Of a stretch of 38,126 bases of DNA, positions 1 to 38,126 are shown in pieces (the stretch's first letter is position 1; every line of letters begins with the position of its first letter). The DNA lies in contig CADBUI010000004.1 in NCBI GenBank assembly GCA_902797855.1, positions 1-38,126 of the forward strand. The letters run 5' to 3'. Under the pieces are notes generated by a model. That model saw only the letters and a program-made list of their open reading frames with translations, ran no database searches and was not told the DNA's origin. This stretch comes from an uncultured Erysipelotrichaceae bacterium. Its GTDB lineage: Bacteria > Bacillota_I > Bacilli_A > RFN20 > CAG-826. The position numbers were made by a program, and so were the translations under genes.

Positions 1-93
1 AACAAATTATGGACTAATCTAGGATTGAATGATTTAATGATAGTGCGAGTTAAGAACCCATGGGCGAAGAAAATGGGGAAATACCAACAATGA
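1..93 (+). CDS. C-terminal end of an unidentified protein (runs off left edge)
   Basis: An open frame enters from the left edge and gives 30 codons ending in TGA at 91-93, with a basic tail finishing KKMGKYQQ. I recognise no domain in so short a piece. It lies directly before an IS-like hairpin and a transposase fragment, so it may be the end of a gene next to an insertion, or part of an older element. A TGA stop is rare in this window, which weakly favours an accessory or foreign origin. It could also be a chance open frame. Confidence 0.35.
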   Translation, partial: NKLWTNLGLNDLMIVRVKNPWAKKMGKYQQ

Positions 94-97
94 AAAT

Positions 98-146
98 GCT
101 CCCTTAATTTGGACCAAAAATTGGTACAATTGCAAGGGAGCTTTTT
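98..146 (+). terminator. Hairpin with U-tract, probable IS left end or terminator
   Basis: GCTCCCTT (98-105) pairs perfectly with AAGGGAGC (134-141). A second inner stem pairs TTGGACC (109-115) with GGTACAA (123-129) with one mismatch, and TTTTT follows at 142-146. This fits a rho-independent terminator. Because a transposase N-terminus begins a few bases later, it may also be the terminal region of an IS3-type element that blocks read-in transcription. Confidence 0.6.
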
Positions 147-149
147 ATT

Positions 150-293
150 ATAAAATTTACTATTGAAGAGAAAAAGAAATTGGCGTTGCTTCATATATAT
201 GAAGATGTTCCGATTGCTCAATTAGCGAGAGACTTTAATGCGGATACTGGTAGAGTCAAATATTATGTTTCACTTTTTCTAAACAATAACTAA
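150..293 (+). pseudogene. Truncated IS3/IS150-type transposase OrfA (N-terminal HTH only)
   Basis: The frame from about 150 reads KFTIEEKKKLALLHIYED, then a helix-turn-helix containing IAQLARDF and GRVKYYVSLF, and stops at TAA 291-293. This is the usual start of IS3-family OrfA (HTH_28-like): a lysine-rich first helix, then a recognition helix of the V-K-Y-x-V type. Only about 47 codons remain, no OrfB follows, and the expected start codon is ATA instead of ATG, so it is a dead fragment. It ends against the convergent hydrolase gene, overlapping that gene's stop codon. Confidence 0.6.
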
Positions 294-1105
294 TTATTAT
301 TTATAAAACTAATAACAGCATTTTTTGTGATGCTTATTTGTTCGTTATTACTAATTGAGGCTTCTCCATCTCCTCTTTGATGGCCGTAATCTCCAAAGTT
401 AGAGTGGTTACCACCTTCTATAATTATTTCTTCATAGTTATTAGGAAAGTTAGAAATGCTTTTATTATATTCATCTTTATTGAGCACTAAGTCATTAGTT
501 CCATATATAGATAAACATTTATATGAGTCATTTAATTTCTTGTTAGGATATGAGGCTAAAAATATAATTCCTTTTAAGGAAGAGTTATTAGTATTAGCTA
601 GATATAATCCTGCAGTAGTGCCACCCAAAGAGTGGCCCATCAAATAATAGTTATTATATATACCTGATTTAACTAAGTTTTCTGCAGCGTTCATATTAAA
701 TAATGGGAAATATAAAGGCATTTTGATGATATATACATCCACTCCCATATGGGCTATATCACTACATAAAGGAGAATAACCAACTGGGTCAACTTTTGCC
801 CCGCAATAAAAGATGATTGCTGTGTCATTACTTTCTTCATAATCAAAGTGATACCAATGTTGAGTGATATTCAATCTAACTACTTCATCACTTTTTAAAT
901 AGCTTCTTGCATTATCTGTGGCCTTATAGTTAAAAGCAAAATAAGTAAGAACAAAACAAATAACTAATAATATTGATGAAGTAGGGATAAGGATGGCTTT
1001 AAGCCAATTCTTTATCTTATGTTTCTTATTTATTAATAAGATTATTAATGTTGATAGACCAACTGCGATGATAACTGCGAATATAGATAATAATGCGTAT
1101 TTCAT
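290..1105 (-). CDS. Membrane-anchored alpha/beta hydrolase
   Basis: The 271-residue protein has two N-terminal membrane segments (about 5-25 and 36-57) and then an extracytoplasmic alpha/beta-hydrolase domain of the Abhydrolase_5 type. The nucleophile elbow GHSLGG (157-162) gives Ser159. GTND gives Asp205 and GGNHSNFGDYG gives His234, so the catalytic triad is complete. An IIFYCGAKVDP-type strand precedes the oxyanion region, as in related small esterase/carboxymethylenebutenolidase-like proteins. The substrate is unknown. The gene abuts an IS remnant downstream but looks full length, since its C-terminal helix reaches the stop. No clear Shine-Dalgarno sequence precedes the ATG. It is the first of three unrelated surface esterase-type proteins in the window. 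Confidence 0.8.
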   Translation of the reverse strand: MKYALLSIFAVIIAVGLSTLIILLINKKHKIKNWLKAILIPTSSILLVICFVLTYFAFNYKATDNARSYLKSDEVVRLNITQHWYHFDYEESNDTAIIFYCGAKVDPVGYSPLCSDIAHMGVDVYIIKMPLYFPLFNMNAAENLVKSGIYNNYYLMGHSLGGTTAGLYLANTNNSSLKGIIFLASYPNKKLNDSYKCLSIYGTNDLVLNKDEYNKSISNFPNNYEEIIIEGGNHSNFGDYGHQRGDGEASISNNEQISITKNAVISFINNN

Positions 1106-1244
1106 ATATTTATTGTTCTTGAGTAATTATTTTATCTCTCTTCTAAATATATTTGTATATAGATGTTTCTACTGGATAAGTTAATGTATGAAAATAAAAA
1201 ATACATCAAAGAAATACATAATTTTAAAGGAAAATAATTATTAA

Positions 1245-1272
1245 TTTACTTTAGTAAATAAAATGATATAAT
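1245..1272 (+). promoter_or_regulatory. Promoter of the preQ1 riboswitch operon
   Basis: TTTACT (1245-1250) and a perfect TATAAT (1267-1272) are separated by 16 bases, placing the start of transcription just before the aptamer. The -35 lies in a small inverted repeat, TTTACT-TT-AGTAAA (1245-1258), that could bind a regulator, though this may be chance in AT-rich DNA. Confidence 0.65.
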
Positions 1273-1278
1273 CAGTTC

Positions 1279-1328
1279 TGCGAAGTTCGGCCTCTAAATC
1301 CTTCGCATTATAAATTAAAACCAAGGAG
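1279..1328 (+). promoter_or_regulatory. preQ1-I riboswitch (translational type)
   Basis: A perfect 7-bp P1 stem (TGCGAAG 1279-1285 with CTTCGCA 1301-1307) encloses a 15-base loop beginning TTCGGC. An A-rich tail follows and ends CCAAGGAG. In known translational preQ1-I aptamers the pseudoknot is made by a loop C-N-G and a tail C-A-A-G. Here C1288/G1290 and C1322/G1325 have exactly that spacing, and the C just before the 3' P1 strand (1300) would be the ligand-reading base. The tail contains the ribosome-binding site AAGGAG (1323-1328), so ligand binding would hide it and shut off translation of the transporter gene that starts at 1337. Confidence 0.82.
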
Positions 1329-1336
1329 AAATTAAA

Positions 1337-2104
1337 ATGAATCAATCTAGTTCAAAACAAAATTTTTTTGTTAAAGAACTAAAAGAAACCATCGTTTTAT
1401 TAAGAAGCATCCCATCTATTGCGGTTGCTCTTTTTGTTGTATCAGTCATTACGATGAATCTTTTAGCAAACAAAACTATCTATCAAAGTGAATACCTCGC
1501 GATCGATGGAGGTATCTTAGTAAGTTGGCTTTCCTTTATGTCGATGGATATAGTCACTAAACACTTTGGACCAAAAGCTTCGACAAGAATGTCGATATTT
1601 GCAATGCTTGTTAATTTATTAACATGCTTAATCTTTTATATTGTTAGCATTATTCCAACAAGTGAAGATTATTCTGCGTTCAATTCCATTATTGGAGGAA
1701 CGTGGTTTATTCTACTTAGTTCAACAGTTGCCTTCTTAGCAAGCGCAATTATTAATAATGTCACTAATTATTTAATTGGTAAGATCTTTAAAAAGAATCC
1801 AGACGGAAAACTAGCCTTTATCACAAGAAGCTATGTTTCTACTTTCATTGCTCAATTCTTTGATAATTTAATCTTCGCTATGATGTGCTTTATGTTATTT
1901 GCACCTATATTCTGGGATGGATTCCATTGGACATTTATTCAGTGCGTTACTTGTTCTTTAATAGGAGCAGGTCTAGAACTCATGATGGAAATTGTTTTTT
2001 CACCAATTGGATATATGATCACTAAACATTGGAAGAAACATAACATCGGTGCGGCCTATTTTGAATATATAAATCGAGGTGAATTAAATGAAAGTCTTAA
2101 TTAG
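1337..2104 (+). CDS. Queuosine precursor transporter, VUT/YhhQ family
   Basis: The 255-residue polytopic membrane protein has about six hydrophobic segments and matches the VUT_1 (YhhQ/COG1738) pattern: an early segment with MNLLANK, an acidic MSMDIVTKHFGPKA stretch, and a C-terminal segment with GLELMMEIVFSPIGY. YhhQ-family proteins import 7-deazaguanine precursors (preQ0/preQ1) for tRNA queuosine. The preQ1-I aptamer in the leader, which overlaps the AAGGAG ribosome site, supports this independently. The gene overlaps the following SDR gene by 17 bases and so is probably translated with it. Family assignment is firm; the exact substrate (preQ1, preQ0 or queuine) is inferred. Confidence 0.85.
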   Translation: MNQSSSKQNFFVKELKETIVLLRSIPSIAVALFVVSVITMNLLANKTIYQSEYLAIDGGILVSWLSFMSMDIVTKHFGPKASTRMSIFAMLVNLLTCLIFYIVSIIPTSEDYSAFNSIIGGTWFILLSSTVAFLASAIINNVTNYLIGKIFKKNPDGKLAFITRSYVSTFIAQFFDNLIFAMMCFMLFAPIFWDGFHWTFIQCVTCSLIGAGLELMMEIVFSPIGYMITKHWKKHNIGAAYFEYINRGELNESLN

Positions 2105-2747
2105 TGGTTCCTCAAGTGGAATTGGTCGAGCAGTCGCTCTCAAATTCTTAGATAATAATTTTGATGTAATTGGTTTAGATTTAAACGAATCAACAATTAA
2201 TCATCCTAAATATACACACTATGTGTGTGATATATCAAAAAAAGTTTCATTACCGTCGATTAAAGATATCGATATTCTCTTTAATAACGCTGGATTACAA
2301 AATTCGAAAGATGATATTACAAATAATTTAGTTGGAACAATTAATGTAACTGAAAAATACGGTTTTCAAGAAAGTATTAAATCGATTTTATTTAACGCTA
2401 GTGCGTCTGCTAGAAGTGGAGATGAATTCCCTTTATATGTTGCAAGTAAAGCAGGAATTGTTGGCTATATGAAAAATGTTGCTATTAAATTAGCCGCTAA
2501 ACAAGTAACTGTTAATTCTATTTCATTAGGTGGAGTATTAACAAAATCTAATGATGTTGTCATTAATGACAAAGAAGCATTTAAAAAGATTATGGACGTT
2601 ACTCCAATGAAGAAATGGATGAAAGAAGAAGAAGTAGCTGAATGGGTTTATTTTTTAACAGTGATTAATAAATCCATGAGTGGAGAAGATGTGTTAATCG
2701 ATAATGGAGAACATTCTTTAAATTCCACATTTGTCTGGCCTAAATAA
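2088..2747 (+). CDS. Short-chain dehydrogenase/reductase (SDR family)
   Basis: The 219-residue classical SDR has the cofactor glycine motif GSSSGIGRA (7-15), NNAG (66-69), and the catalytic Ser (105 or 107), Tyr117 and Lys121 of YVASK. The C-terminus GEDVLIDNGE matches the usual G-x-x-x-x-x-D-G ending. An Asp (D31) after the second strand suggests NAD(H) preference. It starts inside the transporter gene with GAGG 8 bases upstream of its ATG, so both genes share the preQ1-controlled transcript. Paralogues include FabG-like reductases, but this one is shorter (usual length about 245) and lies alone, away from fatty-acid genes. The substrate is unknown; the context hints at deazaguanine or nucleoside metabolism. 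Confidence 0.85.
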   Translation: MKVLISGSSSGIGRAVALKFLDNNFDVIGLDLNESTINHPKYTHYVCDISKKVSLPSIKDIDILFNNAGLQNSKDDITNNLVGTINVTEKYGFQESIKSILFNASASARSGDEFPLYVASKAGIVGYMKNVAIKLAAKQVTVNSISLGGVLTKSNDVVINDKEAFKKIMDVTPMKKWMKEEEVAEWVYFLTVINKSMSGEDVLIDNGEHSLNSTFVWPK

Positions 2748-2757
2748 GATAAAATAA

Positions 2758-2785
2758 TTGTTATTTTATAAATAGTGATTATCAT
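2758..2785 (+). promoter_or_regulatory. Promoter of the EIIC/carboxylesterase/lipoprotein operon, leaderless
   Basis: TTGTTA (2758-2763), a 16-base spacer and TATCAT (2780-2785) precede the ATG at 2795 by only 9 bases, so transcription should begin at or within a base or two of the start codon. There is no ribosome-binding site in the gap. Confidence 0.55.
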
Positions 2786-2794
2786 ATTAATGTT

Positions 2795-3976
2795 ATGAAT
2801 GAAAATGTTAATGAAAAGAAACCTAATCTTATATTAGATTTCTTCACTAAGACTTTAAATGGTATGGCGTATGGACTATTCGCCACTTTAATCATTGGAA
2901 CAATTTTCGGTACCATCGCTACTTTATTTAATTATGGAGCGGGTAATCCGTTCTGTGATTTTATGAATATGATCCTTACCAGTTCATTTAATGAAGGTAA
3001 ATTTGGATTAGCCTTTATCTTACAAGTTTTAACTGGTGCTGGTATTGGAGTTGGTATTGCCCTTTCTTTAAAATTTGATCCTCTTAAAACTGTTGTCTTA
3101 GCAGCAGTTGGAGAATGCGCCGCCTTATTTTCGTTATCTACAAAATTCGTTGAACAACCTGATGCGTTTAATTTCTTCTCAGCATCATTTGTAGTTGGTA
3201 GTGGACCTAAAATTGGTGATCCACTTACTATTTATTTAGTTTGCATCGCAACCGCTTTAGCGATGAAATATGTCCTTATCAAGAAAACACCTGTTGATAT
3301 TTTAATTATTCCATTATTTGGTATCACAGTTGGTTTAGTTGGCTCATTATTAATTAGATATCCAGCCATCTATGTTACTTACGCTATTCAATGGCTTGTT
3401 AATGCTGGCACAGAAGCTGTTCCATTTGTAATGGGAATTGTCGTCGCAGTCCTTATGGGTATGGCACTTACCGCTCCTATTTCTAGTGCAGCTATTGCTG
3501 CTATGATATTTGTTATGCCTGCTGGAGCTGATCCAGCTATGTATCAAGGTTTAATGATTGCTAGTGGAGCTGCAATAGTGGGTTGTTCAACTCAAATGGT
3601 AGGCTTTGCTGTTCAATCCCGCAAAGATAATTCTATAGGTATGGTCATTTCAATTGGAGTAGGTACAAGCATGCTTCAATTTAAAAACATATTAAAGAAT
3701 CCATTCATTTGGCTTCCTACCATCATTGCTAGTGCAATCTTAGGTCCTATTTCTACTTGTTTAGTTAAAGTAGTGTGCATGGGTTCAAGTGCTGGAATGG
3801 GCACTGCTGGACTTGTTGGTCAAATAGGAACAATTGCTTCAATGGGAGTGTCATCTTGGCAAGCCTGGGTTGGTATATTTGTTTTACAAATACTCGCACC
3901 TGCCGCACTAGTGTTTGGACTTGATTTATTATTTAGAAAATTAGGGTTAATTAAAGAAGGAGACCTTAAGGTCTAA
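2795..3976 (+). CDS. PTS_EIIC_2-type membrane transporter (orphan EIIC-like)
   Basis: The 393-residue, very hydrophobic protein has about ten membrane segments rich in Gly and Ala. It resembles the PTS_EIIC_2 family (PF13303), with the characteristic VVGSGPKIGDPLT loop near residue 145, repeated G-x-G helices and LTAPISSAAIA near 225. No EIIA or EIIB domain, phospho-Cys motif or HPr gene is present here. Members of this family are commonly annotated as sugar-PTS permeases, but many are stand-alone and their substrates are unproven. It is the first gene of a tight operon: its stop codon overlaps the next ATG as TAATG, and a perfect hairpin lies just before that junction. Confidence 0.75.
   Translation: MNENVNEKKPNLILDFFTKTLNGMAYGLFATLIIGTIFGTIATLFNYGAGNPFCDFMNMILTSSFNEGKFGLAFILQVLTGAGIGVGIALSLKFDPLKTVVLAAVGECAALFSLSTKFVEQPDAFNFFSASFVVGSGPKIGDPLTIYLVCIATALAMKYVLIKKTPVDILIIPLFGITVGLVGSLLIRYPAIYVTYAIQWLVNAGTEAVPFVMGIVVAVLMGMALTAPISSAAIAAMIFVMPAGADPAMYQGLMIASGAAIVGCSTQMVGFAVQSRKDNSIGMVISIGVGTSMLQFKNILKNPFIWLPTIIASAILGPISTCLVKVVCMGSSAGMGTAGLVGQIGTIASMGVSSWQAWVGIFVLQILAPAALVFGLDLLFRKLGLIKEGDLKV
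3961..3974 (+). promoter_or_regulatory. Perfect palindrome between ribosome site and start of the carboxylesterase gene
   Basis: AGACCTTAAGGTCT is a perfect 14-base palindrome, able to form a 5-bp stem with a TTAA loop in RNA. It overlaps the last two bases of AAGGAG (3957-3962) and ends two bases before the ATG at 3976. Folding would change the effective spacing, from 13 bases to a few, or mask the ribosome site. Confidence 0.5.
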
Positions 3977-5805
3977 TGGATAAAAAATTACTCAAAAAAT
4001 ATATCATTTCATGGTCTATTTTTGGTGTTGTTTTTATTATCGCTACTCTACTAATTTTGTTCTATTTAGATCTTGCGAATGGTCCTTTATATTTACTTAT
4101 TCTTGCTCTTATTTTCTTAGCCGGACTTATTGGAGCGAGAATATTTTTATTTAAAAAGAAATTCTGGATTAGAAATTCTCCTTGGGGAGTGCTTCTTACC
4201 GCTTTATTAGTGATTGGTTTACTCGCTCATCCAAGTGTCGAACGTAAATCCGCCGTATTTTATGATAATCCAGCCCCAACTGAAGTTCTCACACTTAAAA
4301 ATGGACAAGTTAGAGGTGTCTATAACGCTGATAAAAGCGTTGAAGTATATGCTGGAATTCCTTATGCTGAAGCTCCAGTAGGAGAATATCGTTGGAAAGA
4401 ACCTCGCCCAGTAAATAATTGGGAAGGAATCAAAGATTGTTCATATTTCTCTCCAAGAAGTATGCAAGCTGATTCAAGTCCAATTATTAATTCGCTCGTC
4501 GATATGTATGCTATGAAAGGATGGCATCCAAATTACAATATGGTTCCTCTTGAACCTACTAGTGAAGATTCACTATATTTAAACATTTGGAGACCTGCAA
4601 ATATGACAGGAAGTCTTCCAATCGTTGTTTATATTCACGGTGGTTCACTCACTACTGGCTCAGGCTCATACGAAAAATATAATGGTGAGACATTCGCAAA
4701 AAATGGTGTCATCATGATAACTATTAATTATCGCCTTGGAATATTTGGATATTTTGCCCATCCTTCTTTAAAAGAAGAATCTCCTAATAAGACGACAGGA
4801 AACTATGGTCTACTTGATCAAATAGAAGCATTAAGATGGATAAACGCTAATGCATCTTATTTTGGTGGTGACTCGTCTAATATCACTATCGCTGGAGAAA
4901 GTGCTGGATCATCAAGTGTTTCAGCCTTATGCACTTCCCCTCTTGCAAGTGGACTATTTAAATATGCTATAGGAGAATCCTCTTCACTAGTGGTGAACAA
5001 AAAGCCACCTCACACTTTTAGAAAACTTGAAGACGCCTATAAAGTTGCAGATGAAACATTCAAAGAATTTAATGTCTCTTCTATTTCTGGATTAAGAAAC
5101 ATTAAGGCCGAAGATTTAGTGAAAACCAAATTCACTAACGATGGAATGACCTTAGATGGTTACGCTTTAACAAAAATGCCTTATGAAGTTTATCAAGAAA
5201 ACGCTAGTAACGAGGTAGCATTACTTAATGGCTATAACATTTTAGAAGCGGATGCTTTCGTTGTTCCTCAATTTTTATTCTCCCCAACCAATAAAAACAA
5301 TATTAAAGATAGACTTGAAAGTGTCTTTGGTGAAAAAACAACTTTAGAATTAATGGATTTATATAAAGAGAGGATTGAAAAAGATGCCTTCAGTGTCTTT
5401 AATGAAATCTTCTCTATTTATTGGTTTATTTATCCTCATCACTCATGGAGTAATATGGAATTTAATAATTCTAAACCAGTATATAGATATCAATTCACAA
5501 AAGAAAATGGCTATTATGGAACATATCATAGTGGTGAGCTTGAATATGCTTATGGAAATTTAAACAAATCCAGCCATCAATTTGCCTATAATGAGGAAGA
5601 TTACGCTCTTAGTGAAAAGATGGTCAAATATTGGACTAATTTCGCTAAAACAGGTAATCCAAATGGAGAAGGTCTTCCTACTTGGGAAGAATATAATCCT
5701 AGTAATGAAAATGTGATGGAACTAGGGAAGAATGTCGGAACAATAAAAGATAAATATCTTGCTACCTATAAAATTATTGAAAGTTATTTAGATACTTTGG
5801 AGTAA
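3976..5805 (+). CDS. Type-B carboxylesterase with N-terminal membrane anchor
   Basis: The 609-residue protein has three N-terminal membrane segments (about 10-31, 36-58, 69-84) followed by a complete COesterase domain (about 103-600). Visible landmarks are the oxyanion HGG (221-223), nucleophile elbow GESAGS (307-312, Ser309) and catalytic His518 in TYHSGELEYAYGN. The acidic triad residue is probably Glu424 in NGYNILEADAF. Usual bacterial relatives are about 500 residues without the extra membrane block, so the anchor is an addition that fixes the esterase on the membrane, probably facing outside. Its start overlaps the stop of the EIIC-like gene, and the lipoprotein gene follows after 3 bases. 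A linked job in cleaving an ester-bearing substrate for import is plausible but inferred. Confidence 0.88.
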   Translation: MDKKLLKKYIISWSIFGVVFIIATLLILFYLDLANGPLYLLILALIFLAGLIGARIFLFKKKFWIRNSPWGVLLTALLVIGLLAHPSVERKSAVFYDNPAPTEVLTLKNGQVRGVYNADKSVEVYAGIPYAEAPVGEYRWKEPRPVNNWEGIKDCSYFSPRSMQADSSPIINSLVDMYAMKGWHPNYNMVPLEPTSEDSLYLNIWRPANMTGSLPIVVYIHGGSLTTGSGSYEKYNGETFAKNGVIMITINYRLGIFGYFAHPSLKEESPNKTTGNYGLLDQIEALRWINANASYFGGDSSNITIAGESAGSSSVSALCTSPLASGLFKYAIGESSSLVVNKKPPHTFRKLEDAYKVADETFKEFNVSSISGLRNIKAEDLVKTKFTNDGMTLDGYALTKMPYEVYQENASNEVALLNGYNILEADAFVVPQFLFSPTNKNNIKDRLESVFGEKTTLELMDLYKERIEKDAFSVFNEIFSIYWFIYPHHSWSNMEFNNSKPVYRYQFTKENGYYGTYHSGELEYAYGNLNKSSHQFAYNEEDYALSEKMVKYWTNFAKTGNPNGEGLPTWEEYNPSNENVMELGKNVGTIKDKYLATYKIIESYLDTLE

Positions 5806-5808
5806 ATT

Positions 5809-6705
5809 ATGAAGAAAAATGTTTTGAAATTATTATTAGTGTTACCTGCTTTATCAATCCTAACGGGTTGTACACCTGCTACAAATAGTCCTCTTGAACC
5901 TAACGAGAACACTCCTTCTTCTCCAGTTCTTCCTGATGAAGGTGAAACTGATATAGTAGATGAAGAAAGCCCAATCGATTATATAACGCTTAGCGATAGA
6001 GAAATTATTGTTAAAGTAGGTAAAAAGTCTTCTACTCCAATAGTGAACTTTTATCCAGCAAGTGTTCCAAGTGAACTTCATGATGTTACTTGGGAAATCG
6101 AAGATACTAGTATTGCAACAGTTGACCAATATGGACGAGTAAGTGGCGTTAAAAAAGGAAAAACAAATCTTGTTTGTACGACTGTTTCTGGTCATCGAAA
6201 AGCTAAAGCTTTTGTGGAAGTTATAAACACTGATGAAGATTTAACTTATGAATATCAAAAGGTTACTGATTATACTTCAATAGCGGCAGGAGACATCATT
6301 GTTTTAGCGTGTCCAGAAAAGAATATGACTGCAACACTAGAAAATAAAGGAATGTATCTACACGCAGTTAATTCAACATTTTCTAGTGATAAATCTAAAT
6401 TATTATCTTTAGGAGAAAACACCATTGAATTCATGGTTGATGGTTCAACAAATAATTTCACTTTAGAAACACAAACAGGGAAATTACTTGCAACCACAAA
6501 TGAGAAGAAAGTAACTTTTGTTAATAAAGTTGGTAATGTCCGTTGGGCATTTACAAATTACGAAGGAAATTTATATATTGAATCCACATCAAATGTTCCT
6601 GGTTGGATTATGTATAATGACCAAGATCCAAGATTCGCTAATTACGAAAGCAACGCCAGTAGTGTTTTATATTTCCCTAGTGTTTACCGTTTGACTCGTG
6701 TATAA
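5809..6705 (+). CDS. Lipoprotein with bacterial Ig-like (Big_2) domain
   Basis: The 298-residue protein begins with a lipoprotein signal peptide and lipobox LTGC, the lipidated residue being Cys21. An acidic Ser/Pro/Glu-rich linker (about 24-56) leads to a Big_2 immunoglobulin-like domain (about 57-140), recognised by WEIEDTSIATVDQYGRVSGV and KKGKTNLVCT. The C-terminal 150 residues look like an all-beta domain with aromatic-rich turns (GKLLATTNEKKVTF, NVRWAFTNYEGNLYI) that I cannot assign firmly. The gene lies 3 bases after the carboxylesterase, with GGAG before its ATG at 5809, and closes the operon. It probably works as a surface-bound binding or adhesion module for the esterase/transporter pair. 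Confidence 0.8.
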   Translation: MKKNVLKLLLVLPALSILTGCTPATNSPLEPNENTPSSPVLPDEGETDIVDEESPIDYITLSDREIIVKVGKKSSTPIVNFYPASVPSELHDVTWEIEDTSIATVDQYGRVSGVKKGKTNLVCTTVSGHRKAKAFVEVINTDEDLTYEYQKVTDYTSIAAGDIIVLACPEKNMTATLENKGMYLHAVNSTFSSDKSKLLSLGENTIEFMVDGSTNNFTLETQTGKLLATTNEKKVTFVNKVGNVRWAFTNYEGNLYIESTSNVPGWIMYNDQDPRFANYESNASSVLYFPSVYRLTRV

Positions 6706-6709
6706 GAAA

Positions 6710-6728
6710 AAGCCATCTATGATGGCTT
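6710..6728 (-). terminator. Hairpin terminator between convergent genes
   Basis: AAGCCATC (6710-6717) pairs with GATGGCTT (6721-6728) around a TAT loop. On the minus strand it is followed by TTTTCTTATA, a good U-tract, and it overlaps the stop codon of the DUF1846 gene. In the plus direction the T-run is poor, so it mainly ends the minus-strand transcript, though it may serve both. Confidence 0.7.
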
Positions 6729-8214
6729 ATCCTTTATAATAAAGTTTTGATTGATAATTGATTGGCTCTTCGGTAACGTTTAGTCCAAGAGATTTAAGTG
6801 TATTTTTATCAACTTCAGAAAGGATAGTGGTGGAATGGACTTCTAGTCCTTTTAATTTTGGAAGTTGTTTTAAGGCTAATTCTGCAAGTGGATTAGTGTT
6901 TGCTTGAACTGATAAGGCAAGAAGAATTTCTTCTGCTCTAAGTCTAGCGTATTCTTTGTGGAGATCTTTCACTTTGAGGCGCTGCATTGGCTCAATAACG
7001 CTCGGTGAAAGTAGATATATTCTTTTATCTATTTTTGCGAAATGCTTTAAGGTGTTTAATAGAAGCGCAGCAGACGCACCAAGTAAAGACGAACGATGTC
7101 CAGTAATAATCTTGCCATTATTAAGTTCGATCGCTAAGGAAGGTTCGCCTTCTTTTTCTTGGGTCTCAAGAGCTTTACTAACACACTTTCTTTCACTAGG
7201 AGAAATGTTAGCTTTATTCATAAGCATTTCCATTTTTTCAAGTGAATCACTTGGTAGTTTTCCTAAGAAAATTTTAACTCTAGTTTCGTAGTATCTACGG
7301 ATAATTTCTTTTTTACTAGCTTTGATAACTTCATCTTCATCTTTAATGGCTAGTCCAACCATATTCACTCCCATATCGGTTGGAGAATAATATGGAGTAG
7401 TGCCATATATCTTTTCAAATATAGCCTTTAAAAGAGGAAACACTTCGACATCACGGTTATAGTTAACAGTGGTGATACCATATTTTTCTAAATGATATGG
7501 ATCAATCATATTGACGTCATTTAAATCGATAGTTGCAGCCTCGTAGGCTAAATTGACTGGATGATTTAGTGATAAATTCCAAACAGGGAATGTCTCGTAT
7601 TTAGCATATCCTGCTCTAATTCCATTTTTGTTATCTAAATAAATCTGAGATAGGCAACACGCCATTTTTCCACTTCCCGGTCCAGGTGCGGTTACAACCA
7701 CAAGTGGACGAGTGGTTTTAATATATTCGTTTTTGCCGAGTCCATCATCACTAACGATTAAAGGTATGTTTTGTGGATAGCCATTAATCTTATATGACTT
7801 ATAGACGTTGATATTATTGTTTTTAAGTTTTTGTTCAAATTCTAATACATTAGGAAGTTCTTGATAAAAAGAAATAACAACGGATGAGACATATAAACCC
7901 ACTTCTTTATATGTATCAATTAAACGAAGAACTTCTTCTTGATAGGTCGTCCCGATATCTGCTCTAACTTTGTTAGAATTGATATCATTAGAGTTCACAA
8001 CAATGACAACTTCAGCTTTGTTTTTAATTCCAAGAAGCATTTGAAGTTTTAAGTCAGGATTAAAACCAGGAAGGACTCTTGAAGCGTGATAATCATCAAA
8101 GAGCTTTCCTCCAAATTCAAGATAAAGCTTATCTCCAAATTTCTTAATTCTTTGAAGAATGTTTTCTCTTTGAATTTTTAAATATTCCTTATTATCAAAT
8201 GGAACTTTTTTCAT
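6727..8214 (-). CDS. DUF1846 domain-containing protein
   Basis: The 495-residue protein matches the DUF1846 family (PF08903) over its whole length, which is the normal family size. Typical stretches are EFGGKLFDDYHASRVLPGF near 33-51, the P-loop-like APGPGSGKMACC (176-187), and the C-terminal AEEILLALSVQANTNPLAELAL. The family is widespread in Firmicutes and of unproven function. The glycine-rich GPGSGK sequence suggests binding of a nucleotide or phosphate. The gene stands alone, divergent from a small membrane protein gene. Its own upstream region on the minus strand has TATAAA 9 bases before the ATG, again without a ribosome site. Confidence 0.9.
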   Translation of the reverse strand: MKKVPFDNKEYLKIQRENILQRIKKFGDKLYLEFGGKLFDDYHASRVLPGFNPDLKLQMLLGIKNKAEVVIVVNSNDINSNKVRADIGTTYQEEVLRLIDTYKEVGLYVSSVVISFYQELPNVLEFEQKLKNNNINVYKSYKINGYPQNIPLIVSDDGLGKNEYIKTTRPLVVVTAPGPGSGKMACCLSQIYLDNKNGIRAGYAKYETFPVWNLSLNHPVNLAYEAATIDLNDVNMIDPYHLEKYGITTVNYNRDVEVFPLLKAIFEKIYGTTPYYSPTDMGVNMVGLAIKDEDEVIKASKKEIIRRYYETRVKIFLGKLPSDSLEKMEMLMNKANISPSERKCVSKALETQEKEGEPSLAIELNNGKIITGHRSSLLGASAALLLNTLKHFAKIDKRIYLLSPSVIEPMQRLKVKDLHKEYARLRAEEILLALSVQANTNPLAELALKQLPKLKGLEVHSTTILSEVDKNTLKSLGLNVTEEPINYQSKLYYKG

Positions 8215-8305
8215 AGAAATAATTTTATATTATTTTGCTTATCTATTTAAGAATAAAATGAGGAAATTTTATTAACTTAGATTTTATCGAATAATAATCT
8301 AATTG

Positions 8306-8333
8306 TTGTTATTTATTAAATTACTCATATAAT
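8306..8333 (+). promoter_or_regulatory. Promoter with perfect TATAAT
   Basis: TTGTTA (8306-8311), a 16-base spacer and TATAAT (8328-8333) lie upstream of the ATG at 8351. The predicted leader is about 10 bases, and it lacks a purine-rich ribosome site. Confidence 0.65.
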
Positions 8334-8350
8334 CTATATGGGTAAAATCT

Positions 8351-8719
8351 ATGAATACTCGTAAAACAATTAATTCTTATGAGAATAAACAACGCAAACT
8401 AGTTGTTCAAATTAAAACTTACAAATGGATTAGATATCTATTTGTTTTAATTGGTGTTGTCGCTGGTGTTTTCTCAGTTCTTGCTTTAGTGTTTGCGATT
8501 ATCTATAGATATAATGAATCAATCGCTGATGAAAGAATTGCTACTCCATTTACACTTACATTTGCAATTGCTCTTGCCTTATTTGTTCTAGGCTTACTTC
8601 TTTTTTGTGGATGTAACGCTGCTATTGAAGAAAAGGAAAAAGAGATTCATTCAATCGATGAACAAATTACGGAGTGGTCAAATAGAAAACCAAGTATCAG
8701 TGAACCTAAAAAGAGATAA
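8351..8719 (+). CDS. Small membrane protein, two transmembrane helices
   Basis: The 122-residue protein has a basic N-terminal coil (1-28), two hydrophobic helices (about 28-51 and 67-88, the second containing LFCGC), and a charged C-terminal helix rich in Glu/Lys that could form a short coiled coil. No family is recognised. It has its own promoter and strong terminator and so is a single-gene transcript. Both tails are hydrophilic, so a helical hairpin with cytoplasmic ends is likely. Confidence 0.7.
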   Translation: MNTRKTINSYENKQRKLVVQIKTYKWIRYLFVLIGVVAGVFSVLALVFAIIYRYNESIADERIATPFTLTFAIALALFVLGLLLFCGCNAAIEEKEKEIHSIDEQITEWSNRKPSISEPKKR

Positions 8720-8733
8720 TTAAGTTATTAAAA

Positions 8734-8763
8734 AGCGTATCCAATTGGATACGCTATTTTTTT
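8734..8763 (+). terminator. Strong rho-independent terminator
   Basis: AGCGTATCC (8734-8742) pairs perfectly with GGATACGCT (8747-8755) around an AATT loop, followed by ATTTTTTTG. It ends the small membrane protein transcript and, read on the other strand, can also end the convergent gene. Confidence 0.9.
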
Positions 8764-8766
8764 GTT

Positions 8767-9273
8767 TTAGAAGGATGAGTCTATGCTATGTGCTGCTTTA
8801 TAGGCTGCCAAATCATTAATTAAGGAGGAGACAAATCCTACAAGAAGCATAATAGGAGCATTGATGAGCATCGATATTAATCCTTGTTCCCAACTGACTA
8901 CCTTTAAGATAAATGCGTTTAATAAAACAAGCGAAGGAGATAATATAATCCAATAGATAAAGCTAATTATAAGTGTAGCGAGTAATCTATATGGCATATT
9001 ACCAGTATAAGTGTCATTTTTAACATGGAATAATCCAGTGAACCATCTACCAATATTAGTAAGTGGCATGAAGCATCCAATGATCATCGCTAAAGAGAAT
9101 GAAACTAGATAATTGATAAGTGTATTGGTCCAGTTGATATTAGCTAGATCAATTGTAATCTTCCAGTTATCAAAGTTTGTAACTCCAGCACCTGCACTTG
9201 TTAAACATAAAAAGAAACAGACTGGGATGTTACATAATGCACTATAGACGATGACTGACCATTTAATCTTCAT
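8767..9273 (-). CDS. Membrane protein of unknown function, four transmembrane segments
   Basis: The 168-residue protein has four hydrophobic segments (about 7-30, 51-71, 93-116, 132-152). It is weakly reminiscent of DUF2798-type proteins in having repeated membrane segments that each end in a Pro-containing turn, but I cannot assign it firmly. The start is well supported: AAGGAAAG lies just before the ATG, and a good promoter lies 27-54 bases upstream. It is transcribed convergently with the preceding gene, sharing the terminator at 8734-8763. Confidence 0.7.
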   Translation of the reverse strand: MKIKWSVIVYSALCNIPVCFFLCLTSAGAGVTNFDNWKITIDLANINWTNTLINYLVSFSLAMIIGCFMPLTNIGRWFTGLFHVKNDTYTGNMPYRLLATLIISFIYWIILSPSLVLLNAFILKVVSWEQGLISMLINAPIMLLVGFVSSLINDLAAYKAAHSIDSSF

Positions 9274-9299
9274 AACTTTCCTTCGTAAAAACGAGAGTA

Positions 9300-9327
9300 A
9301 TTATATTACTAAATATCTACTTTTCAA
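9300..9327 (-). promoter_or_regulatory. Promoter of the four-TM protein gene
   Basis: On the minus strand TTGAAA (9327-9322), a 16-base spacer and TATAAT (9305-9300) precede the gene, leaving a leader of about 20 bases that carries an AAGGAAAG ribosome site. This is a leadered promoter, in contrast with many others in the window. Confidence 0.7.
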
Positions 9328-9357
9328 CCCTTTTAACAAAATAATTATAGTAAGTGC

Positions 9358-10491
9358 TTACATATGATCTGCTAAATGTAGGGCACTTGCGAATGCCCAC
9401 ATGAGATTATATCCTCCACATGGCGCATCAACATTCAGACATTCTCCAAGGAAATAGACATTCTTTTCTTTGATGGATTCTAAATTATCTTTAACGTTAG
9501 ATAAAGAGATACCACCTACACTAACTTGTGAAAATTCAAACCCATATAATTTATCAAAAGTGAATTTTAGACCCTTAATTTCATTAATTAAGGTGTGACT
9601 TTTAAGATTTTTTTCATATATATAGTCCGCTAATTTAGGATTTAAGTATGAATCAAGAAGGACTCTTGGAGAATTAAATGATAAGAATATACCTAAATCT
9701 TCAGCGTCTACACTAGGAAGTAAATCAATAGAGATTTTATATTTTGCATCTAACTCTCTAGCGATAATTCTTGAGATATTAAATATAACTATTCCTGATA
9801 GACCATGCTCTTTAAAAAGCACTTCACCTGATTCAGTGAAAATCTTCTTATCATTTTTAAATAAAGTGACATCTGCTTTTACTCTAATTCCATCAAGACT
9901 TTTTGTTTTTTCTTTGACATATATTGGACATAGTCCAGGATTGATGTTTTCAATTTGGTAACGATGTTCTTTAAATATATTAAAGATACTTCCATCACTT
10001 CCAAGTTTAGGAGATGATTTTCCTCCTGAGGCAATCACTAATTTATCGCATTTATATGATGAAGATTTTGTGAAGACTTCAATGTAGTTATCATTCACTA
10101 CATATTCATCTATTTCTTCGTTACAAATAATTTTAATACCAGCTTTTTCTGAGGCTTTTAAAAGTGCGTTTCTAACTGTGATTGCACTTTCTGAAATAGG
10201 GTAGAGGAGATTATCAATAAGTTTAGTTTTGATATTGAGTGATTCAATAAATTCCCTTTGAGTGTGGAAATCATATTTATCCACAATTAAGGACGCAAAT
10301 TCATCATTATAAACGTCTTTAATTGAACCAGCGTTTCCTAAGTTACATTTTCCGTTACCAGTAGCAAGAATCTTTTTGAGTGGTTTATCAAGATGTTCTA
10401 AAACAACGATTTCATCTTTTGGATGAGATCTTTTTCTACTAATTGCAAACATGATTCCAGAAGCGCCTGCTCCGATAACTAGTATTTTCAT
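9358..10491 (-). CDS. HI0933-family FAD-dependent oxidoreductase
   Basis: The 377-residue flavoprotein opens with the Rossmann FAD-binding motif VIGAGASGI (5-13). The HI0933/YhiN family signature KKILATGNGKCNLGN (about 38-52) follows, then SGGKSSPKLGSDG in the middle and the C-terminal FLGECLNVDAPCGGYN, which contacts FAD. Length is slightly below the usual 400. Relatives are annotated as aminoacetone oxidase-like or BaiN-type reductases, but most have no proven substrate. It is a single-gene unit, divergent from the tRNA-Arg gene. Confidence 0.9.
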   Translation of the reverse strand: MKILVIGAGASGIMFAISRKRSHPKDEIVVLEHLDKPLKKILATGNGKCNLGNAGSIKDVYNDEFASLIVDKYDFHTQREFIESLNIKTKLIDNLLYPISESAITVRNALLKASEKAGIKIICNEEIDEYVVNDNYIEVFTKSSSYKCDKLVIASGGKSSPKLGSDGSIFNIFKEHRYQIENINPGLCPIYVKEKTKSLDGIRVKADVTLFKNDKKIFTESGEVLFKEHGLSGIVIFNISRIIARELDAKYKISIDLLPSVDAEDLGIFLSFNSPRVLLDSYLNPKLADYIYEKNLKSHTLINEIKGLKFTFDKLYGFEFSQVSVGGISLSNVKDNLESIKEKNVYFLGECLNVDAPCGGYNLMWAFASALHLADHM

Positions 10492-10543
10492 ACAATAAAA
10501 ATATTAACAAATTTATATTCTAAATTAAAATATAAAGGTAGCT

Positions 10544-10620
10544 GCGCCAATAGTTCAACTGGATAGAATATGCGGCTTCGAACCGTAGGGTTGTGGGTTC
10601 GACTCCTACTTGGCGCGCCA
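10544..10620 (+). tRNA. tRNA-Arg (anticodon TCG)
   Basis: The acceptor stem GCGCCAA (10544-10550) pairs with TTGGCGC, followed by G and an encoded CCA ending at 10620. The anticodon stem TGCGG/CCGTA encloses loop CTTCGAA, giving anticodon TCG for CGA and, by wobble, other CGN codons. The T-arm GTGGG-TTCGACT-CCTAC has one G-T pair. All arms are intact and the gene is 77 bases long. Confidence 0.95.
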
Positions 10621-10633
10621 TGATGTAAATTTG

Positions 10634-10660
10634 GGATTATGCTTTGCATTAATCCTTTTT
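10634..10660 (+). terminator. Terminator of tRNA-Arg, overlapping the next promoter
   Basis: GGATTATGC (10634-10642) pairs with GCATTAATCC (10646-10655, one bulged A) and is followed by TTTTT. The T-run is reused as the -35 of the next gene's promoter (10658-10663). Confidence 0.8.
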
Positions 10661-10685
10661 GTTATTAACATTTGATTGATATAAT
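10658..10685 (+). promoter_or_regulatory. Leaderless promoter of the orphan gene at 10692
   Basis: TTTGTT (10658-10663), a 16-base spacer and a perfect TATAAT (10680-10685) are followed by just 6 bases before the ATG. The transcript should therefore start at the A of the start codon. The -35 overlaps the tRNA terminator's U-tract. Confidence 0.65.
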
Positions 10686-10691
10686 TTATTT

Positions 10692-11657
10692 ATGGTTTCT
10701 CTTTCATTTAGGTACACCGAAATTATTAATGCAGTAGTTCGAAACAATGGTTCTGGTATAAAAATAATCTTTAAAAATTCCGATGAGGAATTAATGATTA
10801 TAAATTATGATTCAAATAGGTGTTTTAAGTATCTGCTGTTTAAATATAATATTTTTTCCAATGATTCTTTAACTCAAAACTATGTTAAATTGCTTTCTAA
10901 ATATGGTCATTCTTTTTTGGCGAGAGTATATGTAGATGGCAGAGGTTATGCTATTAGAAAGAAAAAGAATCAGCCGGATTTAGTTTTTATGAAGGCCTGC
11001 GACCGCGGTTTTAAGAGTTATCAATTTGGCGTCGATGTAGTTGATGCGGTGGCTTATCGAGATGGACATTATTATAGGGATAACGATCTTGTTGCTAATT
11101 CTTTTAAAAAGAGAGAAACAAAGCCTTTTAATGAAGAAGAATATTTGAAAACGCTCTCAGTAGAGGAGAGAAAAGACTACTTAGATAATAAAAAAATAGA
11201 GGATATCGTTGGCAAAATTTGTGAACTTAACAACTTGAGTAAAGAAATTGCTGATCAATTGGCGATATATATTGAATGTTTGCCTGATGATAGTGAAGTT
11301 AAAAACTTACTTTTAAAAGATTTAGAGATAGAGCATGCAACCGCCATAGTTTTACCTCTCATCGATGTGGCAAAAAAATTTTCTAGCGAAAGTGACTGGG
11401 CAGCAATTGGTTCTTTGGGTAGGGAAGAAAAGACTTATTCTATAGATGATAAATTGATATATTGTAACGGCGATTTCGATTCTTTCTATTGTAAGCCTAA
11501 CGATGATTATGAACATGCTTTTGATTTGCTCTATTTTTTTGAAGATGAATATGAGCAAATAAAAGATTGTTTGGAAAATTCAATAAAAAAAGTTAAAGAT
11601 ACAATTGATCAAGCTCTTCCTGCATTTAAGAATTATATTCAAGAAAGCAATAACTAA
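10692..11657 (+). CDS. Unidentified 321-residue soluble protein
   Basis: I recognise no family. The protein has no signal peptide or membrane segment. An N-terminal part (1-125) is rich in beta-prone and aromatic residues, including YVDGRGYAIRKKKNQPD near 80-96. A central helical region (145-235) is strongly charged, and an acidic C-terminus contains repeated Asp/Glu/Phe/Tyr (DLLYFFEDEYEQ). Its codon choice includes G+C-richer stretches such as those around 11000, unlike its neighbours. It ends tail-to-tail with the lipoprotein gene, the stop codons overlapping by 3 bases, which suggests a later arrival. A cytoplasmic accessory function is likely, but nothing more can be said. Confidence 0.7.
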   Translation: MVSLSFRYTEIINAVVRNNGSGIKIIFKNSDEELMIINYDSNRCFKYLLFKYNIFSNDSLTQNYVKLLSKYGHSFLARVYVDGRGYAIRKKKNQPDLVFMKACDRGFKSYQFGVDVVDAVAYRDGHYYRDNDLVANSFKKRETKPFNEEEYLKTLSVEERKDYLDNKKIEDIVGKICELNNLSKEIADQLAIYIECLPDDSEVKNLLLKDLEIEHATAIVLPLIDVAKKFSSESDWAAIGSLGREEKTYSIDDKLIYCNGDFDSFYCKPNDDYEHAFDLLYFFEDEYEQIKDCLENSIKKVKDTIDQALPAFKNYIQESNN

Positions 11658-13441
11658 TTAATTTGACCACTAAAAGGTAGATTTTCACTTACAAGTCTAG
11701 TGCCATAAATTTGATCAACATCACTTAATGCTAAACCACCAAAATCACCAATATATTCGTATTGACCGTTTTTTGGTAGATAGATGCTGAGACTTCCATC
11801 TGCTAATTTTTCAGCGGATATACAATCACTAGACATTACATCATCTTTATATTCGAAAATATCTTTTTTAAGTTGTTTTTCATAAATCTTAAATGAATGA
11901 GGATTATTAACGTGAAGGGTGTAATATGAACCATCATTAAATTTGCATGCTCTATCACCTAAGAATCTTGAATCAGTTGACGAAAGGAATGCATAAGAAA
12001 GTTCTGGCATATGTCCGATGACAATACCCATCGCGTTATCTCTATAAAGTAGTTGAGTTAAGATGTCTTTTCGATATTGGAATCCCGCTCCAAAGAAAAT
12101 AAACATATAAAAATTAAGGTTATAAAGTTCTTCGATTTCCTTGAAGTTATCTTCATTTGCACCAAAGATTTGATATAGTAGCATCGAAACATCGTAGGCA
12201 AATTCATATGAAGAATCACCAAGAAGTTCATAGATTAGAGTTTGAATAAATTCATATTCAAAAATAACCTTAAATATATTTGAGAAATTAATCTTCTCAA
12301 TCTTTGGATTTAGTCCCATAGCAGCTTCAAGCAAAGCTCTTAATCCAGTTTGGCAAGCTGCAGCATACATTTGTCTGTTCATAAATGCGTAAATCGCTAA
12401 GGTTTCAATTAAAGCATGACAGAATCTACCTTGTGAAGGATTGATGCTTTCTCTAGGACGGTTATCTGGTGCAGCGTATTCTTCACCAACATCAAAGAAT
12501 TTCCAATCATCTACTGAATACTTTGGAAACTTTTCTCCACCATAGGTGAAATGATATAAAGAAATCATCTTTTCTCTTTCAGTTGCATCAAAGAAAATGT
12601 CGGTTAGCCTATCTGGATAATAGTGATCTACACCATATCTAGTGAAGCCCCATTCTCTAGGTGCAACTAATGGAACCGGATCATTAAAGTTAATAAAATT
12701 ATGAATTCCGTGATACTTGTCACTTCTAGCCTCCTCAAAATCCATAACTAATCCCATTGGAGGTTCAAAACAATAAGCATAGATATCATTGTTTGACATT
12801 GAAACAACGCCTGGGAGGAAAAGATTGTTACTAATTTTATCGATAATTTTTCCTGCAGTTAAATTTGAGGTAATAGCCGCTCTAGAAAAACCTGAAATCC
12901 ATAGTTTTGTGTGACCTGTTAGTTTATATCTATCTATATAATTCATGATGCCATCAATGACAGTATCGCTTGCACCATCAAAACCAATGGCGTTACCTTC
13001 TTCTCCAATCGTGACATTATTGGCCCATTCGCCTTCATAATATCCGCCACGAACTGCAACAGCGATAAGATTAAAATCTTGTCCTTCTAAAGCGATATGT
13101 TTACTTGCGATTCCATAACCAATTGAATCGGTTGTTGGCTTTTCAACCATCGATTCGTTGAACCAAATATTTTCAAATTTTTCATTTAGCCAAAGCTCGT
13201 GAGCGAACTCAATGCGTTTAGAGTAATCTGGATTCTTGTTGAATGTAGAAAGCGCCATCGCATGGCTAGCTAAGGCAATCTCTTCGTGAACTACACTGTT
13301 ATCAAGTAAGAAATATGAGTCGTTATAATATGTATCAAAAACGTAATCTGAATTGCGAAATGAAATTTTATCAGGTGAACTACAAGCACTCACCTGAAGT
13401 AAAATTGGTAATAAAAGCAATAATTTGAATTTAAATCTCAT
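11654..13441 (-). CDS. Lipase-like lipoprotein (alpha/beta hydrolase, GxSRA nucleophile)
   Basis: Starting at the ATG at 13441 the protein is 595 residues. The frame extends one codon further, to a TTG, but the -10 box makes ATG the better start. A lipoprotein signal ends in VSAC, with the lipidated Cys at residue 20. A lipase class-3-like core follows: LIAVAVRGGYYEGEWANN (oxyanion and substrate entry), and LWISGFSRAA, whose Ser186 sits where lipases carry GxSxG. LVAPREWGF lies downstream in the core. The helical insert after about 320 is long. I infer a surface-bound lipase or esterase with unknown substrate. The gene diverges from a membrane-bound XRE regulator, with a -10 shared between them, and so may be controlled by it. 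Confidence 0.75.
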   Translation of the reverse strand: MRFKFKLLLLLPILLQVSACSSPDKISFRNSDYVFDTYYNDSYFLLDNSVVHEEIALASHAMALSTFNKNPDYSKRIEFAHELWLNEKFENIWFNESMVEKPTTDSIGYGIASKHIALEGQDFNLIAVAVRGGYYEGEWANNVTIGEEGNAIGFDGASDTVIDGIMNYIDRYKLTGHTKLWISGFSRAAITSNLTAGKIIDKISNNLFLPGVVSMSNNDIYAYCFEPPMGLVMDFEEARSDKYHGIHNFINFNDPVPLVAPREWGFTRYGVDHYYPDRLTDIFFDATEREKMISLYHFTYGGEKFPKYSVDDWKFFDVGEEYAAPDNRPRESINPSQGRFCHALIETLAIYAFMNRQMYAAACQTGLRALLEAAMGLNPKIEKINFSNIFKVIFEYEFIQTLIYELLGDSSYEFAYDVSMLLYQIFGANEDNFKEIEELYNLNFYMFIFFGAGFQYRKDILTQLLYRDNAMGIVIGHMPELSYAFLSSTDSRFLGDRACKFNDGSYYTLHVNNPHSFKIYEKQLKKDIFEYKDDVMSSDCISAEKLADGSLSIYLPKNGQYEYIGDFGGLALSDVDQIYGTRLVSENLPFSGQIN

Positions 13442-13448
13442 CAAAAAG

Positions 13449-13456
13449 AGTATACT
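13449..13456. promoter_or_regulatory. Palindromic -10 shared by two divergent genes
   Basis: AGTATACT is a perfect palindrome giving TATACT on both strands. On the minus strand it lies 7 bases before the ATG of the lipase-like lipoprotein (leaderless). On the plus strand it lies 25 bases before the ATG of the XRE membrane regulator. The two transcripts would compete for RNA polymerase at the same eight bases. No convincing -35 is visible on either side. Confidence 0.5.
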
Positions 13457-13481
13457 ATTTTGTAGAGCAAAATAATAGAAG

Positions 13482-15446
13482 ATGAAAAATTATAATGTTC
13501 ATTTAGTAGAATTAAGAAAAGCAAAAGGTCTTTCTATAAAAGAAGCCGCTAAATCGATGGGAATAAATCGATGGATGCTTTATTTTTACGAAAATGGATA
13601 TTTTAGACCATCTAAAAAAGCTATTGAAAAACTTAAAAATTTCTATGGAGAAACTATCTCATTATCTGGTGAAGATAGCTATCCAATTCCTTTTCAGAGC
13701 GAAGAAAGCGAAGCTAAGAAAGTTGCTCTTAAGAAAAAAAGAATTATTTTTGGTGCTATTTCCGCTTTTTTATTAACTATTACCATGACTGGTGTGGCGC
13801 TATTTAATAACGCTGTTCATAACAATGAAACTTTTTATGGTGATATTTATAACGAAGCCAGAACTAACGTCTTAAAACAAGGAAAGATCGGTCACGACTT
13901 AGTGACTGGTATGGAATATCGTTATTTCGAATCTGGACTTGGAGCTGATCATACTAGACTAGTTTTTTATACAAAAGATAATCTTTTATATTTCAATGAA
14001 TCACTTTGGACCGTAACCGTATTTAACAAAGATAATGACATGGTTAGATTTCACTATAAATTTGGCTCAAACCAAGGTGTTAGTTCATATAATTGTGAAT
14101 TTAATTATGGAAATTTATCTAAAGGAACTCACTATTCGTGTAATTTTGAATATACAGGTGCAGAAATTACTTCTTTTAGTAACTTCAACTTAGCGGTCAA
14201 AGGTGCGCAAGAATTGACACCTGAAATCATTCTTTCAGAAATTAATTATCGAATAAAAGATGTTAATAAAGCTATATCTGCTGCTTATTCAACTTGTTTA
14301 CAACGCCCAGTTAATTTCTTATATGATTTTCTTCCGGCTCGTGAACAAGGCCGAACTATAAACTTTGGTTTACAGTTAAGCGGACTTATCTTTATCATTC
14401 CTTTCACAATTGCGTTCTTTATTATCTTTGCTAAATTTATCGGTTATATGATCGCTAATATTAAACCGCGACTTATTATTACAGAGATAAAAAATAAAAA
14501 AGAGGAAAAACCTCTCCCAGAAGATATCAAATTTAAGTTTGGTATACCTGATATATTTGTCATTATATTTGCAAAAGTTCTTCAATATGGCTCCATCTTT
14601 ATGATGGTGGTGGCTTTAATTGCTAAGATTGGTTTACCACTTCCATCTTTCCTTGGTGAAAATTCATTCCTCACTGCCATGCAAACAACTCTTATTGCAG
14701 GCATTTTCCTTGAACACTTTGTGGTTCTTGGACGAATTAAAACATCAACCGCCTTATTTAGAGTAATCATTTATAATCTAGGCTTATTCTTATTTATCGC
14801 AACAATGGAAACTATTGTCATTGCGATTACAAATGCCTGGGGATACAACCTTGAATCGCTTGTATATAACTATGTTCCTGGAAATGTTTATCAAGTAGTT
14901 GCGGTTCATTATTTGATCTTCCTATTCTTATTCTTCCAGCCACCTTTCTTATCAAGTAAGAAAAAATATATCCGTATTATTTGGCATGCCTTATCGCTTC
15001 TCCCACTCGGTTTCTTAGTCGCTTCTTACTTTATAAGTAATGCCTATGTTTTAGTTTATGGGGTGAAAGAAAACATATTCGTTAACTTCTGGTTCCCAAA
15101 CGGTTTCTTAATTCTTTCAATTGTCTGTGTTTTATATTTCTATGGAAGCTTCTTCTTAAGAATCTATTACGAAAGAAAATATGGACAAGCAAAGGCCCAA
15201 TTATTCTTCTATGGTGATAGGTTTATCTATATGGAGAATTCTATATTTGCAGGACTTATCTTAATCGCTGCAGCACTTGACTTCATCTTTATGAAAAACC
15301 AATTCGCGTTATATATTGGTCTAGGTAAAAACGCTTGGATTCTTACTCTTATTCCATTAATTTTATTTAGCAAATATAGTCCAAATAATAGACAAGTTTA
15401 TCTATTAATGGAAACGCTACCTACTAGAGAAATCGAATCAAAATAA
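13482..15446 (+). CDS. Membrane-bound regulator: XRE helix-turn-helix fused to a polytopic membrane domain
   Basis: Residues 5-58 form an XRE/HTH_3 DNA-binding domain (LRKAKGLSIKEAAKSMGI, then WMLYFYENGYFRPSKKAIEKL). A basic linker leads to a membrane helix (about 88-108). An extracytoplasmic beta-rich domain follows (about 110-285) and has four Cys residues, at 205, 220, 272 and one within membrane context. A block of about eight further helices spans 296-654. No ATP-binding or phosphotransfer module is present, so it looks like a one-component transmembrane regulator that senses outside and binds DNA inside. It diverges from the lipase-like lipoprotein gene with an intervening gap of about 40 bases, the likely place for its operator. 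The family of the membrane part is unknown to me. Confidence 0.75.
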   Translation: MKNYNVHLVELRKAKGLSIKEAAKSMGINRWMLYFYENGYFRPSKKAIEKLKNFYGETISLSGEDSYPIPFQSEESEAKKVALKKKRIIFGAISAFLLTITMTGVALFNNAVHNNETFYGDIYNEARTNVLKQGKIGHDLVTGMEYRYFESGLGADHTRLVFYTKDNLLYFNESLWTVTVFNKDNDMVRFHYKFGSNQGVSSYNCEFNYGNLSKGTHYSCNFEYTGAEITSFSNFNLAVKGAQELTPEIILSEINYRIKDVNKAISAAYSTCLQRPVNFLYDFLPAREQGRTINFGLQLSGLIFIIPFTIAFFIIFAKFIGYMIANIKPRLIITEIKNKKEEKPLPEDIKFKFGIPDIFVIIFAKVLQYGSIFMMVVALIAKIGLPLPSFLGENSFLTAMQTTLIAGIFLEHFVVLGRIKTSTALFRVIIYNLGLFLFIATMETIVIAITNAWGYNLESLVYNYVPGNVYQVVAVHYLIFLFLFFQPPFLSSKKKYIRIIWHALSLLPLGFLVASYFISNAYVLVYGVKENIFVNFWFPNGFLILSIVCVLYFYGSFFLRIYYERKYGQAKAQLFFYGDRFIYMENSIFAGLILIAAALDFIFMKNQFALYIGLGKNAWILTLIPLILFSKYSPNNRQVYLLMETLPTREIESK

Positions 15447-15447
15447 A

Positions 15448-15477
15448 ATGCTACACCTTGCTTCGTGTAGCATTTAG
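15448..15477. terminator. Bidirectional terminator
   Basis: ATGCTACAC (15448-15456) pairs perfectly with GTGTAGCAT (15465-15473). It is followed by TTAGTTT on the plus strand and by TTTATTTTGA on the minus strand. It separates the convergent membrane regulator and the small repetitive protein. Confidence 0.85.
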
Positions 15478-15478
15478 T

Positions 15479-15781
15479 TTACTCTTTATCTTTACTTTCA
15501 ATATCGATAGCTTCTTCGTTTGGCTTTTGTTCCTTGTTTTCTTCTTTCTTTTCAGAATGAACTGTATCAGAAGCGGCCTTGCCTAATGATTTACCTGCAT
15601 CTCCGAAGCCCTTACCAGTTTTTGACCAAGCATTTCTAAGTGTGCTTTTACCATTTTCATCAACTTCATTCGTCTCTTTACCTACAACAACTTTAGCAGT
15701 TGTAGCGATGGCTTTTCCGAAGTTTTTAAAGGCTCCGCCAGTATTTTTACCGAAGTTTTTCCAACTTTCCTTTTTTGACAT
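15479..15781 (-). CDS. Small repetitive Gly/Lys-rich protein, 100 residues
   Basis: The ATG at 15781 is preceded by AAAGGGGA. An upstream in-frame TTG would only translate the ribosome site, so the shorter form is chosen. The protein holds two imperfect copies of an amphipathic unit, SWKNFGKNTGGAFKNFGK (5-22) and AWSKTGKGFGDAGKSLGK (about 51-68). Each is followed by a helix-breaking stretch and then a very acidic/basic C-terminal tail rich in Glu and Lys. It has no signal or membrane helix. The pattern recalls small stress or surface-coating proteins (YtxH or LEA-like), but no family is assigned. A TATAAT on the minus strand (15809-15804) lies about 23 bases before the start. Confidence 0.7.
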   Translation of the reverse strand: MSKKESWKNFGKNTGGAFKNFGKAIATTAKVVVGKETNEVDENGKSTLRNAWSKTGKGFGDAGKSLGKAASDTVHSEKKEENKEQKPNEEAIDIESKDKE

Positions 15782-15865
15782 AATTATTCCCCTTTTCAAA
15801 TAAATTATACATACGCGAAGACTAATCGCGAATTGTTTTTCTTTTTTTATTTATCGTAGAAACGA

Positions 15866-15871
15866 TATAAT
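15866..15871 (+). promoter_or_regulatory. -10 box of leaderless gene at 15880
   Basis: A perfect TATAAT lies 8 bases before the ATG, with no ribosome site between. The -35 region is a T-run and not convincing. Confidence 0.6.
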
Positions 15872-15879
15872 AATTTCAT

Positions 15880-17802
15880 ATGACTGGTCGACGAATTTTA
15901 TTCACTAACTGGTTAATCTATATCTTTCTAGCTCTCATCATGTATTTTTGGGAGAATGTTGCGATATTAGATTTTTCTAATCCTTTTCGTCCTTTTACTC
16001 TTTCTGAAATAATTTTGTTTTTCTTAGGACTAGTCTTGGTCACAACGATATATTTATTTATCGAAAAGAAACGAAATCATTTTAAACCTAACTATGTTAT
16101 TTTGTTTCTTTGTGTCGGAATATTTATCTATTCACTAATTGTTATATTAGTCACTCCAAGTGTTAAAACATTTGATTTTGCAGATAGATTTAATCCTGAA
16201 ATTATCTATCATGGAGTGTTCTTAGTTACCGCCGAAAAGAAGACATATTATATTTTCTTTGCATTTTTATCACTTTTAGTTTGTTATTTAACGTTAGATT
16301 TATTCCCGAAGAAAATTGCATTTTTAAAAGTTTTTGATATTGGTTTTTATCTCGCAGCGACCGTTACACTAGTGTGCATGATCTTTAGTTATATTGTCGA
16401 ATGGGATCAATATGTGACGATTATCACTAACTTTAATCAAGGCATTATTAAAGAATATATCTATAGTGTTAAGTCGTTTTTCAATAATAGAAGCAACTAT
16501 TCAATGCTTCTTTTATTCATGATTTTCTATTGTTTACTAGTTCACTATTCTCATCAAAAGTGGTGGTGGCTATATGTTATTGCAGCTTTTATATTTGTCA
16601 ATCTATGTTTCACAACTTCAAAAACAAATATTCCATTAGGATTCTTCCTAATTATCGGATATTTACTCGCTAGATTCATTATTACTTTCAAAGGACATAA
16701 GAAGAGAAATATCATCGCAGCAAGTTCGATAACTTTATTCTTAATTGCTTGTGTGGTGACCTTTGTCATTTTATATAACTGTTCTCCAATCAGCGAAAAC
16801 TTACATAAGTCTATGGAGGAATTATTTAAAGTTAGTAAAGGCACTGTCGAAAGTAGACAATTCATCTGGAAGGCATGCGTTGATATTTTAAATAATTCAA
16901 ACTGGCTACTTGGTGCAGGATTTGGTTTGTTTAATGATTTACTTAGAGAATATATGGCGTTTAATAACTATGACTCTCCAACCAATATGCCTCATAACTA
17001 TTTCTTACAAGTGCTTGGTGAAGGTGGAGTTATCTATCTTGCCTTTATTATCTTTACTTTAGTGCTTCTAATCATATTCATGGTGAAGATCGCTAAAAAG
17101 CATACCTCATTAGTGGTTTTAGAATCTTTATTCCTCGTGACATTTATTGTTCATGGATTACTTGAGGCGAATGGACCTATCGCCCATTCACTTCCAAGTG
17201 TTGAAGGTGTCTTCTATACATATTTATTATATGTTCCTATTTTCTCCATTTATTATCATGAGTCCCATCCAGAAGATAATTTAGAACTCAAAAAAGAAGC
17301 TTCTAAATTTGGTAAACTTCGTAACAAGTATTTATCTAATCCATATAGCATCTCAAATGCTTTATATTATGTTTCCACTTTCCTACTCATCTTTATGATT
17401 GGACCAGTAATGGGATCACTAGGAAAGAATGTTCCGATGCTTTTACTTATTGGAGTAATTACATTAAGCATTCTTTATTTAATTCTTCCTTACATCATTC
17501 ACCGTATCTATCATATGGACACAGGTGTTGATAAAGAGTATCTATCTATTGGTAGATATATCTATAAAGTAATGCTTCCATTCCTTATTAATCTAGTTAT
17601 AGGAATTGCTCTAGCAAGAATTTATATCTCCTTAATGGGTGGAGGATTTGGAGTCGTTATCTTTATGGGATTTGTGAACCTATCAATCTATGTTGGTTCA
17701 TTTGTCTTTATTCCTAGATTTAAAGAAAACGCTGAACTAGTCAACGTCTTCTTAGCAAATCTAAATAATCGAACCTTATCAATTTATGATAAGTTCATCT
17801 AA
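15880..17802 (+). CDS. O-antigen ligase/polymerase-like membrane protein (Wzy_C)
   Basis: The 640-residue polytopic protein has about 10 helices up to residue 460. The Wzy_C-type core reads SRQFIWKACVDIL, then LGAGFGLFND and MPHNYFLQVLGEGGVIYL, the typical large-loop R...W and HN-Y-L...E-x-G pattern. This family joins or polymerises glycan chains at the membrane. A C-terminal extension of about 170 residues adds four or more helices after YYHESHPEDN, so the protein is longer than the usual 400-450. No glycosyltransferase, flippase or chain-length gene is near. It ends exactly where the convergent channel gene begins its stop codon, with no gap and no visible terminator. Confidence 0.8.
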   Translation: MTGRRILFTNWLIYIFLALIMYFWENVAILDFSNPFRPFTLSEIILFFLGLVLVTTIYLFIEKKRNHFKPNYVILFLCVGIFIYSLIVILVTPSVKTFDFADRFNPEIIYHGVFLVTAEKKTYYIFFAFLSLLVCYLTLDLFPKKIAFLKVFDIGFYLAATVTLVCMIFSYIVEWDQYVTIITNFNQGIIKEYIYSVKSFFNNRSNYSMLLLFMIFYCLLVHYSHQKWWWLYVIAAFIFVNLCFTTSKTNIPLGFFLIIGYLLARFIITFKGHKKRNIIAASSITLFLIACVVTFVILYNCSPISENLHKSMEELFKVSKGTVESRQFIWKACVDILNNSNWLLGAGFGLFNDLLREYMAFNNYDSPTNMPHNYFLQVLGEGGVIYLAFIIFTLVLLIIFMVKIAKKHTSLVVLESLFLVTFIVHGLLEANGPIAHSLPSVEGVFYTYLLYVPIFSIYYHESHPEDNLELKKEASKFGKLRNKYLSNPYSISNALYYVSTFLLIFMIGPVMGSLGKNVPMLLLIGVITLSILYLILPYIIHRIYHMDTGVDKEYLSIGRYIYKVMLPFLINLVIGIALARIYISLMGGGFGVVIFMGFVNLSIYVGSFVFIPRFKENAELVNVFLANLNNRTLSIYDKFI

Positions 17803-19755
17803 TTAATAATATCTAACAATAATCAACTTACTGTCTTTATCGATGGTAAGTTTTTGTTTTTTAGAGAATTTATCACTAAATAAGGAGATATCACTTTCTT
17901 CAACAAGCTCTCCGATAGTGGTTTCGTTTAGCGTTAATGCGTTAGTGACACTACTTAGGAGTTTAGAGGTTGCACCAACAACATTTCCAACTGTGTTTTT
18001 CGCAAGATCCATAACATCCTTCTTCTCTTTTTCTCCGATAATACCAATTGGTAAAATAGCGTGTTTACTTGAAACATATGCTGAATAGACAAATTCACCT
18101 TTAGAGTTAAATTCCATTTTTTCTTTAAAGGAGAATAATTCATCCGCTCTTCTAACTTCAAAACTCATCTCAACGTCACTCTTACTTGATAAGAAGTTAT
18201 GGTAGAAGATTTGTCCTTCTTCGTTAGACATTAGTTGAACTAAATAAAGCGCGACTAACTGATTAGAAATGATGATATTAGAAACATTTAGACATTGAAG
18301 TGATGATCTATTAAATGGGTTTCTAATTTCAGTGGAGATTTCTAAGTCAGATGGAATATCTTTACTGGCTTTAAGTTTTAAAACTGAGATAAAGACATTG
18401 TTATCGATATTATTACCCACCGCGTATTCATCAGATAAAACAAGGACTTTCTTGTTGTTTTTACATTCTTTTATATCTTTGATAATTTGATCGAGTGAAT
18501 CATTAAAATCATAATTTTTTACAACAATTTTATTTTCGTTATTTAAATTATGTGTGCCTATTTGTCTTAAGACATTTTCAGATTTTGAATTTTTCCCAAT
18601 GATAAATAAGGTGAATGATTCATCATTAAGATTTTCTTTATAGGTGAGTTTATTTTCATATTTAACTTTCGATAATCTTTTTATAGTCTTTGAATATGAA
18701 CTCGCTAAGACATATAAATCATTTTTATTATTCTCTCCTGGATAGGCTTTAACTGGTATCGCGTTAGCGTATCTACCAAGAGCGTCGCTTACATCATATT
18801 TTGATTTTACTTTGTAAAAGCTACCATTTTTATAGGTGAGAAGATTATAGTAGATATTAACAATTTCGCTATCAATCGCACTTCTAGCAAGTAAGTTTCC
18901 AATAATTGCATCTCTAGAGAAGAAATATATTGGTGAATTCTTTAAATCTGGGCTAGCGGAGACGAGTGATTTAATATTGTTCATTACCTTCTCGTTTTCA
19001 CTTTCAATAATGACGTTAACGTCTTTAGTGATAGAAACAATATTCATCAGAAGTTTAAGTGCTCTAACATCGTTAGTCGCGTTAACTTCTTTATAGTCGG
19101 TATCATAATCCACTAAGATAGCGACACTTTTAGCTTTGTTAATGCTTATTTCTTTTAAACACTTGCGACTTGATGGATTACCTTGCTTAACAAAGACGGT
19201 TAATCCTTTTCTTTCAGTACCTGTTTCTAAAAAGAGGTTATCAATTTCTTCATTAATTTCATCACGAGATTTTTCTGAAAGAACAACAACAACTTTTCTA
19301 CCTTCTTTAAAAGAGAATTCTCTAAGGAGATTAGCCCCTTCAGGAGACCAGTTTAAGATAACATAATGATTCTTTAGTTTAAGTCTACCAACATTATGGA
19401 CTCTTCTATCAAACATTGATTGAAGAAGTGAAGTCGCAAATCCAACAAGTGCGCCTGTAAAGGTAACCATTTGAATAACAACTAAAATAATTTTGATAAC
19501 AACAACAGCGTTAGGAGCTTGATCATAGATACCTCCAGAGTTCATTGTGAACACTGTGCAATATTGAAGGTTCTTTAAATAAAAGTCCCAATTAAAGGTA
19601 AGTGAAGGATCATTATTCACAAAAATTAAAGTGATCGCTAAAGCAGCTAAAGCAATAACGATTAGGTTCCAAATAATTAGAATATTAAATATTACTATGT
19701 AAGGATGAGAATAATAGAATAATCTAAAGCGATTTGTTTGTTGTTTTTTACTCAT
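17803..19755 (-). CDS. CASTOR/POLLUX-like ion channel with RCK domains
   Basis: The ATG at 19755 is chosen because AGGAGA (19763-19768) lies 7 bases upstream. This gives 650 residues; an earlier TTG would translate through the ribosome site. Two membrane helices (about 19-45 and 82-112) flank a pore-like region around QYCTVFTMNSGG (64-75). Beyond these lies a large cytoplasmic part with tandem RCK/TrkA-N-like Rossmann folds, the first opening KNHYVILNWSPEGANLLREF (128-147), the signature of the CASTOR/POLLUX/SYM8 channel group. Plant members are nuclear-envelope cation channels, and bacterial homologues are likely gated cation channels in the membrane. The exact ion and gating ligand are unknown. 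Confidence 0.8.
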   Translation of the reverse strand: MSKKQQTNRFRLFYYSHPYIVIFNILIIWNLIVIALAALAITLIFVNNDPSLTFNWDFYLKNLQYCTVFTMNSGGIYDQAPNAVVVIKIILVVIQMVTFTGALVGFATSLLQSMFDRRVHNVGRLKLKNHYVILNWSPEGANLLREFSFKEGRKVVVVLSEKSRDEINEEIDNLFLETGTERKGLTVFVKQGNPSSRKCLKEISINKAKSVAILVDYDTDYKEVNATNDVRALKLLMNIVSITKDVNVIIESENEKVMNNIKSLVSASPDLKNSPIYFFSRDAIIGNLLARSAIDSEIVNIYYNLLTYKNGSFYKVKSKYDVSDALGRYANAIPVKAYPGENNKNDLYVLASSYSKTIKRLSKVKYENKLTYKENLNDESFTLFIIGKNSKSENVLRQIGTHNLNNENKIVVKNYDFNDSLDQIIKDIKECKNNKKVLVLSDEYAVGNNIDNNVFISVLKLKASKDIPSDLEISTEIRNPFNRSSLQCLNVSNIIISNQLVALYLVQLMSNEEGQIFYHNFLSSKSDVEMSFEVRRADELFSFKEKMEFNSKGEFVYSAYVSSKHAILPIGIIGEKEKKDVMDLAKNTVGNVVGATSKLLSSVTNALTLNETTIGELVEESDISLFSDKFSKKQKLTIDKDSKLIIVRYY

Positions 19756-19819
19756 ATGATAATCTCCTAGAAACAAAATAATTATAATTCTGTTTCTAAG
19801 TCAATTTCTAGTTTAGTGT

Positions 19820-19825
19820 TATAAT
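19820..19825 (+). promoter_or_regulatory. -10 box of leaderless ASCH gene
   Basis: A perfect TATAAT lies 9 bases before the ATG at 19835. There is no ribosome-binding site in the intervening ATCTACATT. Confidence 0.6.
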
Positions 19826-19834
19826 ATCTACATT

Positions 19835-20173
19835 ATGTTACACGTTTTAAATCTTCATCCAGAACCATTTAAGGCTATTAAAAGTGGCCTAAAAGATATT
19901 GAAATGCGCTTATATGATGAACGTAGAAGAGACATTAAAATTGATGACGAAATTGAATTTGTCTCTAGAGAAAATGGAGAGAAATTACATGCAAGAGTAA
20001 TCGCTCTTCACTTGTTCCCTTCATTTAATGAACTATATAAGGCTTTTCCAAAATCTAGACTAGGATATAAGGAAGACGAAATCGCTAATCCAGATGATAT
20101 GGGGAAATATTATTCCCTAGAAGCTAGAGAAAAATATGGAGTAGTGGGGATTGAAATTAAATTAATTAAATAA
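19835..20173 (+). CDS. ASCH-domain protein
   Basis: The 112-residue protein is a single ASCH (PUA-like beta-barrel) domain. The N-terminal LHPEPFKAIKSGLKDIEMRL contains the family motif G-x-K-x-x-E-x-R, and PSFNELYKAF and MGKYYSLEAREKYGVVGI complete the pattern seen in the small bacterial subgroup. ASCH proteins bind RNA or modified nucleosides, and one relative (YqfB) is an N4-acetylcytidine amidohydrolase. In this gene the conserved Lys/Glu pair is present, so either RNA binding or nucleoside hydrolysis is possible. It is a single-gene unit, leaderless, closed by a strong terminator. Confidence 0.85.
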   Translation: MLHVLNLHPEPFKAIKSGLKDIEMRLYDERRRDIKIDDEIEFVSRENGEKLHARVIALHLFPSFNELYKAFPKSRLGYKEDEIANPDDMGKYYSLEAREKYGVVGIEIKLIK

Positions 20174-20213
20174 AAAAGTGAGGTGATTGTAACCTCACTT
20201 TTCACTACGTGAA
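20174..20213. terminator. Bidirectional terminator with second small hairpin
   Basis: AAAAGTGAGGT (20174-20184) pairs perfectly with ACCTCACTTTT (20192-20202). A small adjacent hairpin, TTCAC/GTGAA (20201-20213), abuts the aldolase stop codon. It serves the ASCH and aldolase genes, which converge here. Confidence 0.85.
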
Positions 20214-20216
20214 ATA

Positions 20217-21188
20217 TTATTTCTTATCTTGTGAACCAAGCACATCAATAATTTTGTGTTTAACAAGTTCACGGCAGTTATTCCTAGCATCAGTCATGTA
20301 TTGACGTGGGTCGAAATGATCTGGGTGATCAACCATGTGTTTTCTAACACCTGCGGTGACCGCTAAACGAAGGTCACTATCGATGTTGATTTTGCAAACT
20401 GCCATAGAAGCAGCTTTTCTAAGTTGATCTTCTGGGATACCAACTGCATCTGGCATCTTGCCACCATTTTCGTTGATGATTTTGACGAATTCTTGAGTGA
20501 CACTACTAGCACCATGAAGAACGATTGGGAATCCTGGGAGACGTTTGCTAACTTCTTCAAGAATATCGAATCTTAATGGTGGAGGTACTAAGACACCATC
20601 TTTATTTCTAGTGCATTGTTCTGGTCTAAATTTATATGCACCATGGGAAGTTCCGATTGCGATAGCTAAGCTATCAACACCTGTACGTTTGACGAATTCT
20701 TCGACTTGGTCTGGATTTGTGTAACTTGATTTACCAAATTCGACTTTAACATCATCTTCAACGCCAGCAAGAGTACCAAGTTCAGCTTCAACTGTAACGT
20801 ATGGTTTATGAGCGTGAGCGTATTCAACGACTTTTTTGGTAATTGCGATATTTTCTTCGAAAGGTTTGCTACTTGCATCGATCATAACAGAAGTAAATCC
20901 GTTATCGATACAATCTTTACAAATTTCGAAATCTGCACCATGGTCAAGGTGAAGAACTACTGGGATATCTGTATCTTCAACAGCAGCTTCAACTAGCTTT
21001 TTAAGATAAACTGGTTTTGCATATTTTCTTGCACCAGCACTAACTTGAAGAATAACTGGTGAATTAAGTTCGTTGGCAGCTTCGGTGATAGCTTGGACAA
21101 CTTCCATGTTATTAACATTGAAGGCTCCGATAGCGTATCCGCCTTTATAAGCCTTTTCGAACATTTCTTTTGAATTAACTAATGGCAT
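20217..21188 (-). CDS. fba: Fructose-bisphosphate aldolase, class II
   Basis: This enzyme splits fructose-1,6-bisphosphate to glyceraldehyde-3-phosphate and dihydroxyacetone phosphate in glycolysis, and runs in reverse in gluconeogenesis. The 323-residue cytoplasmic enzyme shows the class II landmarks: HLDHG (80-84, catalytic Asp82 and Zn-ligand His83), EAELG (134-138), SHGAYK with Zn-ligand His182, VLHGASSV with Zn-ligand His224, and KINIDSDLR for phosphate binding. Codons are more biased than in neighbours, as expected for a highly expressed gene. The ATG is preceded by AAAGGAAAA. A promoter of TTGAAT/TAAAGT type is plausible upstream. The gene is a single transcript, divergent from the HAD gene at 21328. 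Confidence 0.95.
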   Translation of the reverse strand: MPLVNSKEMFEKAYKGGYAIGAFNVNNMEVVQAITEAANELNSPVILQVSAGARKYAKPVYLKKLVEAAVEDTDIPVVLHLDHGADFEICKDCIDNGFTSVMIDASSKPFEENIAITKKVVEYAHAHKPYVTVEAELGTLAGVEDDVKVEFGKSSYTNPDQVEEFVKRTGVDSLAIAIGTSHGAYKFRPEQCTRNKDGVLVPPPLRFDILEEVSKRLPGFPIVLHGASSVTQEFVKIINENGGKMPDAVGIPEDQLRKAASMAVCKINIDSDLRLAVTAGVRKHMVDHPDHFDPRQYMTDARNNCRELVKHKIIDVLGSQDKK

Positions 21189-21312
21189 TTTAATTTTTCC
21201 TTTCAGTTTTTTACCTTATTAACTTTACACTTTGAAACAGTATTATTCAATTTTTTTATTAAAAAATCGTATAAAAGTTTTCTTTTTGTGTTATTTAGAC
21301 CTATCTCAATGA

Positions 21313-21318
21313 TACAAT
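21313..21318 (+). promoter_or_regulatory. -10 box of leaderless HAD gene
   Basis: TACAAT lies 9 bases before the ATG at 21328. TTATTT (21291-21296), 16 bases further upstream, is a poor -35. There is no ribosome site before the ATG. Confidence 0.5.
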
Positions 21319-21327
21319 TTAGACGTT

Positions 21328-22095
21328 ATGGAAAAGAAATTTAAAAAGATTAAGTATATTATCGTTGATTTAGACGATACCCTTTTAAGAAAAGATAGAA
21401 CTATCTCTAATGAGGCTTTAGAAATCTATAAAAAAGCACAAGAAAAAGGCTATAAGATCGTTTTTAATACATCTCGTAGTAAACAAAACTCTCAAAAATA
21501 TTCTGATATGGTTCACGCTGACTATGGAATATACTCAGGTGGATGCCAAGTAGTGGATAAAGATGGAAAAGAACTATTCGCTATCACAATCCCTGCTGAA
21601 AAAGTTAATGATATTGTTCTTAAACTTTTAAAAGTTTGTGAAAAAGTATCCGTGCAAACTAAAGAGCATTTCTATGCTAGTGATGCTGAATATAAAGCCC
21701 AAAATGCAATTCACTATGATTTCTCAAAAGGTTTCCATGAAGATGCATTTAAAGTTATGTGTTATTCAATGGACCATGACTTAATTGAAAAGATCGCTAA
21801 TGAAAACGGATTAGAATTCCAAAACTATCTTAATGGTGGATGGCATAGATTATCTATTAAAGGCGCTAATAAATGGAATGGAATCCTTCGTTTCCTTGAA
21901 GTTGTTCATGGTTCAAAGGAAGAATGCATGACTTTTGGTGATGACTTCGGTGACATGGAAATGATTGAAAAAGCCGGTATTGGAGTAGCAATGAAAAATT
22001 CTCAAAAAGAAGTTCTTGAAATTGCTCCATATATTACAAAATCAAATGATGAAGATGGTGTTGCTTATTTTATAGCAACAAATCTCTTAAAATAG
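21328..22095 (+). CDS. HAD-superfamily Cof-type phosphatase
   Basis: The 255-residue protein opens with the HAD motif I sequence DLDDTLL, with nucleophile Asp14 and acid Asp16. Motif II lies in FNTSRS, and motifs III/IV in the C-terminal K and GDDFGDMEM. Between them sits the C2-type cap seen in Cof/YidA sugar-phosphate and FMN phosphatases. The typical size is 265-290, so it is slightly short but intact. The substrate cannot be read from the sequence. It has its own leaderless promoter, and a weak terminator follows. Confidence 0.88.
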   Translation: MEKKFKKIKYIIVDLDDTLLRKDRTISNEALEIYKKAQEKGYKIVFNTSRSKQNSQKYSDMVHADYGIYSGGCQVVDKDGKELFAITIPAEKVNDIVLKLLKVCEKVSVQTKEHFYASDAEYKAQNAIHYDFSKGFHEDAFKVMCYSMDHDLIEKIANENGLEFQNYLNGGWHRLSIKGANKWNGILRFLEVVHGSKEECMTFGDDFGDMEMIEKAGIGVAMKNSQKEVLEIAPYITKSNDEDGVAYFIATNLLK

Positions 22096-22135
22096 CGACT
22101 CCACAATTTAGAGAGTTATCTCTACAAAACTTTCT

Positions 22136-22176
22136 TTAAGTGTAGACCATTTACCTCTTGCTCTACTTAATTTTTT
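22136..22176 (+). terminator. Probable terminator overlapping the next promoter
   Basis: TTAAGTGTAGA (22136-22146) pairs with TCTACTTAA (22162-22170), with a 2-base bulge, and is followed by TTTTTT. The -35 of the next promoter (22158-22163) lies inside the hairpin, so termination and initiation overlap physically. Confidence 0.5.
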
Positions 22177-22185
22177 AAGTATAGT
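22158..22185 (+). promoter_or_regulatory. Leaderless promoter of the hemolysin-III operon
   Basis: TTGCTC (22158-22163), a 16-base spacer and TATAGT (22180-22185) precede the ATG at 22195 by 9 bases, with no ribosome site between them. Confidence 0.55.
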
Positions 22186-22194
22186 TTTAGCCAT

Positions 22195-22917
22195 ATGAAG
22201 AAGGAAAAGAAGTCACCAGAAGAACTCGGCTTAGCGAATTATACGCTTGCCCAAGAATTATGGAACGCTATCTCGCATGGACTTGGCGCGCTTTTTGGAT
22301 TATTTGCTTTAATCATTCTTTTAATAAAGGTTGTTAGTGGAGATCACACCGAACCTCTATACGCTTTAAAGATAGTCTCTGCAGTCTTCTATTCATCCTC
22401 AATAATGATTTGTATGTCTATTTCTTGCATATATCATTCATTAGCGAAAAATAGGGGAAAGAAAGTTTTACGTACAATTGATCATGCGATGATTTATCTA
22501 CTTGTCGCAGGTAGTTATGCTCCATTTTGCCTAGTGGCAATGATATCTAAGGGTGCATTACTTTGGAATATTCCTAATACTGAGTGGTCAGGATACTTAA
22601 TCCTTGGTCTATGTTATACATGCATTATTTTAGGAGCAACATTTGCCTCCATTAACTTTAAAAAATATGATGCATTTTCAATGGTTATGTACCTTGTTGG
22701 TGGACTAATGATTTTAGTTAACCCAACTGGAATATATAATGCGTTAGGATTTTACGGATTCTTATTTTTAGCTCTTGGTGGAGTATTTTATGTTATTGGG
22801 TCTATTCTTTATGGAATTGGTAAACATAAATCACTTTGGTGGCACACAGTATTTCATTTTTTCTGTTTGTTTGGTATAGTTAGCATGTTCATATCAATAT
22901 ACTTCTTTGTATATTAG
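22195..22917 (+). CDS. Hemolysin III / TrhA family membrane protein
   Basis: The 240-residue, seven-helix protein has the HlyIII (PF03006) signatures: ELWNAISHG (21-29), CIYHSLA with His81, IDHAMIYLLVAGSYAP (95-110) and a C-terminal WWHTVFHFF. The conserved His/Asp set is thought to bind a metal, as in the related adiponectin-receptor/PAQR hydrolases. E. coli TrhA is linked to membrane fluidity; the hemolysin label is historical. It heads an operon: uridine kinase follows after 12 bases and a phosphatase after that. The linkage of the three appears positional more than functional. Confidence 0.88.
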   Translation: MKKEKKSPEELGLANYTLAQELWNAISHGLGALFGLFALIILLIKVVSGDHTEPLYALKIVSAVFYSSSIMICMSISCIYHSLAKNRGKKVLRTIDHAMIYLLVAGSYAPFCLVAMISKGALLWNIPNTEWSGYLILGLCYTCIILGATFASINFKKYDAFSMVMYLVGGLMILVNPTGIYNALGFYGFLFLALGGVFYVIGSILYGIGKHKSLWWHTVFHFFCLFGIVSMFISIYFFVY

Positions 22918-22929
22918 AAAAGAGGAATT

Positions 22930-23544
22930 ATGCCATATATTGTCTTAATGTGTGGTCCTAGCTGTGCTGGAAAAACATATCTTGCAAATTATATTCATTA
23001 TTTAAATCCTAAGAAAGTGACCTTGATTGGTTTTGATGCTTATTGTGTCGACTATGGTCATCTTTCACCTGAAGAAATAAAACAAGTTAATTATGATTGT
23101 CCAGATGCTTATGATGGTCATCTACTTGCAAAACATGTTAGAGAACTTAAAAAAGGAAACGCGATTGATAGACCAATATATGAATTTTCCACTCATCATC
23201 GTAAAGAAGAAACCGTTAGAGTCGAACCAAATGATGTGATTATTGTTGAAGGTATTATGACTTTCCAATATCCAGAACTCGTTAAAATGGCGGACCTAAA
23301 AGTCTTCGTGGATGCAGATGAACACGTTCGTTTTAATCGTAGATTTGACCGCGACCAAAAAGAAAGAGGTCGTTCCCCAGAATCAATTATTTATCAATTT
23401 AATCACACTGTTATTCCAATGCAGAAAATCTACATTGACCCAATGAAGAATATCGCTGATATTATTATTGAAAATAATTCTAATAATGGTCCTCTTCCAA
23501 TGGCGAAAAAGCTCGTAGACGCTTTAAAAGATTATTTAAAATAA
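22930..23544 (+). CDS. udk: Uridine kinase-like P-loop kinase
   Basis: The 204-residue cytoplasmic enzyme has a P-loop GPSCAGKT (9-16) and FDAY after the second strand. NYDCPDAYDGHLL is the pyrimidine-nucleoside signature of uridine kinases (N-x-D-x-P-x-A-x-D). A lid follows with RFDRDQKERGRS. The family phosphorylates uridine and cytidine with ATP for salvage. The first Gly of the usual GGSGSGKT is replaced by GPSCAGKT, which remains a valid Walker A. An AGAGGA ribosome site lies just before the ATG. It is the second gene of the operon, and the following phosphatase starts one base after its stop. Confidence 0.88.
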   Translation: MPYIVLMCGPSCAGKTYLANYIHYLNPKKVTLIGFDAYCVDYGHLSPEEIKQVNYDCPDAYDGHLLAKHVRELKKGNAIDRPIYEFSTHHRKEETVRVEPNDVIIVEGIMTFQYPELVKMADLKVFVDADEHVRFNRRFDRDQKERGRSPESIIYQFNHTVIPMQKIYIDPMKNIADIIIENNSNNGPLPMAKKLVDALKDYLK

Positions 23545-23545
23545 A

Positions 23546-24202
23546 ATGAAATATAACGCCATTTTATTTGATTTAGATGGGACTCTTCTTGAGTCTTTAG
23601 AAGATATTAAAAACGCTGTTAATAAATCACTTGAAGAATGTGGTTATTCTTTAAGATACGATTATGAAGGCGCTAAAAAACTAATAGGTAATGGCGTATT
23701 CGTGCTAATTGATAGAGCAGTAGCCCCTTTAAATTTATCAAAAAAAGAGCATGATAAATTTCAAGAAGCAATGCTTAAAAATTACAAACTTGAACAAGGT
23801 AGATGCACTAAGCCGTTCCCTAATGAAAAAGAAGCATTAACTAAATTAAAAGAACTTGGTTATAAACTTTTTGTTGTGACTAATAAGCCACAGTTTTTAA
23901 TGGAAGAAATTCTATCTAAAACATATGGAAAAGATTTCTTTACTGAAGCAGTTGGACAAAGTAAATCTTCTTTACCTAAACCAAATCCTAAATCAATTAA
24001 TGACTTAGTAGTGAAACATAACCTAGATAAATCAAAAATCATTTATGTTGGAGATTCTAGTGTTGATTTAGAAACCGCTAATAATGCTGGAATCGACTCA
24101 GTTTTAGTGACATTTGGCTATGATGAATATACACCTGAGCTAAAAGCAAAAGCCACATATGTCGTTAGTTCTATCGACGAATTTTTAAACCTTTTTGAGT
24201 AA
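23546..24202 (+). CDS. HAD-superfamily phosphatase, phosphoglycolate phosphatase-like
   Basis: The 218-residue protein carries DLDGTLLES (9-17, nucleophile Asp9 and Asp11), VVTNKPQ as motif II, KPNPK as motif III and GDSSVDLETANNAG as motif IV, with a small helical C1 cap between motifs I and II. This is the Gph/PpaX subgroup, which removes phosphate from 2-phosphoglycolate or pyrophosphate. The gene starts one base after the kinase stop codon and has no ribosome site of its own, so it probably depends on translational coupling. It ends the operon at about 24202. The true substrate is not evident. Confidence 0.88.
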   Translation: MKYNAILFDLDGTLLESLEDIKNAVNKSLEECGYSLRYDYEGAKKLIGNGVFVLIDRAVAPLNLSKKEHDKFQEAMLKNYKLEQGRCTKPFPNEKEALTKLKELGYKLFVVTNKPQFLMEEILSKTYGKDFFTEAVGQSKSSLPKPNPKSINDLVVKHNLDKSKIIYVGDSSVDLETANNAGIDSVLVTFGYDEYTPELKAKATYVVSSIDEFLNLFE

Positions 24203-24241
24203 TTTAATAAATATAGAAATTTAAAATTTTTATTTTTATTA

Positions 24242-24247
24242 TATAAT
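24242..24247 (+). promoter_or_regulatory. -10 box of leaderless addB-like gene
   Basis: A perfect TATAAT ends 7 bases before the ATG at 24255. Upstream DNA is entirely A/T, so no -35 can be called. Confidence 0.6.
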
Positions 24248-24254
24248 ATAGAAT

Positions 24255-26597
24255 ATGAGAAATATTGTCATCGCTCCAAAGGAATCTTTTTCGACACTAT
24301 TTTCACTTTTTAGAAAAGACGATCCTTTTAATGATCCAAAGTTTTTCACTAAAGAGGATTTAAAAAAAGAAGTCCTTTATTCATATAGTGATGACGCTCT
24401 TATTTATTTAATTAAAATCAGGAAATTTGAATATTCTTTAGCAAAAAAATATCTCGAAGCTTTGTCATCTTTGACTTCATATGATGGCACCAATAAAGAG
24501 ATTATTGAACTTATTAAGATAAAAGATGAATTAGTGGATAATGGTCTACTTATCAAAAATGAATATATTGATTATGAACTAGACCATTCAAATATTTTTG
24601 TCGCCTTTTATAACAAAAATGATTTCGAAATATCTTCATTACTTAAAGGTAGAAAATATTCATATATCGAACCATCACCGGTCTCTAATAGGGAGTCGTA
24701 TCATTTCAAAGATTCCTCTAGTGAACTTTTTTTCGTTTTTAATAAGATCGCTGAACTTATCGCTTCTGGAGTGCCATCAAGCGAGATATCTATTTATGGA
24801 TTAGATGAAGTCGATACTCTAACCATCCTACGTTTACTTGATTATTATCATCTCCACATTAATGGATTTAATGATGAAAAAATGATTGATTCAAGTATTG
24901 TTAGGTATTTTCTTTCTAACTACGATAGTGAAGATATTCTTCAAAAAATAGATGAAAGATTCTTAGACGATAATAACTACGATCTTTTTAAAGAAATAAT
25001 TGATAAATTTTCTATAGGTGAACTTTCAAAAGATGAACAAAAAAGACTTTATAGAGATGTTTTTAATAATAAAAAATCAAGTCGAAAGATTTATAAAGAC
25101 GCTATTAAGGTAGTGAATTCACCATTCGTAAAAGAAAACGAATATCTATTCATTGTGAACTTTGTTCAAGGAAAATTCCCAACAATAATTAAAGATAATG
25201 GCTTACTTGATGATAAAGATAATATTGAACTAGGTCATACATCTTTAAATAATCTTAATTTTGATAATAACGAATTATTTAAGAATTCATTAAACCAAAA
25301 CGCTCATATCTATATTTCTTATTCAGATAATAACGCTAATGGTCCACTTTATCCTTCCCCTTTAGAAAAGGATTTAAATATTTCCTTTGTGGAATCACCA
25401 ATTTCAAAAGATTTATATTCAAAATTAGAATGCAATATTCAATCTGCGTATCACGAAGACTTATTCAAAGATTTCTTAATTGATAGTCCTCTTTTAAGAG
25501 CTTATCGCTTAGTTTGTAAAATCCCTTATCTAACTTATTCAAATAAATATAACAAAGCTATCCACTTTCTTGGTGATCAACACTTAAGTCTCTCATCATC
25601 TTCTTTAAAAGAATTTTATCAATGTGGATATAGATTCTATCTAAATCGCATTTTAAAAATAGATCCAAAAGATGAATCCTCTTATGTCGCAAAAGTTGGA
25701 AATATATCTCACTATATTTTAGAAAATCTCGAATCTAAAAAGTCGTTTGATGAACTATTTTCTATGGCAGTTAAATTACATGGAGAAAACTTTAACGAGA
25801 AAGAAAAATTCTTGTTAGAAATTAGAAAAGAACATTTTAAGAAAGCTTTTGATTATATCGAAGAACAAGAAAGTCACATAGTTAACCCTAAAGTTAATAG
25901 AGAAGATAGTGATTTCAATGTTGATTTAGATGATTATCTATCAATAGTGGGAAGAATTGATAAATATGTGACTTATGGTGAGCATAACGAGTATGTTTTT
26001 GTGGTGGACTATAAATCTGGAAGTGAGGATTTCGATGAAAAAAGAATTCCTTTTGGTCTATCTTTGCAACTTCCAATATATGCCTTATTAATTAAGAATA
26101 CTCCTATACTTAAAGACAAAATTCTAACCGGGTTATTTATCCAAAAAACATATAACAAGGACGCTTTAAAATTTAAAGAAGGCGATAGTAAATATTTTGA
26201 TAATTTAAAACTTACAGGCGTTTATCTTTCTAGCGTTAAGGCTATGTCAATGTTAGATGATTCTTTGCTTTCTAGTGGAACATCAAAATATATTGCTTCT
26301 TGCACATTATTAAAACCAAATCCAGATGATCCTAATCCATATAATCGCTCTTTTAGTGCAAAATCAAATCGCTTCAAAAATGAGGAATGGTTTGAAAACG
26401 TCATTAAGCAAGCAGAGGATTTATCAAAAAATGCTTATAAAAAGATTCATAATAATGAATTTGAAATTAACCCAAAATATTTAAACGGACAAAACGTTTC
26501 TTGTGCGTATTGCCCATTTAAAGATTTATGTTTCAAGACAAATAAGGATATGCAGTTTATATCAAATGAGGAAAACGGTGAAAATGAGCGAAGTTAA
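24255..26597 (+). CDS. addB: AddB-like subunit of the double-strand break nuclease, Fe-S PD-(D/E)XK type
   Basis: The 780-residue protein ends in a RecB-type nuclease domain: GNISHYILENLE (483-494, His486), GRIDK (Asp569), VVDYKSG (Asp585, Lys587) and LSLQLPIYA (Gln605). Four Cys residues in the AddB iron-staple pattern are intact: Cys457 in EFYQCGYRFYL, then Cys750, Cys753 and Cys759 in SCAYCPFKDLC. The N-terminal 440 residues are a reduced helicase-like region without a recognisable Walker A. Typical AddB is about 1150 residues, so this version is strongly shortened. It overlaps the downstream helicase-nuclease gene by 14 bases. Together the pair should process broken DNA ends for recombination. 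Confidence 0.85.
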   Translation: MRNIVIAPKESFSTLFSLFRKDDPFNDPKFFTKEDLKKEVLYSYSDDALIYLIKIRKFEYSLAKKYLEALSSLTSYDGTNKEIIELIKIKDELVDNGLLIKNEYIDYELDHSNIFVAFYNKNDFEISSLLKGRKYSYIEPSPVSNRESYHFKDSSSELFFVFNKIAELIASGVPSSEISIYGLDEVDTLTILRLLDYYHLHINGFNDEKMIDSSIVRYFLSNYDSEDILQKIDERFLDDNNYDLFKEIIDKFSIGELSKDEQKRLYRDVFNNKKSSRKIYKDAIKVVNSPFVKENEYLFIVNFVQGKFPTIIKDNGLLDDKDNIELGHTSLNNLNFDNNELFKNSLNQNAHIYISYSDNNANGPLYPSPLEKDLNISFVESPISKDLYSKLECNIQSAYHEDLFKDFLIDSPLLRAYRLVCKIPYLTYSNKYNKAIHFLGDQHLSLSSSSLKEFYQCGYRFYLNRILKIDPKDESSYVAKVGNISHYILENLESKKSFDELFSMAVKLHGENFNEKEKFLLEIRKEHFKKAFDYIEEQESHIVNPKVNREDSDFNVDLDDYLSIVGRIDKYVTYGEHNEYVFVVDYKSGSEDFDEKRIPFGLSLQLPIYALLIKNTPILKDKILTGLFIQKTYNKDALKFKEGDSKYFDNLKLTGVYLSSVKAMSMLDDSLLSSGTSKYIASCTLLKPNPDDPNPYNRSFSAKSNRFKNEEWFENVIKQAEDLSKNAYKKIHNNEFEINPKYLNGQNVSCAYCPFKDLCFKTNKDMQFISNEENGENERS

Positions 26598-29500
26598 ATG
26601 GAATGATGAACAAGCGTTAGCCATCTCTGCTAGAGAGGGTAATTTCCTTATTTCCGCATCAGCAGGAAGTGGTAAAACTGCTGTCCTTACCGAAAGAGTG
26701 TATGAACTTATTAAAGAAGGCACAAATTTAGATGAACTTCTTATTTTAACTTTCACAAATAACGCAGCAGCAAGTATGCGCAATAAAATAAGAGACAAAC
26801 TGAATGAAAACCATTATGAACATTTAGCATCTTTAATTGATGCAGTAAACATTCAAACATTTGACGCTTTCGCTTTATCAATCGTTCAAAAATATCATTA
26901 TAAAATCAATCTTTCTAGCGATATCAAGATTGTTGACCAAACACTTGTGAAGCTTGAAAAAAGAAAGATATTAGACCAACTATTTACTGAAAAATATGAA
27001 GCGAAAGATGAAGCGTTCCTTTCTTTGATTAAAAAGTTCTGCCTCGATAAAGATGATAATATTGTCGACTTTGTAATTAAGATCGAAGAGAAAGCTGACC
27101 AAAAACTCGATAAGATAAATCATCTACATAAATATGCAAATGAATATTTAAATCTTGATTTTATCTCTGATGAGATAGATAAATTATCAGAATCTATTAA
27201 AAATGAAATATCGACATACTACGATATGGCAATGAAGTTTTCTAATCCTAACTATTCAACTGCCGTTTGTGAATATTTAAATCATTTCTTAGTCGCTAGT
27301 GGCTATGATGAACTTGTTAAGGTCGCTCATGATGAAACTTTAAAATATCCTGATAATCGCTCGAAAATCATGAAACTTGAAGACTCAATTGATATAAAAA
27401 ATAACAAATTAATTAGAGATTCAGTTAAATCACTAAAAGAAGGGTTACTTAATTATTCATCTAAAGAGGAAATTATAAATAGACGTCTTAATTCGAAGCA
27501 ATATATAGATGAACTGGTGAAACTTGCTATTGAGTTAGATGCTAGATTAAACGATTTTAAAAAGAAATATAGCATTTACACATTCCAGGATGTTTTTAAA
27601 CAAGCTATGAGTATCCTTAAGCTTGATGAAATTAAAGAAAAATTTAAAAAGCGATACCGCTATATCATGATTGATGAATATCAAGACACTAATGACCTAC
27701 AAGAAGAATTCATCAATATGTTTATGACTAATAATGTCTATGTAGTAGGGGATGTTAAACAATCGATTTATCGATTTAGAAATGCGAATTGCGATTTGTT
27801 CTTAAATAAATTTTATTCCTATCCTTTATTTTCTAAAGATAATAAATCAATTAATAATCGCATCGATTTGCCAAAGAATTATCGTTCTAGAAATGAAGTT
27901 TTAGATACAGTTAATGAAGTCTTTGGTAATTTAATGACGGTTAATAATTCTGGACTTGATTATAAAAAAGATCATCAAATGATTGCGGGTAACACGAAAT
28001 TAAATTCCTTTAAAGATCCTCATTTTGATTATTCTAGTGAGGCTATCGTTTTTGAAAGTCCTAGCGATATGAACTCCACGGAATATGAAGCTCGTCTAGT
28101 GGCCTCTGATATCATTCATAAAATTAATTCTAAAATTCAAATAGAAACAAAAGAAGGAGTGAGAGATATTACTTTTAAGGATTTTGCTATTCTTTCGTAT
28201 TCAAAATCTGACTTCAAAATATATCAGGAAGTTTTTGAAGAATATAAAATCCCTCTATTTGCTAAATATAGTCAATCTATCAAAGATAGTAATCTCACTC
28301 TTGTGATGGAAAACATCATCAAATGTATTACCTTTATTAAAAACAAAGATGGTGAGTTGCCTAAAGAATTTGATCATCCATTCATGTCTATAATGAGAAG
28401 TTTCTTGTTTAGAGAAAGCGATGAAGAAATTGAAGATGTTATCTCTCGCAAAATCCATTATTTAACAAAAGAATATCAAAAACTTGAAGAAGTAGCCAAA
28501 AATTGTGAACATAAGAATTTGAAAGACACAATCACCTTCATTATTAATACATTTGATATTTATCAAAAGGCTATCACTATTGGAGATATGTCTAAGTCTA
28601 TCGAATTACTTAATTACTATTACAATATCGCATCACAAATGGATGAAATGGGTTATTCATTAGAAGATTTTAAAAATTATTTTAATGATCTTGATGAATA
28701 TGAAATCGATCCAGACTATGAAAGCGGTGATTATAGCGATAATTCCGTTAAACTATTATCCATTCATGCTTCCAAAGGACTTGAATATCGTTTCGTCTAT
28801 TTTGTTCGACTCAGTAAGAAATTCAATAACGAAGAACTTAAAAACAAATTACTTGTCGATAACGAATATGGAATTGATTTACCAGATAATAACTACGACA
28901 ACGTTGATAGTATCATCCACCATCTAATAATTAGAAAAGAAAAACAAAATGCTTTACTTGAGCAGCTTCGTGTCTTTTATGTTGCACTTACACGCGCTCA
29001 AGAACACATCATTTTCATGTGGAAAAAAGATTATAAAAATGATCCACCAATTCAACTATTCCAATCAACTTCCTATATGGATTTTCTAACTTTATCAGAC
29101 ATTTCTCCTCGAATTATTTCAGTTTCACTAGATGAAAAACTTCTTAATAGCATCAATAAAAATACTGATGAAATTAAACTAACACTTCATGATGAAGTCA
29201 GCCTTGATGATCAGCTTATCGAACATCATAGAGCTTCGAAAGAAGTTGGTGACGCTAGTAGTGAACTTCTCGCATTAGGCAATAAATATCACTATTATCT
29301 AGAACTAATCGATTTCAAAAATATTGATACATCATTTATCAAAGATAGCCGTGACAAATATTTAATTGATAGATTCCTTTCTAATCCAATCTTCCATAAA
29401 GAAGGTTTAGAAAAAGTCGCTCACGAATATTCTTTCTATGATGAAGTTAATCAAGTTCATGGTATTATCGACTTAATGCTCATCTATAAAGATCACATTG

Positions 29501-29652
29501 ATATCATAGACTTTAAACTTTCTCATGTAGATGATGAGGCATATGAAAAACAAGTTGGAATCTATAAAGATTATGTTTCTCAAATTTCTAGCTTACCAAT
29601 CTCAACTTATGTGACCGGTATTATGAGTGGAGAGATAAAGAAGGTTTCTTAA
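26584..29652 (+). CDS. addA: AddA helicase-nuclease
   Basis: From the ATG at 26584 (with GAGG about 10 bases upstream) the protein has 1022 residues; a longer open frame runs back into the addB-like gene from a GTG and is not used. It is a UvrD/Rep superfamily 1 helicase with Walker A SASAGSGKTAVL (24-35), Walker B IDEYQDTN, GDVKQSIYRFR, KNYRSRNEV, LLSIHASKGLEYRFVY and VALTRAQEHI. The C-terminal PD-(D/E)XK nuclease has GIIDLML, IDFKLS and EKQVGIYKDY. AddA unwinds and trims double-strand breaks with AddB. It is shorter than the usual 1200, in line with its compact partner. The two are translated together by the 14-base overlap. Confidence 0.93.
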   Translation: MSEVKWNDEQALAISAREGNFLISASAGSGKTAVLTERVYELIKEGTNLDELLILTFTNNAAASMRNKIRDKLNENHYEHLASLIDAVNIQTFDAFALSIVQKYHYKINLSSDIKIVDQTLVKLEKRKILDQLFTEKYEAKDEAFLSLIKKFCLDKDDNIVDFVIKIEEKADQKLDKINHLHKYANEYLNLDFISDEIDKLSESIKNEISTYYDMAMKFSNPNYSTAVCEYLNHFLVASGYDELVKVAHDETLKYPDNRSKIMKLEDSIDIKNNKLIRDSVKSLKEGLLNYSSKEEIINRRLNSKQYIDELVKLAIELDARLNDFKKKYSIYTFQDVFKQAMSILKLDEIKEKFKKRYRYIMIDEYQDTNDLQEEFINMFMTNNVYVVGDVKQSIYRFRNANCDLFLNKFYSYPLFSKDNKSINNRIDLPKNYRSRNEVLDTVNEVFGNLMTVNNSGLDYKKDHQMIAGNTKLNSFKDPHFDYSSEAIVFESPSDMNSTEYEARLVASDIIHKINSKIQIETKEGVRDITFKDFAILSYSKSDFKIYQEVFEEYKIPLFAKYSQSIKDSNLTLVMENIIKCITFIKNKDGELPKEFDHPFMSIMRSFLFRESDEEIEDVISRKIHYLTKEYQKLEEVAKNCEHKNLKDTITFIINTFDIYQKAITIGDMSKSIELLNYYYNIASQMDEMGYSLEDFKNYFNDLDEYEIDPDYESGDYSDNSVKLLSIHASKGLEYRFVYFVRLSKKFNNEELKNKLLVDNEYGIDLPDNNYDNVDSIIHHLIIRKEKQNALLEQLRVFYVALTRAQEHIIFMWKKDYKNDPPIQLFQSTSYMDFLTLSDISPRIISVSLDEKLLNSINKNTDEIKLTLHDEVSLDDQLIEHHRASKEVGDASSELLALGNKYHYYLELIDFKNIDTSFIKDSRDKYLIDRFLSNPIFHKEGLEKVAHEYSFYDEVNQVHGIIDLMLIYKDHIDIIDFKLSHVDDEAYEKQVGIYKDYVSQISSLPISTYVTGIMSGEIKKVS

Positions 29653-29683
29653 TTTTTTAAATAAGTATAGAATAACTAGGATT

Positions 29684-30205
29684 ATGAAATATTTTTTAGA
29701 ACTAGAAGATCATGAATGGCCATTTACAGGCGTAAGTCACACTAGAGAAATCGCTAGGGCGATTCTATTAGATGAAAATAATAAGGTATGTTTAGAATAC
29801 ATCTATGATGATGATATGTTTGGACATCGCGATTATTATGAAACTCCAGGTGGTGGAATGAAACCAGGTGAAGATTATCAAACTGCACTTAATCGAGAAT
29901 GTTCTGAAGAAGTTGGTTATGAATGTGAAATCATTGAACACTTAGGTTCAATCAAAGACTACTATAATCTCATCCAAAGAGAAAATCATAATCACTATTT
30001 CCTCGCTAGAAGAACAAAGAAAACTCAAATCCATCAAGAACCTGATGAAGTAAGAAGAGTTAAAGGAATTATTTGGGTAGATATTGATGAAGCAATTCGC
30101 TTATATGAGAATATGCAAGATGAATTAGTTGGTAAACTCGTCAAGCAAAGAGAACTACCTATCTTAAAACTTGCTAAAATTGCTTTACAAAAGATGTCTA
30201 AATAG
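29684..30205 (+). CDS. Nudix hydrolase
   Basis: The 173-residue protein contains a full Nudix box (57-79) with GGMKPGE, then LNRECSEEVG holding Arg71, Glu72, Glu75 and Glu76. The box pattern G-x5-E-x7-RE-x2-EE-x-G is satisfied. The preceding strand YYETPGGG is typical of ADP-ribose or NTP pyrophosphatases of the MutT/ADPRase group. Substrate specificity cannot be read from the sequence. TAGAAT lies 10 bases before the ATG. The gene may also read on from addA (31 bases upstream), with tRNA-His following. Confidence 0.88.
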   Translation: MKYFLELEDHEWPFTGVSHTREIARAILLDENNKVCLEYIYDDDMFGHRDYYETPGGGMKPGEDYQTALNRECSEEVGYECEIIEHLGSIKDYYNLIQRENHNHYFLARRTKKTQIHQEPDEVRRVKGIIWVDIDEAIRLYENMQDELVGKLVKQRELPILKLAKIALQKMSK

Positions 30206-30231
30206 TTAATATTTAATTCGTTCTATGAACT

Positions 30232-30309
30232 GGCGAGTGTGGTGAAGAGGCCTAACACTCTCGGCTGTGAACCGAGCATTCGCGCGTTCGAATCGCGTCA
30301 CTCGCCCCA
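30232..30309 (+). tRNA. tRNA-His (anticodon GTG)
   Basis: The acceptor stem GCGAGTG pairs perfectly with CACTCGC. It is preceded by an encoded G-1 facing C73, the hallmark of tRNA-His, and followed by an encoded CCA ending at 30309. The anticodon stem CTCGG/CCGAG encloses loop CTGTGAA, giving GTG. The T-arm is GCGCG-TTCGAAT-CGCGT. Confidence 0.97.
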
Positions 30310-30322
30310 AAACTAAAAAACG

Positions 30323-30346
30323 CCAACAATGTATTGTTGGTTTTTT
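30323..30346 (+). terminator. Terminator of tRNA-His
   Basis: CCAACAAT (30323-30330) pairs with ATTGTTGG (30333-30340), followed by TTTTTT. Of the 231 bases up to the next gene, this accounts for the first part. The rest is AT-rich, with a GTCAAAA/TTTTGAC repeat (30375-30397) and a CGACTA/TAGTCG repeat (30503-30536). Confidence 0.9.
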
Positions 30347-30502
30347 ATTTTTATACCGGAAAATGTTGATTTTTGTCAAAAAAATACAGATTTTGACGCT
30401 TCTCATTTTTACCTAAAATTAAGCTCTATAATGAATTCTGGCCTTTTGATAGTGCTAATGAAAAATAATACGTGTAGTTGATTTGATAAAGATAATTTAT
30501 TT

Positions 30503-30553
30503 CGACTAAAAGTACAATGCGATGTTGAAATAGTCGGACGTTTCTAGTATTGT
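30503..30553 (+). promoter_or_regulatory. Promoter and possible operator of the DUF4143 ATPase gene
   Basis: TTGAAA (30525-30530), a 17-base spacer and TATTGT (30548-30553) form a candidate promoter. The -35 lies in the loop of an inverted repeat, CGACTA (30503-30508) with TAGTCG (30531-30536), which is placed where a repressor could act. The gene has a GAGG site about 9 bases before its ATG. Confidence 0.4.
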
Positions 30554-30571
30554 ATAAGTGAGGTTATTAAA

Positions 30572-31834
30572 ATGTATTATTCAAGAACAATTGAAAAGAA
30601 AATAAAAGATGCTAAAGACGAATATGCCGCTATTACGATATATGGAGCAAGACAAGTTGGTAAATCAACCGTAGTGGATCATCTTTTCGGCGATGATTTT
30701 CCAAGTGTGACTTTGGATGACTTGGATGAAAAATTGTTAGCGAACGATAATCCTAAGTTGTTTTTAGAAACCCATCCATGGCCGCTTATTATCGATGAGA
30801 TACAAAAAGGTGCTCCTTTACTTGAACAAATAAAAATAAAGATAGATGAAGAAAAGATAAAATGCCTTAAAGAGAATCAAAGAGTACCATTGATGTATAT
30901 TCTCACTGGTTCAAATCAACTCGAACTACAAAAAGCCGTTTCCGAGTCCTTAGCGGGTAGAACAGCAATTTTGACAATGTCCTCGCTATCAAATAATGAA
31001 ATCGAAAAAAAAGAAGGCTCATTATTTAACCCTGATTTAGAAGTTATTAAGGAAAAATATAGAAAAATAAAACCAAAGGATATGTATCGAACGCGAAAAG
31101 AAATTTTTGAAAAGATATTCTTGGGTGGAATGCCAGAATATATTGCTAATGGTTTAAATCGAACGACTTTCTATTCTTCCTATATAAAGACGTATATGGA
31201 AAAAGATGTTATGAAGCTTATCGCTGTTGATAAAGAAAGAGATTTTTTAAGATTTCTTGATTACATGGCCTTAAGAACCGCTCAACAGATTAATTATGAT
31301 GATATTGCTCGAAGTGTTGGGATTGATGCAAGAACTGTAAAAAGTTGGATATCAATTTTAGTAACATCTGGTATTGCCATAACTTTAGAACCATATGCTA
31401 AAAACTTATCGAATAGAGTCACTAAAATGGAAAAGTTCTATTTCCTTGATACTGGTTTATGCGCATATTTATGTAAATGGCCAAATGCTGAAATGATTGA
31501 AAAAGGCGTAATGAATGGTGCTTTTTATGAAACGTATGTTATCAGTGAGATTGTTAAAAGCTTTATGAACGCTGGAGAAGATTATCGACAATCTCTCTAC
31601 TATTATCGAGATAAAGATAAAAAGGAAGTTGATTTGATTATTGAAGGCCCTGATTGCATTTATCCAATTGAAGTTAAAAAAGGTATTAATCCAGTAAGTC
31701 GCAACTTTAATTTTGACTTCCTTGAAAAATATGGAAAGACAGTTATGAAAGGACTACTAATCGATTCCAGAGAAGACTTGTTCCCAATAAATGAGAACAA
31801 TTGGTATTTGCCAATTTATATGATTGGAATTTAA
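30572..31834 (+). CDS. AAA-14/DUF4143 ATPase
   Basis: The 420-residue protein has an AAA_14 domain with Walker A GARQVGKST (25-33) and Walker B LIIDEIQKG (72-80), and the YILTGSNQ sensor-type strand. A winged-helix segment lies near 255-275, and the DUF4143 C-terminal domain contains FYETYVISEI, then YYYRDKDKKEVDLII and YPIEVKKG, a nuclease-like E...D...E-x-K arrangement. The family is very common in anaerobes and archaea, often in many copies and near mobile DNA, and its function is unproven. It stands alone between intergenic stretches, downstream of a tRNA gene, and may be mobile or recently acquired. Confidence 0.9.
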   Translation: MYYSRTIEKKIKDAKDEYAAITIYGARQVGKSTVVDHLFGDDFPSVTLDDLDEKLLANDNPKLFLETHPWPLIIDEIQKGAPLLEQIKIKIDEEKIKCLKENQRVPLMYILTGSNQLELQKAVSESLAGRTAILTMSSLSNNEIEKKEGSLFNPDLEVIKEKYRKIKPKDMYRTRKEIFEKIFLGGMPEYIANGLNRTTFYSSYIKTYMEKDVMKLIAVDKERDFLRFLDYMALRTAQQINYDDIARSVGIDARTVKSWISILVTSGIAITLEPYAKNLSNRVTKMEKFYFLDTGLCAYLCKWPNAEMIEKGVMNGAFYETYVISEIVKSFMNAGEDYRQSLYYYRDKDKKEVDLIIEGPDCIYPIEVKKGINPVSRNFNFDFLEKYGKTVMKGLLIDSREDLFPINENNWYLPIYMIGI

Positions 31835-31837
31835 CAA

Positions 31838-31872
31838 CTAAAAAATCCTTATTAGTTTTTTAGGCATAATAA
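31838..31872 (+). terminator. Weak terminator-like repeats after the DUF4143 ATPase gene
   Basis: CTAAAAAA (31838-31845) pairs with TTTTTTAG (31856-31863), and CTTATTA/TAATAAG overlaps this. Low-GC stems make it a weak call. Beyond it, up to 32091, about 220 bases hold no open gene and no other structure I can support. Confidence 0.35.
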
Positions 31873-32079
31873 GAAGGAAACGGATTTAATAAAACTTCAA
31901 TATCGAAAGAAAAAGCAAACATAATGAGTTGTTCCAGTTGATAAACGCATCTTGGTAATTGGTGATTAAAGAAGATTATACAAAACGGACTTTTAGGTTT
32001 ATTCCTTAATAATAATTAGATAAGTAGTTTGTGGAAAAGAAATCTATAATTCGGTATAACAAAAATGATTATTGTCTTA

Positions 32080-32085
32080 TAAAAT
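32080..32085 (+). promoter_or_regulatory. -10 box of leaderless sensor gene
   Basis: TAAAAT ends 6 bases before the ATG at 32092. The larger TATAAAAT (32078-32085) allows either register. No ribosome site is present and no clear -35 is visible. Confidence 0.5.
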
Positions 32086-32091
32086 TAGAAT

Positions 32092-33357
32092 ATGGAATGG
32101 TATAGAATCCTTAATTTTGTTTTGCAAGGTATATACTTACCTATTCATTTTGTTTTTATCGTTTCTTTAATTAAAAATAGAAAACCAACACCTATATGGC
32201 ACTTGTTTATTGTGGTTGTTATTGGCTTATGGATTATGGTTTCTGGTAGGTTTTTAGAGACCATCGCTTATATCTTTTATCCGAATAACGATTTTTACGT
32301 TTTCGCTGTTTATTACCAACTTGTCGGAACCACATTTGCATCGTTTGCTTTCTTGCTTTGGAACCTATATTTAGCAAGATGGGATAAACTAGCGAATAAA
32401 CCGATTTTTAGAATAGTTTTATTTTCTATTGCTGCTATTATCTCTATTTTTGTTTGTACAAATTCACTGCATCATCTCTTTTATGAAAAATTAGTGATGG
32501 GAGAACAGGTTCAGCACGGAAAACTATTTTATCTATGCTTGGTATTGGTTTATGCCGCCTTGTTCATAGGCTATATCATATCTATCATTCATATCATTAG
32601 AAAAGAAAAGAACAAGGCTATTAAGATAATCGTTTTCTCCTTATATCCGCTTTTGCCGGCTGTTACAGCGTTGGTGAGGTCTATTACTGGAGTTGATGAG
32701 CTTGATTTTACACCAATCATCATGTTTGTCGCTGTCTTCTGCCTATATATCATCGTCTTTAAATTTAATTCACTCAGTTTGATTAGTAAATCAATTGAAA
32801 GTGTTTTAGAAGAAATTCCAAATATAGTGGTTCTATACAATCCGCAAAAAGGCATTCTTTATCAAAACAATAAAGAAAAGAAAGAGCTGGTTGATAAAGC
32901 AATAGAAGAGGTTAATAAGCAAAATAATGTCAAATCATTTGAACTCGCTTTTTATGATAGTCATTTCTATATTGAAATAAATAAAGATGACGACAACGAA
33001 TTAATCATTATCAACAATATTGATGATGTTTATTTAGAAAGAAAAGCAATCGAAGAAAGTATTGTTGAAGCAGAAAAACTCATCAACGATTTAAATGAGA
33101 AAAAGAATACAATACAAACCTATATTAACGCTTTGTACGATTTACCAGATTTAAAAGAAAAGGTTACTAGCTTGACTAATGCTCAAAAAATAGTGTTATC
33201 GAATATAGCAATAATTAAAGAACATTTTATTGCCATTAAGAATAATCCAAAAAATAGCGAAGCATTACTTAAGGAAACCGCTACTTTATGTCAAGAAACA
33301 ATTACGATTATTAGAAAAGCAGTTAATAAATTAAGTGGAGTAAGCGCTAATGAATAA
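32092..33357 (+). CDS. Seven-transmembrane sensor subunit of a split histidine kinase
   Basis: The 421-residue protein has seven membrane helices (about 9-27, 36-54, 70-92, 106-122, 145-168, 176-196, 205-225) of the HisKA_7TM receptor type, including CTNSLHHLFY in the large loop. After these comes a PAS-like segment (about 233-312, IESVLEEIPNIVVLYNPQKG), then a coiled coil (313-345) and a helical C-terminus. It has no phospho-acceptor H-box and no ATP-binding domain. Those reside in the next gene, which overlaps this one by 8 bases. The two are therefore best read as the separate sensor and catalytic halves of one kinase complex. Confidence 0.75.
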   Translation: MEWYRILNFVLQGIYLPIHFVFIVSLIKNRKPTPIWHLFIVVVIGLWIMVSGRFLETIAYIFYPNNDFYVFAVYYQLVGTTFASFAFLLWNLYLARWDKLANKPIFRIVLFSIAAIISIFVCTNSLHHLFYEKLVMGEQVQHGKLFYLCLVLVYAALFIGYIISIIHIIRKEKNKAIKIIVFSLYPLLPAVTALVRSITGVDELDFTPIIMFVAVFCLYIIVFKFNSLSLISKSIESVLEEIPNIVVLYNPQKGILYQNNKEKKELVDKAIEEVNKQNNVKSFELAFYDSHFYIEINKDDDNELIIINNIDDVYLERKAIEESIVEAEKLINDLNEKKNTIQTYINALYDLPDLKEKVTSLTNAQKIVLSNIAIIKEHFIAIKNNPKNSEALLKETATLCQETITIIRKAVNKLSGVSANE

Positions 33358-34288
33358 TTATAAGACGATATTCGATAGTTTCCCTTCACCATTTTTCATC
33401 CTAGATTCTTTTGGTTATATTTTGAAATACAACAAACGCGTTGATTTCAAAGGCATTAAAAAAGGAAAAAAGTTAACTGATTTAATACCTGATTGTTTGC
33501 AAAATAAAGAAGGTAAGTTTGTTTATAACAACATCATTTTTAAACGCATTACTAAAGAAATATATGACGATGAGCTACTAATTAATTATGCTGTTGTTTT
33601 AATTGATATTACAGAAAAAGAGTCAATTAACAATCAAAAACAAGAAAAACAAAAGGAACTTCAAGTTCTTGCTAGTAGTTTAAGAGAGTCTAATCAAGAA
33701 TTAGAAAATCTTTTAGAAGAAATCAAGTCATTATCTGATTATGCTGAACAAATAAGATTAGCAAGAGTCATCCATGATAATTACGGTCACGCAATAACGG
33801 ACTTATTTATGATTTCTAATATGTGTTTAGAGTCCAAAAACAATAATCCGAAAACCTATAGACAATTAATTATTGAAGGTGAGAAGATCATCGACAAGAT
33901 TTTATCTCCAGACCAATTTGAAGCCGGTTCTTTAAAAGAACTTTTGATTTCTTTATCTAAGATTTCTGAATTTCCAATTGTGATTACTATAAATGGCGAA
34001 GAACCTGACTTTATTAAGAAACAATACAAATTAATTAAAAAAATTTGTAAAGAAGCTTATCACAATACATTAGACCATTCTTTAGGCAACCAAATGTTTA
34101 TTAATTTAACAATGAATGAGAAAGATGTAATTTTGGAAATCTATGATGATGGGAAGTGGCATGGAGAATTTGAAAAAGGTTTTGGACTTACCTCAATGGA
34201 AGATAATGTCGTTGCTTCTAAAGGGAAAATAGACTTTGTGCATCAAGAAGGACAAGGGTTTAAAATAATAGTAATGTGGAGTAAATAA
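33350..34288 (+). CDS. Cytoplasmic histidine kinase subunit (NarL-partner type)
   Basis: The 312-residue soluble protein has a PAS-like domain (5-92), a coiled coil (93-134), a dimerisation helix with phospho-acceptor His142 in RLARVIHDNYGHAIT (136-150, HisKA_3-like), and a HATPase_c domain. In the latter the N-box is KEAYHNTLDHS (Asn239), the G1 box YDDGKW (265-270) and the G2 box GFGLTSMED (277-285). It lacks membrane segments. A GGAG site lies 9 bases before its ATG, inside the sensor gene. It should phosphorylate the NarL-type regulator encoded 3 bases downstream and receive its signal from the 7TM partner, perhaps through the matching PAS/coiled-coil regions. Confidence 0.85.
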   Translation: MNNYKTIFDSFPSPFFILDSFGYILKYNKRVDFKGIKKGKKLTDLIPDCLQNKEGKFVYNNIIFKRITKEIYDDELLINYAVVLIDITEKESINNQKQEKQKELQVLASSLRESNQELENLLEEIKSLSDYAEQIRLARVIHDNYGHAITDLFMISNMCLESKNNNPKTYRQLIIEGEKIIDKILSPDQFEAGSLKELLISLSKISEFPIVITINGEEPDFIKKQYKLIKKICKEAYHNTLDHSLGNQMFINLTMNEKDVILEIYDDGKWHGEFEKGFGLTSMEDNVVASKGKIDFVHQEGQGFKIIVMWSK

Positions 34289-34291
34289 ACG

Positions 34292-34927
34292 ATGGACAAA
34301 ATAAAAATAATTATCGCAGATGATCACCCAATCACAATTGAAGGATTAAAAGTTACTATTGAAAAATGGGATGATTTTGTTGTCGTTAATACTGCGAATA
34401 ATGGACAAGAATTATTATCGATATTAGAAAACACACCTGTAGATATCGCTCTTATCGATATAAGAATGCCGGTATTAGATGGTATTGAAACCATTAGAAT
34501 TATTAAAAATAAATATCCAAATGTCCGTGCAGTTGCTTTATCCACTTTTGATGATGTCGATACAATATCTCGTTCTATAGAAGCTGGATGTGATGGTTTT
34601 CTTTTAAAGGTCATTGAATCCAATCAATTAAGACAAGCGTTGCTCAGCGTGATGGGTGGCATTAATGTTGTTGATAAAGCTGCGTTAGAAATCTTAAGAA
34701 ATAAAGAAAAAATTGAAAAAGAATGCAAATTTTCGGAAAGAGAATTACAAATACTCGAATATATCTGTAATGGTGATTCCAATAAAGAAATTGCTGCTAA
34801 ATTATCTCTACAAGTAGGGACAGTGAAAAACATTGTTTCCTTAATGCTTTCTAAATCATATTGTGTTAGCCGTGCCGCTTTAACGCGTTTTGCTTTAGAC
34901 AATCATTTGGTCAAAACAAACAAATAG
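34292..34927 (+). CDS. NarL/FixJ-family response regulator
   Basis: The 211-residue protein has a receiver domain with acidic pocket Asp10/Asp11, phospho-acceptor Asp56 (IDIRMP), the switch ALSTFDD and Lys106. Its LuxR-type DNA-binding helix-turn-helix occupies about 146-205 (FSERELQILEYICNGDSNKEIA, with the usual KEIAxxLxxxxGTVKNI recognition part). It follows the kinase gene after 3 bases and ends the three-gene two-component operon. It probably controls the lipoprotein and DUF6273-type genes directly downstream. Confidence 0.93.
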   Translation: MDKIKIIIADDHPITIEGLKVTIEKWDDFVVVNTANNGQELLSILENTPVDIALIDIRMPVLDGIETIRIIKNKYPNVRAVALSTFDDVDTISRSIEAGCDGFLLKVIESNQLRQALLSVMGGINVVDKAALEILRNKEKIEKECKFSERELQILEYICNGDSNKEIAAKLSLQVGTVKNIVSLMLSKSYCVSRAALTRFALDNHLVKTNK

Positions 34928-34954
34928 AATAAATAGTGACTTTTGGAATGACTT

Positions 34955-34982
34955 ATGGCACTTGTTTATTGCGCCATTTTTT
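34955..34982 (+). terminator. Terminator of the two-component operon
   Basis: ATGGC (34955-34959) pairs with GCCAT (34973-34977), followed by TTTTT from 34978. The 5-bp stem is short but GC-rich for this genome. It lies between the regulator gene and the lipoprotein gene. Confidence 0.55.
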
Positions 34983-35040
34983 CTATATTCTCAAATTGAT
35001 AAATAAAAAATTTTTATTTTGTTTGGGAGGAAATTTAATT

Positions 35041-35730
35041 ATGAAAACACAAATCAAGAGCTTGTTAGTTTTATCTGTTTTATCAATTTTTTCATTGGCT
35101 GGGTGCAATGTGAACGAAAACATGCTTAATCCAGGAGATGATGAGACAGGAGAAAACCTCCCTTATTCATCAGAGCAAGCCAAAAATAGATTATTAGAAT
35201 TAGGCGAAACAAGTGGCTTTGAAATTACCTATCAAGCTTATAACGATGATGATGAAGAGATTGTCAATTATATCTTTGGTATGAAAGATAATATTACTTG
35301 GCAAGATGATGGTGCAGATAAAGAAGCCATTAAAAGGACTGATAGTGGCTTAGATATTTTTGAATATGATTCAGGAACACAAAGCTATGTACAAACTTAT
35401 ACATATTCAGAATCTGATGCTGTTGAAGTATATAACTCGTATGTAACTAGTTACACTGCAGTGTTTTTCATGGCTAACGCATATGATGGCATGGAAGGAT
35501 ACCACAAAGTTAAGGATTTGACTTTCGCAGGAAGAAGCGCGACAGAATATCGTTATGATTTAACTGTATATGCGGGTGAGGTTCATTTAACAACTGTCAT
35601 CGATAAAGAAATTGGCATCACTTTATTTTGGGATGCAAATGGTAAAACCTATGAAGGCGAAAGTGGTTCTGCGACATTCAAGGTTTCTTCATTCAAGACC
35701 GGAAGCCAAGTTAACGTACCAGCTGTTTAA
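35041..35730 (+). CDS. Lipoprotein of unknown function
   Basis: The start is the ATG at 35041, because GGGAGG lies just upstream and the lipoprotein signal begins there; an earlier in-frame codon is not supported. The 229-residue protein has lipobox SLAGC with Cys22 lipidated, an acidic linker, and a globular part about 45-229 rich in Tyr, Asp and Thr, with short beta-like stretches such as YVQTYTYSE and ATEYRYDLTVY. I recognise no domain. It belongs to the block after the two-component genes and has an unusually strong ribosome site. It is probably a surface protein regulated by the system. Confidence 0.75.
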   Translation: MKTQIKSLLVLSVLSIFSLAGCNVNENMLNPGDDETGENLPYSSEQAKNRLLELGETSGFEITYQAYNDDDEEIVNYIFGMKDNITWQDDGADKEAIKRTDSGLDIFEYDSGTQSYVQTYTYSESDAVEVYNSYVTSYTAVFFMANAYDGMEGYHKVKDLTFAGRSATEYRYDLTVYAGEVHLTTVIDKEIGITLFWDANGKTYEGESGSATFKVSSFKTGSQVNVPAV

Positions 35731-35779
35731 TGTATAAACCAATAAATGATTTATACGATTGTGAAATGGGTATAACAAT

Positions 35780-37252
35780 ATGAATAAAAAAAGCTTGCTT
35801 CTAATGTTAACAACAACATCTTGCGCTGCGGTAGTTGCGACAACGCTTTTTGTCTCCAATAATCTTGGAATAGATGCTTTTGCTCTTAATCGTGGAGTTC
35901 CAGCTAGTGAATATTCAATTACGATGAGTGCTACAAATTGCACTAAAGTGACAAGTAATTTATTAAGAAGTTCAACAGATTCTGGAAGTTGGTCATTTAA
36001 TTTTTATAAAACTGGAGATGCTAGAGTTTCGTTTGGTAGCTTCCCATTTTACGGTGGAGGTGAAGCGTTTTTATCTTTTAAAGATAATGATTCTTACTCA
36101 TATCTAAATAATGCATCTGGTCATGGAATTTCCGGAATTACATCTATCACCGTCGATTATTGTCGTCAAACTAATTATGTTGATAATCCAACAGATACAT
36201 CTAGTGGAGAAGTTGGTGATTTGAAAATCTTGTTTGGATATGTTGATTCGCAAGGAAGTCTTCTATATGAAACAACTTCACATGATTTATCTCCAGACTC
36301 TCCATATGATATGAGCGACTTAGAACCAAGGTATTTTAAAATCACTGGTTCAAAAGATTTTAAAACCGAATACACAAACGGCCGAATAAACATCAAATCA
36401 ATTAAGATTTGTTATTCCTGCGATAGTTTAAGAACTGACGCTGCTGTTAGAGAAGATTTATTCGCCAATCAATTTGATGTAGAACCTATAAAGGTCGGAA
36501 ATGTTTGGACATATGGTTATTATCCACAAACATTAAGTGATATTTCAGAAGTTTATGAGACGTTGTATCAAGAAAATCCAGAATCGTTTTTACCGCTTGA
36601 TAATGGATATTATTTATTGGATGGAGACTTCTTTAAAAGGGTTCAAGCGGAAGGAGCAGGATATAATAATGAATATACAGTTGGTGATTATTATTGGTTT
36701 AAAGTTGAACCTGTCGTTTGGAGAAATGTCCGTACATTAACAACTGGCAGCACACCAAAATATGGCAGCATTATAGTTAGTGAAAAAATTCTTGATACAT
36801 CGATTTACAATCCTTATGAAAACGATCCATCGGCCTATACAGCAGATACTACATTAGGCGAAAAAATGAATGAGTTGTACGAAACTATGTTACCTTCAAG
36901 TCGTACAACACATTTGACAACTAGCAACTTACAGAACGACATTGAATCTAGCTGTCAAACTTATTTATTCCCATTAAAAGAAAGTTCGTTTACTGGTAAT
37001 AGTACATCGTTTGCTGATGGAACACTTGCTAAAACAGCAGTCGCTACCGATTATGCTAGAAGTAGAACATATGCAAAAAACGATATTACTTCTACAGGAC
37101 TTATGTCTTATTGGACTAGAACAAAATATAATGGCTATTTTGAAGTTGTAACTACATCTGGAACAATTACTATTACCGCTGGTGATAGTAATGTTGATAG
37201 ATGGAACAGTATGGGTGTAAGACCATCTATCAAGATTAAGTGGTCAAACTGA
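35780..37252 (+). CDS. Secreted protein with DUF6273-like C-terminal domain
   Basis: The 490-residue protein starts with a signal peptide (about 1-34, ending near DAFA). An N-terminal all-beta region (35-210) has serines and threonines on strands. Its C-terminal half resembles DUF6273/FISUMP-type domains: GNVWTYGYYPQT near 238, PVVWRN, GSIIVSEKILD, ATDYARS, LMSYWTRT and a final MGVRPSIKIKW. Such domains are widespread in surface proteins of gut Firmicutes and their function is unknown. No membrane anchor or LPXTG is seen, so it is probably released or loosely attached. It is the only complete gene here that stops with TGA. It lies 49 bases after the lipoprotein gene and may share its promoter. 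Confidence 0.75.
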   Translation: MNKKSLLLMLTTTSCAAVVATTLFVSNNLGIDAFALNRGVPASEYSITMSATNCTKVTSNLLRSSTDSGSWSFNFYKTGDARVSFGSFPFYGGGEAFLSFKDNDSYSYLNNASGHGISGITSITVDYCRQTNYVDNPTDTSSGEVGDLKILFGYVDSQGSLLYETTSHDLSPDSPYDMSDLEPRYFKITGSKDFKTEYTNGRINIKSIKICYSCDSLRTDAAVREDLFANQFDVEPIKVGNVWTYGYYPQTLSDISEVYETLYQENPESFLPLDNGYYLLDGDFFKRVQAEGAGYNNEYTVGDYYWFKVEPVVWRNVRTLTTGSTPKYGSIIVSEKILDTSIYNPYENDPSAYTADTTLGEKMNELYETMLPSSRTTHLTTSNLQNDIESSCQTYLFPLKESSFTGNSTSFADGTLAKTAVATDYARSRTYAKNDITSTGLMSYWTRTKYNGYFEVVTTSGTITITAGDSNVDRWNSMGVRPSIKIKWSN

Positions 37253-37270
37253 GTCATAAATTAATCCTTT

Positions 37271-37299
37271 AACGGCTTTCCAAATGAAGGTCGTTTTTT
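37271..37299 (+). terminator. Terminator after the DUF6273-like gene
   Basis: AACG-x-CTT (37271-37278) pairs with AAG-xx-CGTT (37287-37295), with small internal mismatches, and runs into TTTTTT. It is the first of three hairpins in the 440-base region without genes. Confidence 0.55.
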
Positions 37300-37397
37300 A
37301 TTCATAAAAATAGACAATCCGGAATAATGTAAAAAAGCGCTGACAAAATACCAAATAATTAAGGCGTACAGTAAGGACATTCTTAATGTACAGCATA

Positions 37398-37424
37398 AAT
37401 GCCCGTGAAAAATGGGCATTTTTG
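37398..37424 (+). terminator. Strong terminator inside the 37253-37690 non-coding stretch
   Basis: AATGCCC (37398-37404) pairs perfectly with GGGCATT (37414-37420), followed by TTTTG. No gene ends just before it. The preceding 80 bases contain GTACA/TGTAC and TTAAG/CTTAA repeats, so it may close a short RNA. Confidence 0.6.
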
Positions 37425-37462
37425 TTTATTTATAGCCCAAATTCATACTTTTAATAATTAAT

Positions 37463-37530
37463 GGTGGTGGATGGGAAACAAGAAAACATCATTTTTCGAT
37501 AGTTCGATTCCCAACTTTTCTCGCACCACC
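37463..37530 (+). repeat. Nested inverted repeat, tRNA-sized
   Basis: GGTGGTG (37463-37469) pairs perfectly with CACCACC (37524-37530), and GGGAA (37473-37477) pairs with TTCCC (37508-37512) inside it. The G+C content is higher than its surroundings. It resembles a cloverleaf in size only, since the T-arm and CCA geometry fail (see rejected items). A 63-codon open frame starting at 37471 overlaps it, with no ribosome site, and looks accidental. Confidence 0.5.
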
Positions 37531-37660
37531 CAACATTGCATAACCACCTTCGCAGGACGGGCGCAAACTAATAAAAGCAAGCTAGAGTGGATATCACCGA
37601 TGTCAAGGATGGATATTTATTCATCCAGTGAAAGCGACATAGTTCTAATGATCAGAGAGT

Positions 37661-37681
37661 GAAACTGTTCAGTTTCAATTT
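37661..37681 (+). terminator. Hairpin near end of non-coding stretch
   Basis: GAAACTG (37661-37667) and CAGTTTC (37670-37676) form a near-perfect palindrome with a two-base centre, followed by AATTTTA. It could end transcripts in either direction between the upstream region and the convergent small gene. Confidence 0.45.
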
Positions 37682-37692
37682 TAATGCTGAGA

Positions 37693-37986
37693 TTAGAAAT
37701 CATCATCTACTTCCATGTAATCATATATATAAATGGTTTTGCAAAATACTTTATCAGCTAAAAACGCAATATATTTATCAAATGATTTGCTTCTTCTTTT
37801 AACTGTCATATTTATAACGCAATAATCTTTTTCTTTGCTGGAATATATATAATCAGTGGATATTTCATAGCCTTCCATTTTTATTTCATTGTAAATGTTA
37901 GAAAAAATACTATTACCACAAAATGTAATCATTATTTTTCTAGCATGCTTTCTATGTCTCATATCAATAATCTTATTCATAATCAT
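37693..37986 (-). CDS. Small unidentified protein coupled to a MATE transporter gene
   Basis: The 97-residue protein is basic at its N-terminus (MRHRKHARKIM). Its alternating pattern of strands and helices resembles a ferredoxin-like/ACT-type regulatory fold: a strand KIMITFCG, a helix with NIYNEIKMEGY, strands with DYCVINMTVK, a helix SFDKYIAFLADKV and a strand TIYIYDYM. I recognise no family. Its first ATG overlaps the stop codon of the upstream MATE gene as TAATG. A second ATG two codons later has a better distance from AAAAGG, so the start may be 37980. Tight coupling suggests it helps or regulates that transporter. Confidence 0.6.
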   Translation of the reverse strand: MIMNKIIDMRHRKHARKIMITFCGNSIFSNIYNEIKMEGYEISTDYIYSSKEKDYCVINMTVKRRSKSFDKYIAFLADKVFCKTIYIYDYMEVDDDF

Positions 37987-38126
37987 TAGCCTTTTAGAGA
38001 TGGAAATTCTCCTTGCTTATTAAAAGATGGTGTGTTTTTACTATTATGTTTAACATATCCATAAAACAAAATAACTGCTACAAAAGAACAAACAATATCG
38101 GTAATAGGAGTGGCCCAAACTATAAG
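37986..38126 (-). CDS. C-terminal end of a MATE-family efflux transporter (partial)
   Basis: The last 46 codons of a membrane protein enter from the right edge. A final helix WATPITDIVCSFVAVILFYG precedes a hydrophilic tail with NKQGEF, ending in TAA at 37988-37986. The P-I-x-D helix is the usual last helix of MATE (MatE/NorM) cation-drug antiporters. The rest lies outside the window, so identity rests on one helix. Its stop overlaps the start of the next small gene. Confidence 0.55.
   Translation of the reverse strand, partial: LIVWATPITDIVCSFVAVILFYGYVKHNSKNTPSFNKQGEFPSLKG

Follow-up and report, generated by a model that had tools for sequence, protein, structure and literature searches.

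Histidine kinases are almost always depicted as homodimers that carry sensor and kinase on one chain. The window analyzed here (the whole stretch of 38,126 nucleotides, from an uncultured Erysipelotrichaceae bacterium) encodes a seven-transmembrane (7TM) receptor, RCV, a soluble histidine kinase, KIN, and a response regulator, REG, on three consecutive genes, the first two of which overlap. The question raised by this locus is whether receptor and kinase are subunits of a single sensor, or else a self-sufficient kinase with a docking partner, neighbors in separate pathways, or the pieces of a broken gene.

Layout of the locus and anatomy of its proteins

The genes lie on the + strand in the order RCV, KIN, REG, and the reading frame of KIN is +1 relative to that of RCV. 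The features are given below together with the evidence for each; G542 and G559 denote MAGs of two other genera of the family (UBA3835 and RGIG4495, respectively) that hold further copies.

32092..33357, + strand: RCV, 7TM receptor, 421 aa (HisKA_7TM match, AlphaFold2 model m521d5bdd16ba, 96-98% identical copies)
33350..34288, + strand: KIN, soluble histidine kinase, 312 aa (conserved residues, DesK profile match, model mc49559cb4b19, Foldseek)
34292..34927, + strand: REG, NarL/FixJ-type response regulator, 211 aa (Response_reg and GerE matches)
33350..33357, + strand: RCV/KIN overlap of 8 bases, ATGAATAA (identical in the window, G542 and G559 copies)
33337-33340, + strand: GGAG 5' of the KIN start (seen in the window sequence)
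35041..35730, + strand: gene of a small lipoprotein-like secreted protein (accompanies RCV, KIN and REG in all three copies; no Pfam match)
35780..37252, + strand: gene of a 490-aa secreted protein with a weak DUF6273-like C-terminus (common to G559 up to 36727 only)
31973..36727, + strand: block apparently shared by horizontal transfer (blastn, ~94-97% DNA identity, flanks unrelated)

The 8-base overlap and the GGAG site are present as the original prediction had them, the overlap without change in the three assemblies and the GGAG replaced by GGGG in one of them; together they suggest translational coupling of RCV and KIN. REG starts with ATGATG in the G542 and G559 copies as opposed to ACGATG in the window (34289-34291), so that the window REG begins one codon later. 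The terminator candidate after REG is a weak hairpin (z -0.28). Upstream of RCV (32056-32092) there is no clear ribosome site, and a TAAAAT box ends at 32085, ~6 bases 5' of the RCV ATG, in all three copies; the RCV mRNA is perhaps leaderless.

RCV belongs to HisKA_7TM (PF16927) with 55.9 bits at a Pfam cut-off of 28.6. Its AlphaFold2 model, of middling quality overall (mean pLDDT 67, pTM 0.41), shows seven TM helices (TM part ~2-231), a PAS-like domain (235-309), a coiled coil (310-349) and a C-terminal helical hairpin (352-384/386-415) for which the pLDDT is ~80-88. The earlier description of the protein as seven helices, a PAS-like part and a coiled coil, with neither H-box nor ATP domain, is thus borne out in each of these parts, and it had missed the hairpin that the model places after the coiled coil. 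From the short turn between them, we infer that the two hairpin helices run antiparallel. As modeled, the hairpin resembles a kinase dimerization domain (DHp) minus the phospho-histidine, and by the order of its parts RCV looks like a kinase truncated after the DHp. Among the receptors compared (those of the wider family described below included), no common histidine is found in the region matching the kinase H-box; what they share is a YIKR..NL-like motif, located in helix 2 of the hairpin. Aligned to the kinases by hhalign, the C-termini of the wider-family receptors score 18.8-20.2, a weak match next to the maxima of 16.8-20.0 obtained with block-shuffled columns, and the sequences therefore do not prove that the hairpin is homologous to a true DHp. 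The C-terminal region of these receptors retrieved no kinase in a PDB profile search and none in a Pfam search. That they might be complete pseudokinases whose ATP domain is dead was first suggested by a match over 206 profile columns (P 2e-4); with the PAS end removed along with some of the coiled coil, the match fell to about control level, which makes the idea no more than possible. The GPCR-like Z-scores of ~11 for the 7TM part lie inside the range cautioned for helical bundles and are given no weight as a sign of kinship.

The model of KIN comprises a PAS domain (3-86), a coiled coil continuous with the first DHp helix (together 88-162, including H142), the second DHp helix (167-185) and an ATP domain (195-311), and the protein has no membrane part and no TM helix. 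This is the composition originally predicted for the gene, now backed by profile and fold matches to DesK: a profile of KIN and its relatives finds DesK structures at E 2.7e-24, and the KIN model matches DesK in Foldseek at E 1.2e-11. The Pfam scores are just below cut-off both for HisKA_3 (21.4 bits, cut-off 24) and for HATPase_c (18.3 bits, cut-off 26.4), and KIN is therefore called a divergent HisKA_3-type relative and is not classed by Pfam score. The H-box phospho-histidine, the N-box and the DesK-like fold that characterize the type are all found in it. H142 is invariant in 16 kinases, and E235, N239 and H243 are at least 90% conserved. REG, correctly foreseen to be of the NarL type, is a NarL/FixJ member with Response_reg (88.1 bits) and GerE (43 bits) both above their cut-offs; its receiver carries D56 (LIDIRMP) and is combined with a LuxR-type HTH.

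Distribution and mobility of the receptor/kinase pair

HisKA_7TM occurs in 69 of 296 genomes of the class, mostly in proteins fused to GGDEF, EAL or HD-GYP domains, and none of the fusions inspected in the class involves a histidine kinase of the KIN type. The assumption of a usual fusion between HisKA_7TM receptors and their kinases is thus not supported in this class. A search for separate homologs that occur together, proposed along with the original prediction, returned 14 further, distant loci of the same layout in 6 families of the class (family B), including one (G000:C6) from the genome to which the window belongs. They comprise a 7TM receptor of ~520-560 aa and an adjoining kinase of ~360-470 aa on separate genes, which overlap by 1-19 bases or stand 1-3 bases apart, with a NarL-type regulator nearby in 13 cases. 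The profile of RCV (A1) found 6 loci outside its building set, each with an adjoining KIN, and that of KIN (A4) found one new locus, which has an adjoining RCV. No unpaired receptor or kinase gene was encountered among the family loci, and no fused receptor-kinase relative in the class. Full-length kinase matches (E < 1e-50) are separated by a sharp gap from generic kinases (E > 1e-25) in 392 genomes. Across 78 locus pairs the distances of RCV and KIN are closely correlated (r = 0.97), a value to be expected equally if neighboring genes are simply co-inherited. Most family-B kinases have ~3-4 TM segments of their own, unlike the window KIN, which has none, and the family-B receptors extend another 100-130 residues beyond the end of the window RCV.

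Several individual loci deviate in detail. In G497 (L108:2-2772) a transposase-like gene directly adjoins the kinase, the C-terminal end of which is changed, and no regulator is visible; an insertion seems to have disrupted the system. The receptor of G240 (L049:2121-3774) consists of two overlapping ORFs (365 and 189 aa), which means either that it is divided once more, between PAS and hairpin, or that the frame has shifted, and in G214 (L137:1531-3265) the frame changes within the receptor TM domain. HisKA_7TM matches in two genomes (G036:C16:12393-12710 and G048:C28:14671-14985) from a single genus of the same order contain two in-frame TGA codons, and TGA is perhaps read as Trp there.

The window copy has a different history. 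With genome contigs and the whole family searched, KIN copies 96-97% identical were found in G542 and G559, and for RCV, KIN and REG together the identity to the window is 96-98%. Vertical inheritance across the family was rejected for the window copy, since neither RCV nor KIN is present in the 58 relatives searched and yet both are near-identical in two other genera. DNA homology (blastn) covers 31973-35712 in G542 and 32028-36727 in G559 at ~94-97% identity and then stops, and the flanks are unrelated among the three genomes. The UvrD/AddA-like helicase whose gene lies upstream in the window (26503-29652), taken as a marker of the host, shares only 34% identity with its G542 counterpart. 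The near-identical block, its unrelated flanks and the divergent host protein argue that RCV, KIN, REG and the lipoprotein gene moved recently between genera, and by sequence comparison the window copy is best described as a recently transferred cassette of uncultured bacteria. The G+C content of the block in G559 is 33%, and that of the DNA flanking it 46% and 35%. Binning errors in the MAGs are a less likely source of the copies: the flanks differ in all three assemblies, which speaks against one contig having been assigned three times. The shared block contains no integrase, and a phage or plasmid home was discarded as RCV has no relative in viral contigs or plasmids.

The cassette is accompanied by a ToxN-like gene (PF13958, L083:12114-12530) in G559 and by a C5 DNA methylase gene (L082:4587-5843) in G542, and both are mobile-gene neighborhoods. 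The gene of the 490-aa secreted protein (L083:6609-8096 in G559) keeps ~96% DNA identity to G559 until 36727 and diverges beyond, so that its DUF6273-like C-terminus seems exchanged; at the corresponding place in G542 the gene is missing. The lipoprotein-like protein is a possible target or partner of the system; it is by virtue of location alone that its gene and that of the secreted protein count as candidate targets.

A proposed two-subunit sensor and the alternatives

With sensor and catalytic parts on separate, conserved and intact genes, RCV and KIN have the gene arrangement of a split, or heteromeric, kinase system. RCV, which has neither phospho-histidine nor ATP domain, is therefore no kinase on its own. 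Probably, the two proteins are subunits of one sensor in which KIN is recruited to the membrane and paired with RCV through the PAS, coiled-coil and DHp-like parts, and which feeds REG; we infer the physical complex, its stoichiometry, its ligand and its targets. The 7TM domain of RCV would sense an extracellular ligand from the membrane, and the intracellular parts of RCV, paired with their counterparts in KIN, would anchor the kinase at the membrane and control its activity. KIN would then autophosphorylate H142, the phosphate would pass to D56 of REG, and REG would switch genes, perhaps those of the neighboring surface proteins. If the dimer is one RCV with one KIN, phosphorylation of H142 would occur in cis, because only KIN has the histidine and the ATP domain. 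Since the distant-family kinases bring TM helices of their own, membrane recruitment is not the general reason for the split. Extended to the family as a whole, the proposal describes an obligate pair of an active kinase and a dead 7TM receptor built like a kinase without the histidine (in the window, also without the ATP domain), the window form with its soluble kinase being a self-contained module that moves between genera; we regard the chances of this wider reading as evenly balanced.

KIN could instead be a self-sufficient homodimer, soluble in the manner of NreB or DesK, onto which RCV docks from outside as LiaF does on LiaS, with the dimerization bundle unshared. Every part required for autophosphorylation is indeed present in KIN, the TM segments of the distant-family kinases agree with such independence, and accessory membrane proteins beside kinases of this kind are known (LiaF, PMC7191749). 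However, RCV has its PAS, coiled coil and hairpin ordered as in KIN, which would be superfluous for a simple docking protein, and we consider this arrangement rather unlikely. It is highly improbable that RCV and KIN are neighbors by operon convenience in separate pathways, RCV signaling elsewhere: RCV-like 7TM domains do serve c-di-GMP enzymes elsewhere in the class, and the RCV-KIN interaction is a proposed one, but the pairing is kept in all 14 additional loci as well as in the two transferred copies.

The split itself is genuine, with RCV and KIN conserved as intact separate genes. Their junction is the same in three independent assemblies (window, G542 and G559), and dN/dS ratios of 0.11-0.20 for RCV, 0.04-0.20 for KIN and 0.10-0.16 for REG point to purifying selection on each gene, which together rule out both a sequencing error common to the assemblies and a gene that is no longer functional. 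A frameshift, through sequencing error or in a pseudogene, that split up a once fused receptor kinase is suggested by the +1 frame and the short overlap, and yet this reading is refuted with hardly a residual chance by the common junction, by the selection on both genes, by KIN starting with its own PAS and its own start site, and by the lack of any fused relative among those found. The original prediction of a split as opposed to a sequencing frameshift is upheld on these grounds and by the 14 distant paired loci.

Relation to known sensor systems

A separate, co-inherited 7TM receptor and kinase offer a natural system in which to study how a signal crosses between subunits, and the RCV/KIN family lets one ask whether autophosphorylation is forced in cis and why splitting pays. 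The window copy additionally presents a receptor/kinase pair as apparently movable into new genera as a single cassette of ~3.7-4.7 kb and kept there under selection.

Compared to the fused HisKA_7TM members of the class, which carry GGDEF, EAL or HD-GYP domains, RCV is above the family cut-off and ends in a non-catalytic hairpin. KIN has a core like that of DesK by profile and fold, and REG is of the NarL type, as in the DesK/NarX-type (HisKA_3) kinases; DesK combines TM sensor and kinase in a single chain, whereas KIN is without such a sensor. LiaF, an inhibitor of a membrane kinase, differs from RCV in not being built from 7TM, PAS and coiled-coil parts. The likeness to LiaFSR of Bacillus subtilis, portrayed in PMC7191749 as a three-component system, is that a third protein stands beside kinase and regulator. 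PMC7656254 describes Hik36-Hik43 of Synechocystis as a histidine kinase that is split and has a single regulator, Rre6, and it is by that description that we liken it to the present system. CheA3/CheA4 of Rhodobacter sphaeroides also distribute kinase functions over two polypeptides that are active only together (PMC3591291); there the phosphorylatable P1 is separated from the catalytic domain, whereas here the sensing and membrane part is separated from the whole catalytic part. The nearest published parallel is FasBCA of Streptococcus pyogenes, in which FasB and FasC pair with each other but not with themselves in two-hybrid analysis; both proteins have six TM helices, a DHp and an ATP domain, and the authors' model assigns the phospho-histidine to FasC and the active ATP domain to FasB (PMC12675982). 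Common to both systems are two kinase-like proteins with one regulator, encoded by neighboring genes, and a partner that is partly degenerate. The window pair does not consist of two membrane kinase-like proteins with histidine and ATP domain apart, as KIN has both and no TM helix and RCV has neither, and the domain families here are 7TM, HisKA_3-like and NarL-type; the resemblance is best taken as one of working principle. Heterodimeric and split kinases are already known from FasBC, CheA3/CheA4 and Hik36-Hik43, and the RCV/KIN form adds to them.
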